NCBI RefSeq assembly: GCF_014489845.1
Contig: NZ_JABURY010000021.1
Location: 62,001 to 126,000 of the forward strand
Direction of reading: 5' to 3'
From: Frischella japonica
GTDB taxonomy: Bacteria > Pseudomonadota > Gammaproteobacteria > Enterobacterales > Orbaceae
Length of the DNA stretch: 64,000 nucleotides
The notes under the pieces: model-generated
Databases searched by the model: none
What the model saw: only the letters and a program-made list of their open reading frames with translations
Told to the model about the DNA's origin: nothing
Shown here: positions 1 to 64,000 of the stretch, in pieces
Layout: each line of letters opens with the position of its first letter
Position numbering within the stretch: position 1 is the stretch's first letter
Made by a program: the position numbers and the translations under genes

Positions 1-854
1 GCAGAATGGATAATATGTCATTAAGCGTTGAATTATTATTAGCTAAAGATGAACATAGTGCATTAGAAATCGTCGATATTTTAGAAGAACTCAATAGTGA
101 CAGAAAAGCGATTGAGCAAGCAATGCAAAAAGAAGCTTTATCATTTATTGATAAGCTCGAGAAAACCACTACCGAAATTCCTAATAGCTTTGTCATCTAC
201 CATCCTAAATTTCATCAAGGTGTTATTGGTGTACTCTCTTCACGTATAAAAGATAAATTCTATCGTCCTGTTATTTCATTTGCTAAAACTGATGATGGGT
301 TTTTGAAAGGTTCGGGACGCTCAGTCAATAATATTCATTTACGTAATGTTCTAGAGATCATTCATAATCGTGATCCTAAACTAATTAGCGGTTTTGGTGG
401 CCATGCTATGGCTGCCGGTTTGACCATACCCCTAGCCAATTTAGCTACTTTTACCCGTTATTTCGAAGAGGAAGTCAGCAATGTACTCAAGACAGTCAGC
501 CTAAAAAATGAGATCGAAACCGATGGAGAGATTGAAAATAAGTATTTTAATATCGAAACGGCCAAGATCTTAAAAGAAAGCGGTCCTTGGGGTGCAAATT
601 TTCCAGAACCGATCTTTGATGGTATATTTTTAGTTCATCAACAAAAGCTCATTGGCACGAAACATCTTAGGATGGTTCTTGAACCCTTAGCTGGAGGACC
701 ATTACTTAATGCTATCGCATTTAATATTGACTTAAATTATTGGCCCGATCAATCAGTCAAAAAAGTAGAAATTGTTTATCACCTTGAAGTCAATGACTTT
801 AGAGGTAATGAAACGATCAATTTGTTAATTCGTCATCTTTGGCCTATCAGCTAA
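1..854 (+). CDS. recJ: Single-stranded-DNA-specific exonuclease RecJ, C-terminal part (5' end outside window)
   Basis: RecJ is a 5'-3' single-strand DNA exonuclease used in RecF-pathway recombination and mismatch repair. Only about the last 283 codons are present, and the frame is open to the left edge. Counting from the ATG at position 6, the DHHA1 nucleic-acid-binding part is clear: HQGVIG at residues 70-75, GSGRS at 102-106 and the glycine-rich GFGGHAMAAG at 129-138. The OB-fold region follows up to the stop. The catalytic DHH half lies outside the window, so its integrity cannot be judged. The internal ATG at 6 is not the true start, because E. coli RecJ aligns upstream through it. Identification is from family knowledge and motif spelling; no function other than RecJ fits. 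Confidence 0.93.
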   Translation, partial: RMDNMSLSVELLLAKDEHSALEIVDILEELNSDRKAIEQAMQKEALSFIDKLEKTTTEIPNSFVIYHPKFHQGVIGVLSSRIKDKFYRPVISFAKTDDGFLKGSGRSVNNIHLRNVLEIIHNRDPKLISGFGGHAMAAGLTIPLANLATFTRYFEEEVSNVLKTVSLKNEIETDGEIENKYFNIETAKILKESGPWGANFPEPIFDGIFLVHQQKLIGTKHLRMVLEPLAGGPLLNAIAFNIDLNYWPDQSVKKVEIVYHLEVNDFRGNETINLLIRHLWPIS

Positions 855-1046
855 TCATTAATACTAGCAAATCATTCAAAATATGTCATATTTTCTGATG
901 GATGTATTAATTCAGATAGACTGATAATAGATTGAACACAGCACATTGTGCACCAAAATAGCGCTGAATATTTAACCAGCTGAAGTATCAATTTATGTTA
1001 AGATAAGTATAATAACTTACTAGCAATAATTAATTAAGGATTTACC

Positions 1047-2429
1047 ATGCACATTCACATTTTAGGAATTTGCGGCACCTTTATGACGGGAATCGCTCTG
1101 ATAGCGCGTTCGTTAGGACATAATGTAACCGGATCGGATAAAAATGTTTACCCCCCAATGAGCACCTTGCTTGAACGAGAAAATATTCAGTTAATTGATG
1201 GCTATGATCCAAGCCAACTGGATCCGGTACCAGATCTAGTGATTATTGGTAATGCGATGTCACGAGGTAATCCTTGTGTTGAATACATATTAGATAACAA
1301 TATTCCGTATATTTCCGCACCTCAATGGTTACATGATAATGTTCTCAAAGATCGTTGGGTCATTGCTGTTGCCGGTACCCATGGAAAAACAACAACTGCC
1401 GGTATGGTAAACTGGATTTTAGAACAGGCAGGCTATCAACAAGGTTTTTTAATTGGTGGGGTACCTGGTAATTTCAATGTTTCAGCTCGTTTAGGAGAAA
1501 GCCCTTTCTTCGTCATTGAAGCTGACGAATATGATTGTGCCTTTTTTGACAAACGTTCCAAATTTATGCATTATTGCCCAAAAACATTGATCTTAAATAA
1601 TGTTGAGTATGATCATGCTGATATTTTCGATGATCTGCGTGCAATCCAAAAACAGTTCCAACATTTAGTGAGACTAGTGCCTAGTAAAGGATTGATTATC
1701 TCACCGCAAGAAGATATTAGTATCAAACATATTTTATCTAGAGGTTGTTGGAGTGAACAAATTCAAACAGAATCTGAAACTGGCTGGCAAGCCGAAAAAA
1801 TCACTAATGATGCAAGTCAATTTAATGTTTATTTTCAGCAAAAATTAGTCGGCAAAGTTTGTTATGATTTAGTCGGTGAGCATAACATGCATAATGCCCT
1901 AATGGCTATTGCCGCAGCAAAAAATGTCGGTATTACACCTGAAATGGCCTGCCAAACATTAAGTTCGTTTGTTAATGCTAAACGCCGATTAGAATTATAT
2001 GGCAAAGTTGATGATATTGAAATTTATGATGATTTTGCTCATCATCCAACCGCAATTTTAGCCACACTTGAAGCTTTAAGAAGTAAAGTCGGTGCCAATC
2101 GCCGTATATTCACTGTACTTGAACCTCGTTCTAATACCATGAAATTAGGTATCAGCAAGGATGAGATTGCTCCCGCCTTAGGTCGCGCTGATGAAGTATT
2201 CATTTACCAACCAGAGAATTTACCATGGCTCGTTTCAGAAATTACCGAACAATGTGTGCAACCGGCTTACTGGTCAAGTGATCTCGATTTACTCATTGAA
2301 ATGATCGCGAAAGATGTTAAATCCAAAGATGTGATTTTAATCATGAGTAATGGTGGCTTTGGCGGCATTCATCAAAAAATTATCGATAAATTAAATAAAC
2401 AAAAACAATTGAAGCAAGAATCGCTTTAA
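1047..2429 (+). CDS. mpl: UDP-N-acetylmuramate:L-alanyl-gamma-D-glutamyl-meso-diaminopimelate ligase
   Basis: Mpl ligates recycled murein tripeptide to UDP-MurNAc in the cytoplasm, feeding peptidoglycan synthesis. The 460-aa product has the Mur-ligase layout: an N-terminal nucleotide-binding fold with GICGTFMTG at residues 8-16, the ATP-binding P-loop GTHGKTTT at 110-117, a central domain with conserved EADEYDCAFFDKR, and a C-terminal domain containing the DDFAHHPTA motif. That motif separates Mpl from MurC. Length is close to E. coli Mpl (457 aa). The start ATG has AAGGA (1036-1040) seven bases upstream. The gene is monocistronic, following recJ with a gap of about 190 bp that holds no obvious gene. 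AnmK, encoded at the other end of the window, acts in the same cell-wall recycling network. Confidence 0.96.
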   Translation: MHIHILGICGTFMTGIALIARSLGHNVTGSDKNVYPPMSTLLERENIQLIDGYDPSQLDPVPDLVIIGNAMSRGNPCVEYILDNNIPYISAPQWLHDNVLKDRWVIAVAGTHGKTTTAGMVNWILEQAGYQQGFLIGGVPGNFNVSARLGESPFFVIEADEYDCAFFDKRSKFMHYCPKTLILNNVEYDHADIFDDLRAIQKQFQHLVRLVPSKGLIISPQEDISIKHILSRGCWSEQIQTESETGWQAEKITNDASQFNVYFQQKLVGKVCYDLVGEHNMHNALMAIAAAKNVGITPEMACQTLSSFVNAKRRLELYGKVDDIEIYDDFAHHPTAILATLEALRSKVGANRRIFTVLEPRSNTMKLGISKDEIAPALGRADEVFIYQPENLPWLVSEITEQCVQPAYWSSDLDLLIEMIAKDVKSKDVILIMSNGGFGGIHQKIIDKLNKQKQLKQESL

Positions 2430-2430
2430 T

Positions 2431-2458
2431 CTCGGCAATATTATTTTGCTGAATTTTT
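2431..2458 (+). terminator. Weak intrinsic terminator after mpl
   Basis: A short stem (CGGCAA pairing with TTGCTG, one G-U pair) directly follows the mpl stop and is followed by a run of six T. The stem is weak, so this is tentative. Confidence 0.4.
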
Positions 2459-2822
2459 TGATTTGAGATTAATCGCATTGACATTTTAATCAATATCATT
2501 TGATTAATTTTTAAAAATGTAGATTAATTCTCAAAAGATGATTTTTTAGCACAGCTATGCTATGATTGATAGTGTATAAGCTAACATATTAATTCAATGA
2601 TAAATTTATGTTCTCGGTTCAAACACTAACATTTGTATTTTATATTTCTTCAATTCTAGCAGGCGAGTTTCTTTGGCGATCTTCGCTTTAATCAGTCTTA
2701 ATCCTGTTAGCCATTTAGTTATCTCAATGATATCACGCATTTAGACGTAAAAAATTATTATATTAAAGTCAATATTGTCGTTATAAAGCAATTTAAAAAT
2801 TTAAATTTATTTAGGCAATCGT
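2459..2822 (+). promoter_or_regulatory. Leader region upstream of mdtJI
   Basis: About 360 bp without an annotated gene separate the mpl terminator from mdtJ. The stretch is very AT-rich and holds a 26-codon open frame at 2608-2688, listed separately, followed by 134 bp of leader before the mdtJ ATG. No transporter or RNA gene was recognised. The arrangement suggests a long regulated 5' leader, but promoter elements were not assigned with confidence. Confidence 0.35.
2608..2688 (+). CDS. Possible leader peptide upstream of mdtJI (26 aa)
   Basis: An ATG-initiated 26-codon frame ends at TAA in the leader of mdtJI. Its product is hydrophobic in the middle and ends in WRSSL. No strong Shine-Dalgarno sequence precedes it. 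In E. coli an upstream ORF called mdtU is reported to control mdtJI in response to spermidine; I know it by position and role and could not compare sequences. The assignment here rests only on location and size, and the frame could be random. Confidence 0.25.
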
Positions 2823-3149
2823 ATGTTTTATCGATTATTTTTATTATTAGCCATTTTATTTGAAGTTACCGGTACGATTTCAATGAAGTATGCCTCTCTC
2901 CATGGTTATCAATTGGGTCATATTGTTATGTATATTATGATCACCTGTTCCTATCTCTGCCTTGCCATTGCGGTCAAACAAATTCCCATCGGTATCGCCT
3001 ATGCATTATGGGAAGGTATTGGCACGATATTTATCATCTTTTTTAGTATTACGCTATTTAATGATCCCATGAATGGACAAAAAATATTAGGTCTGATCAT
3101 TATCTTTGCCAGCATAGCGCTTATTGAATCTGGGGAAAAAACAACTTAA
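2823..3149 (+). CDS. mdtJ: SMR-family spermidine exporter subunit MdtJ
   Basis: MdtJ and MdtI together form a small-multidrug-resistance heterodimer that exports spermidine across the inner membrane in E. coli. The 108-aa product has four predicted membrane segments (about residues 4-22, 33-52, 57-77 and 84-102). It has the proton/substrate-coupling glutamate E14 in helix 1, the family segment FEVTGTISMKYAS, and the YALWEGIG motif in helix 3 that typifies MdtJ. It is slightly shorter at the C-terminus than E. coli MdtJ. The next gene, mdtI, starts 16 bp downstream, so the two are co-transcribed. Substrate assignment is by orthology and was not read from the sequence. Confidence 0.88.
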   Translation: MFYRLFLLLAILFEVTGTISMKYASLHGYQLGHIVMYIMITCSYLCLAIAVKQIPIGIAYALWEGIGTIFIIFFSITLFNDPMNGQKILGLIIIFASIALIESGEKTT

Positions 3150-3165
3150 TAATAATAGGAACGAT

Positions 3166-3495
3166 ATGTTTAATTTTGATTGGTATCATTTCAGTTTTTT
3201 AATTCTGGCAGCAATATTAGATATTGTAGCTAATATCTTCTTAAAATACTCTAACGGCTTTGAAAATAAGATCTTTGGCATTTTATCCATTCTATTTGTT
3301 TTAATTGCATTTACCTGTTTAGCCGAAGCAGTTAAAACGATAGATTTATCTGTTGCTTATGCATTATGGGGGGGATTTGGTCTGATTGCGACCACACTCG
3401 CCGGAAAATTTTTATTCGGTCAACAATTAAATTGGCGTGGATGGTTAGGCGTGACAGGCTTAATTATTGGCATGACGCTACTTAAACTTGCTTAA
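3166..3495 (+). CDS. mdtI: SMR-family spermidine exporter subunit MdtI
   Basis: This is the partner of MdtJ in the spermidine export complex. The ATG at 3166 is chosen because AGGA (3157-3160) lies five bases upstream and it gives 109 aa, the same length as E. coli MdtI. An upstream in-frame start at 3124 would overlap mdtJ without need. Four membrane segments are visible, and the YALWGGFG motif distinguishes MdtI from MdtJ. The position of the conserved helix-1 carboxylate is aspartate (D19, in ILDIVANIFLK), where E. coli MdtI has glutamate. That conservative change leaves the carboxylate in place but is unusual for the SMR family. Confidence 0.9.
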   Translation: MFNFDWYHFSFLILAAILDIVANIFLKYSNGFENKIFGILSILFVLIAFTCLAEAVKTIDLSVAYALWGGFGLIATTLAGKFLFGQQLNWRGWLGVTGLIIGMTLLKLA

Positions 3496-3519
3496 CCATT
3501 TTTTATACTTTACAAATAA

Positions 3520-3540
3520 AAAGCCGAAATATTCGGCTTT
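3520..3540 (-). terminator. Terminator of ettA, possibly bidirectional with mdtI
   Basis: A perfect 9-bp stem (AAAGCCGAA / TTCGGCTTT) with a 3-nt loop lies between the convergent mdtI and ettA genes. Read on the minus strand it is followed by a T-rich stretch, so it best serves ettA; on the plus strand the T run is short. Confidence 0.8.
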
Positions 3541-3583
3541 AAAAATAACAGATATGCATCATAAGTGGTTAAATAAGGACCAA

Positions 3584-5251
3584 TTATTTACTAATACGTT
3601 TATATTTAGCACGTTTTGGCTCTAATGCTTCAGCCCCTAAAGTACGTTTTTTCCAATCTTCATATTCGGTAAAATTACCTTCAAAAAACGCCACGTGACC
3701 TTCATCTTGATAATCAAGAATGTGGGTAGCAATCCGATCTAAAAACCAACGGTCATGGGAAATCACTAACGCACAACCAGGGAATTCCAATAAGGCATTT
3801 TCTAACGCACGCAACGTCTCAACATCTAAATCGTTAGTAGGTTCATCCAATAATAAAACATTACCGCCTACTTGTAGTAATTTCGCTAAATGGACTCGAC
3901 CGCGTTCACCACCGGAAAGCTCGCCAACGCGTTTTTGTTGATCAACCCCTTTAAAGTTAAATCGACCAACATAAGCACGGCTAGGAATTTCAAAATTACC
4001 AATTCGCATAATATCTTGCCCATTGGCAATCTCATCCCATACCGTTTTCTTATCGTCCATTTTATCACGGAATTGATCCACTGAAGCCAATTGCACAGTA
4101 TCGCCAAGCGTAATCGTACCAGAATCCGCTTTCTCTTGACCAGATAACATTCTAAATAATGTTGATTTACCAGCACCATTTGGTCCAATAATTCCAACAA
4201 TCGCCCCTTTCGGAATACGGAAAGAAAGATCATCAATGAGTACTCTGTCTCCATACGATTTAGTCAGGTGTTCCACTTCAATCACTTTATCGCCTAATCG
4301 TTGTCCAGTTGGTATAAATAACTCATTAGTTTCATTACGTTTTTGATATTCGGTACTGTTAAGCTCATCAAAACGTGCCATACGCGCTTTACTCTTTGCT
4401 TGGCGCCCCTTCGGATTTTGTCGTACCCACTCTAACTCTTTCTCAATGGATTTACGGCGTGCCGATTCTGTAGATGCTTCTTGTGCTAAGCGTTGCTCCT
4501 TTTGAGCTAACCATGAAGAGTAGTTACCTTCCCAAGGTATCCCTTCACCCCGGTCAAGCTCTAAAATCCAACCGGCAACGTTATCTAAGAAATAGCGGTC
4601 ATGGGTTACGGCCACCACAGTGCCTTCATAATCATGTAAGAAACGTTCTAACCACGCGACTGATTCAGCATCTAAATGGTTGGTCGGTTCGTCCAATAAC
4701 AGCATATCCGGTTTTTCTAACAATAAACGACATAATGCCACACGACGACGTTCACCACCTGATAAATTTCCAATTTTCGCATCCCAATCAGGCAAGCGTA
4801 ATGCATCGGCAGCTCGTTCTAATTGCACATTCAAATTATGCGCATCATGCGTTTGGATGATCGCCTCTAATTCAGCTTGCTGTTTTGCTAATTTATCAAA
4901 ATCAGCATCAGGATCAGCGTAAGCAGCATACACTTCATTTAACAGTGTTAAGGCATTTTTAGCCTCACTAACCGCTTCTTCTACAGCTTCGCGCACCGTT
5001 TGTTCTGGATTGAGTTTTGGTTCTTGTGGTAAATAACCAATTTTTAACCCTGGTTGTGGACGCGCTTCACCTTCAATTTCGGTATCAACACCTGCCATAA
5101 TACGTAATAGTGTCGATTTACCTGCACCATTTAAACCTAATACACCAATTTTTGCGCCAGGAAAAAAACTGAGTGAAATATCTTTTAATATATAACGTTT
5201 GGGTGGAACTATTTTTCCCACTCGATTCATCGTAAAAACATATTGTGCCAT
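3584..5251 (-). CDS. ettA: Energy-dependent translational throttle protein EttA (ABC-F)
   Basis: EttA is a soluble ABC-F ATPase that binds the ribosomal E site and gates the first elongation cycle according to ATP/ADP ratio. At 555 aa it has exactly the E. coli length. The first ATPase domain has Walker A GLNGAGKST at residues 39-47, signature LSGGERRR and Walker B LLLDEPTNHLD. The second has GPNGAGKST, LSGGERGR and LLLDEPTNDLD. A charged linker between them corresponds to the P-site tRNA interaction motif, and the EttA arm lies within domain 1. Both catalytic glutamates are present. It is convergent with mdtI and probably monocistronic. Paralogous ABC-F proteins (Uup, YheS, YbiT) differ in N-terminal sequence and length. 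Confidence 0.95.
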   Translation of the reverse strand: MAQYVFTMNRVGKIVPPKRYILKDISLSFFPGAKIGVLGLNGAGKSTLLRIMAGVDTEIEGEARPQPGLKIGYLPQEPKLNPEQTVREAVEEAVSEAKNALTLLNEVYAAYADPDADFDKLAKQQAELEAIIQTHDAHNLNVQLERAADALRLPDWDAKIGNLSGGERRRVALCRLLLEKPDMLLLDEPTNHLDAESVAWLERFLHDYEGTVVAVTHDRYFLDNVAGWILELDRGEGIPWEGNYSSWLAQKEQRLAQEASTESARRKSIEKELEWVRQNPKGRQAKSKARMARFDELNSTEYQKRNETNELFIPTGQRLGDKVIEVEHLTKSYGDRVLIDDLSFRIPKGAIVGIIGPNGAGKSTLFRMLSGQEKADSGTITLGDTVQLASVDQFRDKMDDKKTVWDEIANGQDIMRIGNFEIPSRAYVGRFNFKGVDQQKRVGELSGGERGRVHLAKLLQVGGNVLLLDEPTNDLDVETLRALENALLEFPGCALVISHDRWFLDRIATHILDYQDEGHVAFFEGNFTEYEDWKKRTLGAEALEPKRAKYKRISK

Positions 5252-5399
5252 TATGTATTCCGTTAATTAACCTAAAAATGATGTCGTATATTGTAATGGA
5301 TAATTTGCATCGGTCTAGCAAATATCGCGATTTACCGCTTAACCTAATTTAGAAAAATTTTCCCCTTACCATGATAAATACGGAATTTTCCTTATTCTT

Positions 5400-6590
5400 T
5401 TAAACAGTCTGTTGCCTTAATGAATAAAGATAGTGCCACCATAATGCAATACCTATTATCGCTAATCCGACACTGGCTATCGCTATCGCATACCAGCCGT
5501 AATGGGCATAAAGATACGTTGAGCATAACGAACCTAACATGCCCCCTGTAAAATAACTTAGCATGTAGCCGACATTTAAGCGCGTACGCATCGCTGGATT
5601 ACCTTGATATATATCATTCATGGATGAAATATGGGTTAACTGTACAGCAAAATCTATGATAATAATGCCAATAATTAATGCAATAATCGATATTTTTGCT
5701 AGCGATAATGGTAACCAACATAGTAGCAATAAAATCAATCCTACGGTTGTTAATACATTGCCCTTACCTTTATCCGATAACCGCCCAGCAATTGGTGAAC
5801 TCATTGCGCCTGCAGCACCGGCTAACCCAAATAATCCAATCACAAAATCAGAATAATGATAAGGAGAATCGGTCAGTAGAAAAGCTAGTGGCGTCCAAAG
5901 AAGTGAAAACAGTGCAAACGCAATACCGCCAATTAGTGAACGAATCCGCAATACATGCTCATGCCGATAGAGTCCAAAAATAGAAAAAATCAACTTCCAA
6001 TAATTAAGATGACTTTTATGACTATAACGCGGTAAAGCATAGCTTAATAATAATGTCACCACACACATGATAGCAGCAGCTACCCAATAAACCATTCGCC
6101 AATCAGTCATCGTTGAGATCGCACCGGCAAAGGTTCTACCTAATAAAATTCCTAACAGCATACCACTCATTAAAATTCCTACAACTTTACCGCGTTGGTT
6201 TGGTAATGCTAGCGTAGCGGCAAAGGGGATGAGCACCTGAGCTACCGCTGAAAAGATACCTGCAATAGCTGTTCCTACAATAAGCAGCGTTGATGAATTA
6301 GCCAACGCACTGATAATTAATCCTAATGTTGTTAATATCATTAAATTAATAATCAATACCTTACGTTCAATTTTATCACCTAGTGGTGCTACAAATAACA
6401 AACCCACAGCATAACTAAATTGGGCTGTTGTAATGATAATACCAGCATTTTCAATCGAAATATTTAAATCATTAGTAATCGAGTGTAATAATGGTTGAGC
6501 ATAATAATTACTCGCTACAGCGATACCAACAGCAATCGCCATTAATATTATTACCCATAAAGATAGCGCCGGTGATTGTGATGAATTCAT
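5400..6590 (-). CDS. Major facilitator superfamily transporter, substrate unknown
   Basis: This hydrophobic protein of about 396 aa has 12 predicted membrane segments and the MFS motif between helices 2 and 3 (GDKIERKVLI). It resembles the YnfM/YgaY-type drug:H+ antiporter-like carriers. Typical features are the N-terminal ASNYYAQPLLHSI and the mid-protein GRTFAGAISTMTDWRMVYW. The ATG at 6590 is preferred over a TTG at 6614; neither has a convincing Shine-Dalgarno sequence, so the start is uncertain. The gene stands alone between ettA and the divergent asd, and the context gives no clue to its substrate. An inner-membrane efflux role is family-based inference. Confidence 0.8.
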   Translation of the reverse strand: MNSSQSPALSLWVIILMAIAVGIAVASNYYAQPLLHSITNDLNISIENAGIIITTAQFSYAVGLLFVAPLGDKIERKVLIINLMILTTLGLIISALANSSTLLIVGTAIAGIFSAVAQVLIPFAATLALPNQRGKVVGILMSGMLLGILLGRTFAGAISTMTDWRMVYWVAAAIMCVVTLLLSYALPRYSHKSHLNYWKLIFSIFGLYRHEHVLRIRSLIGGIAFALFSLLWTPLAFLLTDSPYHYSDFVIGLFGLAGAAGAMSSPIAGRLSDKGKGNVLTTVGLILLLLCWLPLSLAKISIIALIIGIIIIDFAVQLTHISSMNDIYQGNPAMRTRLNVGYMLSYFTGGMLGSLCSTYLYAHYGWYAIAIASVGLAIIGIALWWHYLYSLRQQTV

Positions 6591-6898
6591 ATTCAAGATC
6601 AATAAATTAATCAAATAAATCGTGCATTATAATATTGCAATTCATAAATGCAATGGCTAATAGGTGGATAAAAATACAACACAATAGACAATTTTCACTG
6701 TGTACTATTTCATTTTTTGATAACGATTTTGGATCGTCATTATAGAGCAATCATAATCAGTAGTTATAACGATTTATTATCTTAAAATAATTTATTATCT
6801 AACTTGTTTTATACTGGTATTTTGCTTTAATAGACATAATCATGGAATGTGGTTTTATCCACGACAAATAATATTAGCTCAAAATTGGATAATTAATT

Positions 6899-8002
6899 AT
6901 GAAAAATGTAGGTTTTATTGGTTGGCGAGGAATGGTCGGATCGGTTCTTATGCAAAGAATGATCCAAGAACGCGATTTTGATAGAATCAATGCTATCTTT
7001 TTTTCGACGTCTCAAGCAGGTCAAACTGCACCAAATTTTACTGGCAAAACAAGTTTATTACAAGATGCCAACGATATTGAAGCCTTAAAAGCCCTAGATA
7101 TTATTGTTACTTGTCAAGGTGGTGATTATACAACCAATATTTATCCTAAATTACGTAATGCCGGCTGGCAGGGCTATTGGATTGATGCAGCATCAACATT
7201 GAGAATGAAAGATGATGCTATCATCATTTTAGACCCAATTAACCGTGCAAATATCGATTCTGCACTGAATAATGGCATCAAAACCTTCGTTGGCGGTAAC
7301 TGCACCGTTAGCTTAATGCTGATGTCTCTTGGTGGTTTATTTGCCGCTAATCTGATAGATTGGGTATCTGTTTCAACTTATCAGGCGGCTTCAGGTGGTG
7401 GTGCGCGCCATATGCGCGAATTACTTACTCAAATGGGAATGCTACATGCTGATGTTGCTAAAGAGTTAGCCAATCCTCACTCTTCTATTTTAGATATCGA
7501 GCAAAAGGTTACCGCAAAAATGCGTGATGGTTCACTACCAACAGATAACTTTGGTGTGCCACTTGCTGGTAGCTTAATTCCATGGATTGATAAACAATTA
7601 GACAACGGTCAAAGCCGTGAAGAGTGGAAGGGTCAGGCTGAAACCAACAAAATTCTCGGTACATCCAGTATTATTCCAATCGATGGTTTATGTGTACGCA
7701 TTGGGGCATTACGTTGCCATAGCCAAGCCTTCACCATAAAACTGAAGAAAGATATTGCTATTCCAGATATCGAACAACTGTTAGCATCACATAATCAATG
7801 GGTTAAAGTCATTCCCAATGATCGCGAATTATCCATGAAAGAACTGACCCCAGCAGCAGTAACCGGCACATTAGCCACACCGGTAGGTCGTTTACGTAAA
7901 TTAAATATGGGAAAAGACTTCCTATCAGCATTTAATGTTGGTGACCAATTACTTTGGGGCGCAGCTGAACCATTGCGTAGGATGTTAAACATTTTATGCT
8001 AA
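6899..8002 (+). CDS. asd: Aspartate-semialdehyde dehydrogenase
   Basis: Asd reduces beta-aspartyl phosphate to aspartate semialdehyde with NADPH. This is the branch point to lysine/diaminopimelate, methionine and threonine. The 367-aa product has the N-terminal dinucleotide motif [11 protein letters not shown] at residues 5-15. The active-site cysteine C135 lies in GGNCTVSL and the substrate-binding histidine in RCHSQAF; both match E. coli numbering closely. The gene is monocistronic, preceded by an AT-rich promoter region of about 280 bp. I looked there for a lysine riboswitch and saw no recognisable core. It ends at a strong hairpin shared with the convergent nagC. DAP from this pathway is the substrate chemistry behind Mpl. 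Confidence 0.97.
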
Positions 8003-8012
8003 TAATAAAATT

Positions 8013-8040
8013 AACTCGCTACAATGCAATGTAGCGAGTT
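8013..8040 (+). terminator. Bidirectional terminator between asd and nagC
   Basis: A perfect 11-bp stem (AACTCGCTACA with its complement) and 6-nt loop sits between the convergent stops of asd (8002) and nagC (8048). Moderately T-rich sequence flanks it on the plus side and A-rich sequence upstream, consistent with use in both directions. Confidence 0.75.
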
Positions 8041-8047
8041 GCTTTAT

Positions 8048-9274
8048 TTATGACTTATTCTCTAAAATCGCCATTAATAATGATCCATCAAACAATGATT
8101 GTTGTACTAATGCAAATGCGCCGATCGCTGAGCGATCATCTAAGCTTGAACAATTTATTATAAGATTTTCACGCAATTGCTTTAAACTTTGTGAATATAA
8201 TGCATTATTAACCGCATTGAGTAAAATTTCAGGTGATTTTGTAATCTCTCCGGCAACCACAACACATTGAGGATTAAAGATATTAACCATCATTGCCACC
8301 GCTCGTCCCAGATTTTCACCAGCACTTTTAATCAGTTTTTCGGCTAATTCATCCCCCTGATTAGCCAATTGACAAATAGTCAAAATATCACATTTATCGA
8401 CTGTCAACTTACTTCGATACCCTTGTTCTAACAATAATTTTGCTCGTTTCTCAATTGCATTATTTACCACTTGATTTTCTAAACAACCAAAATTACCACA
8501 ATGACATCGTTCGCCAAGCTCATTAACTTGTATATGACCCACTTCACAGGCACTTTGATTGTGATTCATTAATAGCTGTTGATTAATTATCACTCCAGAA
8601 CCTACACCACGATGAACACGCACTAAAATTGAATCTTCTACCGATTGGGTAGAACCAAAATAACTTTCTGCCAATGCTAAACTTTGAACATCATTGCCAA
8701 TAAATATAGGAACATCAAATTTTGTTTTTAATATATCGCATAAAGCCCAATTATCCACATGAATATGTGGGGTATAACGGACGATGCCTTTTACAGAATC
8801 GATTACCCCTGGCATTACCACCGCAATAGCAATCAGATGTTTAATCTTTTTTTGTTGTTCTTGACAAAATAATTCAATTAAACTAATTAAATAGTTTTGA
8901 GTTTGCTGCTGTGTAAAATCATTTAAAGGGATCCGTTTACTGGCTAAGGATTTAGCACCAAGATCATATAGCTCAATCATCACATGAGAACGACTCAATT
9001 GAATCGAAATCGCCTGATAATAATCAAATTTAGCCACAATCGAAACGGCTGGACGCCCCCCGGTAGATTGTTGAATATCAACTTCTTTAATTAATTTTTT
9101 ATTCAAAAGCTGACGGGTAATTTTAGTAATACTTGCTGGTGCGAGTTGGCTGCTTTCAGCCAATTGAATTCGTGAAATGGGGCTTTGTTGTATTATTAGC
9201 CGATAAATCATTGCATAATTTAGTTGTTTCATCAATTCCGCATTGCCAACTAAATTCAGATAATTAAAAGCCAT
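8048..9274 (-). CDS. nagC: N-acetylglucosamine repressor NagC (ROK family)
   Basis: NagC represses amino-sugar uptake and catabolism genes and is induced by GlcNAc-6-phosphate. The 408-aa protein (E. coli 406) starts with a winged helix-turn-helix (about residues 15-75, with SRIQLAESSQLAPASITKI). It continues as a ROK sugar-kinase-like domain containing the structural zinc motif CHCGNFGCLE near residue 258. The N-terminus NAELMKQLN resembles NagC more than Mlc. It lies 148 bp downstream of nagA in the same orientation, as in the enterobacterial nagBAC cluster. A stem-loop in the gap may partly separate its expression. Autoregulation is expected from E. coli but no operator was confirmed here. 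Confidence 0.93.
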   Translation of the reverse strand: MAFNYLNLVGNAELMKQLNYAMIYRLIIQQSPISRIQLAESSQLAPASITKITRQLLNKKLIKEVDIQQSTGGRPAVSIVAKFDYYQAISIQLSRSHVMIELYDLGAKSLASKRIPLNDFTQQQTQNYLISLIELFCQEQQKKIKHLIAIAVVMPGVIDSVKGIVRYTPHIHVDNWALCDILKTKFDVPIFIGNDVQSLALAESYFGSTQSVEDSILVRVHRGVGSGVIINQQLLMNHNQSACEVGHIQVNELGERCHCGNFGCLENQVVNNAIEKRAKLLLEQGYRSKLTVDKCDILTICQLANQGDELAEKLIKSAGENLGRAVAMMVNIFNPQCVVVAGEITKSPEILLNAVNNALYSQSLKQLRENLIINCSSLDDRSAIGAFALVQQSLFDGSLLMAILENKS

Positions 9275-9376
9275 GAGGTCATCCTAACAATTATTTTTAC
9301 CCAAGATTATATACTGAAATCTCCTTAATTAGCAGTTTTCGTCAACTTATCCTGAATAAGGCGGAAATTTTGTGAG

Positions 9377-9399
9377 GTGGATCGCTAAAAACGATCCAC
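9377..9399 (-). repeat. Stem-loop between nagA and nagC
   Basis: A perfect 8-bp stem (GTGGATCG / CGATCCAC) with a 7-nt loop lies just after the nagA stop in the transcription direction. It lacks a clear T tract, so it may be an mRNA-stabilising or attenuating element and not a full terminator. Confidence 0.5.
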
Positions 9400-9422
9400 T
9401 TCTTAATTAACTCAGGCAAAGA

Positions 9423-10562
9423 TTAAACTAATTCACCATTAACAATCATACGTTCAACAACAAATTCATGACTGAACACGACAATATTTGCAATTTTACC
9501 CACAGTAATAGTACCCAGATCCTTATCGACACTAATCGCCTTAGCTGGATATAATGTCGCCATTCTTAAAGCTTCATCAAGTGCAATACCAACATAATTG
9601 ACCGCATTTTTAACCGCTTCGATCATAGTTAGTGCCGAACCACCTAATGTACCGTTAATATCGGTGCATTTACCATCTTTATAATAAATGGTTTTACCAG
9701 CAAAAGTACATTCGGTCATATTAGTACCAACCGGCATGATCGCATCGGTGGTTAAAATTAACTTATCACGTTTAATTTTATGACTATTACGAATATTTGC
9801 CCAACTTACATGAAGTCCATCAGCTATAATACCACTATACACTTCTTGTTCGTCATAAATCGCGCCAACTACACCCGGCGTTCTACCAGCTATCGCAGGC
9901 ATGGCATTGAATAAATGTGTTCCCATACGGATACCGGCATTAAACCCTTCACGAGCATCTTCATAAGTTCCATTGGTATGACCAGCTGATACATGAATAC
10001 CGGCATCACTTAATTGACGAATGAAACGTTTATCCACTTTTTCCGGTGCTAAGGTAATAATTTTAATCACATCCGCATTTTCACATAGGAAATCTATCAT
10101 TTCTTGTGATGGTTGACGAATAAAAGCAGGATTATGAATACCTTTTTTCTCAACGTTAATATATGGACCTTCTAAATGTAGTCCAAGTGCTTGATGTTTA
10201 TGCTTTTTCAAATATTCACGCATAACTTCAACGCCTTTACGCATAAATTCATCGCTTGACGTAATTAAAGTTGGTAAATAGCTAGAACATCCGGTTAATA
10301 GGTTAGTTCTTTGCATAATTTCAAGAGTTTCAATACTGAGTGATTCTATGGTTTCATTAAATTGAACACCACCACAACCATTCAACTGGATATCGATAAA
10401 ACCGGGAGCTAATATGGCACCTTTTAAATTTTCAACCGTTATATTTTGTGGTAACGCATCTTGATGACACACATCAACAATTCTATCACCATCAATTACA
10501 ACAGCATGATCATTAAGGATTTCTAATCCGGTATAAATTCGACAATTAGTTAATGCATACAT
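9423..10562 (-). CDS. nagA: N-acetylglucosamine-6-phosphate deacetylase
   Basis: NagA removes acetate from GlcNAc-6-phosphate in the cytoplasm, giving glucosamine-6-phosphate for NagB. The 379-aa protein belongs to the amidohydrolase superfamily. The motif [13 protein letters not shown] takes the metal-binding N-terminal position, and [10 protein letters not shown] carries the conserved glutamate ligand. [12 protein letters not shown] and GTHLFNAM carry the histidines, and LTTDAI the catalytic aspartate. It lies 42 bp downstream of nagB in the same direction, forming the nagBA operon. All expected catalytic residues are visible. Length matches the E. coli enzyme (382 aa). Confidence 0.95.
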
Positions 10563-10604
10563 TATATTTTAACGCCTCAAATAATTTAAATGGGTTAACA
10601 GAGA

Positions 10605-11411
10605 TTACAAAATTGTAACCTCAAGATTTTTTGCTTCCAGTTGTTTAAAATATTTTAATGTTTTAACTTTTAATTCTTCTGTACTGGCTTCATCACACAC
10701 TACCAATGATTTAGCGTGCATTTGTAACGCTGTAACGGTCCATAAGTGATTAACCGCACCTTCAACAGCTTGTTGTAAAGCTAACGCCTTATTGTGGCCT
10801 GAAATTAGTAACATCACTTCCTTAGCATCCATCAACGTTCCAACTCCGATCGTTAAAGCATATTGAGGTACTTGACTGATGTCATTATCAAAAAAACGTG
10901 AATTTGCAATTCGAGTATCTTCAGTTAATGTTTTAATACGAGTACGTGAACGTAAAGATGATCCTGGCTCATTAAATGCAATATGACCATCTTGCCCGAC
11001 GCCACCAATAAAGAGATCAATTTTTCCGTATGATTTTATTTTTTCTTCATAATCTTCACACTCTTTAACGATATCAGTTGCATTACCATTTAGAATGTGA
11101 ATATTGCTTTTATCAATATCAATATGATTGAAAAAGTTTTGAAACATAAAGGTGTGGTAACTTTGTGGGTGATCTTCAGGGATTCCTACATACTCGTCCA
11201 TGTTAAATGTTACCACATGTTTAAAACTAACTAAACCAGCTTGATAACGTTTAATTAATTGTTGATACATCACTAAAGGAGAACTTCCAGTTGGTAAACC
11301 TAGAACAAATGGACGATCAGCAGTGGGGTTAAAACTATTAATTTTTTTAACAATATAATCCGCAGCCCATGCTCCAATTTCTTGACTATGTTTTAATGGA
11401 ATTAAACGCAT
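10605..11411 (-). CDS. nagB: Glucosamine-6-phosphate deaminase
   Basis: NagB converts glucosamine-6-phosphate to fructose-6-phosphate and ammonia, the last step of GlcNAc use. The 268-aa protein aligns with the E. coli enzyme (266 aa). Catalytic residues fall at identical positions: D72 in FNMDEYVG, then D141, H143 and E148 in [13 protein letters not shown]. The phosphate-binding GLPTGSSP is at residues 38-45. The gene is the first of nagBA and diverges from nagE across about 310 bp that should hold shared operators. A Shine-Dalgarno-like AGGAG is present just upstream of the ATG (CTCCT on the plus strand at 11417-11421). Confidence 0.97.
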
Positions 11412-11724
11412 TTAGTTTCTCCTGTACAAATCTTGCTTTATTAGTATGTTTAAATTTATTTTAATGAAAGGATAACAATGTACTTATTTTCGCTTCCAAT
11501 ATATTATTTCGCTACTTTATCCAATATAACTATTTTTTACAAAGTTTTTTTATATTATAAAATAAATAGCCGTTAAAAGCTTATATGCAACTTAATTTTG
11601 TATAAAAATTTAGTGATATTTGTCACAAAATAGTATAATTAATTTGTTAAGTAAAATATTATAGTGTCAAATAATAAGCATAAATAAACAACATATGAAT
11701 GACAATTTTGGGAGTAAAAAATTT
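11412..11724. promoter_or_regulatory. Divergent nagB/nagE control region
   Basis: This AT-rich intergenic region separates the nagBA operon from nagE. It contains the CRP-like site listed separately and a TATAAT at 11634-11639. It also has a perfect 7-1-7 palindrome TTTTATA-T-TATAAAA at 11548-11562 and two similar TTATTT(T)CGCT words near 11485-11512. In E. coli NagC binds paired AT-rich operators in this location and forms a loop. The words here are plausible operators, but I cannot assign NagC sites from sequence alone. Confidence 0.5.
11612..11627 (+). promoter_or_regulatory. CRP-like binding site upstream of nagE
   Basis: AGTGA-N6-TCACA matches the CRP consensus TGTGA-N6-TCACA at nine of ten positions. 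It lies about 100 bp before the nagE start and just upstream of a TATAAT. Catabolite control of nagE/nagBA is known in E. coli. The spacing to the TATAAT is too short for class II activation from that promoter, so the true start site may lie further downstream or on the other strand. Confidence 0.55.
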
Positions 11725-13194
11725 ATGGGAATTCTAGCTTATTTACAGCGCATTGGGCGTTCGCTAATGGTTCCAGTTGCTGTATTACCTGCAGCAGCAA
11801 TTCTTTTAGGCGTTGGATACTGGGTTGACCCGGAAGGTTGGGGTACTAACAGTATAATTGCCGCTTTTTTAATTAAATCTGGTGCCGCTATTATTGATAA
11901 TATGCCAATCTTATTTGCAATTGGTGTATCTTATGGAATGTCTAAAGATAAAGACGGTGCGGCTGCGTTAAGTGGACTGGTTGGTTTTTTAGTGATTACC
12001 ACCTTGTTATCACCACAATCTGTTTCACTTTTAACTTCCACCGCAATTGAACATGTTTCACCTGCTTTCGCAAAAATTAATAATCAATTTGTTGGTATCT
12101 TAGTCGGTGTTATCTCGGCTGAACTTTACAACCGTTTTAGTGGTGTTGAATTACATAAGGCATTAGCATTTTTTAGTGGCAAACGATTAGTACCAATTAT
12201 TGTATCGATTGTTATGTTGTATGTTTCGTTTGCACTACTTTATATTTGGCCATTTATTTTCAACGGTCTAGTCGTATTTGGTGAAAACATTAAAGATTTA
12301 GGATCTATCGGTGCTGGTATTTATGGTTTCTTCAACCGCATACTTATTCCGGTTGGTTTACACCATGCACTTAACTCTGTATTTTGGTTTGATGTTGCGG
12401 GTATCAACGATATTCCTAACTTCTTAGGCGGACAAAAATCTATCAATGCAGGTTCAGCAGTAATTGGTATTACCGGCCGTTATCAAGCTGGTTTCTTCCC
12501 AATTATGATGTTTGGTTTACCTGGTGCAGCATTAGCAATGTATCATACAGCTAAAAAAGGTAATAAAGACAAAACAGCTTCTATCATGCTAGCAGCCTCT
12601 TTTGCTGCCTTCTTTACGGGGATTACTGAACCACTTGAATTCTCATTTATGTTCGTAGCACCACAACTTTACGTGATTCATGCCTTATTAACCAGTGTTT
12701 CGCTATATATCGCAGCAACTATGCAATGGATTTCTGGCTTTGGTTTCAGTGCTGGTTTAGTTGATATGTTACTGCAATCTCGTAATCCTTTAGCCGTTCA
12801 ATGGTATATGCTGATTGTACAAGGTTTAGCCTTCTTTGTTATATATTATGTCGTCTTCCGCTTTGTTATTGTTAAATTCAACCTAAAAACGCCTGGCCGT
12901 GAAGATGATGACAGTGAACAACCGACTGAAGAATCAACACATACAACCAAAGAAGATATTAACAGTTTAGCACAACAATATTTAGCAGTTGTGGGTGGTA
13001 AAGAAAACTTAACCAATATCGATGCTTGTATAACTCGTTTACGTTTAAATGTTAAAAATTCTGATTTAATCAATGAGGCTAATGCCAAAGCTTTAGGAGC
13101 CATGGCCGTGATTAAATTAGGAAAAGGTGGTGTACAAATCGTAGTTGGTCAACAAGCAGAAAAAATAGCTGACCAAATGAAAAAACTTGTCTAA
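11725..13194 (+). CDS. nagE: PTS N-acetylglucosamine-type transporter, EIICB
   Basis: This membrane permease imports and phosphorylates GlcNAc. The ATG at 11725 is chosen because GGGAG (11710-11714) lies about 10 bases upstream, whereas the in-frame ATG at 11695 has no ribosome site. It gives 489 aa. The N-terminal EIIC domain (about residues 1-390) has multiple membrane segments and the motif GITEPLEF. The C-terminal EIIB domain carries the phosphorylated cysteine C435 in DACITRLR. Unlike E. coli NagE (IICBA, 648 aa) there is no fused EIIA domain, so phosphate must come from a separate EIIA such as EIIA-Glc. The nag context makes GlcNAc the likely substrate; glucose-family EIICB proteins are similar. 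Confidence 0.85.
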   Translation: MGILAYLQRIGRSLMVPVAVLPAAAILLGVGYWVDPEGWGTNSIIAAFLIKSGAAIIDNMPILFAIGVSYGMSKDKDGAAALSGLVGFLVITTLLSPQSVSLLTSTAIEHVSPAFAKINNQFVGILVGVISAELYNRFSGVELHKALAFFSGKRLVPIIVSIVMLYVSFALLYIWPFIFNGLVVFGENIKDLGSIGAGIYGFFNRILIPVGLHHALNSVFWFDVAGINDIPNFLGGQKSINAGSAVIGITGRYQAGFFPIMMFGLPGAALAMYHTAKKGNKDKTASIMLAASFAAFFTGITEPLEFSFMFVAPQLYVIHALLTSVSLYIAATMQWISGFGFSAGLVDMLLQSRNPLAVQWYMLIVQGLAFFVIYYVVFRFVIVKFNLKTPGREDDDSEQPTEESTHTTKEDINSLAQQYLAVVGGKENLTNIDACITRLRLNVKNSDLINEANAKALGAMAVIKLGKGGVQIVVGQQAEKIADQMKKLV

Positions 13195-13216
13195 AAATAC
13201 TACATTTCTTCCATAA

Positions 13217-13241
13217 AAACCGGGCTTATGCCCGGTTTTTT
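13217..13241 (+). terminator. Terminator of nagE
   Basis: A 9-bp stem (AAACCGGGC / GCCCGGTTT) with TTAT loop is followed by a T run and lies 22 bp after the nagE stop. It is a textbook intrinsic terminator. Confidence 0.92.
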
Positions 13242-13269
13242 ATGCAGATAGGTTATTTATAATAATTAA

Positions 13270-13278
13270 TGTTATAAT
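13270..13278 (+). promoter_or_regulatory. Extended -10 promoter for rluE
   Basis: TGTTATAAT (TG-n-TATAAT) is an extended -10 element. Transcription would start near 13285, at or after the upstream ATG at 13283. That argues for translation beginning at the ATG at 13310. Confidence 0.55.
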
Positions 13279-13309
13279 TGCTATGAGTTATTTACGAGAT
13301 TCTAATATT

Positions 13310-13882
13310 ATGGCGATGTCATTAATTGCATTTAATAAACCTTATGGGGTCATTTGTCAGTTTTCCGAACATCAAATCCACCCCACTTTGAAACAGTATA
13401 TCTCATTACCCAATTTTTATCCTGCTGGTAGATTAGATACTGATAGTGAAGGATTAGTGTTGCTCACAAATAATGGAAAGCTTCAAACTAAAATAGCATC
13501 ACCAAAATTTAAATTAACAAAAACTTACTGGGCACAAGTTGAAGGTGAATTAACCGAAAATGCCATTCACCATTTGCAGCAAGGGGTACAACTTAAAGAA
13601 TTCAGAACACAACCTGCCAAAGCTAAAATCATTACTGAACCAACCACCTTATGGCAAAGAAATCCACCTATTCGTGAACGAAAAACCATCCCAACCTCAT
13701 GGTTAAGTTTGACCATTACAGAAGGGAAAAATCGACAAGTTAGGCGCATGTGTGCTGCTGTGGGATTTCCATGTCTAAGATTAGTAAGAGTTCAAATCGG
13801 CGAATTTAATCTATTTGACCATCATCTTGAATTAGGAAAGTGGCAATCATTAAATAAATTTACATTATATAAAACAACATAA
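13310..13882 (+). CDS. rluE: 23S rRNA pseudouridine(2457) synthase RluE
   Basis: RluE isomerises U2457 of 23S rRNA to pseudouridine. The 190-aa product contains the RsuA/RluB/E/F-family catalytic segment [15 protein letters not shown] with catalytic aspartate D43, and the downstream motif [17 protein letters not shown]. No S4 domain is present, as expected for RluE and unlike RluB/RluF. The ATG at 13310 is preferred over 13283 because of the promoter position and GAGA about 10 bases upstream. The E. coli protein is somewhat longer (217 aa) through an N-terminal extension. It is followed closely by the shikimate-dehydrogenase-like gene in the same direction. Confidence 0.88.
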
Positions 13883-13905
13883 TACATTTAACAGGAGTAG
13901 TTATT

Positions 13906-14718
13906 ATGATTAATAAAGATACTCAACTTTGTATGTCACTATCAGGTAGACCAGGTAACTTTGGTACACGCTTTCAAAATAGTTTATATCAACAATTAAA
14001 TTTAAATTATATTTATAAAGCATTTACGACCAACAGCATTCAGGATGCGATTACTGGAATTCGTGCTTTAGCCATTCGCGGTTGCGCAATATCGATGCCA
14101 TTTAAAGAGTCTTGTATCCCTTTTTTAGATGAATTAACCGATTCGGTAAAAGCAATAGATTCCGTCAATACTATTGTTAATAATGGTGGTTATTTAAAAG
14201 CCTATAATACCGATTACACTGCAATTCGTAAATTGATCAACCAATATAAGCTTGCCCCCAAGCAATCCGTAATTATCCACGGCAGTGGTGGAATGGCCAA
14301 AGCCGTGATTGCTGCTTTTCACGATGCTGGTTTTAAAGATGTTACTATTTTAGCGCGTAATAGCGAAAAAGGATTGCAATTATCACAAAAATACCACTAC
14401 CCTCACCAAACTACACCTCAAAAAAATTATGATATTTTAGTTAATGCTACATCCATCGGTATGGATGGGGGAGAAGAAGCCAAACAGTTATCATTCTCCA
14501 GAGAATTGATCTCACAAGCAACAGTGATTTTTGAAGTGGTCGCAATACCGACAAATACACCATTAATAAATGAAGCTAAACGACAACATAAAATAATGAT
14601 TACGGGTAAAGAGGTCATGATATTACAAGCCGTTGAACAGTTTATTTTATATACGGGAAAAATACCCAGCGCAGAGCAGATTCGTATTGCCGCTGAAATT
14701 GCCAGTCAACCACTTTAG
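13906..14718 (+). CDS. Shikimate 5-dehydrogenase-like protein (SDH-L/AroE family)
   Basis: The 270-aa protein has the AroE fold. The catalytic lysine K67 is in SMPFKESC, the substrate-contacting aspartate D103 is in NTDYTAI, and the Rossmann motif GSGGMAKAV is at residues 126-134. The N-terminal shikimate-binding serines are replaced by a CMSLSGRPGNFG segment, which marks the SDH-like subgroup known from Haemophilus influenzae (HI0607). It is therefore probably not the biosynthetic AroE. The substrate is uncertain; a quinate/shikimate-like oxidation is inferred. AGGAG at 13893-13897 lies eight bases before the ATG. It sits between rluE and ftsY with no functional tie evident. Confidence 0.8.
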   Translation: MINKDTQLCMSLSGRPGNFGTRFQNSLYQQLNLNYIYKAFTTNSIQDAITGIRALAIRGCAISMPFKESCIPFLDELTDSVKAIDSVNTIVNNGGYLKAYNTDYTAIRKLINQYKLAPKQSVIIHGSGGMAKAVIAAFHDAGFKDVTILARNSEKGLQLSQKYHYPHQTTPQKNYDILVNATSIGMDGGEEAKQLSFSRELISQATVIFEVVAIPTNTPLINEAKRQHKIMITGKEVMILQAVEQFILYTGKIPSAEQIRIAAEIASQPL

Positions 14719-14880
14719 TTAACGTTATAAATACGGTATGTAAGAAAATGGCACATAATTCATTAATAAACCTTTTAAAAATATAAAAAATGGATTTATT
14801 TATTTTGAAAGACATTTGAGAAAACTGAGATTTTAGACAATAATAAAATATTACCAATAGAAATTGGAGCGATTTACAAT

Positions 14881-15825
14881 ATGAGTGAACAGAAAAAAAC
14901 TGGATTTTTTGCCCGCTTAAAAAATGGATTATTCAAAACCAAACAAAATATTGGTTCTGGTTTATTTAGTTTATTTAAAGGAAAGAAAATCGATGATGAA
15001 TTGTTCGAAGAACTTGAAGAACAATTATTAATTGCTGATGTTGGTATTGATACTACGCAAAAAATCATTCACTCTTTGACTGAGCACGCATCACGTAAAC
15101 AATTAAAAGATGCTGAAGCCTTAAATCAACTTTTAAAAGATGAATTACGGGCGATTTTAACCAAAGTGGATCAACCATTAGATATACAAACACATCAACC
15201 TTATGTAATTCTAATGGTAGGTGTAAATGGTGTAGGTAAGACGACTACTATAGGTAAATTAGCCAAACAATTTCAAAATCAAGGCAAATCAGTTATGTTA
15301 GCCGCTGGCGATACCTTTAGAGCCGCTGCGGTCGAACAACTGCAAGTATGGGGAGAAAGAAATGATATTCCCGTTATTGCCCAGCATATCAATGCTGATT
15401 CAGCATCTGTTATTTTCGATGCTATTCAAGCAGCTAAATCCCGAAAGATCGATGTACTTATTGCAGATACCGCCGGACGACTACAAAATAAAAGCCATTT
15501 AATGGATGAATTGAAAAAAATCGTACGTGTAATGAAAAAAATAGATGAAACAGCACCACACGAAATTATGCTAACCATCGATGCCAGTACTGGACAAAAT
15601 GCCATCAGTCAAACCAAAATTTTTAATGAAGCAGTTGGGGTAACAGGGATTACCTTAACTAAACTTGATGGTACTGCTAAAGGTGGCGTAATCTTCAGTA
15701 TTGCTGATCAATTTAATATTCCTATTCGTTTTATTGGGGTCGGTGAAAAAATTGATGATTTACGACCATTTATCGCCGATGATTTCATAGAAGCATTGTT
15801 TGACCAAACAACGGAAGAAAATTAA
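14881..15825 (+). CDS. ftsY: Signal recognition particle receptor FtsY
   Basis: FtsY is the membrane-associated SRP receptor GTPase that delivers ribosome-nascent-chain complexes to SecYEG. The 314-aa product has the N domain (residues about 35-100) and the G domain. The G domain has P-loop GVNGVGKTT near 114-122, DTFRAAAVEQL, DTAGR near residue 200 and TKLDGTAKGG near 258. It lacks the long acidic A domain of E. coli FtsY (497 aa), keeping only a basic amphipathic N-terminus (FFARLKNGLFKTKQNI) that can serve as membrane anchor. It heads the ftsY-ftsE-ftsX block, with ftsE starting five bases downstream. Confidence 0.96.
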   Translation: MSEQKKTGFFARLKNGLFKTKQNIGSGLFSLFKGKKIDDELFEELEEQLLIADVGIDTTQKIIHSLTEHASRKQLKDAEALNQLLKDELRAILTKVDQPLDIQTHQPYVILMVGVNGVGKTTTIGKLAKQFQNQGKSVMLAAGDTFRAAAVEQLQVWGERNDIPVIAQHINADSASVIFDAIQAAKSRKIDVLIADTAGRLQNKSHLMDELKKIVRVMKKIDETAPHEIMLTIDASTGQNAISQTKIFNEAVGVTGITLTKLDGTAKGGVIFSIADQFNIPIRFIGVGEKIDDLRPFIADDFIEALFDQTTEEN

Positions 15826-15830
15826 GATAT

Positions 15831-16502
15831 ATGATTCGATTTAAACGTGTCAGTAAAGCTTATTCTGGTGGCAGACCCGCACTACAAAATATTGATTTTC
15901 ACCTCAATAAAGGAGAAATGGCTTTTTTAACGGGTCATTCTGGGGCAGGTAAAAGTACCTTATTACGCTTAATTTGTGGATTAGAAAGGGCTAATGATGG
16001 TCAAGTAATTTTAAACGGTCATGATGTTAGTCAATTAAAAAAACAAGATATTCCGTTTTTACGTCGTAATATTGGCATGATCTTTCAAGATCACCAATTA
16101 TTAATGGATCATACTATTTATGATAACGTAGCAATCCCTTTGATCATATTAGGTAAACCACTTGAAGAAATTCGTCGTCGTGTCTCTGCTGCATTGGATA
16201 AGGTCGGTTTAATCGATAAAATGAAATTTTACCCTATTCAATTATCAGGTGGTGAGCAACAACGTGTTGGGATCGCTAGGGCAATTGTTAATCGTCCAAT
16301 GGTTTTACTCGCCGATGAACCGACCGGTAATTTAGATGATAAATTATCCAAGGATATTCTAAAATTATTTGAAGAACTTAACCAAACTGGGGTGACCGTT
16401 CTTATGGCAACCCATAATTTAGGCTTAATTCGACGTAAACATCGTCGCATATTAAATTTAAATCAAGGTAGACTAACTGGGGATAGGCATGCTGAGGATT
16501 AG
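15831..16502 (+). CDS. ftsE: Cell division ATP-binding protein FtsE
   Basis: FtsE is the ATPase of the FtsEX complex, which activates amidase activators (EnvC) at the division septum. The 223-aa ABC protein has Walker A GHSGAGKST at residues 35-43, Q-loop, signature LSGGEQQR and Walker B VLLADEPTG. It starts 5 bp after the ftsY stop and overlaps ftsX by 14 bp, a translationally coupled arrangement conserved in gammaproteobacteria. Confidence 0.96.
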   Translation: MIRFKRVSKAYSGGRPALQNIDFHLNKGEMAFLTGHSGAGKSTLLRLICGLERANDGQVILNGHDVSQLKKQDIPFLRRNIGMIFQDHQLLMDHTIYDNVAIPLIILGKPLEEIRRRVSAALDKVGLIDKMKFYPIQLSGGEQQRVGIARAIVNRPMVLLADEPTGNLDDKLSKDILKLFEELNQTGVTVLMATHNLGLIRRKHRRILNLNQGRLTGDRHAED

Positions 16503-17451
16503 AAAAAACAATCAACAACGGGATGATAATTCTTTCTTCCCACGTTGGAAAAGGCAAATCCATTATGCTTGGCAAAATGTATATAATGATTTTCGTCAAC
16601 ATGCTATAGCCTCTCTACTCACCATTATTGTGATTGCAATTTCTATTACCTTACCAACCATTGGCTATTTATTATGGAAAAATGCTAATCAAGCCGCACA
16701 TCAATGGTACCCAACGCCAAATTTAACCGTCTATATCAATAAAACACTTAATCAAAAGGATACTGATAATTTAATTAAACAAATTACCCAATTTCCAGAA
16801 GTAGAAAGGGTAAACTATTTATCGCGCGATGAAACACTCCAAGAGTTTAAATTATGGTCTGGTTTTAGCGAAGCGTTAGAATTATTAGATGAAAATCCCC
16901 TTCCCGCGGTTGCTATCATTATGCCCAAAGATGAAGCCAAACAAACGGCAATTTTACATGCAATACAAACTGAAATCGTTAAACTTAAAGGCGTTGATGA
17001 TGTTAGGCTTGATGATAGTTGGTTTACTCGGTTAACCACCTTTACAGACATGGTTAAAACCATTGTATGGACAATTTCAATTTTTATGATGATTGCCGTA
17101 GCATTAGTTATTGGTAATAGTATCCGGTTAGCTATCTTTAGTCGCCGACAAACCATTATTGTTATGCAACTTATTGGCGCTACTGATGGCTTTATTTTAC
17201 GACCTTTTTTATATAGTGGCATGTTTAATGGTTTCATTAGTGCGATTTTAGCATTAATATTATCGGAAATATTTATCTTTAGAATAGATGCGATTATCTT
17301 GAATGTTTCCTCAGTTTTTGGAACAATATTCAACTTAGAAGGTTTAAATTGGGATGAAAGTTTATTTATCATCTTAATTGCAACGATGATAGGTTGGTTA
17401 TCAGCTTTATTAGCAACCAAAAAGTATTTAAATATGCCACATATTAATTAA
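16489..17451 (+). CDS. ftsX: Cell division membrane protein FtsX
   Basis: FtsX is the permease-like partner of FtsE in the inner membrane. The 320-aa product has a cytoplasmic N-terminus, a first membrane helix near residues 40-60, and a large periplasmic loop (about 62-195) that recruits EnvC. A cluster of three C-terminal helices follows (about 197-216, 240-270 and 288-310). The start overlaps the end of ftsE, ensuring coupling. Length is slightly below E. coli FtsX (352 aa), with the shortening at the N-terminus. Confidence 0.93.
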   Translation: MLRIRKNNQQRDDNSFFPRWKRQIHYAWQNVYNDFRQHAIASLLTIIVIAISITLPTIGYLLWKNANQAAHQWYPTPNLTVYINKTLNQKDTDNLIKQITQFPEVERVNYLSRDETLQEFKLWSGFSEALELLDENPLPAVAIIMPKDEAKQTAILHAIQTEIVKLKGVDDVRLDDSWFTRLTTFTDMVKTIVWTISIFMMIAVALVIGNSIRLAIFSRRQTIIVMQLIGATDGFILRPFLYSGMFNGFISAILALILSEIFIFRIDAIILNVSSVFGTIFNLEGLNWDESLFIILIATMIGWLSALLATKKYLNMPHIN

Positions 17452-17503
17452 TTTTATGATTTAGAGTTATTGAACCAATATAACCAAATTAACATGTAAA
17501 AAT

Positions 17504-17519
17504 GGTGAACTAAATCACA
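17504..17519 (+). promoter_or_regulatory. CRP-like site upstream of rpoH
   Basis: GGTGA-N6-TCACA differs from the CRP consensus at one position and lies about 120 bp upstream of the rpoH start. In E. coli one rpoH promoter (P5) depends on cAMP-CRP, so a site here is plausible. A TATAAT at 17603-17608 would be the nearest -10 element, which places the site too far upstream for simple class II activation of that promoter. Confidence 0.45.
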
Positions 17520-17640
17520 GTTTTATAGTCTAATTTAGCAAGACGTAATAAAAGATCTAGGGTTTATTATTACAATACAGAATTTTTACTTAGTGATTAA
17601 GGTATAATCACAAGTAATCCCACAAGGGGGAGAATTGATA

Positions 17641-18500
17641 TGAGTAACGAATTAAAGATGCAGTCTGTTGCTTTAATTCCACAAGGAAATGTTGATGCTT
17701 ATCTACGAATGATCAACACCTATCCAATGTTGAGCGCAGAAGAAGAAAAAGAATTAGGTGAGAAGCTTTACTATCATAATGATGTAGATGCTGCTAGACA
17801 ACTGATCTTATCACATCTGCGTTTTGTCGCACACATTGCACGCGGATACTCTGGTTATGGATTACCACAAGCGGATTTAATCCAAGAAGGTAACATTGGT
17901 TTGATGAAAGCGGTACGTCGGTTTAATCCGGAAATGGGTGTACGATTAGTCTCTTTTGCTGTTCATTGGATTAAAGCGGAAATTCATGAATATGTGTTGA
18001 AAAACTGGCGAATTGTTAAAGTTGCAACGACCAAAGCACAACGTAAGTTATTCTTTAATTTACGTAAAACAAAACAACGTTTAGGTTGGTTTAGTCATGA
18101 TGAAGTCGCTATGGTTGCCGATGAGCTTGGCGTATCACGCAAAGATGTCATGGAAATGGAATCACGTATGTCTGCGCAAGATATGTCATTTGATATTGAT
18201 AGCGAAGATGATGATAATTCAGTAGTTGCACCGGCACTTTATTTAGAAGATACCTCATCAGATTTCTCAAAATCGATTGAAGAAGACAACTGGGAAAATG
18301 ATGCCACGGATAAACTACACGATGCATTATCCCAATTAGATGAACGTAGTCAGGATATTATCAAAGCTCGTTGGTTAGATGCGGATGACAGCAAATCAAC
18401 TTTACAAGAGCTTGCAGCAAAATATAACGTTTCGGCAGAACGAATACGTCAACTTGAAAAAAATGCTATGCAAAAATTACGTGTTGCCATTGAAGCGTAA
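17641..18500 (+). CDS. rpoH: RNA polymerase sigma-32 factor (heat shock)
   Basis: RpoH directs RNA polymerase to heat-shock promoters. The 286-aa protein (E. coli 284) has the sigma-70 region 1.2/2 with [20 protein letters not shown] and [11 protein letters not shown]. It has the RpoH-specific box around [14 protein letters not shown] and region 4 helix-turn-helix [13 protein letters not shown] near the C-terminus. A strong AGGGGGAG ribosome site (17623-17632 region) precedes the ATG. It follows ftsX by 189 bp, as in enterobacteria, and has its own promoter signals there. RNA-structure control of translation is known in E. coli, but I did not verify pairing here. Confidence 0.97.
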
Positions 18501-18519
18501 CACTAATCGATTTTATATC

Positions 18520-18543
18520 AAATCCCAGTTTTAACTGGGATTT
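18520..18543 (+). terminator. Terminator of rpoH
   Basis: Inverted repeat AAATCCCAGTT / AACTGGGATTT with a very short loop, followed by a T-rich tail, lies 20 bp after the rpoH stop. Confidence 0.85.
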
Positions 18544-18609
18544 TTATTAACGATGCTATGTATTACAATTTAATCAGTAATGTTAAATTAAATTTAATAT
18601 ATTGTGACC

Positions 18610-18630
18610 ATCGGCATTGAAAATGCCGAT
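18610..18630. repeat. Stem-loop downstream of tilS and rpoH
   Basis: A perfect 9-bp stem (ATCGGCATT / AATGCCGAT) with 3-nt loop sits in the gap between the convergent rpoH and tilS genes. No good T tract follows on either strand. It may be a backup terminator for tilS or an RNA-stability element. Confidence 0.4.
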
Positions 18631-18714
18631 TTAGTATAACTGTTATTAAATGTTTTTGAAAAGGTGAGCTAATCCAGTATAAACACCATTGGTGATGAAA
18701 TTTTATTTCAATAA

Positions 18715-20052
18715 CTAATCAACATGAGATGTTAAATGGTCACCGTCATTTATAATAAACCGCACCTGTTCGCCTTTGCCCGCCTGCGTTACAAATACAC
18801 CGACAGCCGTAATTAGTGTTTCATTATAAAAAATAAGCGGAATACGACTACGCATCCAAGGTGGAATATTCAGTTCTTGCCACAATTTTTTTATTGATCG
18901 AGAACCGTTACGACCAACAATTTGCAATTGCCCATGGGCGGAAAATCTGACACTCACCAGCTCATTCTCATGCGGTAAACGACAATTACCTTGTGCAGAA
19001 TTTGCCGATAATATGCCGACATTATCGGGTAGTATCAATGGATTGGTTAACTGCCAGATTAATTTGTTCACACGCAAATCCTGATAGCGAGGCAACAAAT
19101 AAAGACGATTTTGATAACGACGAATCTGTTTATCCGCCAATAAAAATGTTGGATTACTATCTTCTCTGGCTAAAATAACGGTTTGCCAAATCATGGCTAA
19201 TTGTTTACGACTTGGCATGATAACTTGGCTGCATTTTAGCCACATCCGTAATAAAGCATTACGCTTTACCGCGGAAAAAGATAATAATGGTTGGATGGAC
19301 AAGCTTTTTTGCTTATCTGTTAATTGCGCTAACGTTTCAGCCAGTAACTCATTCAGGAGCTGTTCTTGTTGTTGACAAAGTTCAGCACTACGCACCACCA
19401 TTTGACTGAAATGTGGCCAACGTTGATTAAGTAGTGGCAAAACGTTTAAACGCAGAAAATTGCGATCGTAATGGTCATCTTGATTACTTTCATCTTCTAT
19501 CCATTGCAAATGATACGCTTGAGCATACTGTTCGATCTGGTGGCGACAAATTGTTAATAGAGGACGCAATAACAGATGATCTGCCAACAAACTCTGTTCC
19601 GGCATAGCCGATAATCCAGCTGGACCACTGCCTCGTTTCAATGCTAATAAAAATGTTTCACATTGATCATCGAGATGTTGGGCTGTGCATAAAATCGTTT
19701 GTTGATTAAAATGTTTAGCTATAGCTGCATAACGTGCAGCTCTGGCTTGAGCTTCAATATTACCTTGGTCTAACCGTAGACTCACTTTTTCGACGACACA
19801 AGGTATCTGCCAAAGTTGACACTGCTGCTGGCAATGTTTTGCCCAGTCATCTGCATTGGTACTAATACCATGATGAATATAAATTGCTGTTAATTGCAAT
19901 TCAGGTAATACTTGCTGCTTTAAACGGACTAAAGCATGCACTAAAACGGTAGAATCAATACCACCGCTATAAGCGACTAAAATATCACGATGCTCACCAA
20001 TTCGGTTTAATACTGTATGCTCAATAGCCTGCGTTATAGCTCGTTTTCCCAT
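18715..20052 (-). CDS. tilS: tRNA(Ile)-lysidine synthase
   Basis: TilS attaches lysine to C34 of tRNA-Ile(CAU), switching it to read AUA. It is essential, and more so in AT-rich genomes where AUA is common. The 445-aa protein has the PP-loop ATPase motif SGGIDST at residues 29-35, the conserved HHG...ADDWAKHC and AQHLDDQCETFL segments of the N-type ATPase domain, and C-terminal TilS substrate-binding domains. Length is close to E. coli TilS (432 aa). It begins 27 bp downstream of metC in the same direction, so the two may be co-transcribed. Confidence 0.94.
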   Translation of the reverse strand: MGKRAITQAIEHTVLNRIGEHRDILVAYSGGIDSTVLVHALVRLKQQVLPELQLTAIYIHHGISTNADDWAKHCQQQCQLWQIPCVVEKVSLRLDQGNIEAQARAARYAAIAKHFNQQTILCTAQHLDDQCETFLLALKRGSGPAGLSAMPEQSLLADHLLLRPLLTICRHQIEQYAQAYHLQWIEDESNQDDHYDRNFLRLNVLPLLNQRWPHFSQMVVRSAELCQQQEQLLNELLAETLAQLTDKQKSLSIQPLLSFSAVKRNALLRMWLKCSQVIMPSRKQLAMIWQTVILAREDSNPTFLLADKQIRRYQNRLYLLPRYQDLRVNKLIWQLTNPLILPDNVGILSANSAQGNCRLPHENELVSVRFSAHGQLQIVGRNGSRSIKKLWQELNIPPWMRSRIPLIFYNETLITAVGVFVTQAGKGEQVRFIINDGDHLTSHVD

Positions 20053-20079
20053 AATTGATACTATAAATTAAAAACTGAT

Positions 20080-21309
20080 TTATACTAATGACTGTAACGC
20101 AGTGATTTTATTTTTGTTGGTATTAATGCGATTAAGTCCTGCTTCTAAATCGGCAATCAAATGATCAACATCTTCTAATCCGATATGAATACGAATTAAA
20201 GTTCCGTCGAAATCAACTCCACTAATCGGTCTAATACGAGCAATATCCTCTGGTTGGTTAGCGAGAATTAATGATTCAAATCCGCCCCACGAAAAAGCCA
20301 TTGAAAAATACTTAAATTCATCTAAAAATTCTGCTAACTGAGCTTCGCTCAAGCGCTCTTTTAAAATAAAAGAGAATAATCCACTATGACCAAGAAAATC
20401 TCGTTTAAAAAACTGATGACCTTTACAACTGGCTAAAGCTGGATGATTAACTCGCTCAACTAACGGGTGCTTAGTTAACCATTTAGCCACTTTTAAACTA
20501 CTTTCCTGATGCTGTTTTAAGCGCACAGCTAAGGTTCGTAGTCCACGAGCAGTGATGTAGGCGGTATCTGCATCACACATTTGCCCCATTAAATAACTAC
20601 GTTCACGCAGTTGTGGCCAGCAACGCTCATTTGCTACTGCTGTACCAATCATCGCATCAGAATGACCAACTAAATATTTAGTACCGGCTTGTATTGAAAT
20701 ATCAATATCATGAGCTAATGCTGGAAAAAACACGCCGCCACTCCAGCTATTATCCAGCATAATCACAATTTCTGGATTGATTTTGCGTACCGCTTTCACA
20801 ATAGCTGGAATATCATGGACTTCCATAGTTACTGAGCTTGGTGCTTCAAGGAACACCACTTTGGTATTAGGTTTGATATATTCGGCAATATTCTCGCCAA
20901 CAAGAATAGGAAAATAATCAGTTTTAACCCCTAAGTCAGTTAAAATTTCATTACAAAATTCTTGTGTCGGCTCGTAAGCCCCTTCGGTTAATAAAATGTG
21001 ATCACCCGTTTTAACAAATGCTAAAATGGTATTAGTTATGGCTGCTGCGCCGCATGGATATAAATAACAACCCGCTCCTCCTTCCAATTCACACATTGCT
21101 TCTTGCAAAGCAAAATGCGTTAAAGTACCTCGGCGTCCATAAAATAGTTCATATTGAGTACGTTTTTCGGTAGCTTTTTTTTTGTCCTCAACAGAATCAA
21201 ACACAATTGAAGAAGCGCGTTGTATTACACTATTTACTGCGCCTTGGGTAAAACGTTTGTCACGACCAGCATGTACCAAAGTAGTTTGTACTTCATTTGG
21301 AAATTTCAT
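20080..21309 (-). CDS. metC: Cystathionine beta-lyase
   Basis: MetC cleaves cystathionine to homocysteine, pyruvate and ammonia in methionine synthesis. The 409-aa protein is a Cys/Met-metabolism PLP enzyme. The PLP-binding lysine K211 is in [11 protein letters not shown], with the conserved [16 protein letters not shown] near residue 58 and SWGGFESL near the C-terminus. The tyrosines that distinguish MetC from MetB are consistent with the MetC type. No MetJ box was seen in the 112 bp upstream. It probably leads a metC-tilS transcription unit. Confidence 0.9.
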
Positions 21310-21421
21310 AGTGTTTTCTCAATGATTATTATCAATATTCGTTAATTAGCATAACATGTTTTAAAACAACTCTGCAAAATCCTGTTAAAATAATCATAAT
21401 TTTTAATTATCACTTATCAAT

Positions 21422-22063
21422 ATGCGGGAAAACTACGTTTTAGCTCAATTGGCAAATGTTAATCAGTTTGATACTTCAGCGATGTTAGCATCACCATTAA
21501 TTTCACCCCAAGTGATTAACCACGCAAAACAATTACACGGTAAACGCCAAAAACAATTTATTACGTGTCGTTATTTACTAGCCGAATTACTTAATGATCA
21601 TTATGGGATATCTTGTCTACCATTAATTATTATTGGAAACAACCAACGCCCACAGTTTGAAAAAACAAATTTACCCGATTTTAATATCAGTCATAGTGGA
21701 GATTATGTGGCAATAGCTATATGCAGTAATGGGAAAATCGGGATTGATATTGAACAGGATCGACCAAGAAAACAGTATCGCAAAATCGCTGCACAGTTTT
21801 TTTCCGAACATGAAAATACTTGGTTAAATCAACAAGCCGACGGGTTATCTGCATTTTGGCAATTATGGACCTTACGGGAAGCAGCCTTAAAACTATATGC
21901 CAAAAGTGTTTGGCAAATGAAAGAATTACAACTAAATATGCAAAAGAAACAGATTTCCGCCTCTTTTGCCGATAATTTCTATTACCATCATCAACCTTTG
22001 GAACAAATTTATTTATCGATTTGTTGTGAACAGCCAATCACTCAAATATGCCTTAATCAATAA
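21422..22063 (+). CDS. 4'-phosphopantetheinyl transferase superfamily protein (AcpT/Sfp-like)
   Basis: Enzymes of this family transfer 4'-phosphopantetheine from CoA to a serine of acyl- or peptidyl-carrier proteins. The 213-aa product has the metal-binding signature GIDIEQ (D109, E111) and LREAALKLYA (E153, K157), plus the upstream NISHSGDYVAIA motif at 88-99. It resembles the enterobacterial AcpT/YieE type. No carrier-protein or synthase cluster is nearby, so the substrate is unknown. The start lacks a clear Shine-Dalgarno sequence, and an alternative ATG lies at 21482. Confidence 0.82.
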   Translation: MRENYVLAQLANVNQFDTSAMLASPLISPQVINHAKQLHGKRQKQFITCRYLLAELLNDHYGISCLPLIIIGNNQRPQFEKTNLPDFNISHSGDYVAIAICSNGKIGIDIEQDRPRKQYRKIAAQFFSEHENTWLNQQADGLSAFWQLWTLREAALKLYAKSVWQMKELQLNMQKKQISASFADNFYYHHQPLEQIYLSICCEQPITQICLNQ

Positions 22064-22176
22064 AAATCATCTTATCACTGTTAGAAACTTTATCAAAAAT
22101 AAAGCCTCTAACATCTTAATTTAAAAGAAATGTTAATAATATTTTCAACTCAGGCATATCATAATGTATAAATAAC

Positions 22177-22701
22177 CTATGCCTCATGATTATTAGCAAG
22201 TAAACCGGATTCAGACAACATTTGATTAAAATCCTTATCCATAAAAAATAAATCACGTTTATTGTTACCCACTAATTCCAGTTTTTCGACAATAGTTTTA
22301 AAGAGTTTTTCTTCTTCATGCTGTTCAGCAACATACCATTGTAAAAATTGGAACGTTGGATAATCTTTTTGTGTTAACGCATAATCAACCAAATCGTTAA
22401 TCGCTTGACTGATCTTAATCTCATGAGCATAAGCTTTTTTAAATATATCACTTAATGAGGCGTATTCTGTTTCTGGTGCATCAATTTGCCCAACAATAGC
22501 AAATGCACCACAATCTTGTACATAATCAAATAAACGCTGCATATGAGCCATCTCTTCTTTAGCATGATCACGTAAAAAGCGGGCAAAGGTTGAAAAATTT
22601 TGATCATCACACCAAGCGCTCATTTGCAAATAGAGATTGGATGAATAAAATTCAAGATTAAGTTGATTATTGAGTTTTTTTGTCATTTCATTGGTTAACA
22701 T
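22177..22701 (-). CDS. ftnA: Bacterial non-heme ferritin
   Basis: FtnA stores iron as a 24-subunit shell with ferroxidase activity. The 174-aa protein matches E. coli FtnA (165 aa). Ferroxidase ligands E17, E50 and H53 are visible (NLEFYSSN, HAKEEMAHMQ), together with the AHEIKISQAIND and AEQHEEEKLF helices. It has a slightly extended C-terminus. The ATG is followed by the expected four-helix bundle, and GGGAG precedes it on the minus strand (near 22708-22713). It is probably monocistronic. Confidence 0.95.
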   Translation of the reverse strand: MLTNEMTKKLNNQLNLEFYSSNLYLQMSAWCDDQNFSTFARFLRDHAKEEMAHMQRLFDYVQDCGAFAIVGQIDAPETEYASLSDIFKKAYAHEIKISQAINDLVDYALTQKDYPTFQFLQWYVAEQHEEEKLFKTIVEKLELVGNNKRDLFFMDKDFNQMLSESGLLANNHEA

Positions 22702-22850
22702 AATAGGGCTCCCAGATCATTTTAGATTTATATTATTATGGTATCGACATGCTGGCATATTTATTCAGCACTAAAAATAATTGCCATTTCCCTTAATTGA
22801 CTTGTTAGTTTAAGGGCGGTGAGTATATATCGAAATGACAGTAAATAAAA

Positions 22851-23633
22851 TCAAATTAAATAATAGCGTTGAATAACTTGTCGTTTTTCATCAGTTAATT
22901 GGTAATCATTCTCAAGCCAGTGATCGAACGTGTTATAACGTGCTTTTATCGCGTCAAATGCCGCTTGTAAATACAGTGGATTAGCAGCAAAAATCTGCTT
23001 ACGTTTTTCAAGCCACTGTTGATCTAATTTACCTTGATACTTAGCAAAGATCTGATCAATCACGGGAGCTAATAATTTTTCTGACAAAATATAGTCTTGC
23101 ATCACCTGTTCTTCTTCAACGCCTAATGCTAACAGTGTTAATGCGACACCAATGCCGGTGCGATCTTTACCAATAGCACAATGCTGAACAATCGATTTAC
23201 CATTACCATTGACTAATAAATCAACTAATGTTTGATAAGCGGGATTATTAAACGGTAATAACTGATACAATTTAATCATAAAGTCCGCTGGACTATGCTG
23301 TTTTAAATCATTCGTTTCAGTTAATTCTTTAGTCAAGTTGGCGCTGACATCATCACTTAATGGATTAGCTGGAACATTAAAATATTGCACTGAATGCCAA
23401 AGCTTATCTGGCCGATGTTGTGCTTCACCATTATCCCGATAATCTAACACCGCTTTAATCGCTAATTTTTGTTCAATAAAAGCCTGTTCTTCATCTGTAA
23501 TTTGCGAAAAATCACCCGAACGAAAAAGTAATCCTGTCCGAATTTTACGCCCATCTTTGGTTTTAATTCCGCCTAAATCACGGAAATTGATACCATTTTT
23601 AATGGCAACAATATGGGGTGACGATAATGACAT
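22851..23633 (-). CDS. Tyrosine/dual-specificity protein phosphatase (IphP-type)
   Basis: The 260-aa protein carries the cysteine-phosphatase P-loop HCAIGKDRTG with nucleophile C152 and arginine R158. It also has the NFRDLGG motif typical of the bacterial Y_phosphatase3/IphP family and a downstream general-acid loop. A start at 23633 is chosen because GGAGG lies six bases upstream; a longer frame from 23744 has no ribosome site. The family includes enzymes acting on phosphotyrosine, phosphoinositides or phosphorylated sugars. No kinase is nearby, so the substrate is open. No signal peptide is evident, so it is probably cytoplasmic. Confidence 0.83.
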   Translation of the reverse strand: MSLSSPHIVAIKNGINFRDLGGIKTKDGRKIRTGLLFRSGDFSQITDEEQAFIEQKLAIKAVLDYRDNGEAQHRPDKLWHSVQYFNVPANPLSDDVSANLTKELTETNDLKQHSPADFMIKLYQLLPFNNPAYQTLVDLLVNGNGKSIVQHCAIGKDRTGIGVALTLLALGVEEEQVMQDYILSEKLLAPVIDQIFAKYQGKLDQQWLEKRKQIFAANPLYLQAAFDAIKARYNTFDHWLENDYQLTDEKRQVIQRYYLI

Positions 23634-23818
23634 AAATGACCTCCTACCGAAATTAATATGATTGATGTAATTATAACGTAATTTACTAATGCCCCCATCA
23701 ACAAAATTTTTTATGCCATGATTAACGTGGTAACCATGAATCAAAGGTGTATTATTAACTAATTTTGCTAAAATAGTGATATAAAACGCGAATCACTTTC
23801 AATGGAGTAACAAATATC

Positions 23819-25105
23819 ATGGCGACTATGTCGATTTTTCTGTCCCACCAATCTGCCGATGAACAATGGGGTCAATCTGCTTTACTCAGCTATACCGATC
23901 AAGGTATTACTATTCATTGTACAACTAAATCTTATTTAGAAACCATCCAAAAGGCAGGTCGCAAAATCGAAAGCCAAGGCATTTACGATCTTACTTTGGC
24001 TGGCGAAGGATGGGATCTCGAAGCTAACTGGCATTTTTGGCTTGGTTATCGTCATCCTAAAAGCTATCATAAAGCAAAAATTCACTGGTCTAAGCTTAAT
24101 CAAGATGATCAACATGAATTAAACAATCGTTTATCGATCATTGATTGGACCCGTAATACGATTAATCAACCTGCAGAGCAGCAAAGTCCAGTGCAGTTAG
24201 CACAAATGAGTATAGATTTAATCACATCTTTATCAAACAATGTAAAATATAAGCTTATTTGTGGTGAGGCGCTAAAAGCAGATAACTACATGGGCATCTA
24301 TACGGTTGGTAAAGGTTCAGTGCGAGAACCGGTATTATTAGAGCTCGATTATAATCCAACCGGCGATGATAACTTCCCAGTTATGGCTTGTTTAGTCGGT
24401 AAAGGAATTACCTTTGATTCTGGTGGTTATAGCTTAAAACCAACCCAATTTATGGAAACCATGCGCGCAGATATGGGCGGTGCAGCATTAGTAACCGGAG
24501 CTTTAGCCTTAGCCATTAGCCGTGGTTTAACATCACGTATTAAACTCTATTTATGCTGTGCAGATAATTTAGTCAGTGGTGAAGCTTTTAAATTAGGTGA
24601 TATTATTCGTTACCGTAATGGTGTCAGTGTGGAAATCGAAAATACCGATGCTGAAGGTCGTTTAGTGCTGGCTGATGGATTATTATGCGCATGTGATGCA
24701 CATCCTAAATATATTATCGATTGTGCAACATTAACTGGGGCGGCAAAAGTAGCGGTCGGTAACGATTATCATTCATTGCTATCGTTTGATCAGAGCTTCG
24801 CTCAACAACTGTTAACAAGTGCACAATATGAACTTGAACCATTTTGGCAATTACCATTAGCAGAATTTCACCGTTCACAATTTCCATCATCATTTGCTGA
24901 TATTGGTAATTCCGGTTTGCCAAACACTGCTGGCGCGAGCACTGCGGCAGCTTTTTTATCTTATTTTGTAAATAACTATCAGCAAAATTGGTTACATATT
25001 GACTGTTCAGCAACCTTCCGCAAATCAGCAACCGCATTATGGGCAACAGGAGCAACAGGCGTTGGGGTTAGATCATTAGCCAATTTACTAACGCAATTGC
25101 AATAA
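23819..25105 (+). CDS. pepB: Aminopeptidase PepB (peptidase B, M17)
   Basis: PepB is a broad-specificity leucyl-type aminopeptidase of the M17 family, acting in cytoplasmic peptide turnover. The 428-aa protein (E. coli 427) has metal and catalytic residues at the expected places: K195 and D200 in [11 protein letters not shown]277 and E279 in NTDAEGRL. The overall shorter N-terminal domain distinguishes PepB from PepA. It is monocistronic and convergent with argP across a short hairpin. AATGGAGTAAC upstream provides a GGAG ribosome site. Confidence 0.94.
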
Positions 25106-25153
25106 ATAATACCAATATTAAACTCAACGTTAGTAAATTTAATTGATATAGAT

Positions 25154-25174
25154 GTGGGTCAGATAGTGACCCAC
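25154..25174. terminator. Stem-loop between convergent pepB and argP
   Basis: A perfect 8-bp stem (GTGGGTCA / TGACCCAC) with 5-nt loop lies between the stops of pepB and argP. T tracts are poor on both sides, so termination efficiency is doubtful. Confidence 0.5.
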
Positions 25175-25215
25175 GTAAAACAGAAATGAATTATAGTGTT
25201 GATAATCACCACTTT

Positions 25216-26112
25216 TTAATCTTGTTGCCACAGTACATTCTTAGCATACTGTGTTAAGGTTTCGGAAATATTTTGCATCACACTACTTTCAGGTCCGAAT
25301 CGGTGCCAATATAACATACGACGCTGAAATAACCCTTCTGTTAAATTAATTAATTCACCATTTTTTAATTCATTTTCGACTTGTAGGATTGGTAGCATAC
25401 AACACGCTGCCCCTTGTTTAGCCAGCTGAACAAAAGCTTCTGATGAACTGGTAATATGACATATCACGCTACCTGGTGCCATATTAAAATTTTCATTTAA
25501 AAACATTTGGTGCATATCATCCAAATGATCAAACGCAACCGCTGGCGCTTTCATTAAAGTTGAGCGAGTTACACCATTTGGAAAATACCGCTTAGCAAAG
25601 TCTGGTGAGGCCACAAAAATATAATCTAATGCGCCAAGGCGATCTGATAAACAACCAGGCAAGGGTAATTCTTGAATACTGATCGCTCCAACAACTGTTC
25701 CTAATCGCAATAAATCTAAAGTATGCTCTTCATCTTTAACCTGAATATCAAAACGCAAATTATTTTTATCTAATACCGGTTTTAATGCAGGTAATAGCCA
25801 TGTTGCTAATGAATCAGCATTCACCGCAATAGAAAGCGATAAAGGGGTCGTGGTGTGATCATTATCACCAAGCCATTGTTGTTCTAACAACTCAACTTGA
25901 TGCAATAAACCTAACAGATGCTCACCTTGTTTCGTCGCTTTAGGTGGGATCGTTCTTACTAACAACTGTTGACCGAAAAAACTTTCCAACTGTTTTATAC
26001 GTTGCGATACCGCTGGTTGTGTAATACACAACTTATCAGCCGCGCGTTCAAATCCTCGTTCTTTGATAACGGCATCCAATGCCTGTAATGCTCTATAATC
26101 TGGACGTTTCAT
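25216..26112 (-). CDS. argP: LysR-family regulator ArgP (IciA)
   Basis: ArgP controls arginine/lysine export and other nitrogen genes in E. coli. It was first described as IciA, an inhibitor of in vitro oriC opening. The 298-aa protein (E. coli 297) has the N-terminal LysR helix-turn-helix (about residues 4-60, with [23 protein letters not shown]), followed by the effector domain. It diverges from rpiA, the same neighbourhood as in E. coli (argP-rpiA-serA). No argO exporter is visible nearby, so its targets here are unknown. Confidence 0.93.
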
Positions 26113-26273
26113 GAGTATTATAATAGTTTATTGTTAAATATTGCTGATCAAATTTACGATTTTTTATCAAAATCATAATGATTTTTGCTTCTCAATTGGT
26201 TACTATGCCATATCTTACACAAGATTGCTTATAAAAATTTATTATTTTTCATAATTAATTTAAGGTAATACCA

Positions 26274-26933
26274 ATGACTCAAGACGAATTAAAAAAAGCT
26301 GTCGGGTTTGCCGCATTAAAATTTGTGAAACCTAAAACTATAGTAGGAGTGGGTACAGGCTCCACCGCCGCACATTTTATTGATGCCTTAGCGACGATTA
26401 AAAATGATATTATTGGTGCTGTTTCAAGCTCTGAAGCATCAACCAAAAAATTAATGGAATATGGTATTCGTGTTTTTGACTGTAATGATGTCGATAGTTT
26501 AGATATTTACGTTGACGGTGCTGATGAAATTAATCATCAAATGCAAATGATCAAAGGTGGTGGAGCTGCACTTACGCGCGAAAAAATCATCGCAGCCATT
26601 AGTAAAAAATTTGTCTGTATCGTTGATGAATCAAAAGTGGTTGAAACCTTAGGAAATTTTCCCCTTCCTATTGAAGTTATCCCAATGGCTCGTTCATATG
26701 TAGCTAGAGAAATTTTCAAACTCGGTGCCAAACCGATTTATCGTGATGGCGTGGTAACCGATAATGGCAATGTAATCCTAGACATTCACGACTTTATGAT
26801 ACCAAATGCCATTGAAATGGAACATAAAATCAATAATATTGCTGGTGTGGTTACCGTGGGTTTATTCGCTAACCGAGGGGCCAATATTGCGCTAATAGGT
26901 ACTAAAAGTGGTGTAAAAGAGATTGCATTATAA
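26274..26933 (+). CDS. rpiA: Ribose-5-phosphate isomerase A
   Basis: RpiA interconverts ribose-5-phosphate and ribulose-5-phosphate in the pentose phosphate pathway. The 219-aa protein has the phosphate-binding GTGSTAAHF loop (27-35). Catalytic residues D81, D84, K94 and E103 occupy the same positions as in E. coli RpiA ([18 protein letters not shown]). It is followed 38 bp later by serA, so the two may share a transcript, although E. coli serA has its own promoter. Confidence 0.97.
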
Positions 26934-26971
26934 TAGCCTGACAAACTCAACAAAATTGTTAAGGAAATAAC

Positions 26972-28213
26972 ATGGTCGTGCAGACATTAAATAAAGACGA
27001 AAATAAATTCTTATTACTGGAAGGCGTTCATCCAAGCGCAATCGAAATTTTAAAAGCATCAGGTTATTCCAATATTGAATACTATAAAGGAGCACTCGAT
27101 GAGCAAGCATTAAAAGAAGCTATTAAAGATGCTCGCTTTGTAGGCGTTCGTTCTCGAACCCAACTGACGGAAGAAATCATCAATTGTGCGCCTAAATTAG
27201 CTGGAATTGGTTGTTTTTGTATTGGTACCAATCAAGTTAATCTTCAGGCAGCGAGTAGAAGAGGAATTCCGGTATTTAATGCACCGTTTTCAAATACCCG
27301 TTCGGTTGCTGAATTAGTTCTAGCTGAAATGATTTTACTGTTAAGACGAGTTCCTGAGGCTAATGCACAAGCACATTTAGGTAAATGGAATAAAATAGCC
27401 ATTGGTTCTCATGAAGCACGGGGTAAACGTTTAGGTATCATTGGTTATGGTCATATCGGTAGCCAACTGAGCGTACTGGCTGAATCATTAGGTATGAAAG
27501 TGTTTTTTTATGATATAGAAACTAAATTACCATTAGGTAACGCTAAACAAATGCCAAGTTTGGCAGCGCTTTTAGCCGAGAGTGACGTAATTTCATTACA
27601 TGTTCCAGAAAATCCGACCACCATAAAAATGATTGGTGAAAAGGAATTTAATATGATGAAACCACGCTCTATTTTGGTTAACGCTTCCCGAGGTAAAGTG
27701 GTAGATATTGATGCATTAGCTAATGCGCTAGCTAGTAAACATATTGGCGGTGCGGCGATTGATGTCTTTCCTAGCGAACCAGCAAGTAATAGTGAACCAT
27801 TCAGCTCTCCTTTGTGTCAATTCGATAATGTTATTATTACACCTCATATTGGCGGATCAACAATTGAGGCACAAGAAAATATTGGCATAGAAGTTGCCAC
27901 CAAATTAGCAAAATATTCTGATTCTGGTTCAACGTTAAGCGCAGTAAATTTCCCTGAAGTTTCTTTGCCGATTCCAAGTAAAGGCGTAAGCCGTTTTATC
28001 AATATCCATAAAAATCAACCTGGTGTATTAACCGCTATCAATACCTTATTTGCAAACCGTGGTTTAAATATTGCTGGTCAGTACTTGCAAACTTCTCCAG
28101 AAGTAGGTTATGTAGTCATTGATATTGATAGTGTTGATTTTACAAGAGCAGAAGATATTTTAACCGAACTAAAACAGGTCACGGGAACGATCAAAGCTAG
28201 ATTATTGTTTTAA
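26972..28213 (+). CDS. serA: D-3-phosphoglycerate dehydrogenase
   Basis: SerA oxidises 3-phosphoglycerate in the first committed step of serine synthesis and is feedback-inhibited by serine through its ACT domain. The 413-aa protein (E. coli 410) has the NAD-binding motif GYGHIGSQ and the catalytic arginine in VNASRGKVVD. The catalytic histidine is in ITPHIGGST, and a C-terminal ACT domain (about 340-413) carries the NQPGVLTAIN loop that binds serine. AAGGAAA upstream of the ATG provides a ribosome site. It is the last gene before a perfect AT-rich inverted repeat. Confidence 0.97.
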   Translation: MVVQTLNKDENKFLLLEGVHPSAIEILKASGYSNIEYYKGALDEQALKEAIKDARFVGVRSRTQLTEEIINCAPKLAGIGCFCIGTNQVNLQAASRRGIPVFNAPFSNTRSVAELVLAEMILLLRRVPEANAQAHLGKWNKIAIGSHEARGKRLGIIGYGHIGSQLSVLAESLGMKVFFYDIETKLPLGNAKQMPSLAALLAESDVISLHVPENPTTIKMIGEKEFNMMKPRSILVNASRGKVVDIDALANALASKHIGGAAIDVFPSEPASNSEPFSSPLCQFDNVIITPHIGGSTIEAQENIGIEVATKLAKYSDSGSTLSAVNFPEVSLPIPSKGVSRFINIHKNQPGVLTAINTLFANRGLNIAGQYLQTSPEVGYVVIDIDSVDFTRAEDILTELKQVTGTIKARLLF

Positions 28214-28241
28214 ATATTGAAGCTAATTAACGAATAACATC

Positions 28242-28279
28242 GATTATATATTTAATTAATCTGCGTTAAATATATAATC
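28242..28279. repeat. Perfect 14-bp AT-rich inverted repeat after serA
   Basis: Arms GATTATATATTTAA and TTAAATATATAATC flank a 10-nt loop between the convergent serA and CHAP genes. There is no T tract; it may act as a bidirectional RNA 3'-end structure. Confidence 0.55.
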
Positions 28280-28340
28280 TGTTATCTGCATCTATAACCT
28301 AACATTTTAATTTATCATCGATTGATTAAAGAATTTTTCA

Positions 28341-28934
28341 TTATTTCGCTTTGCGTAAATAACCCAAAACACGGTAATTATCAATCGTCCATAAGCCATC
28401 TTTAAATATTAATGGATAGGTAGCACGGCTGCTGGCATTAGGGCCTGGATTTTGTTGAACAATTTCAATTTCGTTAGCTGTAACATTACTAATTATGGCA
28501 ACATGACCATATAAGGATTTGCCTAACACAATTATATCTTCTACTTCTGGCTTAGTTGGTGAACCATTATGAAATTGTAATAAATTACGTTTAGCATTTA
28601 TTTGCCCATCAGCAATATCAGAATCAAAAAAATGCTTGGCATGCCCATAACTATCCGGCATTTTATGATTAAAACGCTCATAATAATAACGTTTAATGAA
28701 CTCAACACATTGATATTTTTGACCTAGATTATAACCATCTTTGGTCACATTACGACCGCTAACATTACCGATCTTACCATTATAATAAACATTCACGCCG
28801 TTAAATTGATCGACAATTTGGCCAATTTTGTCTTTATCTTCTAATTGTTCCAAATAAAAATATCGGTAATAGATAAAACAGCTTAATAAACTTAATATTA
28901 AAAAAAATAAAATTTTTTTCCTGTGTTTTAACAT
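28341..28934 (-). CDS. CHAP-domain amidase-like protein, membrane-anchored
   Basis: The 197-aa protein begins with basic residues and one hydrophobic segment (about 8-24), a signal anchor that would place the rest in the periplasm. The remainder is a CHAP (cysteine-histidine amidohydrolase/peptidase) domain with nucleophile C76 in KYQCVEFIKRYY and histidine H144 in LYGHVAII. CHAP domains hydrolyse peptidoglycan amides or glutathionylspermidine. The YQCVEF-RYY spelling is close to the amidase half of glutathionylspermidine synthetase (Gss). The function is unresolved between the two. It sits downstream of, and in the same direction as, the AAA+ operon but 233 bp apart, so co-transcription is uncertain. 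Confidence 0.78.
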   Translation of the reverse strand: MLKHRKKILFFLILSLLSCFIYYRYFYLEQLEDKDKIGQIVDQFNGVNVYYNGKIGNVSGRNVTKDGYNLGQKYQCVEFIKRYYYERFNHKMPDSYGHAKHFFDSDIADGQINAKRNLLQFHNGSPTKPEVEDIIVLGKSLYGHVAIISNVTANEIEIVQQNPGPNASSRATYPLIFKDGLWTIDNYRVLGYLRKAK

Positions 28935-29167
28935 TTGTTATTTTTCATCCGGTTGAGAGATTTATAACTTATTATATTACCCTATCAATACCTTTTATAT
29001 ACTAAAGAATAATATTTTCTCAATGTGTATTCACTATCAAATCAAAATGTCTAACATATTGTTTGATTAGAGAAAACATAGCTAATTCAAAGTCAATAAA
29101 TCAAGATATTAGCGATATCCAACCCTAAAACATTTCTCCGATTTAGGATTGGATCGTTTTAATAAAT

Positions 29168-32100
29168 TTATACTTTTAAGGATTGAACGCTTTGCACAAG
29201 ATCTGCTAACTGAGTCACAATTCTTGCGCCAGTATCACTATCATCACCGCCCAGAGCCTTGTTACGCATAAAATCTTGTTTGATCTGTTGCCAACGTACT
29301 TTTTGTTCAGCTGTTAATACATTACGAATTTCAGCTAATTTTAAGAGATTTTCCTCTGCACCATTGGTCAATAATTGAGCCTCACCTAAATAGTGATCTT
29401 CAATAACCTGATTGATCTCCTGTGCATTCATCACCGCTGAGATTTTTTCCGCTAATTTATTCATATTACGGTAACTACCTTGTAGTTTAAATGGCGGTTC
29501 AGTACGATATTTATCTGACTGTGCGGCGCTAATAATATATTGTTGATTAACTTTAAATACCACTTCACGGATAGTCAACAAATGTTTTAACACTGCAACA
29601 ATTTCACCGATCTCAGCTTGGCTATAGGTATAACTTAATTCATTAGTATTTAGCGGTTTACCTTGAGCATGATCGATTAAGTGATAAAGATCATTTAAAT
29701 CACGTAATGCTAATGGCGACAAAACACTATTTGACGTTAAACAGTTTTCAATATAGCTTGAAGCGAAGACCTCGTCCATTCCCCCTAACACTTCACCAAG
29801 ATTGTAAATATCGGCACGGTTAGCCAACATATCTGGGATCTTAAAGACTTCACCTGACTCGGTATACGGATTACCAGCCATAATGACACAGAACTTTTTA
29901 CCTCTTAAATCATAGGTTTTAGTTTTACCTTGCCATACCCCTTCAATACGACGGGAACCGTCACACAATGAAATAAATTTTTGTAAAAATTCAGGATGGG
30001 TATGTTGAATATCATCAAGATATAACATCACATTATTGCCCATCTCTAATGCAAGATTGAGTTTTTCCAACTCCTGACGAGCGGTCGCATTTGGAGCTTG
30101 TTGGGGATCAAAAGATAAAACACTATGTCCCAATGCTGGCCCATTAATTTTCATAAAAATTAAGCCTAAACGATTAGCCACATATTCCATTAGCGTTGTT
30201 TTACCATAGCCTGGCGGTGAAATCAGTAATAATAAGCCCATTAAATCAGTTCGCCGATTTTCACCTACCGTACCAATTTGTTTAGCTAAATTATCTCCTA
30301 TAATCGGTAAGTAAACTTGATTAATCAATTTATTTCTAACAAATGAGCTTAACGGTTTCGCCTTAAATTCATCCAAATGTAAATCATTACGCTGTTCATT
30401 TAATATTTCTTGACGTATAGTTTGATATTTCTGGAATTCAGGAATGACAATACGCGATTGATGGCGCATACGGGTAAAGAAATTATCAAGATTTATAGTC
30501 AATACACCTTGCTTAACTCGTTGATGTTGTCCTAATAAATCCCCTATCGTAATTTCCAGTTCCATTTCACTGATCGTAATATTGAGATGTGTCTGTTTAT
30601 CTAACAAACATAAAATCACTGCTTCAGCAATATAGCTTTGTAAAGCTTGATATTTTGGTAAAGTACATAAGCCTTTATACCAATTTTCAATTAATTGCCA
30701 TCGATCGGCAATGCGATCAGCTAGTTTCACCTGTGACTGGTTAAAATCACTCCACATATGGGATTGATTTAAATGATTTTTCAACTCGTCAAATAAACGT
30801 TTACTATATTTGCTTAATACAAATTCTTGGGGAACCACAGCTAAAGCATAGCTGAGATATTCGGCGGCTTGTTTAATATGAAAATGTTCATGTGCAATGG
30901 GATACTGGGACAAAAACAACGTTAACTCATTGGCAATTTCTAAACGCAAGTTTTGTAATCCTTCGTCATGACCAAATAATGTGTAAATATCCATACAGGT
31001 TTTTGACCGTTCAGGCCACAAAGTCGCAATATCATTTTTTTGATTATAATGCCAATATAGGATGGCCAAACTACGAGCTAAAGGATTGTAACGCAACAAA
31101 CCTGCACTTTCACCCAATGGAATTAATTTGGCTATAATCTTTACCGCATCATGATCATGCACCCCTTTTTCATAACCTTCACGATACCTCACTGCGGCAT
31201 AATCGCGCACCGTTTTATTTAAACTATCTAATTGATTTACCTGCGTTGTTAAATCTGCATAGGTTAAACCATTTTCATTTTTCAGCGCCGAGGAAATAAT
31301 AGAATAGGCTAAATATTCAGCACGATAAACCGTTGTAGATTCTGATTCTAACGATAATGGCCAAAATGCTTTATAACTATTAAGTTTGGAATTGTTAATT
31401 TTTTCTTGATAATCAGTACCAGTAAGTTGTAAATAAAGATGGTCTTCTTTTGCCACCATGGTTAAATCAAGCTCTTGGGTATTAACACTGAATTTGTGGC
31501 GAGGACCTAATTTGATCACATTACCACCTGACTCAAAAATCTCTGATTTATCGCGTAATGTGCGAATAGCTTGATCTTTAGCACTTTTAAAACGCGATTC
31601 GATATCATCGGCTTTAACGTTATCAGATAAAGACCTAAGTTTTTCAACCAATTCCTTAATTTTCAGGGCTAACGTATCTGCAATAAAAAAAGCATTTAAC
31701 TCATTAGGATCCACAAATTTAGCCGTTCTGCGTGGAATGCTATCGAGAATTCTCTGCGCTGCTGTTTGCAATGCTTCAGATCGCTTGGTTCTCTCTTCGA
31801 GTAGTGCTTGTTTATGGGTTTCGAATGTTTCAAGTACTTCTTCTCTTTTAGATAAAATATCATTAAGAAATTCGTCACTATCACTAAATTGATTTTCAAG
31901 TTCTTCCAGTTGCACAAGTAAACGCGACAATTCATCATCACACTTTTCTGGTGTTGTTGAGATACTTAACGCATTGGCAATGCTTTGGTTAAACAACTTA
32001 AATTGGGCACCAAATTGTGCAACCATTTCAACATTAGCTAGACTTTTACGTTTTTGATTAATACGTGCTTTGGTTTGATTTAACTGGCTATAAACATCAG

Positions 32101-34111
32101 CAATAGCTTCTATAATTTTTGTCTGTAATGTGACATCATCAAATTTTAATGAAGCAATTAACTGAGACAGCATATCTAAGTCAACCGACATTTGTTCCGT
32201 TTGCTTAATGGCCTCGTTAAGTTGGACTGCTGTATCCGCTTTTGCAATAGTAGCTTCTAATTCATTAATTTTTGTTAAAAATGGCTTAAGCGCTTGTTCA
32301 CCAGCTAAAAATTTTGCGGTTGCCAAAGAAACGATAGATTGTCGTTCTTTTAATTCATTTTCCATCTGATCGAGCTGATCGAGATCAATATAACGATAGC
32401 TTCGTAAAGTAACAAGTTTCCCAAGTTGCATCTTAATAGCATTAAGTGCATCAACATACATTTGGGTCTCTTGCCATGTATCTGGATAAAGCGTGGTTAG
32501 TAATGCCTTCTGATCAGATATCGCCTCACGCATAGAACTATCAGACTGCCGACGAATACTTTCAACTTTCTCATACTCATCCAATACTAATTCACTAGTT
32601 TGACAAATATTATGTAGGTTGGTATTAAATGATAAATGACGTTCATCGTTCAACCAAAAATAACTATCAAATAAACGTTTGGTATCGGTGATCAATTTGC
32701 TATAAAGAGCAGATGAAACAGCCTGATTATCAATTTCACGAACAATAAAATAGAGATCAGAAATCCCCCTAACTAATTCAGCATTTCCAATTTTACCTAA
32801 GAAGCTATTATTAGTAGGTTGTTGTGCAGCATATTCATCACTGTAAAATGGCGTTTGCCAGATTTGCATTGGATGGACACGTGTAGGTTCATCACGTTCA
32901 CCTTCAAAAACCACCATTCGTCCATCTTCAAACACGGCATAACCATGACCAAGAATCGGACTACTGAGTTTTCGTTCAATCATATTGTAATTAAACAGTG
33001 CTAAACGGCCCGAATTCGGATCATAAAAGATGTACATCACATCTTCACCATTTGGTGAACGACGAATACGGCGGAACCGCATTCCTTCCATTGATTGATC
33101 AAAAGATTTATATTCACCGTTTTGTAAATAATAACCACCCGGAAAAATAACACCATGATCCTCTGGTAATTGAATGCAAGCTTGACCAATAGAATCGATA
33201 CGCTGAACCTTTTGAGTCAACGTATTATAAATAAGATATCGCCAATTCTCTTCGCGATAAGGTAATATTCTTAATAGAATTAAAGAACCCACTTTAGCAT
33301 ATTCAATTTTAGCATCGTTAAGCGATTGGTTTTTATCCAAAACTTCTTCACGATAAATACCCAAACCATCATTGGTATTATTCTCACATTTGATGGTTAG
33401 ATCACCGCCAATCGTTTCAACAAATACTGTATCTAAAATATTGATATGCGGAAAACGACCATTAACAATATTTTCACGCGTTGTTTCAACCCATTCAAAA
33501 TCATAAGCGGGCGGTAAGGCAATATCACGTTCACCACGATTATCAATATAATTAATGGTTTTTTTATCACTTGAAATAGACCAACGGAAAACCCGAATAT
33601 CACTAACCCTTTCACCAATTTGAAAACTTGCCAGTAATTTCCCATCTCGTTCAACTAATTGCAAAAGTTGAGCATTTTTATAATAAGTATAAAGTTCATT
33701 AAAATCTTGTACAAAACGCTCAATATTTAAAAAGGTATCACCCAGAGCAACCGGTTCAGTCTCGTAATTACCATCACGTTCTACTAACTGATAAAGTGAA
33801 AATACATCGGCTATTTTGGTCTCTTTTTTCAACCCTAGAAAGACGTTATAACCAAATAATAACCAATCACCAAATCGTACAATATCTCGAGCGATACAAT
33901 TATTTTCCGTACGAATACGAATTCGGCTAATAATTGACATATCACTTTTACCGAACTCAGACAATCTTTGTTGGTTTAATGCTTCCGTTTTTTGCTGTAG
34001 CTCTTGACCCAATGCGGTTAAACGTTTACGGAGAATTTCATAAGCACCGCCTTCGGCTACGGCATTATCCAGTGCTGTTTGCTGTTGATTATCTTGTTGA
34101 ACGTCTGTCAT
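29168..34111 (-). CDS. Giant AAA+ ATPase of the PspA-flotillin operon
   Basis: This 1647-aa protein is the largest in the window. Databases usually label relatives 'DNA repair ATPase', a name I would not take as function. Residues about 70-430 are rich in short beta-strand repeats typical of a propeller-like domain. Residues about 480-880 are long charged helices with coiled-coil character, and a helical region follows. The AAA+ module lies near the C-terminus: Walker A PPGYGKTT near residue 1302, Walker B VMLYLDDIQH near 1364, and sensor-1-like VIMAGNP near 1410. No signal peptide or membrane helix is seen, so it should be cytoplasmic. It ends a five-gene operon after the flotillin gene (121-bp gap). 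A chaperone/remodelling role at the membrane is inferred from partners. Confidence 0.8.
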   Translation of the reverse strand: MTDVQQDNQQQTALDNAVAEGGAYEILRKRLTALGQELQQKTEALNQQRLSEFGKSDMSIISRIRIRTENNCIARDIVRFGDWLLFGYNVFLGLKKETKIADVFSLYQLVERDGNYETEPVALGDTFLNIERFVQDFNELYTYYKNAQLLQLVERDGKLLASFQIGERVSDIRVFRWSISSDKKTINYIDNRGERDIALPPAYDFEWVETTRENIVNGRFPHINILDTVFVETIGGDLTIKCENNTNDGLGIYREEVLDKNQSLNDAKIEYAKVGSLILLRILPYREENWRYLIYNTLTQKVQRIDSIGQACIQLPEDHGVIFPGGYYLQNGEYKSFDQSMEGMRFRRIRRSPNGEDVMYIFYDPNSGRLALFNYNMIERKLSSPILGHGYAVFEDGRMVVFEGERDEPTRVHPMQIWQTPFYSDEYAAQQPTNNSFLGKIGNAELVRGISDLYFIVREIDNQAVSSALYSKLITDTKRLFDSYFWLNDERHLSFNTNLHNICQTSELVLDEYEKVESIRRQSDSSMREAISDQKALLTTLYPDTWQETQMYVDALNAIKMQLGKLVTLRSYRYIDLDQLDQMENELKERQSIVSLATAKFLAGEQALKPFLTKINELEATIAKADTAVQLNEAIKQTEQMSVDLDMLSQLIASLKFDDVTLQTKIIEAIADVYSQLNQTKARINQKRKSLANVEMVAQFGAQFKLFNQSIANALSISTTPEKCDDELSRLLVQLEELENQFSDSDEFLNDILSKREEVLETFETHKQALLEERTKRSEALQTAAQRILDSIPRRTAKFVDPNELNAFFIADTLALKIKELVEKLRSLSDNVKADDIESRFKSAKDQAIRTLRDKSEIFESGGNVIKLGPRHKFSVNTQELDLTMVAKEDHLYLQLTGTDYQEKINNSKLNSYKAFWPLSLESESTTVYRAEYLAYSIISSALKNENGLTYADLTTQVNQLDSLNKTVRDYAAVRYREGYEKGVHDHDAVKIIAKLIPLGESAGLLRYNPLARSLAILYWHYNQKNDIATLWPERSKTCMDIYTLFGHDEGLQNLRLEIANELTLFLSQYPIAHEHFHIKQAAEYLSYALAVVPQEFVLSKYSKRLFDELKNHLNQSHMWSDFNQSQVKLADRIADRWQLIENWYKGLCTLPKYQALQSYIAEAVILCLLDKQTHLNITISEMELEITIGDLLGQHQRVKQGVLTINLDNFFTRMRHQSRIVIPEFQKYQTIRQEILNEQRNDLHLDEFKAKPLSSFVRNKLINQVYLPIIGDNLAKQIGTVGENRRTDLMGLLLLISPPGYGKTTLMEYVANRLGLIFMKINGPALGHSVLSFDPQQAPNATARQELEKLNLALEMGNNVMLYLDDIQHTHPEFLQKFISLCDGSRRIEGVWQGKTKTYDLRGKKFCVIMAGNPYTESGEVFKIPDMLANRADIYNLGEVLGGMDEVFASSYIENCLTSNSVLSPLALRDLNDLYHLIDHAQGKPLNTNELSYTYSQAEIGEIVAVLKHLLTIREVVFKVNQQYIISAAQSDKYRTEPPFKLQGSYRNMNKLAEKISAVMNAQEINQVIEDHYLGEAQLLTNGAEENLLKLAEIRNVLTAEQKVRWQQIKQDFMRNKALGGDDSDTGARIVTQLADLVQSVQSLKV

Positions 34112-34232
34112 TTTTAACTCATTAATTATTATACAGAAAAGATGATTATTTTTACTCAGCCAATGAAGCGGCTGAGTAAAAACAGATAATGAAAATCACT
34201 TTATTACCAAGTGTTATAAAACAATCGCCTTA

Positions 34233-36332
34233 CTAGCTCTGATCAGAAGAAGATAAGAACTGTTTAGCTAATGCTTTTAAATCGGTATTACCAAGCGCTT
34301 CTTTAATATCGATATCCTTGTTATTTGATAAGCGAGCTAATACGGATTGTAATGCATTCTGTAGTACAGGGCTTTGACCGACAGCCCCTTCAATCGCTTT
34401 ACCTACACTAATTGCTTTTGAGAAGCTATTGAAGAAGTTATCATTACCACCCACAATTTCAATGTTAGCTTTACTAAACGCAGCCGCAAGTACTTCGGCT
34501 TGTTCTTTGGCAATTTCTTTATTCGCTGCAATCGCCGCCATCGCCTGTTCAAAACCTTTTTCCAATGCTAAGCGGAATTCTTCATGATTTTTTGATTGCT
34601 CATTCATTGTACCAAGAGCTTGGAACTTCTCAACCAAACCATTTGCTTCTGCCGTTAAGCGCTCACGAATCACTAGAGCATCAGCGATCCCAACTTCTTT
34701 GGTTGCAGTAGCTTTTGCTAAACCAATTCTTTCATCACCACGTGCTTGAGCAGAAAGTTTTTCTTCTAACACTTTTGCTTCTGTTAAACCTTGTTTTTCA
34801 AGGGCAATTGCTTTTGCCTCGATGACTTTTGCTTCGGCTAAGCCCTTCTCTTGATTACCCTTCGCTTCGGCTAATAATGTTTCAGCACAAACATGCGCTT
34901 TAACTAAACCTTCTTTTTCTTCAGCTTCAGCGCTGGCCTTACGTACGGTTGCTTCAGCAAGACCAATAGCAGCTTCTTCAGCCTCAACACCTTGCGCTAA
35001 TTGTTTTTTCGCTTCAGCGTTTTTAGCTGCTGCTTCAAGCTCAGCTTGAGCGATAATACTGATTTCGACCGCACGATGTTTCGCCGCTTGTTCATCTGCT
35101 TCTGCTTGTTTAACCTGTTTTACTAATTCTTGTTCGGCACGCGCTTGCGCATCAATAACTACAATTTGTTTGTCACGATCGGCTTTTGATACTTCACGCA
35201 CTTCTTTGATACGTTCCTCTTCTACAGCAACCGTTTTTTCAACAGATACACGTTCACGAATCACATTGGCGATATTCTTTTTTTCTTCTTCGAGTGCTTT
35301 ATCTTTTTCAATTCGTTGCAACTCAACTTCACGTTCACGAGCCACAACTTCTAAAGAGCGTGCTCTTTCTACACGTTCTTCTTCTATCGCAACAGCGCGT
35401 AAGCGGTTTTGTTGTGCTACTTCCACTTCACGCTGACGATTTTCTTCTCTGACTTCAATTTCTTGTTGAGCTTGAATTCGTGCTTGTTCTGCTTTTAAAC
35501 GTTCTTCTTCTTTCACTTTTAATGTTTCAGCAAGTTCACGAGCACGAATTGTTTCAATTTCACGTTTTTGGCGCGCTTCAGCATCCGCTTGTTGACGTTC
35601 AAGTTCAAGTTTAGCTTCTATTGTTTCGGTATCTTTCTTTTTTAATGCTAATTCAAGATCTCGTTCACGTTTATTGGTTTCATCTTTATGAATTGCTGTA
35701 ATATAGGTGATTTTATTAATCCCTTCAGCATCAAAAATATTATCTGGATCTAGTGAACGAATTGGTGTTTGTTCTAAATAGTCAATGGCAACGTCCTCTA
35801 AAGCATAACCATTTAAATCTTTACCAATAACATCAATAATACGCTCACGGAAATTCATTCGATCTTCAAATAATTTAGCTAACTCAAATTGCTTACCTAC
35901 GGTTTTTAATGCTTCGGAAAATTTAGCACTAAATAAGGAACTCACTGCTTTTTGATCTGAAGCACGATCAACACCGATTGATTTAGCAACTTTCAAAACA
36001 TCTTCGGTTGTTTCATTAACGCGTAAATAAAAAGCGACACAAATATCTGCCCGCAAATTATCTTTACAAATCAAACCATCTTTACCACGACGTTCAACAT
36101 CAAAAGAGATTAAAGATATTTTCATGAACTCTTTTTTGTAGATTACCGGATAAACTAATGCACCAGTAAAATGTACCTTAGGGCTTGATGTCATATCATT
36201 AACAATTAACGCCGTTCCTTGTGGTACCTTGATATAAAATGATTTAAATAATGCTATAAAACCGACAATGATAATGGCAATAATCGCAATCACAATGCCA
36301 AAAAGTGTTAAACTATCAAAACTAAAACCCAT
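34233..36332 (-). CDS. yqiK: Flotillin/SPFH-family membrane protein, YqiK-like
   Basis: Flotillins organise membrane microdomains and cooperate with NfeD-type proteins. The 699-aa product has one N-terminal membrane helix (about 10-32) and an SPFH/band-7 domain (about 35-200). A very long, highly charged coiled-coil follows (about 210-560), with repeated AEA/KEE patterns and glutamine-alanine repeats. The C-terminal helical region ends near LSSSDQS. It has the length and spelling of the YqiK type. It lies 26 bp downstream of the YqiJ-like gene, its usual partner. A scaffold role at stressed membrane is inference from family and context. Confidence 0.88.
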   Translation of the reverse strand: MGFSFDSLTLFGIVIAIIAIIIVGFIALFKSFYIKVPQGTALIVNDMTSSPKVHFTGALVYPVIYKKEFMKISLISFDVERRGKDGLICKDNLRADICVAFYLRVNETTEDVLKVAKSIGVDRASDQKAVSSLFSAKFSEALKTVGKQFELAKLFEDRMNFRERIIDVIGKDLNGYALEDVAIDYLEQTPIRSLDPDNIFDAEGINKITYITAIHKDETNKRERDLELALKKKDTETIEAKLELERQQADAEARQKREIETIRARELAETLKVKEEERLKAEQARIQAQQEIEVREENRQREVEVAQQNRLRAVAIEEERVERARSLEVVAREREVELQRIEKDKALEEEKKNIANVIRERVSVEKTVAVEEERIKEVREVSKADRDKQIVVIDAQARAEQELVKQVKQAEADEQAAKHRAVEISIIAQAELEAAAKNAEAKKQLAQGVEAEEAAIGLAEATVRKASAEAEEKEGLVKAHVCAETLLAEAKGNQEKGLAEAKVIEAKAIALEKQGLTEAKVLEEKLSAQARGDERIGLAKATATKEVGIADALVIRERLTAEANGLVEKFQALGTMNEQSKNHEEFRLALEKGFEQAMAAIAANKEIAKEQAEVLAAAFSKANIEIVGGNDNFFNSFSKAISVGKAIEGAVGQSPVLQNALQSVLARLSNNKDIDIKEALGNTDLKALAKQFLSSSDQS

Positions 36333-36358
36333 ATTTTTTATTCTCCAAAAATTTACCT

Positions 36359-37018
36359 TTACGATCCATTAAATTCATCAATACTCACGATTTGATAGCT
36401 ATTATAAGTTGCATCATAATTAAGCAATATAGCTTTATCACCACGTTTAAATTGATATGATTCATCACACCTAACTTGTAAAATTAATCCAGCCCCCCCA
36501 TCTTCATAAATTGCTTCACCTTTATCATTATTTACAACACTTGAACGAATGACGACGGTTTGTCCAAGTAAAGTCTTATGATTTGTCGCATTCAATTGCT
36601 TAAATAGCGGCCGTATTGGTCTAATAATAAAAGCTGTAATATATATAGCGATGATTAATACTACAAAAAATACAACGATACCCGCTGGATAATAAATCCA
36701 TGGCACATCATAAAAAGGGAGGAGTAATAATTGAAAAGAACTATAAGAAATGATCCAACCAATCAACGAAATTAGCGTAATAATCAAGGTTAACGGGACT
36801 TGATTAAAACCAAATTTCATTAGAAGTCCCCCCAAACTGGTTGAAGGTATTTCCGCGTGATAGGCATCAACATCAAGGTCAAGATCGAGATCAAAATTAA
36901 GACAGTCTATAGCCAGTATACCCATTGCCGCAAACAGCCAATATAAAACACATAAAGTCAGTAAGCCACTGTAAATTACCACAGGAAAGGCAAGAAATAT
37001 ACTGACAAAAATATCCAT
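36359..37018 (-). CDS. yqiJ: YqiJ/NfeD-like membrane protein with OB-fold domain
   Basis: The 219-aa protein has hydrophobic segments at about 5-38, 73-100 and 107-131, followed by a soluble C-terminal OB-fold-like region (about 140-219). It is the YqiJ type, which pairs with YqiK flotillins in the way NfeD pairs with SPFH proteins. An acidic run of alternating D and L (about 43-51) precedes the second membrane segment. It lies between the pspA-like gene (100-bp gap) and yqiK-like gene. No catalytic residues are visible; a structural role is likely. Confidence 0.85.
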   Translation of the reverse strand: MDIFVSIFLAFPVVIYSGLLTLCVLYWLFAAMGILAIDCLNFDLDLDLDVDAYHAEIPSTSLGGLLMKFGFNQVPLTLIITLISLIGWIISYSSFQLLLLPFYDVPWIYYPAGIVVFFVVLIIAIYITAFIIRPIRPLFKQLNATNHKTLLGQTVVIRSSVVNNDKGEAIYEDGGAGLILQVRCDESYQFKRGDKAILLNYDATYNSYQIVSIDEFNGS

Positions 37019-37118
37019 TGTTATTTTTCCTTTTTATCCAAGATATCTGTGTGACATATTTTATGTTAGTTATTTTTTGCTATTTTAGCCTAAAAAAATC
37101 AAAAATAAATCACTTCAC

Positions 37119-37811
37119 TTATTTAGCATTTTTTTCTTTTAATTTTGCTAAAATGATCGCAGCATTTTGATTTTCTGATTTAATTCCGGCTGCTTTTAAT
37201 TTAGCATCTAATGGATCATGATTTTCTGACTGCGCTAATTCATTTTTCGCTTCAATTGTTGCCGCATTTTTTTCCTGACGCTGTTTAATTCTATCTAAGG
37301 AATCCAATGCTGTTTGTAATTTTGCTGTTGATCCCCCATAGCGTTGAGAAACAGCAGACTGTGCTTTTTGTACACTTTCTGTTGCCTTTACAATATCAAC
37401 TTGTTGTTTTAAATTGCGAATATTAATTTCGGTTTGTGAAATAGTTTGTCGCAAATTCGTTACACTTTCAGCAAACGCTTTAGCTTGTTTTTGCTGACCA
37501 GCTAATACATTTTCAAGTTGCGAGATTTTTTCTGCAACTTCTAACGCTAATACTTCATCATTATTATCTAACGCTTTAAGTGCATAACCTTCATATTCAG
37601 TAATTTTCGATTGCGTTTCAACAACTTGTTTATCAGCCATTTTCTGCTGGGCCATAACACTAGCTAACGCTTCCTTCGCTTGTTTTAATTCACTATCAGC
37701 ATCACGAATTTCTTGATCTAAAATACGTAATGCTTGTGTATCAATAATCGCTTCGCCAGCTTCATTTATGCCACCACGCAATGCCGTAATTAATTTTGAT
37801 AATATTGCCAT
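37119..37811 (-). CDS. PspA/IM30-family membrane-stress protein (YjfJ-like)
   Basis: PspA/Vipp1 proteins are ESCRT-III-like coiled-coil proteins that bind and repair stressed inner membrane. The 230-aa product is almost entirely helical, with the family pattern in MAILSKLITALRGGINEAGEAIIDTQ at the N-terminus and long heptad-rich helices. It lacks the PspF-binding psp operon context and matches better the YjfJ branch. It is second in the operon, 36 bp after the DUF2170 gene. Membrane binding by the N-terminal amphipathic helix is expected from the family. Confidence 0.88.
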   Translation of the reverse strand: MAILSKLITALRGGINEAGEAIIDTQALRILDQEIRDADSELKQAKEALASVMAQQKMADKQVVETQSKITEYEGYALKALDNNDEVLALEVAEKISQLENVLAGQQKQAKAFAESVTNLRQTISQTEINIRNLKQQVDIVKATESVQKAQSAVSQRYGGSTAKLQTALDSLDRIKQRQEKNAATIEAKNELAQSENHDPLDAKLKAAGIKSENQNAAIILAKLKEKNAK

Positions 37812-37847
37812 TTTTAAACCTCGTATTCTTTCTAATTCGATTAATGA

Positions 37848-38501
37848 TTAATCTTGTTTATTTATATTTAAATAATGTTCATAAGCTTCTGTTGCTTTAA
37901 TAACATTATCGGAAAGCATTTCAAGTTCATAAATAATATTACTTAATAACGATGTTGAACTTAATGCACCATACATTATATAGTTAACGCTACCATCACC
38001 GGCTTTTTCAATGGCAATAGTCGATAACGGGAAAAGTTTACGCGTACACAATACATCCTGATTAAATTTTTCTGGTTGGTTAACCATGTTTACCGGCCAA
38101 AGCAATGCTTCAACCATGATTTGTTGATTAGAAACACTTAAAAATAGCGGTAAATCACCATACTGATGCATAATTATATGCAAGCAGGCATCAACACCAT
38201 CAATGATTTCAATGCTCGCCGTACCTTGTGTAAATAAAGGTTCCTTTTTTAAGGTTTGGTAAAGATCGGTAATACCCCATACTTCATTTTTTTTCATTGT
38301 ATTTTTTTCCTGTAGTTTGTTCGTATTTATATCTTGGACATTATTTTGAAATTGGCGTAATTTCAGTTCTATTTCCTGTAATTTAGGTGTATTTTCTGGC
38401 AAAATCCACACTTCTTTTTTTACAAAACCTTGTTCTTGTAGACGTTGACGATAGCGTCTTTGATAAAAAGCAGAATTCTTAATTGGTTGCGTTTTTTCCA
38501 T
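37848..38501 (-). CDS. yjfI: YjfI-like DUF2170 protein with basic N-terminal extension
   Basis: The C-terminal portion (about residues 72-217) matches the DUF2170/YjfI family, with the hallmark GDLPLFLSVS...MVEALLWPV and YIMYGALSSTS segments. The E. coli protein has only this part (about 133 aa). Here a 70-residue N-terminal extension has a basic helix AFYQRRYRQRLQEQG followed by a strand-like KKEVWILPE and another helix. That pattern resembles a ribbon-helix-helix DNA-binding unit. An internal ATG near residue 69 could give a short form. It is first in the operon; a regulatory role is inference. Confidence 0.82.
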   Translation of the reverse strand: MEKTQPIKNSAFYQRRYRQRLQEQGFVKKEVWILPENTPKLQEIELKLRQFQNNVQDINTNKLQEKNTMKKNEVWGITDLYQTLKKEPLFTQGTASIEIIDGVDACLHIIMHQYGDLPLFLSVSNQQIMVEALLWPVNMVNQPEKFNQDVLCTRKLFPLSTIAIEKAGDGSVNYIMYGALSSTSLLSNIIYELEMLSDNVIKATEAYEHYLNINKQD

Positions 38502-38560
38502 ATAATTTGGCTAACAAAAAATGACATATTTAATAAAAGTAGATGAAGACATTTTATCAC

Positions 38561-38597
38561 AATAATCTTACATGTAAATATCACATGTAAGATTATT
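38561..38597. promoter_or_regulatory. Perfect 15-bp palindrome upstream of the yjfI-pspA operon
   Basis: Arms AATAATCTTACATGT and ACATGTAAGATTATT flank a 7-nt spacer about 60 bp upstream of the first gene of the operon. Its perfection and place suggest an operator; a terminator from typA is less likely, because typA already has one at 38718-38752. Confidence 0.5.
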
Positions 38598-38717
38598 TAT
38601 TAAACAAAATATAAGCAAGCTTCACCTACGCCACTATTATTTATCAGCATAGCAAGCCAGTATTAAGGATAATTAATCGGTAAAGAAGAGGGGGTACTAA
38701 ATAAAAACTGAGCGTAC

Positions 38718-38752
38718 AAAAAAAGCGCTAACGTAATCGTCAACGCTTTTTA
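38718..38752 (-). terminator. Terminator of typA
   Basis: AAAAAGCG pairs with CGCTTTTT around an internal loop and a short ACG/CGT stem, just after the typA stop. The T run is on the minus strand and also on the plus strand. Confidence 0.7.
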
Positions 38753-38766
38753 ATTTTGAATAAAAA

Positions 38767-40590
38767 TTAGTCGTTATTATTATTTCTGAATGCTCGTTTA
38801 CGATCATTTTCCGTCAAATGACGCTTACGTAAACGAACGGATAATGGTGTAACCTCAACTAATTCATCATCATCAATAAATTCTAATGACTGTTCTAAGG
38901 TCATTTTAATTGGTGGTGATAGTGTTGTGGCTTCATCTGTACCGGCAGCTCGCATATTGGTTAATTTTTTACCAGTTAAACAGTTTACAGTTAAATCATT
39001 TGAGCGAGTATGAATACCGATGATTTGGCCTTCATATACTTCTACACCATGTCCGATAAATAAACGACCACGATCTTGTAAGCTATGTAATGCATATTCT
39101 AACGCTTTACCTGTTCCATTAGAAATTAATACCCCGTTAATACGTTGTCCAATCTCACCAGGACGCACATCATCATAATGGCTGAAAGTTGAATAAAGTA
39201 AACCAGTACCAGAAGTCATCGTTAAAAATTCAGTTCTAAAGCCAATTAAGCCACGGCTTGGAATATCGTAATCCAATCGCACTCGACCTTTACCATCTGG
39301 CATCATATTAGTCAGATTACCTTTACGTAAACCTAGTGCTTCCATTACCGGACCTTGGTGCTGTTCTTCAACATCAATGGTAACTTGTTCAAACGGCTCT
39401 TGTTTACGTCCATCAATCTCTTTAAAGATAACTTTTGGACGTGAAACTGCTAATTCATATCCTTCACGACGCATATTTTCGATTAATACGGAAAGATGCA
39501 ATTCGCCACGACCTGAGACTTTAAAAGCATCTGGATCAGGGGTTTCTTCAACACGTAATGCCACATTATGCACTAACTCTTTCTTTAAACGCTCTAAAAT
39601 TTGACGTGAAGTGACAAATTTTCCTTCTTTTCCAGCGAATGGGGATGTATTAACATTAAAAAACATGGTCACAGTTGGTTCATCAACTGTTAAAGCTGGT
39701 AGTGCTTCAACAGCATTGACATCACAAATCGTATCAGAGATATTTAAATCCCCTAATCCCGTTAAAGCGATAATATCGCCAGCTTCAGCAACATCAGCTT
39801 CATAACGTTGAAGACCTAAATGTCTTAAAACTTGTCCCACTTTACCATTACGCTTTTTACCTTCAGCATCAATAATCGTAATTTGTTGATTTGGTTTGAT
39901 ACGACCTCGTTTAACACGCCCAATACCGATTACACCCACATAACTATTATAATCAAGCTGAGAAATTTGCATTTGGAATGGACCATCAACATCAACTTTT
40001 GGTGGCTCAACATGTTTAACAATCGCTTCAAATAGCGGTGTCATATCTTCTGCCATAGCCTCATGATCTTCACCCGCTACACCCATTAATGCGGAAGCAT
40101 AAATAATGGGAAAATCCAATTGTTCATCTGTGGCACCGAGATTAACAAATAAATCAAAAACTTGATCAACTACCCAATCAGGACGAGCACCTGGACGGTC
40201 TACTTTATTAATCACAACAATTGGTTTTAAACCATAAGCAAACGCTTTTTGCGTTACAAAACGGGTTTGTGGCATTGGTCCATCCATAGCATCAACCAGC
40301 AATAGCACAGAATCAACCATTGACATAACCCGCTCAACCTCACCACCAAAATCAGCATGGCCTGGGGTATCGACAATATTAATACGGTAACCATTCCAAT
40401 CAATCGCCGTATTTTTTGCCAAAATGGTAATACCACGTTCTTTCTCTAACGCATTGGAATCCATAACACGTTCAGTGTCATCACCACGTGAATCAAGGGT
40501 TCCCGATTGTTTAAGGAGTTTATCAACCAATGTCGTTTTACCATGGTCAACGTGCGCAATAATGGCAATATTTCTTATATTTTCAATCAC
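38767..40590 (-). CDS. typA: Ribosome-associated GTPase BipA/TypA
   Basis: BipA is a translational GTPase related to EF-G that assists 50S assembly, especially in cold. A GTG at 40590 is chosen as start: it gives [17 protein letters not shown] and 607 aa, exactly the E. coli length, and GGA lies 10 bases upstream. A longer TTG frame from 40632 is unlikely. G1 AHVDHGKTT is at residues 12-20, followed by the G2 region ERGITI, G3 DTPGHAD and G4 NKVD. Domains III, V and the BipA-specific C-terminal domain with [17 protein letters not shown] follow. It is monocistronic, with its own terminator. Confidence 0.96.
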
Positions 40591-40849
40591 AATATCGATT
40601 CCAGAAAAAATTAACAGGATAATTAGGCGCAAAATTATACACCTTTTTTGAAATAAGTGTTGATCTTAAAGATAAATAATTACTTTTTTATTCCATATAG
40701 TGACATTTTTTAGCTAACAGATAAAAAATTAAACCAATATGTTGATTTATTTTAATAAATCAACCAGTTACATTTAATATTATAACTGATTGATTTTATT
40801 GAATATAATATGTTTATATTCTAATTTTAATACCAATCATTTTTGAGTA

Positions 40850-43090
40850 TTAAGCTGGCACGGATAAAGCCTTTTCTTCACGTTCCCAGATACGATGCAA
40901 GGATAGGACTTTCATCAAGGTTAAAATCAATTCAACAATATTGTCATCCATCAACGTACCCTTATCTTCCTCAAGCATCGCCGCATCAAATAAACGTTTA
41001 GCATTATTGTGTAATGCAATTGGTTTAAGATGTTTATAAGCTTGTTGTAAATAATATTTAGCGTTACCGTCGTTGAGTAACATCTCAATATTTTGATTGG
41101 TTGGAACCACTACAGCATCAATGGTAACAGAAGGATTCCCTTCAATTGTACCATCTACTTTCAAGCTGTCACCTTGTTGCGTTTTTACCACTCCCATGTG
41201 TGGAGCAAGTAGTAAGCTGTAAAGCTTTTTCTTGGTCAACATTTCACGAATTTTATCGACAGATTCCCCACATACGCCGTCGCTCACTAATATAGCAACT
41301 TTACGACTAGTTAATGGTAATGTCTTATTGGCATACAAGCTCAGTGTCGGATCACTATCTAAGTTATTAAACAAAATCGGAGCGGGACGCGCTTTTTGTT
41401 CTGCGGTTAATGTAATACCTAAATGAGTGGCCACACCTTTCGCTAAATCATGATTAATGTTACATAACAAATCAACCACACGTTCACGAATATAAGGACG
41501 CATCACTTTACCCAATTCAAAACTAAAGGCGTTAATAATATGTTGTTGTTCGGTTGCTGTTTGACTTTGCCAGAAGAGCCGAGGCATGGAATAAAAGTTA
41601 GTCATCGATTCACTACGTTGCCGAATTTTTTCGCCATCCAATGTTTCTTGATAACTACTAAATCCACCATTTTGGGCTTTGGGGGCGGTTTCCCTTGGCC
41701 AGTTATTATTAATTGAGTTAGGTTCATAATTTGCCGGATTGGTATTGATTTCCATCCGATGAAATCCATCACGTTGCTGATTGTGGAATGGACAAACCGG
41801 TTTATTAATCGGGATCTCATTAAAATTGGCGCCACCAAGTCGATACATTTGAGTATCAATATACGAAAAGATACGACCTTGTAATAATGGATCATTTGAA
41901 AAATCAACACCAGGAACTAAATTAGCTGGGCAAAATGCCACTTGTTCAGTTTCGGCAAAATAGTTATCTGGATTGCGATTTAAGACCATTTTACCAATTC
42001 GTTGGACTGGCACTAAGGCTTCAGGAATTAATTTCGTCGCATCTAAAATATCAAAATCAAAATTATTTACTTGGCTTTCCGGAATAATTTGCAAACCAAG
42101 TTCATATTCTGGATAATCGCCAGCTTCAATGCTTTCCCATAAATTTTTACGATGAAAATCAGGATCACGTCCCATCAGGGCTTGAGCTTCATCCCAAATC
42201 ATTGAACACGTTCCGGCAATCGGTTTCCAATGAAAACGTACAAAACAGCTTTCATTTTTACTATTTACTAACCGAAATGTATGGATACCAAACCCCTCCA
42301 TATTACTATAACTCCGTGGAATACCACGATCAGACATTACAACCATCACATTTTGTATCGTTTCTGGTTGTAAAGAGACATAATCCCAAAAGCTATCATG
42401 GGCACTTTGTCCTTGTGGTACTTCATTGAGCGGTTCTGGTTTTACCGCATGAACAAAATCTGGAAATTTAATTGCATCTTGAATAAAAAATGTTGGCGTA
42501 TTCACACCGACAATATCAAAATTTCCCTCTTGAGTATAAAATTTAGTGGCAAAGCCACGCACATCTCGTGCCGTATCAGCTGAACCACGTGAACCTTGCA
42601 CGGTTGAAAAGCGCACAAACACGGGGGTTTTTAAGCCGGTATCATTTAAAAAGTTTGCTTTAGTGTATTTATCTAATGATTTATAAAGCTGAAAATAACC
42701 ATGCGCCGCTGCACCACGCGCGTGAACTACCCGCTCTGGAATACGTTCACGGTCAAAGTGCATCATTTTATCGCGTAGTAAAAAATCTTCCATTAACGTT
42801 GGACCGCGCACCCCGGCTTTTAATGAATTTTGATTATCCGCTACTTTTACCCCAGTTGTGGTGGTCAATGGTTGATTATCATCGACACTGCGATAAGTAT
42901 CCAAATCTTGTAATTTTGCATTACTATTTTGTGGTAATTTTTGTGAACCCGCAGCATAAGGTTCACTGCCTGGCTGAGTAGGTTTAGGCGTTGGTTTGAT
43001 ATTGATATCACTAGGTGCGGTGTCAAAAGTATGGGGGTGTACGGCTCGTTGATCTGGCATAACGGCTTTGTGGTACTTCTTACTCATCAT
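40850..43090 (-). CDS. katE: Large-subunit monofunctional catalase (HPII/KatE type)
   Basis: This heme catalase converts hydrogen peroxide to water and oxygen. The 746-aa protein is the clade-2 large type. It has an N-terminal extension, a catalytic core with distal histidine H123 in [11 protein letters not shown], and a proximal tyrosine near residue 410 in [16 protein letters not shown]-terminal flavodoxin/DJ-1-like domain (about 595-746) follows. AGGAG-like sequence precedes the start, and MSKK may alternatively start one codon later. It diverges from the sirtuin gene across about 300 bp. RpoS control of katE is known in E. coli but no signature was assigned here. Confidence 0.95.
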
Positions 43091-43392
43091 TTGCTCCTGT
43101 TTACTATTTTATAAAAATTACAAAATTAATCATTCGTCGCGATGAGTTTGTGATGATGGAACTCACTTTATCATTTTTGTAGAAAACTCAATAAATTATC
43201 AAAAAATCACTTAATGTACAGATTAGCCAAAAAAAAACTTTATAACAATATCTATTTGATTTTATACTATTTTTACATATCTCTTTATAAAATTATTTCA
43301 TTAAAACTCGATTTAAAATAATTAAGTAATATCAGTTATATATCAAAACCGTTACAATATAGCTAAAACTTATTAAAAAAGAGCGAACTATA
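43091..43392. promoter_or_regulatory. Divergent katE/cobB intergenic region
   Basis: About 300 bp of AT-rich sequence containing only the divergent 5' regions. No gene, RNA or clear operator was recognised. Confidence 0.4.
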
Positions 43393-44088
43393 ATGAAAAA
43401 AACTAAATTCGTCATTTTAACTGGTGCTGGTATTTCAGCTGAATCAGGTTTAGCAACATTTCGTGCACAAAATGGTTTATGGGAAGGGTATAATGTGGAT
43501 GATGTCGCCACATATGAAGGTTATTTACGTGATCCCGTTCAAGTTCATCGCTTCTACAATATGCTACGTAAAAAATTACAACAACCGAACGTTAAACCTA
43601 ATACAGCTCATTTTGCATTAGCTAAATTAGAATACACAATAGGCAGCGAAAATGTAACCATTGTGACGCAAAATGTCGATAACCTCCATGAACAGGCAGG
43701 ATCTAAAAATATTATTCATATGCATGGTGAGTTACTAAAAGTTCGTGATGAACAAACGGGTCAAATCTTCGATTGCTATGATGATATTTATTACGAGAAA
43801 AATAAAATGATTCGTCCACATATTGTTTGGTTTGGTGAAATACCACTTTATATAGATGAAATCCATCAACAAATAACACAAGCAGATTATTTTATTGCCA
43901 TAGGCACATCCGGTCATGTCTATCCAGCAGCCAATTTTGTACAACTAGCCAATCAGTTTGGCGCACATACTATTGAATTAAATTTAGAACCATCGTTAAA
44001 AGAAAATCTGTTTGATCTAAAAATTTATGGACCTGCTAGCCAAATTGTACCCCATTTTATTCAACAGTTACTAACAAAAATCGCTTAG
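43393..44088 (+). CDS. cobB: NAD-dependent protein deacylase, sirtuin (CobB-like), zinc ligands lost
   Basis: Sirtuins remove acyl groups from protein lysines using NAD. The 231-aa protein is clearly the CobB branch: GAGISAESG at residues 11-19, TQNVDNLHE at 92-100, catalytic H111 in HMHGELLKV, VWFGE and the GTSGHVYPAANF tail. Two deviations from E. coli CobB stand out. The Cys-rich zinc segment is absent (only C128 remains where E. coli has VRC and CHCC). The class III pocket motif YxxR reads YNML (Y55 with L58 in place of arginine). The fold core is intact, so it may still act, but on a different acyl range. It is monocistronic; no terminator was seen. Confidence 0.85.
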   Translation: MKKTKFVILTGAGISAESGLATFRAQNGLWEGYNVDDVATYEGYLRDPVQVHRFYNMLRKKLQQPNVKPNTAHFALAKLEYTIGSENVTIVTQNVDNLHEQAGSKNIIHMHGELLKVRDEQTGQIFDCYDDIYYEKNKMIRPHIVWFGEIPLYIDEIHQQITQADYFIAIGTSGHVYPAANFVQLANQFGAHTIELNLEPSLKENLFDLKIYGPASQIVPHFIQQLLTKIA

Positions 44089-44837
44089 TAATAAATATGA
44101 ATGATGAAAGAGGTTATTAATGCGATAGATGTTCTAACTAGTTCTGTTTACCTAAATTGACTATTTATCTCTCAATCCAGTTTGCTTTACAATGTAACCT
44201 ATCATTGAGATAAATGGGATTGAATTGATGGGGAATTGGTAATACCGCAGCAAGTAAACTTGTTAGCTTTGGTGGTAATTATTTGGTATTAGTAGGAAAA
44301 TAATATTGAATGCCAATTCTATAGCAAATATACCATTTCCCCATTGTCACTATTAAAGTAAAATTTTAGGATACGTTATTTTTACCAAATATTTTAAACA
44401 GTATACCTAAGAACCAATCGTTAACGGATACCATTCTGCAATAACCATAACAAGAGATTTTTAGTCACCTATTGGCTAAAATACTCGCGCCTTGTAACGA
44501 TTGATGCTGTTGATTGTGTAATATCACTAAGTTAGAGACAAGAAGAGCAAAAAAAAATGATAAGCAAAATTTGTGATATCCAGCAGCGAAAGGTTATTTT
44601 TATATGCTCGAAGAGATCTGCATAATCACTCTATTATCGTTGTTGTATTTTATGCTAACGTATAATGTTTATTCAAACATTAACCTCGTACCTAATGGAT
44701 TGATATATTTAAAATTCAATACAGATACTATTGATATGATAATCAATAAATTATCTACATATTGATGATATTATTTTTTTAACCATCAAGATAAAAGCGA
44801 TCAATATTTTTATTGATAATTGATTCCTCCAATTGGA
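44089..44837. other. Gene-poor interval between cobB and mobB
   Basis: About 750 bp without a recognisable gene. It contains an imperfect inverted repeat at about 44162-44214 and a 53-codon ATG frame at 44604-44765. That frame's product has one hydrophobic N-terminal stretch and no ribosome site or family resemblance. It may be a decayed gene or non-coding RNA locus; nothing was identifiable. Confidence 0.35.
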
Positions 44838-45329
44838 TTAAGATATTGAAAGCAATAAATAATGCTTAATCCATTGGCTAATTGTTATTAAATCATTGAT
44901 ATCAAATTGTTTAATTGCAATATCCAGTTCGTAATCGGTAGCTATTGCCAGTGTATACTCATCATAAAATGGCGGTTTATCGAGAGAATGCCGATAACAG
45001 ACAATTTTAGGAATCATTTCATGTTTAAACCCTTCGACTAAAACTAAATCAACTTGATTAAATTGTTTGGCTAATGTCAGTAAATCAGGTGGATTATGTG
45101 GTGTTTCAGTCATTAATGCCCATCGTTTATCACTAGCAACAATCACTTGATCTGCACCAGAATAACGCAACTGATAACTATCTTTACCGGGCAAGTCAAT
45201 ATCCATATTATGGTGGCTGTGTTTAATTACGGCTAAACGAATAGATTGTTGTTTTAGTAAAGGGATTAATTTTGTCAATAGCGTAGTTTTACCACTACCA
45301 CTATAACCACATATTCCAATTATTTGCAT
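44838..45329 (-). CDS. mobB: Molybdopterin-guanine dinucleotide biosynthesis adaptor MobB
   Basis: MobB is a GTP-binding accessory protein that assists MobA in molybdenum cofactor maturation. The ATG at 45329 gives 163 aa starting MQIIGICGYSGSGKTTLL, with the P-loop at residues 8-15. A TTG-started longer frame is unlikely. GGA lies 10 bases upstream. It overlaps the end of mobA by 10 bp, indicating translational coupling in a mobAB operon. HSHHNMDID and the GADQVI segment are typical of the family. Confidence 0.92.
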   Translation of the reverse strand: MQIIGICGYSGSGKTTLLTKLIPLLKQQSIRLAVIKHSHHNMDIDLPGKDSYQLRYSGADQVIVASDKRWALMTETPHNPPDLLTLAKQFNQVDLVLVEGFKHEMIPKIVCYRHSLDKPPFYDEYTLAIATDYELDIAIKQFDINDLITISQWIKHYLLLSIS

Positions 45330-45907
45330 TGCTTTTGATTCCAATAAGCCAATTGTTCTAACGTATTAATATTAATAAATACGTCTGGTTTATCACTAAA
45401 ATCAACCTGAATAGCGTCGATTTGCTGTAAAAAACCAAGTAATTTTCGTTTACCTTGTAATAAATAATGTTTAATCATTGGAGCTAATTGACGATGAATT
45501 AGCATTAATGTAGGATGTGATTTTTCACCATCAAACACATAAGCCGCGAGATGAGTATCACAATGCGCTTGTAAGCGCTTAACTAAATCATCTGGTAAAA
45601 AAGGTGTATCACAACTTACCACTAAGTTCCAATCGGTTGAACTGGTTATTAATCCTGAGAAAATCCCTGCTAATGGTCCTAAAAAGCCAATTAATTCATC
45701 AACAATAACTGGATAGCCTGATTTTTGATACTGTTCAATATCTTGATTACAATTAATCACAATATGATTAACTTGCGGTTTTATTTTATTAATAACGTGA
45801 TAGTATAATGGATTACCGTGTAATAATTGCAGTCCTTTATTCTGTCGATTCATTCGGCTACTTTGACCGCCAGCCAGAATAATTGCAGTTATAGGCATTA
45901 GTGACAT
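45320..45907 (-). CDS. mobA: Molybdenum cofactor guanylyltransferase MobA
   Basis: MobA links GMP to molybdopterin, making MGD for bacterial molybdoenzymes. The nucleotidyltransferase motif AIILAGGQSSRM with following K is at the N-terminus, and VSCDTPFLP is in the centre. HPTLMLI and DVFININTLEQL close the protein. Starts at 45907 (MSLMP) or 45898 (MPITA) are both possible; neither has a strong ribosome site. The order mobB-mobA-yihD-dsbA-polA is conserved with E. coli. No molybdoenzyme gene is visible in the window. Confidence 0.9.
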   Translation of the reverse strand: MSLMPITAIILAGGQSSRMNRQNKGLQLLHGNPLYYHVINKIKPQVNHIVINCNQDIEQYQKSGYPVIVDELIGFLGPLAGIFSGLITSSTDWNLVVSCDTPFLPDDLVKRLQAHCDTHLAAYVFDGEKSHPTLMLIHRQLAPMIKHYLLQGKRKLLGFLQQIDAIQVDFSDKPDVFININTLEQLAYWNQKQCK

Positions 45908-45990
45908 AAATAATCGCTTATAGAGCATTGCTAAAATTTTAAATACCATTACTATAAGCAAAATTAATCAAAATAAATAGGTAAATTATT

Positions 45991-46254
45991 ATGGCGTGCC
46001 ATAGAATTGAAGAACTTATCGAACTTCTTACCCCAGCTTGGGAGAAAGAATCCGATTTAAATCTACTTGAATTTCTAGCTAAATTAGGTAGTGAAGCAGG
46101 TTATGAAGGCGAATTAAATAACTTGAGTGATGAAGTATTAATTTATCATTTGAAAATGCGTGATACAGATAAATCGGAAGCAATTCCTGGTATAAAAAAA
46201 GATTATGAAGCTGATTTTAAATCCGCTTTATTGAAAGCGCGTGGCATTACTTAA
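45991..46254 (+). CDS. yihD: YihD family protein (DUF1040)
   Basis: This 87-aa acidic protein is colinear with E. coli YihD (89 aa). It shares ELLTPAW at the N-terminus, [12 protein letters not shown] in the centre and [12 protein letters not shown] near the end. The function is unknown in E. coli. It lies between mobA (divergent) and dsbA (61 bp downstream), the same neighbourhood as in E. coli. No membrane segment or signal peptide is evident. Confidence 0.9.
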
Positions 46255-46315
46255 TTACACTGATTTGAATCATTATATGACTAATTGAATGACTAAATTT
46301 TAGGAGCCTTTTAAC

Positions 46316-46969
46316 ATGTTTAAAAAGTTTTTTGTGACAATCAGTGCCATTATTATATCGTTTTGTACTTTGGCTGCTGAAACTGAAGAATCCGTTGAAC
46401 CGGTTAAAATTACTGATGGCAAGCAATATTATAAATTAGCCAAGTTTGCTTCTCCCGAAAAAGAAGTGATTGAATTTTTTTCTTTTAATTGCTCATCTTG
46501 TTTTAAGCTTGAAAGAACATATAAAATTAACGAAACTATTACGTCTAATTTGCCGAAAAACATTAAATTTAAACGTTATCATTTAAATAATTTTGGTCCT
46601 CTCGCTGAAGAATTGTCGCAAGCATGGGCTATTGCAAATGTATTAGGTATCCAAAATGAAATAGCATCTGATCTTTATGATGGTATTCAACTTGATAAAA
46701 CTATCAAAACAGCCGACGATATTAAAGGTGTTTTCATCAATTTAGGTATTGATGAAGCCAAGTATGAAAGCATGAAAGATAACTTTTTGGTAAAAGCCTT
46801 TGAAGTTCAGCAAAATGAAGCTAGAGATGAGTTACAACCAACATCGATTCCTAGTTTTTTCGTTAACAGATTGTATATTATTAATTCTCAAGGTCTAGAT
46901 GCTACTTCTTATGAAACTTATATTAAGGATTATTCACGTGTAATCAATTTTTTACTACAACAAGATTAA
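46316..46969 (+). CDS. dsbA: Thiol:disulfide interchange protein DsbA with CSSC active site
   Basis: DsbA oxidises cysteines of exported proteins in the periplasm. The 217-aa precursor has a signal peptide (about residues 1-20, ending TLAA). A thioredoxin fold with inserted helical domain follows, with conserved FFSF before the active site and cis-proline loop TSIPSFFV. The active-site motif is CSSC (C59, C62) in place of the CPHC of E. coli; the histidine that makes DsbA strongly oxidising is missing. The cis-Pro neighbour is isoleucine, where E. coli has valine. The gene is downstream of yihD as in E. coli. AGGAG at 46302-46306 precedes the ATG. Confidence 0.88.
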   Translation: MFKKFFVTISAIIISFCTLAAETEESVEPVKITDGKQYYKLAKFASPEKEVIEFFSFNCSSCFKLERTYKINETITSNLPKNIKFKRYHLNNFGPLAEELSQAWAIANVLGIQNEIASDLYDGIQLDKTIKTADDIKGVFINLGIDEAKYESMKDNFLVKAFEVQQNEARDELQPTSIPSFFVNRLYIINSQGLDATSYETYIKDYSRVINFLLQQD

Positions 46970-46986
46970 TCTACCATCCCAATGAT

Positions 46987-47034
46987 AGTCAGAATACTAG
47001 CGTTAATTCTAATATTCTGACTAATCTTATTTTT
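46987..47034 (+). terminator. Terminator of dsbA
   Basis: A perfect 10-bp stem (AGTCAGAATA / TATTCTGACT) with 16-nt loop is followed by a T-rich tail. It lies 18 bp after the dsbA stop. Confidence 0.7.
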
Positions 47035-47185
47035 ATTTACCCCAATCCCTTTATATAAAATAACGAATAAATACTTTAATTAACTGACAAGAATCACCTT
47101 TTCTACGCTATGACTTTTATTTCTATCACTTTTGAGTATACTCATTATTAACAACTTGTTTATATTCAATCAAAGTGAATTTACT

Positions 47186-49954
47186 ATGAAAACAGAAAAA
47201 CCGATTATCCTTATCGATGGTTCATCCTATTTATATCGAGCCTTTTTTGCAACGCCTTCGTTAACAAATACCAAAGGGGAACCCACTGGTGCGATTTATG
47301 GCGTAACAAACATGATCAGAAGCCTGATTAATCAATATCAACCAACTCATATTGCGGTAGTTTTTGATGCCAAAGGAGGCTCTTTTAGAAAAACGTTATA
47401 CAGCGAGTATAAAGCAACACGTGACGCTATGCCGGAAGATCTACGAGTACAAGTCGAACCTATTCATAACATTTTAAAAGCAATGGGATTACCACTATTA
47501 TGTGTAGATAATGTTGAAGCTGATGACGTGATTGGTACACTAGCCAAACAAGCTGAAGCAGAAGGTCTATCAGTATTAATCAGCACTGGCGATAAAGATA
47601 TGGCACAACTCGTTTCAGATAAAATTACTTTAATTAATACCATGAATAACGTTGTTTTAGATCCGAATGGTGTACAACAAAAATTTGGCGTGCCACCGAC
47701 AAAAATTATCGATTATTTAGCCTTAATGGGTGACAGCTCCGATAATATTCCTGGTGTACCAGGTGTTGGAGAAAAAACAGCCAGTAGTTTACTTAGTGAA
47801 TTTACAGGTATTGATGATATCTATCACAATATAGATAAAGTCATCACGCTATCTATTCGTGGAGCTAAATCTATTCAACAAAAATTAATCGATAATGAAC
47901 AAGAAGCTCGTTTATCTTATTTACTCGCTACCATAAAAACCGATGTCGAACTCAATTTTAGTAATGAACAATTAAAACCACAACCAATTGACATTAATAA
48001 ACTTAAGCAAATTTTTGAATACCACGGTTTTAATCGTTGGCTAACCGAACTTAATCATGGACGATTTATCAAATCAGAGCAACCTTTAGTTAATCAAGTG
48101 TCAGAAAACGATAAAAACAGTCAGTCATCAATCCCTTCCCCTCAAGCGGAAAAGCATTATGAAACTATATTAACCAGTGAACAATTAGACAGTTGGGTAA
48201 AAAAATTAGCCACCAGCCATTTAATTGCTTTTGATACTGAAACCAATAATATTGATCATTTTCACGCCGAGTTAGTCGGTATATCGTTGAGTATTGCTGA
48301 AAATGAAGCCTGTTATATACCAATTCATCATCACTATTTAGGTGTACCAAAACAGTTACCGCTTGATGAAGTTATCCAAAAGCTTAAACCAATATTTGAA
48401 AATGCAAAACTTAAAAAAGTTGGGCAAAATGTCAAATTTGATTATTCAATATTAGCGAATTATGGCATTACCGTACAAGGTATTACATATGATACCATGT
48501 TAGAATCTTACGTTCTTAATAGTAATGACAGACATGATTTAGATCATTTAGCCCAAAAACATCTACATGTAAAAACAATAACCTATGATGAATTAACCAA
48601 AGTCGATAAAAAGAAACTAACAATTGATAAAATCGATATCGAACACACCACACGTTATGCCTGTGAAGATGCTGATTTAACCCTTACTATTCATAACAAA
48701 TTATGGGCTCAACTGAAACAAGATAGTAAATTAACGCACCTCTTTAATGATATTGAAATGCCATTAGCGATCATCTTAGCCAATATGGAAAGAACCGGTG
48801 TTTTAATCGATGAAAGCTTATTACACCAATATTCAACAGAGATCCAATCTAAACTTGATCAACTCGAACAACAGATTCATGACTTAGCTGGTGAAAAATT
48901 TAATATCGCTTCCCCTAAACAATTACAAGTCATTCTGTTTGAAAAAAATCAACTTCCAGTTATCAGAAAAACACCCAAAGGTGATCCATCAACGAATGAA
49001 GAAGTGTTAAGTGAACTAGCCAATGATTATGAATTACCCCGCCTGATTCTTGAATATCGCGGTCTAGCTAAACTTAAAAATACTTATACTGATAAATTAC
49101 CATTAATGATAAGTCGCATTGATCATCGCGTACATACTAATTATAACCAAATTGGCACAGTAACAGGCCGTTTATCATCCAATGATCCAAATCTACAAAA
49201 CATTCCAGTACGCAATGAGGAAGGACGTAAAATCCGTCAGGCTTTCATTGCTCCAAAAGGTTATAAGATTGTCTCAGCCGACTATTCACAAATTGAACTA
49301 CGAATCATGGCGCATTTATCAAGAGACAAAAACTTATTAGATGCTTTTGCCAATAATAAAGATATTCACCGTTTTACCGCCAGTGAAATTCTTGGTAAAC
49401 AAGAAAATGAAGTCACATCAGAAGAGCGTCGGCGTGCTAAAGCTGTCAATTTTGGTTTAATTTACGGTATGAGTGCTTTCGGTTTATCAAGACAAATTAA
49501 TATTCCCAGAAATGAAGCAAAATTTTATATTGATCGCTATTTTGAGCGTTATCCCGGTGTTGAACAATATATGGAAAATACTCGTAAATTAGCTGCGGAA
49601 AAAGGTTATGTAGAAACCTTATCAGGTCGACGACTTTATTTACCGAGAATAAATTCTGCAAGCGGTATCGAAAAACGCGCAGCCGAACGTGCTGCAATTA
49701 ATGCACCAATGCAAGGTACTGCTGCAGATATCATTAAAACTGCAATGATAGCTGTAAATCATTTTATTCAAAAACAAGGAGATAATGTTAAAATGGTCAT
49801 GCAGGTACACGATGAATTAGTTTTTGAAGTAAAAGAAACCCATCTAGATACCATAACCGAGCAAATAAAAACGATTATGGAAAACTGCTATCAACTTCAT
49901 ATTCCTTTAAAAGTCGACGTAGGTTTTGGCAATAACTGGGACGAAGCGCACTAA
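47186..49954 (+). CDS. polA: DNA polymerase I
   Basis: PolA fills gaps, removes RNA primers and functions in repair. The ATG at 47186 gives 922 aa (E. coli 928); an upstream TTG frame has no counterpart. All three domains are intact. The 5' nuclease has DGSSYLYRAFF and the GDSSDNIPGVPGVGEKTA helix-hairpin-helix. The 3'-5' exonuclease has FDTETN, NVKFDYSI and YACEDADLT. The polymerase has TGRLSSNDPNLQNIPVR, DYSQIELRIMAHLS, RRRAKAVNFGLIYGMSAFGL and QVHDELVFEV. The proofreading acids are present. It is immediately followed by the oriC-like region. Confidence 0.97.
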   Translation: MKTEKPIILIDGSSYLYRAFFATPSLTNTKGEPTGAIYGVTNMIRSLINQYQPTHIAVVFDAKGGSFRKTLYSEYKATRDAMPEDLRVQVEPIHNILKAMGLPLLCVDNVEADDVIGTLAKQAEAEGLSVLISTGDKDMAQLVSDKITLINTMNNVVLDPNGVQQKFGVPPTKIIDYLALMGDSSDNIPGVPGVGEKTASSLLSEFTGIDDIYHNIDKVITLSIRGAKSIQQKLIDNEQEARLSYLLATIKTDVELNFSNEQLKPQPIDINKLKQIFEYHGFNRWLTELNHGRFIKSEQPLVNQVSENDKNSQSSIPSPQAEKHYETILTSEQLDSWVKKLATSHLIAFDTETNNIDHFHAELVGISLSIAENEACYIPIHHHYLGVPKQLPLDEVIQKLKPIFENAKLKKVGQNVKFDYSILANYGITVQGITYDTMLESYVLNSNDRHDLDHLAQKHLHVKTITYDELTKVDKKKLTIDKIDIEHTTRYACEDADLTLTIHNKLWAQLKQDSKLTHLFNDIEMPLAIILANMERTGVLIDESLLHQYSTEIQSKLDQLEQQIHDLAGEKFNIASPKQLQVILFEKNQLPVIRKTPKGDPSTNEEVLSELANDYELPRLILEYRGLAKLKNTYTDKLPLMISRIDHRVHTNYNQIGTVTGRLSSNDPNLQNIPVRNEEGRKIRQAFIAPKGYKIVSADYSQIELRIMAHLSRDKNLLDAFANNKDIHRFTASEILGKQENEVTSEERRRAKAVNFGLIYGMSAFGLSRQINIPRNEAKFYIDRYFERYPGVEQYMENTRKLAAEKGYVETLSGRRLYLPRINSASGIEKRAAERAAINAPMQGTAADIIKTAMIAVNHFIQKQGDNVKMVMQVHDELVFEVKETHLDTITEQIKTIMENCYQLHIPLKVDVGFGNNWDEAH

Positions 49955-49971
49955 ATATAGTTTAAAAATTA

Positions 49972-50016
49972 AAGATGATCGAAGTGAACTTAAGATAACT
50001 ACCAATCGATCATCTT
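49972..50016 (+). terminator. Stem-loop after polA, probable terminator
   Basis: An 11-bp perfect stem (AAGATGATCGA / TCGATCATCTT) with 23-nt loop lies 17 bp after the polA stop, followed by a pyrimidine-rich tail. Both arms carry a GATC, so it doubles as part of the GATC cluster. The place corresponds to spf (Spot 42) in E. coli, but I see no resemblance to that RNA. Confidence 0.55.
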
Positions 50017-50164
50017 CTCTCTTTGAAAACACTCAAATACGTCTCTTAATGCCTCTTTCCACATAATCAAATAAGATCGTCAGATTAACCAAATCTATCC
50101 TCGTTGTAAAAAGATGATCTTAATATAGCGAAATTTACAATTTTCTCGATAAAAATTCTGTTAA

Positions 50165-50181
50165 AAAAACATAAAAGATCC
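50165..50181 (+). repeat. 17-bp direct repeat, copy 1, left of oriC
   Basis: AAAAACATAAAAGATCC occurs here and again at 50477-50493, exactly 312 bp apart, bracketing the DnaA-box cluster. Each copy ends in a GATC site. Confidence 0.7.
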
Positions 50182-50229
50182 AAATAATTGATCGAATCAT
50201 GCTGCCAAAATAACCTATTAATAAACAGA

Positions 50230-50530
50230 AAAACAGCGATCAAACTGATTTTTTGTGGATAACTCTGTCATTAAAACGATCACAATCCTGTTATCAACAT
50301 GGAAATAACTTTCCACACATTAATCAATGTGGATAAAAAGGATCGTTATCCATAGCTTAATCCTAAGTTTAATTAGAGTTATCAACACGTTTTGATCCTT
50401 AACAACATATTGATAAATAAGGGATACAAAAATTTATACACAAAGATCTCTTTATTAATAATAAAAAATATAATCTAAAAACATAAAAGATCCTTTTAAT
50501 TATTTAGTGATCACAAACAGATCATTTGAC
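50230..50530. other. oriC: Probable chromosomal replication origin oriC
   Basis: Two perfect DnaA boxes (TGTGGATAA at 50254-50262 and 50328-50336, minus strand) occur in under 200 bp. Near-matches are TTATCAACA (50291-50299 and 50379-50387), TTATCCATA (50346-50354) and TTATACACA (50434-50442). On the mnmG side lies an AT-rich stretch with 13-mer-like words GATCTCTTTATTA (50445-50457) and GATCCTTTTAATT (50489-50501), matching the E. coli unwinding-element pattern. GATC sites are abundant. The layout mnmG - unwinding region - DnaA boxes is that of E. coli oriC. Fis and IHF sites were not resolved. Left neighbour is polA; mioC is absent. Confidence 0.88.
50477..50493 (+). repeat. 17-bp direct repeat, copy 2, in the AT-rich unwinding region
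   Basis: Exact second copy of AAAAACATAAAAGATCC, lying inside the putative DNA-unwinding element next to mnmG. Confidence 0.7.
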
Positions 50531-50619
50531 GTAGCTAAAAAGACGAGTAAAATTTATCATTCGAATAAATTCCTATCTCTTGATAGCCATTTTTTAATTA
50601 TATTCAGTTGAGGTTAGAT

Positions 50620-52512
50620 ATGTTTTACCCGGATCTTTTCGATGTCATCATCGTCGGTGGCGGTCATGCAGGTACTGAAGCAGCAATGGCATCAGCAAGA
50701 ATGGGTAGAAAAACACTGCTTTTAACCCATAATATCAATACATTAGGACAAATGTCATGCAATCCAGCAATTGGTGGCATTGGCAAAGGACACTTGGTTA
50801 AAGAGATCGATGCAATGGGTGGACTAATGGCCCAAGCAACGGATCATGCTGGGATCCAATTTAGGATCTTAAACGCCAGTAAAGGTCCTGCCGTTAGAGC
50901 TACGCGCGCACAAGCAGATCGTTCCTTATATCGCAATAACATCCGAATTGCATTGGAAAATCAACCTAATTTAATGCTTTTCCAACAATCAGTTGAAGAT
51001 GTGATCATTAAAAACGATCAGATCACCGGTGTTATTACCCAAATGGGTATCAAATTCAAAGCTAAAGCAGTTGTGATCACAGCTGGTACATTTTTAGCTG
51101 GAAAGATCCATATTGGATTAAATAATTATAGTGGTGGACGCACAGGTGATCCTGCTTCAATCGGTTTATCACATGCTCTACATCAATACCCATTCAGAAT
51201 AGGTCGCTTAAAAACAGGTACACCACCAAGGATCGATGCGCGTACAATTGATTTTTCTCAATTAGGGATCCAAGCGGGAGATGATCCTATACCCGTGTTT
51301 TCATTTTTAGGGAAACCAAGCGATCACCCTAAACAGATCCCTTGTTACATAACATCAACCAATGAAAAAACTCATGAGATCATTCGCAATAATTTAGATC
51401 GCAGCCCAATGTATACCGGCGTGATCGAAGGGATCGGACCGCGTTATTGTCCATCTATAGAGGATAAGATCATGCGTTTTGCGGATCGCAATTCTCATCA
51501 GATCTATTTAGAACCAGAAGGATTAAATAGTAATGAAATTTATCCAAACGGAATTTCTACCAGCTTACCATTTGATACACAGCTCGCTTTTGTACGTAGT
51601 ATGAAAGGTCTCGAAAATGCGAACATTATAAGACCAGGATATGCAATTGAATATGATTATTTTGATCCACGGGATCTCAAACCAACTCTTGAAAGCAAAG
51701 TGATCAAAGGATTATTTTTAGCCGGTCAGATCAACGGTACTACCGGGTATGAAGAAGCTGCTGCCCAAGGACTGCTTGCAGGATTAAATGCAGCTCGTTT
51801 TGTGTATGACGAAGAACAATGGTATCCAACTCGCGATCAAGCTTATCTGGGCGTATTAGTTGACGATCTTTGTACATTAGGTACTAATGAACCTTATCGT
51901 ATGTTTACTTCTCGTGCTGAATACCGTTTGATGTTACGCGAAGATAATGCCGATATCCGTTTAACTGAAATTGGTCGAAAGTTAGGTTTGGTAGATGATT
52001 ATCGCTGGCTACAGTTTAATCAAAAAATAGAAGCTATTGAACAAGAACGTGCACGATTACGCGATATTTGGGTTCATCCACATATTGAAACTATTGATGA
52101 AGTCAATGCGGTGTTAAGTGCTAATTTAACCAAAGAAGCTAATGGTGAAGAGTTATTAAAACGTCCAGAGATGACTTATAAAACCTTAAAATCATTATCA
52201 CTATTTGCTCCAGGTTTAGCAGAAGGACAAGCTGCAGAACAAGTTGAAATACAAGTTAAATATGATGGTTACATTAAATTGCAAATTGAAGAAATCGAAC
52301 GACAGAAACGTAATGAAGAAACACTAATTCCGCAAGAAATTGATTATGCTGATATTTCAGGTTTATCTAATGAAGTTGTTGCCAAATTAAAACAACATAA
52401 ACCGGTTTGTATCGGTCAAGCTTCGCGAATTTCAGGGATAACTCCAGCTGCAATCTCAATGTTATTAGTTTATTTAAAGAAAAAAAATTACATCTGTAAA
52501 AAGGCACTATAA
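50620..52512 (+). CDS. mnmG: tRNA uridine-5-carboxymethylaminomethyl modification enzyme MnmG (GidA)
   Basis: MnmG with MnmE installs cmnm5U34 in tRNAs. The ATG at 50620 has GAGG six bases upstream and gives 630 aa (E. coli 629), starting [20 protein letters not shown]. The FAD-binding GGGHAG is at residues 13-18. The catalytic-cysteine segment [16 protein letters not shown], the second-cysteine segment [11 protein letters not shown] and the [17 protein letters not shown] motif follow. The first two thirds of the gene are packed with GATC sites and the last third has none. Transcription of gidA beside oriC influences initiation in E. coli. It is followed at 3 bp by rsmG. Confidence 0.97.
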
Positions 52513-52515
52513 GTT

Positions 52516-53145
52516 ATGTTAAAAAGCCAATTAGTTAAACTTATTCAACAAACGGATCTTTTGATTAGCGAGGCACAAATTGATCAATTGATTCAATATG
52601 TCATGATGCTTGATAAATGGAATAAAGCTTATAATTTAACGTCTATACGTGATCCTAATGAAATGTTGATAAAACATATTATGGACAGTTTAGTCATTTC
52701 TCCATACTTATTAGGTCAAGAATTTATTGATGTTGGAACCGGCCCTGGATTACCAGGGATTCCACTAGCCATTATTAATCCAGATAAACACTTCGACTTA
52801 GTTGATAGTCTTGGTAAACGTGTGCGCTTTTTAAAACAAGTGCAATTCGAACTAAAATTAAGTAATATTCATCCGGAACAAAGTCGAATTGAAGCGTATC
52901 GTCATAAACAGTTTGATGGCGTAATCAGTCGTGCTTTTGCTTCTTTGATGGATATGCTTGATTGGTGTCAACATTTACCAAATAAAACGGGATTATTCTA
53001 TGCATTAAAAAGTCAAGCTTCACAAGAAGAGTTAACTAACCTATCCCATGATTATCAATTAAAAAACTGTATAAAATTACAAATTCCGCAGTTAGATGCT
53101 GAACGTAACTTATTAATTATTCAAAAATTGACAGCTTTAAATTAA
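52516..53145 (+). CDS. rsmG: 16S rRNA (guanine-527-N7)-methyltransferase RsmG (GidB)
   Basis: RsmG methylates G527 of 16S rRNA; loss gives low-level streptomycin resistance in many species. The 209-aa protein has the SAM-binding motif [15 protein letters not shown] near residues 74-88, the preceding [21 protein letters not shown] and [10 protein letters not shown]. It is coupled to mnmG (3-bp gap), as is usual for gidAB. The atp operon, which follows gidB in E. coli, is replaced here by upp-uraA-hda. Confidence 0.96.
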
Positions 53146-53216
53146 AAAATTTTTATCAAGACCACATATTACTTGATGTGTGGTCACAAATTGATTTTTA
53201 TTTATTAAGTTATTCA

Positions 53217-53225
53217 TGTTACAAT
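53217..53225 (+). promoter_or_regulatory. Extended -10 promoter for upp
   Basis: TGTTACAAT (TG-n-TACAAT) lies 62 bp upstream of the upp start, putting transcription start near 53232. A GGTCATTT word occurs in the leader and again beside the Shine-Dalgarno GAGG, possibly part of translational or pyrimidine control. Confidence 0.45.
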
Positions 53226-53286
53226 CTGCCGCCAGTGGTCATTTAAATTTAAATGATTAATAGATTTAAAACACTGAGGTCATTTC

Positions 53287-53913
53287 ATGAAAATTGTCGA
53301 AGTCAAACATCCCCTTGTCCGCCATAAAATAGGTTTAATGCGTGAGCATGATATTTCAACTAAAGATTTTAGAGCGCTTGCCAGCGAAGTCGGTAGTTTA
53401 TTAACCTATGAAGCCACGGCGGATCTGCCAACAGAAAAAGTAACAATTCAAGGTTGGTGTGGTCCAATCGAAGTTGAACGTATTAAAGGTAAAAAAATCA
53501 CAGTAGTACCGATTTTACGGGCAGGTTTAGGTATGATGGATGGCGTTTTAGAACATATCCCAAGTGCTAGAATTAGTGTGGTTGGTTTTTATCGTAATGA
53601 AGAAACCCTTGAGCCAGTACCTTATTTCCAGAAATTAACATCTGATATTGAAGATCGTATAGCTTTAGTGGTCGATCCAATGTTAGCTACAGGTGGATCG
53701 ATGGTTGCAACAATCGATCTTTTAAAGCAAGCTGGTTGTCAAAATATTAAAGTTTTAGTTTTAGTTGCGGCTCCAGAAGGGATCAAAGTTTTAGAACAAG
53801 CGCATCCAGATGTTGAATTATATACGGCATCAATTGATGAAAAATTAAATGATAAAGGATATATTCTCCCTGGTCTTGGTGATGCGGGAGATAAAATTTT
53901 TGGTACCAAATAA
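53287..53913 (+). CDS. upp: Uracil phosphoribosyltransferase
   Basis: Upp salvages uracil to UMP using PRPP. The 208-aa protein equals the E. coli length. The PRPP-binding loop [11 protein letters not shown] is near residue 130, with conserved [13 protein letters not shown] near 77 and the C-terminal [13 protein letters not shown]. It is the first gene of upp-uraA, separated from uraA by an intrinsic terminator that may act as an attenuator. GAGG lies 8 bases upstream of the ATG. Confidence 0.97.
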
Positions 53914-53923
53914 ATCAATTTTT

Positions 53924-53948
53924 AAACCGGCGATAGCCGGTTTTTTTC
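53924..53948 (+). terminator. Terminator/attenuator between upp and uraA
   Basis: An 8-bp stem (AAACCGGC / GCCGGTTT), GATA loop and a run of T. uraA follows 40 bp later without a clear new promoter, so partial read-through is probable. Confidence 0.9.
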
Positions 53949-53986
53949 TGTCTGTAATTTATTAAATTTAAAGAGGAATAACAATA

Positions 53987-55219
53987 ATGGTTTCTAAAAA
54001 TATTTCTCAACACCTTTCTAAGCATACATTGTTAGATATTATCACTGGTGCTCAGATGTTGTTTGTTGCTTTTGGCGCATTAGTTTTAGTTCCGCTTCTG
54101 ACTCGACTTGATCCTAATGTAGCATTATTTACTGCTGGCGTAGGGACATTACTTTTTCAAATCGCAACGCGTGGTAAAGTGCCGGTATTTTTAGCATCAT
54201 CTTTTGCTTTTATTGCCCCTATTTCTTATGGTGTTGAAATGTGGGGAGTTGCTTCGACATTAGGTGGATTAGTTGCAGCTGGTTTAGTGTTTATGTTGTT
54301 TGCCTTTTTAGTGAAAATTAATGGTGCGAATATTATTGAACGCATTTTACCGCCAGTGGTGACCGGTCCGATTATTATGGTAATTGGTTTATCTTTAGCG
54401 CCTGTTGCTGTCAAGATGGCAATGGGGAGCGATATCGAAACAAGTTTACCGAAATACCAGTTAATTATTATTTCAATGGCTTCTTTAATAACGACACTAA
54501 TTGTTGCAATTTGGGCAAAAGGTTTTGTTAAATTGGTACCGATTATTTCCGGTATTATCGTTGGGTATAGTTTGTCAATTTGGTTTGGGTTAGTCAATTT
54601 TCAGCCGATTATTAGTGCTCCTTGGTTCTCATTACCGCATTTTTCTTATCCAGAATTTCAATGGCAGGCTATACTCTATATGATTCCGATTGTCATTGCT
54701 CCGACAATTGAACATGTTGGTGATATTATGGCAATTAGTAGTGTAACAGGCAAAGATTATACCAAAAATCCTGGGTTACAAAGAACATTGTTTGGTGATG
54801 GATTAGCAACATCAGTAGCCGGTTTTTTAGGTGGGCCACCTTGTATTACTTATGCTGAAGTCATTGGTGCTGTGACATTAACACGTAACTTTAAAACGCG
54901 CGTGATGACATGGGCGGCAATATGGGCTATTGTTATGTCATTTGTTGGTAAAGTGGGAGCATTTCTAGCATCTATTCCTTCCGTTGTTATGGGGGGGATT
55001 ATGGTATTATTATTTGGTTCTATTGCTTCTGTTGGAGTCAATATATTAGTTAAACATAAAGTTGATCTCTCTATTTCACGTAATATGTGTATCACAGCAT
55101 TAGTTCTGGTATTTGGTATTGGTGGAATGGTGTTTGATTTTGGTAATTATGTTTTACAAGGTATTAGTTTATGTGGTATCGCCGCTATTGTATTGAATCT
55201 GATTTTACCGCATAAATAA
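53987..55219 (+). CDS. uraA: Uracil permease
   Basis: UraA is a proton-coupled uracil importer (NCS2/NAT family). The 410-aa protein has about 14 hydrophobic segments. It has the NAT motif region with FLGGPPCITYAEVIGAVTLT and the PTIEHVGDIMAIS segment carrying the substrate-binding glutamate. It pairs with upp for uracil uptake and salvage. GAGG-like AAGAGGA lies upstream of the ATG. Confidence 0.94.
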   Translation: MVSKNISQHLSKHTLLDIITGAQMLFVAFGALVLVPLLTRLDPNVALFTAGVGTLLFQIATRGKVPVFLASSFAFIAPISYGVEMWGVASTLGGLVAAGLVFMLFAFLVKINGANIIERILPPVVTGPIIMVIGLSLAPVAVKMAMGSDIETSLPKYQLIIISMASLITTLIVAIWAKGFVKLVPIISGIIVGYSLSIWFGLVNFQPIISAPWFSLPHFSYPEFQWQAILYMIPIVIAPTIEHVGDIMAISSVTGKDYTKNPGLQRTLFGDGLATSVAGFLGGPPCITYAEVIGAVTLTRNFKTRVMTWAAIWAIVMSFVGKVGAFLASIPSVVMGGIMVLLFGSIASVGVNILVKHKVDLSISRNMCITALVLVFGIGGMVFDFGNYVLQGISLCGIAAIVLNLILPHK

Positions 55220-55224
55220 AATTT

Positions 55225-55253
55225 TGCTAAGATAAATGTTATTTATCTTAGCA
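55225..55253 (+). terminator. Inverted repeat after uraA
   Basis: A perfect stem of 12 or more bp (GCTAAGATAAAT / ATTTATCTTAGC) with a 3-nt loop directly follows the uraA stop. It lacks a T tract on the plus strand, so it may be a weak terminator or a 3'-end-stabilising hairpin. Confidence 0.6.
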
Positions 55254-55408
55254 TCTCAATTTAATTAATTTATTCAATAATATCGAATATTTATTTTATT
55301 AATGATGATGATAAAACTGTGTTGAATTTTTCTTTTTTGTCTTCATATTGCTTTTTAGGTTTCAGAATTTATACTACATGGGTCATAAAATAGAGCGAGG
55401 TATTAGCG

Positions 55409-56107
55409 ATTCATTCCCATCAGTTGGTGCTACCAGTTTCATTACCGGATACTGAAACGTTTGCTAGTTTTTATACCGGTTATAATGAATTATTAATCAA
55501 TTATTTGAAAGCGTTTTTAAATAAGACGGGTTTTCACTCTCTCTATTTTTGGGCTAACGCATCTTCGGGAAGAACGCATTTGTTACATGCAGCATGTCAT
55601 GATATGTCACTTTCCCATAAATTAATTAGCTATATTCCACTTGAGCAATATTTATTGTTAACCCCGGATATTTTAGTTGGATTAGAAAATTATGATTTGG
55701 TGTGTTTAGATAATATCGATCATATTGCCGGTAATAAGCAATGGGAAGAAGCTATCTTTGATCTATTTAATCGGTTATTAGAAAATTCACAAGCAAAATT
55801 ATTAATTACTGGTAATCATTCACCAAAGCAAATTCCTTTTAGTTTACCTGATTTAGTGTCTCGATTAGAGTGGGGACAAGTTTATCAATTAAAAGAACTC
55901 AGCGATGGCGATAAATTAAATGCTTTGCAATTACGTGCTAAATTGCGTGGTTTTGAGTTGTCTACTGACGTCGGACTATTCTTATTAAAACGGGTCGATC
56001 GTGATATGCGTTCATTATTTAATTTATTAGATAAATTAGATAAAGCCACTATCACCGAACAAAGAAAGTTAACCATTCCTTTTATTAAAGCCATAGTTAA
56101 TTTATAA
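55409..56107 (+). CDS. hda: DnaA inactivator Hda, likely ATT start
   Basis: Hda with the sliding clamp promotes DnaA-ATP hydrolysis (RIDA), limiting re-initiation. The 232-aa reading (E. coli 233) contains the clamp-binding motif QLVLPV at codons 5-10, then SLPDTETFASF and an AAA+ domain with GRTHLLHAA and VCLDNIDHI. The frame is closed by TAG at 55391, and between that stop and the Q codon (55421) there is no ATG, GTG, TTG or CTG. ATT at 55409 has GAGG (55397-55400) eight bases upstream. A TTG at 55424 would delete the glutamine of the clamp motif. E. coli hda is reported to use a CTG start, so a rare start fits. It is followed 17 bp later by a HAD gene. Confidence 0.8.
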   Translation: MHSHQLVLPVSLPDTETFASFYTGYNELLINYLKAFLNKTGFHSLYFWANASSGRTHLLHAACHDMSLSHKLISYIPLEQYLLLTPDILVGLENYDLVCLDNIDHIAGNKQWEEAIFDLFNRLLENSQAKLLITGNHSPKQIPFSLPDLVSRLEWGQVYQLKELSDGDKLNALQLRAKLRGFELSTDVGLFLLKRVDRDMRSLFNLLDKLDKATITEQRKLTIPFIKAIVNL

Positions 56108-56124
56108 CGTTATGGAGGGGAAAC

Positions 56125-56904
56125 GTGAAGAATAATGCTAAAGCAATAGTTTTTTTCGATTTAGATGGAACCTTACTAACTCGTGATATTAAAGTGGCTG
56201 ATAGTACGGTTAAAGCAGTTAAAAAGTTGCGAGAAAATAACATATTACCCATAATTGCAACGGGTCGATCATTATTTGAAATTGAGCATATTATGCAGCA
56301 TACAGGCATTAATTCTATTGTGAGTATGAATGGTCAATCAGTTATTTTTGAGGGAAAACCAATTTTTTCAAATGATATTGACCCTCAGATAATAGATCGT
56401 ATATTGCAATTTTCTCATTCAGAAACGGGTATTCCTATCGCTTTTTATAATGATTATATTATGCGTATTTCTGAACTCGGCGAACCAGCAACGAAATTTT
56501 ATCACTATTTACAACAAACTATTCCACCGGTTGATGATAAGATTCATTATCAAGAACCGATTCAAATGTTATTGCTTTTATGTGAAAGTGGCGAAGAAAT
56601 TTATCGTGATGTTTTCCCAGAGCTGAGCTTTGTACGTAATACACCTTATTGTGTCGATGTGATTAATGCAGAAAGTTCTAAGGCTTTTGGGATTAAAAAA
56701 TTATTACAAAAAGCCCCATTACAAAATATTCCAACTTATGCATTTGGTGATGGCTTTAATGATATTGAGATGTTTGAGATAGTTGATCATCCAATCGCAA
56801 TGGCTAATGCAGTCACACCGTTAAAACAACTCGCTGAATTTATCACTGATGATAATAATCATGATGGAATTGTAAAAGGCTTACAACGTGCGGGTTTGAT
56901 TTAA
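56125..56904 (+). CDS. HAD-superfamily Cof-type phosphatase
   Basis: The 259-aa protein is a HAD-IIB (Cof-type) hydrolase. Motif I FFDLDGTLL supplies nucleophile D12 and acid D14. Motif II ATGRS follows near residue 46, then a lysine in the ESSKAFGIKKLL region and motif III GDGFNDIEM near the C-terminus. Relatives dephosphorylate sugar phosphates or flavin/PLP derivatives; the substrate here is unknown. The start is GTG, with a strong GGAGGGG ribosome site four bases upstream. It probably belongs to the hda transcript. Confidence 0.88.
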   Translation: MKNNAKAIVFFDLDGTLLTRDIKVADSTVKAVKKLRENNILPIIATGRSLFEIEHIMQHTGINSIVSMNGQSVIFEGKPIFSNDIDPQIIDRILQFSHSETGIPIAFYNDYIMRISELGEPATKFYHYLQQTIPPVDDKIHYQEPIQMLLLLCESGEEIYRDVFPELSFVRNTPYCVDVINAESSKAFGIKKLLQKAPLQNIPTYAFGDGFNDIEMFEIVDHPIAMANAVTPLKQLAEFITDDNNHDGIVKGLQRAGLI

Positions 56905-56993
56905 TTAGCACTGTATTTTATTGGTTTATAAACATACTTAAGTTGAAATTAATTCATGAGTTAGTTTTATATCTTATTATTTTATATTTTTTA

Positions 56994-58109
56994 TTATTTA
57001 GGATAAATCACGCCTAAACTTATGGCTTTTGTTGCACCAGTTACTGTTGGAATATTACTCGATAAATTATGGATTCGGCAATAAGCTAACCAAGCAAAAG
57101 CAATAGCTTCCATATAATCACTACTAGTACCTAACTCATCAGTCGTTTTTACTGACCAATTGGGTAACCATGCTGCAAACCGCGCCATAAGCAATGGATT
57201 TTTAGCACCGCCACCACAGATTAATAATTCATTTGGTAATTGTTTATTCAGTGATATTTGATTTATTATAGCTGTAGTTGTTACTATTACCGTAAGTTCG
57301 ATAAGTGTTGCTTGAATATCTTGTGGTGCGAGAGAAAAGCCGGTCAATTTATCGAGTAACCAATTAAGATTAAATCGTTCACGTCCAGTGCTTTTCGGAT
57401 AGGGTAATCGAAAATATTCATCATTTAATAAGTGTTGTAACAAGGGTTGATTTACGCTACCTGTTTTTGCCCATTTAGCATCTTTATCGTAAGGAAGTGC
57501 TAATTGTTTAGCAATCCAACTATCGAGTAATACATTACCTGGACCTGTGTCAAAACCAATAAGTGGATGATTAGGGGATAACACTGTGATATTACTTATG
57601 CCGCCAATATTTAAAATAATGCGATTTTTATTGGGATCACTAAATATTGCCTGATGAAAAGCAGGTACCAAAGGTGCACCCTGACCACCATATGCCATGT
57701 CTTTACGGCGAAAATCAGCAATGGTTGTGATGGCTGTTTTTGCAGCAATGATATTTGCATCACCTATTTGCATTGTAAAGGGATAGCAGCCATTAGGTGA
57801 ATGAAAAATAGTTTGCCCATGACAACCAATGGCATTAATTTGTGTTCTATCTAAATGATGGGTTTGAATAAACTTATTAATGCAATGCGCGTATAATTGA
57901 CCTAATTGATGATCGAGCTCACCTAATTTAAGTAATGTACATTGCTGTTGTTGACATAACTGTAATAAATTGGCTTTTAATGAGCTTGGTAACGGATAAC
58001 ATTCGCCACTAATAAATGTGATGTTATCAACTGAAATATCGACTAAAGCAATATCGATACCGTCTAAACTGGTACCAGACATGACGCCAATATAAAGAGT
58101 GGATTGCAT
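56994..58109 (-). CDS. anmK: Anhydro-N-acetylmuramic acid kinase
   Basis: AnmK phosphorylates and opens 1,6-anhydro-MurNAc during murein recycling. The 371-aa protein (E. coli 369) has the N-terminal ATP-binding GVMSGTSLDGIDIAL at residues 8-22, the catalytic aspartate in ADFRRKDMAYGGQGAPLVP, and LNIGGISN and GFDTGPGNVLLD motifs. It starts 5 bp after tsaC, suggesting a dprA-tsaC-anmK transcript. It acts in the same recycling route as Mpl. Confidence 0.95.
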   Translation of the reverse strand: MQSTLYIGVMSGTSLDGIDIALVDISVDNITFISGECYPLPSSLKANLLQLCQQQQCTLLKLGELDHQLGQLYAHCINKFIQTHHLDRTQINAIGCHGQTIFHSPNGCYPFTMQIGDANIIAAKTAITTIADFRRKDMAYGGQGAPLVPAFHQAIFSDPNKNRIILNIGGISNITVLSPNHPLIGFDTGPGNVLLDSWIAKQLALPYDKDAKWAKTGSVNQPLLQHLLNDEYFRLPYPKSTGRERFNLNWLLDKLTGFSLAPQDIQATLIELTVIVTTTAIINQISLNKQLPNELLICGGGAKNPLLMARFAAWLPNWSVKTTDELGTSSDYMEAIAFAWLAYCRIHNLSSNIPTVTGATKAISLGVIYPK

Positions 58110-58114
58110 AATCG

Positions 58115-58675
58115 TTATCCTTGTCGAATGATATCACCGGTGAAAATATCACGAATTTGCGATGGATTACATCGGTGACCGGTTTCGCCATTTAATACAG
58201 GAAATGAACAGCCAAATTGTGTTTCAACTTCAGTCAGTGTTCGGCATGGTAGATAACCTGAAAGGTTAGCACTCGTTGAAACAATTGGTTTAGCAAACGC
58301 TAAACAAAGTTGGTGAGCCAAAGGATGATGACAAATCCGAATGGCAATCGAATCGAATTGCCCGGTTAACCAAGGTGGGGTATCGGAATTTTTCGGCACT
58401 AACCATGTGATAGCTTGATCGGATGGCTGATTAATTAATTGTAATTGTTGTTTGGTTAAAAGAGTTTTATCAAAATAAGGTTTTAATTGTGCTAGATTAG
58501 CACCAATTAATATCAATCCTTTTTCTGGTGATCGTTGTTTTAAAGATAATAATTTTAAAATAGCTGATTGATTATCGGGGTCACAGCCTAAGCCAAATAC
58601 TGCCTCGGTCGGATAAGCGATGACTTCTCCAGTGATTAAACGCTGACAAGATTCAGTAAGGGTTAGTGCTGTCAT
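58115..58675 (-). CDS. tsaC: Threonylcarbamoyl-AMP synthase TsaC
   Basis: TsaC makes the threonylcarbamoyl-AMP used for t6A37 in ANN-decoding tRNAs. The ATG at 58675 gives 186 aa (E. coli 190). The YrdC-family motifs are present: AYPTEAVFGLGCDP near residue 20, LKQRSPEKGLILI, and the C-terminal STSANLSG segment. A longer TTG frame to 58690 is unlikely. As in E. coli it is near dprA and def. Confidence 0.94.
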   Translation of the reverse strand: MTALTLTESCQRLITGEVIAYPTEAVFGLGCDPDNQSAILKLLSLKQRSPEKGLILIGANLAQLKPYFDKTLLTKQQLQLINQPSDQAITWLVPKNSDTPPWLTGQFDSIAIRICHHPLAHQLCLAFAKPIVSTSANLSGYLPCRTLTEVETQFGCSFPVLNGETGHRCNPSQIRDIFTGDIIRQG

Positions 58676-58768
58676 AGTTTTAACGAACAAATAATAGTTA
58701 ACGATAGAACATTTTAAGGCTAATGATATACTTCATCAAGTTACATCATTAATTTCATTTTTATACCA

Positions 58769-59845
58769 TCAATTATCAATAGCTAACGCACCATTTTTTA
58801 TATAACCACCTGATACTGTTTTAACTAACCCTTCTAATTCTAGTTCTACTAGTTTTATTGCAACATCGGTTACAGTTTGTCCGGTTTTATCAGCAATGAT
58901 ATCAATGGGCATAGCATGATGATTAATTACTGCTAAAATATCATTGTGGAGTAACGATGATGTTGCATATAATTGTGTCTGCTTTTTTAACCAGTTTAAA
59001 TGATTAGTATAATGTTCTAATATATCACTAGGTTTAGTGACCAAATATGCTCCTTGTTTTATTAACCAATGACTACCGCCACTATTAAGATGATCTATTT
59101 CACCCGGTAATGCAAACACATCACGATTTTGTTCTAATGCATAGCGTGCTGTGATTAAAGATCCACTATTGGGTGATGCTTCAACGACAAAAGTTCCTAA
59201 ACTTAACCCACTGATGATGCGATTACGGCGTGGATAATATTCTGAACGAGCTTGAATATTAGGTAAAAATTCAGAAATGATTGCGCCTTGATTAGCTAAA
59301 ATATCGCGGGCTAAGTAATAATTTGTTTTTGGCGCGATATGATTTAATCCACTACCTAGTACGGCGATGGTTTTACCTTTTACATCTAATGCCCCACGGT
59401 GGCTGATAGCATCAATCCCTAATGCCAAACCACTGGTAATTGTTAATCCATTTATAGCTAATTCTGCAGCAAAATAGCGAGCCCATTGTGCGCCATAATC
59501 GGTAAATTGTCGGCTACCAACCATCGCGAGCTGGGCAGTGGCTAATAGCAAAGGATCGCCTATGATAAATAAAAAAAGTGGCGCGTTGTTAATTTGTTTT
59601 AGCTGTTCTGGATAGGCTGGATCATAGTAGCTAATTAAATGATGATTATCCTGATTTAACCAATCTAATATTGGTTGAACATTGAATTGATAAAATTGTT
59701 GGATCTGTTCTTTGCTGAGTTGGCACTGCCGTAATATTAATTCATCATCAATATCATTAACTGATGTGTTAATATATTTTTTTAATTTTGAAGGTTTTTT
59801 ATGTTCTAGCATTGAAAAACGGATTAATAATTCATATTTATTCAT
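58769..59845 (-). CDS. dprA: DNA-processing protein DprA (Smf)
   Basis: DprA loads RecA on incoming single-stranded DNA in natural transformation. The 358-aa protein has an N-terminal SAM-like part, the Rossmann-like core with VGSRQFTDYG near residue 110, TSGLALGIDAISHRGAL, and FVVEASPNSGSLITARYALEQNRDVFALPG. A C-terminal winged-helix (DML1-like) follows. All core motifs look intact. It is divergent from def across about 107 bp, the E. coli arrangement. Whether the organism is transformable cannot be told from this gene. Confidence 0.93.
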   Translation of the reverse strand: MNKYELLIRFSMLEHKKPSKLKKYINTSVNDIDDELILRQCQLSKEQIQQFYQFNVQPILDWLNQDNHHLISYYDPAYPEQLKQINNAPLFLFIIGDPLLLATAQLAMVGSRQFTDYGAQWARYFAAELAINGLTITSGLALGIDAISHRGALDVKGKTIAVLGSGLNHIAPKTNYYLARDILANQGAIISEFLPNIQARSEYYPRRNRIISGLSLGTFVVEASPNSGSLITARYALEQNRDVFALPGEIDHLNSGGSHWLIKQGAYLVTKPSDILEHYTNHLNWLKKQTQLYATSSLLHNDILAVINHHAMPIDIIADKTGQTVTDVAIKLVELELEGLVKTVSGGYIKNGALAIDN

Positions 59846-59952
59846 AACATACTATTTTAGTAATAGATATTTATACCCTATGCATTAGTTTAAATAGTGT
59901 TTAAACTATACCAAATTTAAATCCCTTGACTGAGAGGCAGATCGAAAAATTT

Positions 59953-60462
59953 ATGGCTATTTTACCTGTATTACGTTTTCCTGATGAAAAGCTGCGCAAA
60001 GTGGCTAAACCGGTTGATACGGTTACCCCTGAAATACAAAAAATTATCGATGATATGATTGAGACCATGTACGCCGAAGAAGGCATTGGCTTAGCCGCGA
60101 CTCAGGTTGACGTTCATCAGCGGATTATTGTGATAGATGTATCAGAAGAGCGTGATCATGTATATGTCATTATTAATCCCGAAGTGATCAGTAAAGAGGG
60201 TGAAACCGGTATTGAAGAAGGATGTTTATCAGTACCTGAATGTCGTGGTTTTGTGCCTCGAGCTGAGAAGATAAAGATCAAAGCGCTTGATCGTAATGGT
60301 GAAGAATATATAATTGATGCTGATGGTATTTTAGCAATTTGTATTCAACATGAAATGGATCATCTTATAGGTAAACTTTTTGTTGATTATTTATCGCCAT
60401 TAAAACGGCAGCGCATTGAACAGAAAATGAAAAAAATGACTCGTCTAGAAACCAAACGTTAA
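59953..60462 (+). CDS. def: Peptide deformylase
   Basis: Def removes the N-formyl group from nascent proteins. The ATG at 59953 gives 169 aa, exactly the E. coli length, starting [14 protein letters not shown]. Motif 1 GIGLAATQ is near residue 44, motif 2 EGCLS near 88 (metal cysteine) and motif 3 HEMDH near 133 (metal histidines and catalytic glutamate). A longer TTG frame from 59926 is not supported. The usual downstream fmt gene is not adjacent here. Confidence 0.96.
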
Positions 60463-60574
60463 GCGTGTTTTTATATATTTTGTTAATAGATAATCTTCAT
60501 CTTTTTGATGTATATGATGTTGCCAAAATTATTATAAATTTAAAATATAACAATGCAGCTAATAAGGAATGATG

Positions 60575-61123
60575 ATGGATATTAAAGAACTTTGCCAACG
60601 TTATAGAACGGGTGAACGGTTTAAATATCTTTATTTTTGGGGACATAAACAAAAACGACCATCTTCAGTGATAACGAAATGCTGTTTTAGCCAATGGTAT
60701 TCAAGTACTTTTATCGTTGATGATATTTATTATGCAACGGCTGAACATTATATGATGGCTGCAAAAGCGAGACTCTTTAACGATAATAAAATATTACACG
60801 ATATCCTGAAAACCCACGATCCAGGTACTGCTAAAGCATTAGGTCGTCAGGTGAGGGGGTTTAATGAAAAAATATGGCAAGACAACTGCTTTTCGATTGT
60901 AATTGCCGGTAATTTAGCTAAATTTTCGCAGAATCAATCCTTAGCCGATTTTTTATTAGCAACTAAAAATAGAGTTTTAGTTGAGGCAAGTCCAGTAGAT
61001 AAAATTTGGGGCATTGGTTTAGCTGAGGATAGTCACAATATTGACAATCCGTTAACTTGGCGTGGAAAAAATTTATTAGGATTTGCTTTAATGGCGGTGC
61101 GTGAACAATTATTCAATAATTAG
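60575..61123 (+). CDS. ybiA: NADAR-family N-glycosidase-like protein, YbiA-like
   Basis: NADAR/YbiA proteins cleave N-glycosidic bonds of early riboflavin intermediates or remove ADP-ribose from nucleic acid, and some are linked to phage defence. The 182-aa product has the family motifs LYFWGH near residue 19, FSQWYSSTF, TAEHYMMAAKARLF and WGIGL with a following NPLTWRGKNLLGFALM. Three consecutive ATG codons are possible; the third (60575) has AGGA six bases upstream. It stands alone at the edge of the accessory patch. No DarT-like partner is visible. Confidence 0.86.
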   Translation: MDIKELCQRYRTGERFKYLYFWGHKQKRPSSVITKCCFSQWYSSTFIVDDIYYATAEHYMMAAKARLFNDNKILHDILKTHDPGTAKALGRQVRGFNEKIWQDNCFSIVIAGNLAKFSQNQSLADFLLATKNRVLVEASPVDKIWGIGLAEDSHNIDNPLTWRGKNLLGFALMAVREQLFNN

Positions 61124-61220
61124 TGTTTTCAAAATTCAATTTTTATAAATTGTTACGCTGTGGGTGCTATCCTTTAATTGATAGCGCATTAAAGACAAAG
61201 AAAGAGATAAACACAAAATT

Positions 61221-61520
61221 CTAATCAATACCATGATTTAACTTATTAACAATCCATACCCGTAGTTTCTTTCCTTGAGTTCTAGCAGAAAAAACCCAAT
61301 AGCCTTTATACTCGATTGGAACAGTAATAGATATAAAATATCGATGAGAAGGTGGTATATCATTATGTAAATCTACATGTTGATTGCAATCAAATTCAAT
61401 ATCTGAGTTTAATTTGTTAATAATCCAATTGGACAGGGTTAAGTTGTTCTTTTTTGCTTCTTTGCTCCACTTCGACTTTGTTTTAAAATTAACAGCAAGT
61501 TTAACGATAGTAGTTTTCAC
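61221..61520 (-). CDS. Small protein with two tandem ribbon-helix-helix-like units
   Basis: I recognise no named family. The 99-aa protein contains the same strand-helix-helix pattern twice. Unit 1 has a strand at about 3-9, helix KWSKEAKKNN and WIINKLN at 32-38. Unit 2 has a strand at about 62-68, helix YWVFSARTQG and WIVNKLN at 89-95. That layout suggests a single-chain ribbon-helix-helix dimer, a DNA-binding fold common in phage and plasmid regulators. A palindrome lies 20 bp upstream of its ATG and could be its operator. AGGAG precedes the ATG (CTCCT on the plus strand at 61528-61532). Confidence 0.6.
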   Translation of the reverse strand: MKTTIVKLAVNFKTKSKWSKEAKKNNLTLSNWIINKLNSDIEFDCNQHVDLHNDIPPSHRYFISITVPIEYKGYWVFSARTQGKKLRVWIVNKLNHGID

Positions 61521-61539
61521 AAAATACTCCTTTAAATTA

Positions 61540-61573
61540 AAAGTAACTATTTATAAATAAATAGTTACTTTTT
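61540..61573. promoter_or_regulatory. Perfect 15-bp palindrome upstream of the double-RHH gene
   Basis: AAAAGTAACTATTTA and its exact complement flank TAAA. It lies just upstream of the start at 61520. It may be an autoregulatory operator or a bidirectional terminator separating the gene from the remnant at 61616-61939; the T run on the plus strand fits the latter as well. Confidence 0.55.
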
Positions 61574-61615
61574 TGAAAAATTATCTAATTTTTCTTATAT
61601 ATGTTATACAGAAAA

Positions 61616-61939
61616 TTATACCCTACCATAAATGAGAGTTGTATTATAATCCGAAACAATATTACGATCTTTACTTGATAAAGAGTCGGAAATTCGTTTT
61701 AATTTAAACAAATAATCATCTTTATATTTGCTTTGTAATCTCGGATTTTGCAATTCAATAATAACAATAGCCAAAAAACAAGATCATAATCAGGCAATTT
61801 ATAATATTTTGAAATATTCAATCTAAAATAAATTGCACGTCTTATACCAATAACTTTTCTCATTCGTTGATATAAATTACTATACAAATCACATTCTCTG
61901 CTTATAGTGTAGAAAGTTTAATTGACCTATTTGTAACAT
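61616..61939 (-). pseudogene. Frameshifted hypothetical gene remnant
   Basis: A coherent minus-strand protein can be traced only by changing frame. One frame reads from about 61920 down to a 6-T run (six A at 61773-61778) with NISKYYKLPDYDLVF; adding one T restores a second frame, FLAIVIIELQNPRLQSKYK..., that runs to a TAA at 61616. A good AGGGGA ribosome site sits before an ATG at 61939, but that frame also needs a shift near 61905. No family was recognised. It looks like a recently decayed gene; sequencing error in the homopolymer is possible. Confidence 0.5.
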
Positions 61940-61996
61940 ACATAGTCCCCTTTTGAGTGAAGAACTCTTTAATAGTTAAATTGCGCTAACAACGCA

Positions 61997-62016
61997 TATA
62001 CATAACATTATGTATA
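61997..62016. repeat. 9-bp palindrome between the two gene remnants
   Basis: TATACATAA-CA-TTATGTATA, about 58 bp upstream of the remnant starting at 61939. It may be a binding site. Confidence 0.4.
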
Positions 62017-62110
62017 CATCACCTATTATAATGTTTTTTTTTCAAAAAAAAGAGTAACTAAAAGATTAAACAGTATTAGGATATTATAGTGTTATAAGTT
62101 CTGATATAGA

Positions 62111-62138
62111 AAAGGCTATATCATGAAATATAGCCTTT
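62111..62138 (-). terminator. Stem-loop after the remnant at 62155-62473
   Basis: A perfect 11-bp stem (AAAGGCTATAT / ATATAGCCTTT) with 6-nt loop, followed on the minus strand by TTTTCTATA. It lies 16 bp after the remnant's stop. Confidence 0.65.
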
Positions 62139-62154
62139 GAAGAAACAATAATAA

Positions 62155-62473
62155 TTAATCTGTAGCTGAACCTTCGTAATATCGCTGATCACAGTCAATA
62201 ATTAGTAATGTATAGTCATCGTAACGAGCAGAATACTTACTACATCTGATTTTTACACCTGATTCTTCTATACGATTTTCATCACATGAAATTACTTTTG
62301 TATAGTCTTGTTTGTACTCAACAATACTTGATAACTTATCACAGATTAAAGTCGCTTTACCCCTTTTTTCAACAACGCGAAAAAGCAGCAGAACTCAGAA
62401 ACGAATAATGCATAAATCCGCCAATTATATATCCAGTAGATACACGATCAAAAAATGATTTAAATTGTTTCAT
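62155..62473 (-). pseudogene. Frameshifted small membrane-protein gene remnant
   Basis: From an ATG at 62473 the frame reads MKQFKSFFDRVSTGYIIGG and a hydrophobic segment, then ends at a TGA just after a 5-T run. Removing one T joins it to a second, protein-like frame (RVVEKRGKATLICDKLSS... to YYEGSATD) ending at 62155. The joined protein would be about 105 aa, with one membrane helix and a polar, cysteine-containing domain. No family was recognised. No clear ribosome site precedes the ATG. Confidence 0.5.
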
Positions 62474-62595
62474 ACAAATTAATTTGCTGACAGAAAATGT
62501 AAACAAGTGTGTCTTTATATTTGCGATGTTCTCGGTTGATTTTGCGTAAGTATGATTTGTCAAACAAAAGAGAGTACAAGTAAGGTTATTTAGAA

Positions 62596-62615
62596 AGTGG
62601 GCAATAATGCCCACT
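62596..62615 (-). terminator. Terminator of proS
   Basis: An 8-bp stem (AGTGGGCA / TGCCCACT) with 4-nt loop lies just after the proS stop, with a short T run on the minus strand. Confidence 0.7.
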
Positions 62616-62622
62616 AGTTATT

Positions 62623-64000
62623 TTATCGACATTTGGTTTTGATAAAATCAACAATTTTAGTGATATTGATAATTTCTTTTTGATCACTGGATCGGTGTTT
62701 ATATTCTACTTCACCATTCACTAAATTACGTTCACCAACCACAATAGTATGTGGAATGCCAATCAATTCCGCATCAGCAAACATCACGCCTGGGCGTTCT
62801 TTGCGATCATCAAATAGTACATCAATTCCTGCTGCTTGCAATTGTGCATAAAGTTGCTCTGCCACTTGTTGTACTTGTTCAGATTTATGCATATTCATAG
62901 GAATAATGGCAACATGAAATGGTGCAATAGCCTCTGGCCAAATGATACCGCGATCATCATGGCGTTGTTCGATTGCAGCGGCAACAATACGACTTACGCC
63001 AATACCGTAACACCCCATAATCATCACATGATTTTTACCGTCTTCACCTTGGACAGTTGCGTTCATGGCTTGTGAATATTTAGTGCCAAGTTGGAAAATA
63101 TGACCAACTTCAATACCACGTTTGATTTGTAGTGTACCTTTATTATCAGGGCTGATATCACCTTCCACAACATTGCGAATATCAGCTATGCGTGGTAGCG
63201 CTGTATCACGTTCCCAGTTGATATTAAAATAATGTTTATGATCGATATTGGCGCCGGCACTAAAGTCGCTCATTACTGCAACATCACGATCGATAATAAT
63301 TGGCATAGTTAAGTTAATTGGACCTAATGACCCAGGACCTGCATTAACCATAGCACGAATTTCTTCTTCAGTGGCAAATTCCAGTGGTGAAGCGACAATA
63401 TCTAATTTTTCGGCCTTTATTTCATTTAAAGTATGATCACCTCGAACCAATAAGGCAACTAATTGTTGTCCGCTTTCTTTGCTCGCTTTAACGATTAATG
63501 TTTTAACTGTTTTTTCAACCGGTAAATTAAATTGTTCGACTAATTCTTCGATAGTTTTCGCGTTTGGTGTATCAACCAATTCCATAGCTTTAGTCGGTTT
63601 TGGGCGGCTTTGTGTCGGTGCTAATGCTTGTGCCATTTCGATATTTGCCGCGTAATCGGATTCGGTTGAAAATACAATATCATCTTCACCACTATCGGCT
63701 AACACCTGAAATTCATGTGATGAACTGCCACCAATAGAGCCGGTATCGGCGCGTACTGCTCGGAAATCAAGACCAATACGGGTAAAAATAGCACTGTAAG
63801 CAGCATACATATCATCATAAGTTGTTTGCAATGATTCTTGTGATGTATGGAATGAGTAAGCGTCTTTCATAATAAACTCACGTGAACGCATTACCCCAAA
63901 ACGAGGACGAACTTCATCACGGAATTTTGTTTGAATTTGGTAAAAATTCAAGGGTAATTGTTTGTATGAACTCACTTCATTGCGGATTAAATCAGTAATG
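62623..64000 (-). CDS. proS: Prolyl-tRNA synthetase, N-terminus outside window
   Basis: ProS charges tRNA-Pro. The frame is open to the right edge, reading [14 protein letters not shown] into the class II motif 1/2 region, with [12 protein letters not shown] and DAYSFH. The bacterial-type editing (INS) domain contains TVKTLIVKA and [13 protein letters not shown]. Motif 3 [18 protein letters not shown] and the anticodon-binding domain with [21 protein letters not shown] follow. About 459 C-terminal residues are present; the first 100 or so are missing. A GTG within the window at 63975 is not the real start. Confidence 0.96.

What the first reader, a model, noticed from the sequence alone, without database searches (positions are those of the whole stretch)
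29168..38501. Five-gene membrane-stress operon: DUF2170, PspA-like, YqiJ/NfeD-like, flotillin, giant AAA+ ATPase
All five genes are co-oriented with gaps of roughly 26-121 bp. The set unites an ESCRT-III-like membrane remodeller, an SPFH scaffold, its NfeD-type partner and a 1647-aa ATPase, with a palindrome upstream. Parts of it (yjfI-yjfJ; yqiJ-yqiK) are known separately in E. coli. Together with the ATPase they look like a complete membrane surveillance and remodelling machine whose biochemical job is not established. The absence of pspF/pspBC suggests a control circuit different from the classical Psp response.
Basis: partly seen in the sequence, partly recalled or inferred. Interest (0 to 1): 0.7.

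Follow-up and report, generated by a model that had tools for sequence, protein, structure and literature searches.

The report
Self-repressing bacterial membrane-stress operon (bac)
A known five-gene bacterial membrane-stress operon appears to be switched off by its own first gene product, through a DNA-binding end that earlier studies of the protein left out, at a conserved DNA site found next to the same operon in many bacteria.

Summary
The five genes are real and correctly placed, but the operon is not new: it is the bac operon of Pseudomonas aeruginosa (bacA-E), a CesT/Tir-PspA-YqiJ-flotillin-AAA+ class catalogued in 2024. In the window's family, DUF2170, PspA and the ATPase occur in the same 19 of 36 genomes. 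What looks new is the control circuit. BacA (DUF2170) carries a conserved ~50-residue basic N-terminal domain, absent from the crystal structure and from the annotated 16-kDa P. aeruginosa protein, with weak similarity to plasmid repressors. Genes encoding this domain have at least two ACATGT boxes (consensus TTACATGTAA) upstream in 63 of 66 cases, DUF2170 genes lacking it in 0 of 29, background windows in 0 of 5311. The boxes flank or overlap the -35 of a sigma-70-type promoter. Outside the window's family that promoter ends 5-9 nt before the BacA start codon in 47 of 53 genes (shuffles: mean 4.3), predicting a leaderless mRNA. An internal start with a Shine-Dalgarno (59 of 66) would give a CesT-only form. 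Best reading: long BacA is the autorepressor, and BacA-PspA binding couples it to membrane stress. Operator and domain are solid comparative results; DNA binding, isoforms and PspA titration are inferred.

The parts
37848..38501 (-). bacA (DUF2170/YjfI family, 217 aa): N-terminal basic domain plus CesT/Tir-like domain; proposed autorepressor
38337..38501 (-). N-terminal domain of BacA (about aa 1-55), absent from crystal 8Q8O and from short-form DUF2170 proteins; proposed DNA-binding domain
   Evidence: conserved in 48 aligned sequences; weak match of the UrfF 'plasmid repression protein' profile to 30 of 30 (for the window's own sequence E 0.012); AlphaFold helix-extended-helix; coding signature
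37866..38285 (-). CesT/Tir-like chaperone domain of BacA (aa 73-212)
   Evidence: phmmer to 8Q8O E 1.1e-36; Foldseek top match 8q8o
38295..38297 (-). internal in-frame ATG (Met69) with Shine-Dalgarno-like AGGA; predicted start of short BacA (CesT only)
   Evidence: duplex energy -4.3 against +1.3 kcal/mol at the full-length ATG; conserved position
38568..38590 (-). operator core TTACATGTGATATTTACATGTAA: two ACATGT boxes 13 bp apart, inside a 37-bp inverted repeat
38551..38578 (-). sigma-70-like promoter, TTTACA-16-TAAAAT, its -35 inside the operator
   Evidence: consensus scan; not better than chance on its own, supported by a like arrangement in 10 of 13 family loci
37119..37811 (-). bacB: PspA/IM30 (ESCRT-III superfamily), the only PspA_IM30 match of this genome
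36359..37018 (-). bacC: YqiJ/short-NfeD-like membrane protein
   Evidence: 43% identity to the PA7 bacC gene; named short NfeD in PMC13086221
34233..36332 (-). bacD: SPFH/flotillin-like protein, 699 aa
   Evidence: 71% identity to the PA7 bacD/PaFlo3 gene
34147..34184 (-). strong hairpin between bacD and bacE, a stem present in 19 of 19 family loci while its sequence changes; role open (processing, stability or attenuation)
29168..34111 (-). bacE: DUF3686 - DUF7902 - AAA+ ATPase, 1647 aa; Walker A-like GYGKTT, LYLDD, AGNP

Best explanation
This is the bac-type (non-classical) Psp operon. Shown by comparison: its first gene makes a two-domain protein, a basic N-terminal domain fused to a CesT/Tir-like domain, and paired TTACATGTAA boxes upstream go with that N-terminal domain and not with DUF2170 in general. 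Inferred: full-length BacA is the dedicated autorepressor. Its N-terminal domains bind the paired boxes, which straddle or overlap the -35 element of a sigma-70-type promoter, and shut the operon. Its CesT domain binds BacB (PspA), so when PspA is drawn to damaged membrane, or its level changes, BacA is reset and the operon is induced. BacB (ESCRT-III-like), the NfeD-flotillin pair and the large AAA+ ATPase then remodel or stabilise the inner membrane. The gene also carries a second, internal ribosome start giving a CesT-only protein, probably the chaperone form. In lineages other than the window's, the long form is predicted to be read from a leaderless mRNA, so translation conditions could set the long:short ratio. 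The least certain step is which way PspA binding acts.
For: Boxes: at least two ACATGT within 200 bp upstream in 63 of 66 deduplicated genes with the N-terminal domain, 0 of 29 without, 0 of 5311 background windows. In the window's family the operator pattern (up to 2 mismatches) is in 24 of 44 genomes, the reversed control pattern in 0; all 24 have bacA beside it, and the 17 genomes scanned and found without DUF2170 have none. P. aeruginosa PA7 has one such pair in 6.6 Mb, upstream of bacA. N-terminal domain: matched by UrfF 'plasmid repression protein F' in 30 of 30 (best 5.3e-6), RepC_IncLM 10 of 30 (best 0.0087), MazE-like 20 of 30 (best 0.0035), phage transcriptional regulator phrog_536 21 of 30 (best 0.0039); RepC of IncL/M plasmids is a repressor of the repA promoter (PMC12365149, passages). 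Promoter: -10 ends 5-9 nt before the ATG in 47 of 53 genes outside the window's family, shuffles mean 4.3, max 12. Internal start: Shine-Dalgarno energy <= -4 in 59 of 66, against 92 of 813 equal-sized in-frame control windows, 9 of 66 full-length starts and 82 of 751 other ATGs. Literature: a bacA transposon mutant raises BacB-F 6- to 13.5-fold (PMC10948618); BacA-BacB predicted to bind, 0.981 (PMC13092808); operon up in phage infection (PMC12041424).
Against: No DNA binding, transcription start or isoform was measured. The fold of the N-terminal domain is not established: alone it models as helix-extended-helix (mean pLDDT 78, pTM 0.41), in the full-length model it is of low confidence, and Foldseek finds no PDB match. 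The family similarities are weak: UrfF scores 15.6 bits for the window's sequence against a cut-off of 100, and families of unknown or unrelated function also match (phrog_11804 in 19 of 30; Ser_hydrolase in 7 of 30). In the window's lineage the predicted -10 lies about 50 nt before the ATG, so the leaderless reading does not apply there. Seven of 66 genes lack any internal start codon at that place, and in the window its Shine-Dalgarno is only -4.3. Three of 66 lack exact boxes (diverged copies). In the scan of 15 named genomes, 4 give no pair, two Hahella genomes give one further pair elsewhere, and the reversed control pattern gives one or two hits in 6 of 15. Two P. aeruginosa papers propose a sigma-54 promoter (PMC2587700, PMC10948618), and rpoN is present in 44 of 44 family genomes. 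The relatives are not phylogenetically independent.
Confidence: 0.72

Rival explanations
1. The operon is switched on by sigma-54 and an enhancer-binding protein as in classical Psp, and BacA acts only post-transcriptionally as a chaperone or anti-activator.
For: RpoN sites proposed upstream of bacA in P. aeruginosa (PMC2587700; PMC10948618); rpoN in 44 of 44 family genomes.
Against: No PspB or PspC match in the genome and no activator of PspF size among the strong matches. A sigma-70-type promoter sits at a near-fixed distance from the long ATG in 47 of 53 genes. The published gene model appears to start at the internal ATG (PA3732 given as 16 kDa), so a site placed upstream of that start could lie inside the N-terminal coding region; I could not see its exact position.
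Confidence: 0.15
2. The boxes are bound by another, unlinked regulator and BacA's N-terminal domain does something else, such as RNA, membrane or PspA binding.
For: Direct binding is not shown; the domain is basic and could bind RNA; P. aeruginosa PA3732 and the ATPase gene are linked to RsmA (PMC4066749; PMC8855297).
Against: Boxes go with the domain (63 of 66) and not with DUF2170 lacking it (0 of 29); in the window's family one place per genome with one exception, and none in the 17 genomes found to lack DUF2170; the domain weakly resembles small repressors.
Confidence: 0.12
3. An ordinary bac/Psp operon with an accidental palindrome; N-terminal region, internal start and promoter spacing are annotation artefacts.
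For: The operon itself is published; the promoter scan of the window alone is not above chance (44 found, 52 expected).
Against: Amino-acid conservation with 54% of differences at third codon positions, box statistics, near-fixed promoter distance, Shine-Dalgarno statistics.
Confidence: 0.03

Closest known systems
Pseudomonas aeruginosa bac operon (bacABCDEF, PA3732-PA3728 and the next gene)
   Same: Same first five genes in the same order (PA7 identities 46, 58, 43, 71 and 61%); shown to be one transcript by RT-PCR in PA14 (PMC10948618).
   Different: After the ATPase the next same-strand ORF of the window is a CHAP-domain protein 233 bp further on; it was not compared with bacF. Box spacing 13 instead of 22 bp; predicted mRNA leader; the crystallised BacA lacks the N-terminal domain.
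CesT/Tir-PspA-band-7/flotillin-AAA+-YqiJ gene neighbourhood (Ravi et al. 2024)
   Same: Same five families described there as a class of PspA operon (PMC11237479, passages).
   Different: In the passages seen, no operator, N-terminal DNA-binding domain or dual start is described.
Classical pspF-pspABC
   Same: PspA at the centre; a cytoplasmic partner regulates the operon.
   Different: No PspB/PspC, no PspF-sized activator; repression rather than sigma-54 activation is proposed.
E. coli yjfIJKL
   Same: DUF2170-PspA gene pair; raised in heat-evolved strains through a promoter deletion (PMC12492005, passages).
   Different: K-12 yjfI is 402 bp, without the N-terminal domain and without an ACATGT box in the 200 bp upstream; it is followed by DUF2491 and DUF350 genes.
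Lambda cI and other leaderless autorepressors (recalled)
   Same: Autorepressor predicted to be read from a leaderless mRNA, in lineages other than the window's.
   Different: Unrelated protein; here a CesT chaperone domain is the partner domain, and a second start lies inside the gene.

Membership tests
bac-type / CesT-PspA-flotillin-AAA+ operon | bacA-bacB-bacC-bacD-bacE in this order, one strand | tested here: met
   PA7 order; 19 of 19 family loci (one, L046, has an extra ORF between bacC and bacD); 54 of 65 named loci
bac-type / CesT-PspA-flotillin-AAA+ operon | BacA is a CesT/Tir-fold DUF2170 protein | tested here: met
   PF09938 150.7 bits; 8Q8O E 1.1e-36; Foldseek; NCBIfam BacA model 279.4 bits against a cut-off of 300, so below the Pseudomonas equivalog threshold
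bac-type / CesT-PspA-flotillin-AAA+ operon | Single transcript | not testable with these tools
   shown for PA14 in PMC10948618; here only spacing and orientation; a hairpin precedes bacE
Classical Psp response | PspB and PspC present | tested here: not met
   no match in the genome
Classical Psp response | PspF-type sigma-54 activator divergent from pspA | tested here: not met
   the next ORF upstream of bacA (38767-40632) is on the same strand and reads as a translation-factor-like GTPase (that name recalled, not searched); the strong activator domains lie elsewhere, in frames of 427-948 aa
ESCRT-III with Vps4-type AAA+ | AAA+ of Vps4 type with MIT domain | tested here: not met
   Best AAA match is AAA_5 (dynein-related), N-terminus DUF3686; no MIT hit at E up to 0.01
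Ribbon-helix-helix repressors | strand followed by two helices, DNA bound by a dimer | tested here: inconclusive
   model shows helix 10-23, extended 24-34, helix 35-49; no PDB match; only weak profile similarity to small repressors
Autorepressor | operator overlapping the gene's own promoter | tested here: met
   site geometry and co-occurrence only, by sequence; binding not tested
Autorepressor | loss of the protein derepresses the operon | not tested
   reported for a PA14 bacA transposon mutant: BacB-F up 6- to 13.5-fold (PMC10948618)

The most novel reading that the evidence does not exclude
One gene encodes both an operon repressor and its own chaperone-only form. The long BacA, read without a Shine-Dalgarno (in most lineages sampled from a leaderless mRNA), represses through paired TTACATGTAA boxes; the short BacA, from a strong internal start, carries PspA. 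Translation state and PspA occupancy together would set induction: a PspF-independent Psp switch, spread over many gammaproteobacterial groups and missed because the P. aeruginosa gene model and crystal contain only the short form.
Probability: 0.5. Interest if true: 0.78.

Novelty: new variant of a known kind. Interest (0 to 1): 0.64.

Why it matters
How Psp-like operons without PspF are controlled is open: the 2024 BacA study inferred negative control by BacA without a mechanism. The operator, the missing domain and the two predicted starts give a concrete, cheap test, and would mean that the published BacA structure lacks its DNA-binding part and that the transposon mutant removes a repressor rather than only a chaperone. 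It also offers a case of a repressor whose amount may depend on leaderless translation.

Tried and rejected
Novel machine: rejected, because the five-gene set is in print. Anti-phage defence island: PADLOC gave only weak matches, all to PspA (E 0.001-0.009); not pursued beyond the reported phage induction in P. aeruginosa. Intergenic hairpin 34184-34147 as a plain intrinsic terminator: a stem is present in 19 of 19 (mean z -4.7 against mononucleotide shuffles), and the terminator scan lists it, but no U-run follows the stem directly, so processing or attenuation are equally likely. No covariation count was run. Regulon elsewhere: extra box pairs in two Hahella genomes and one 2-mismatch site in G008 lie near genes with nothing in common. 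Fold of the N-terminal domain by Foldseek/VIA: no match. N-terminal profile against PDB sequences: four chance-level hits (best E 0.14). eLife 2022 Arc clusters (PMC8926400, passages): PA3729 appears there only in pull-down tables with fold change 1.3. UrfF literature search listed nothing relevant in the 10 rows shown. First genome-contig scan with the single sequence gave no relatives; the allowed second scan with alignment A1 gave 65. AlphaFold of the ATPase was not run: the two jobs went to BacA and its N-terminal domain.

Rows dropped or handled before counts: L025, L103, L088 and L100 (coordinates or contig edge) were left out. L146, first counted as short form, proved to be a frameshifted long form with three boxes and was removed. 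For short-form genes the upstream stretch was taken from the last possible start codon before the domain match. The family loci L002-L020 were not; 13 named Gilliamella loci stand for the family there, and the family was counted apart. In one search L129 and L130 were anchored on a wrong Trp; one search corrects this. Searches take the best of all start codons in 14 codons, which favours the internal start against single control ATGs; one search repeats the comparison with equal windows (59 of 66 against 92 of 813). In one search, 10 of the 11 loci without all five genes have under 10 kb downstream; of these L120, L126, L132 and L167 still show 4.5-8.4 kb without bacC-E, and L122 lacks them with 10 kb.
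Full report
OBSERVATION. The five ORFs, strands and spacings are as described. Domains: DUF2170; PspA_IM30; DUF3686-DUF7902-AAA_5. The YqiJ-like and flotillin-like proteins match no relevant Pfam model even at E = 10. They are identified through the P. aeruginosa PA7 operon, where all five genes lie in the same order with 46, 58, 43, 71 and 61% identity. PspA_IM30 has one match in this genome. PspB and PspC have none.

ALREADY KNOWN. Ravi et al. [quoted passage not shown] Wallart et al. 2024 (PMC10948618; outline, results, discussion and structure methods seen) show by RT-PCR that bacA-F is one operon, that a bacA transposon mutant raises BacB-F 6- to 13.5-fold, and solve BacA (8Q8O). Mace et al. 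2008 (PMC2587700, passages) give PA3732 as 16 kDa and propose an RpoN site. Other passages: PA3728-PA3732 rise in all phage-infected samples (PMC12041424); PA3732 is listed among RsmA targets with several sites round the Shine-Dalgarno (PMC4066749); BacA-BacB interaction predicted at 0.981 (PMC13092808); deletion of the flotillin gene alone lowers biofilm by about 20% (PMC13086221).

CO-OCCURRENCE. In 36 genomes of the window's family, DUF2170, DUF3686 and an above-cut-off PspA are present in the same 19 and absent from the same 17. All 19 loci keep the five genes in order; one (L046) has an extra 221-aa ORF between bacC and bacD. In the 24 other relatives of the same calls, 12 have DUF2170 and 5 of those DUF3686. 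Among 369 gammaproteobacteria sampled, 27 have DUF2170 and 10 DUF3686; all 10, the window's genome included, are among the 27. By the coordinates printed there, the two domains lie within about 6 kb of each other in 6 of the 10. In named loci 54 of 65 have all five in order; 10 of the other 11 have under 10 kb downstream.

TWO-DOMAIN BacA. The crystal chain aligns to window residues 73-212 only. Residues 1-55 form a separate conserved domain (invariant S10 Y13 R18 R20 G25 K28 W32 E45 R49 in 48 sequences). Third codon positions hold 54% of its nucleotide differences, so it is translated. Short-form DUF2170 proteins of other genomes lack it, E. coli K-12 YjfI among them (133 aa). In PA7 it is present in frame upstream of the crystallised part: the long protein has 206 aa, and the internal-ATG product would have 147 aa (by the positions), against a 146-aa crystal chain and the 16-kDa annotation. 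Profiles matched: UrfF plasmid repression protein 30 of 30 (best 5.3e-6; 0.012 for the window), RepC_IncLM 10 of 30, MazE-like 20 of 30 (best 0.0035), phrog_536 transcriptional regulator 21 of 30 (best 0.0039). All are weak, and some families of unknown or unrelated function match too. RepC represses the repA promoter (PMC12365149, passages). AlphaFold of the domain alone gives helix-extended-helix (mean pLDDT 78, pTM 0.41), with no PDB match. I therefore call it DNA-binding by inference and do not name its fold.

OPERATOR. All 19 family loci have the palindrome upstream of bacA. The pattern TYACATGTNATATTTACATGTRA (up to 2 mismatches) occurs in 24 of 44 family genomes, at one locus each except one extra 2-mismatch site in G008 (G030 has two overlapping copies); the reversed control pattern occurs in none. 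The five positive genomes not scanned for DUF2170 also carry bacA-bacB beside the site; three negative ones (G061, G062, G064) were not scanned. Across species, 63 of 66 deduplicated long-form genes have at least two ACATGT boxes within 200 bp; 0 of 29 short-form genes do (3 have one); 0 of 5311 background windows do. Fisher p = 2e-21, which ignores relatedness. E. coli K-12 yjfI, not in that count, has none. The consensus is TTACATGTAA, with box spacing 13 in the window's family and mostly 21-26 elsewhere. The three exceptions hold diverged copies. A strict but spacing-tolerant pair pattern scanned in 15 named genomes hits 11; each of the 11 has a pair at the bacA locus or, for two Hahella genomes, that pair and one further pair near unrelated genes. 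The reversed control pattern gives one or two hits in 6 of the 15, so a stray pair is within background. Of the four without a hit, two are Lysobacter with slightly different flanks; L136 lacks the N-terminal domain and L156 has diverged boxes.

PROMOTER AND STARTS. In genes outside the window's family, a TTGACA-17-TATAGT-like promoter lies with its -35 between the two boxes and its -10 ending 5-9 nt before the long ATG in 47 of 53 (43 at 6-7 nt); shuffles give a mean of 4.3, maximum 12. That predicts transcription starting at or next to the start codon. In the window's family the -35 TTTACA overlaps the second box, and in 10 of 13 loci the best -10 ends 33-48 nt before the ATG; in the window it ends about 50 nt before it. 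So the window's own mRNA should have a leader. The long ATG mostly lacks a Shine-Dalgarno (9 of 66 at or below -4 kcal/mol). An internal start just before the CesT domain has one in 59 of 66, against 92 of 813 equal in-frame windows elsewhere in the genes and 82 of 751 other ATGs. In the window the values are +1.3 for the long ATG and -4.3 for Met69.

MECHANISM. Shown by comparison: module, operator, domain association, promoter geometry and internal start signals. Reported by others: derepression on loss of bacA, phage induction and a predicted BacA-BacB complex. Inferred: the N-terminal domain binds the boxes, two isoforms are made, and PspA binding resets repression. The 2008 and 2024 sigma-54 proposals remain a rival, since rpoN is present throughout the family. 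I could not see the exact position of their site (figures are not held).

NOVELTY CLAIM AND ITS LIMITS. Searches of the held library for DUF2170 with PspA and flotillin, DUF3686, YjfI with PspA/operator, the PA37xx tags, TTACATGTAA, the PA14 tags, and YjfI with YjfJ found no description of this domain, operator or dual start in the listings and passages I read. Many subscription papers are not held.

Noticed in passing
window 34147-34184: Strong hairpin in the gap before the ATPase gene, a stem present in 19 of 19 family loci with changing sequence and no U-run directly after it; may set ATPase level.
   Followed up: partly
window 28341-28934 (-): Small CHAP-domain protein on the same strand 233 bp downstream of the operon, with a hydrophobic N-terminus; whether relatives have it there was not checked.
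   Followed up: no
L046 3435-4100: Same-genus relative has an extra 221-aa ORF inserted between bacC and bacD.
   Followed up: no
L174 2300-2520 and L175 2300-2520: Pseudomonas megaplasmids (pQBR103, pPma4326F) carry long-form bacA-bacB followed by DUF2491 (and in one a rhomboid or DUF350) genes, with one exact box and a variant inverted repeat TTTCATGTAAGG...CCTTACATGAAA.
   Followed up: partly
L146 upstream of 10001: bacA of a Cellvibrionaceae MAG has a frameshift in the N-terminal domain but keeps three boxes; sequencing error or loss of the long form.
   Followed up: no
L165 upstream of 3756: Both boxes changed together to an inverted TTACAGGTAA/TTACCTGTAA pair, suggesting altered specificity of that BacA.
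   Followed up: no
G041:C42:208579-209916: DUF3686 ATPase gene with one in-frame TGA in a genome where it is on another contig than DUF2170.
   Followed up: no
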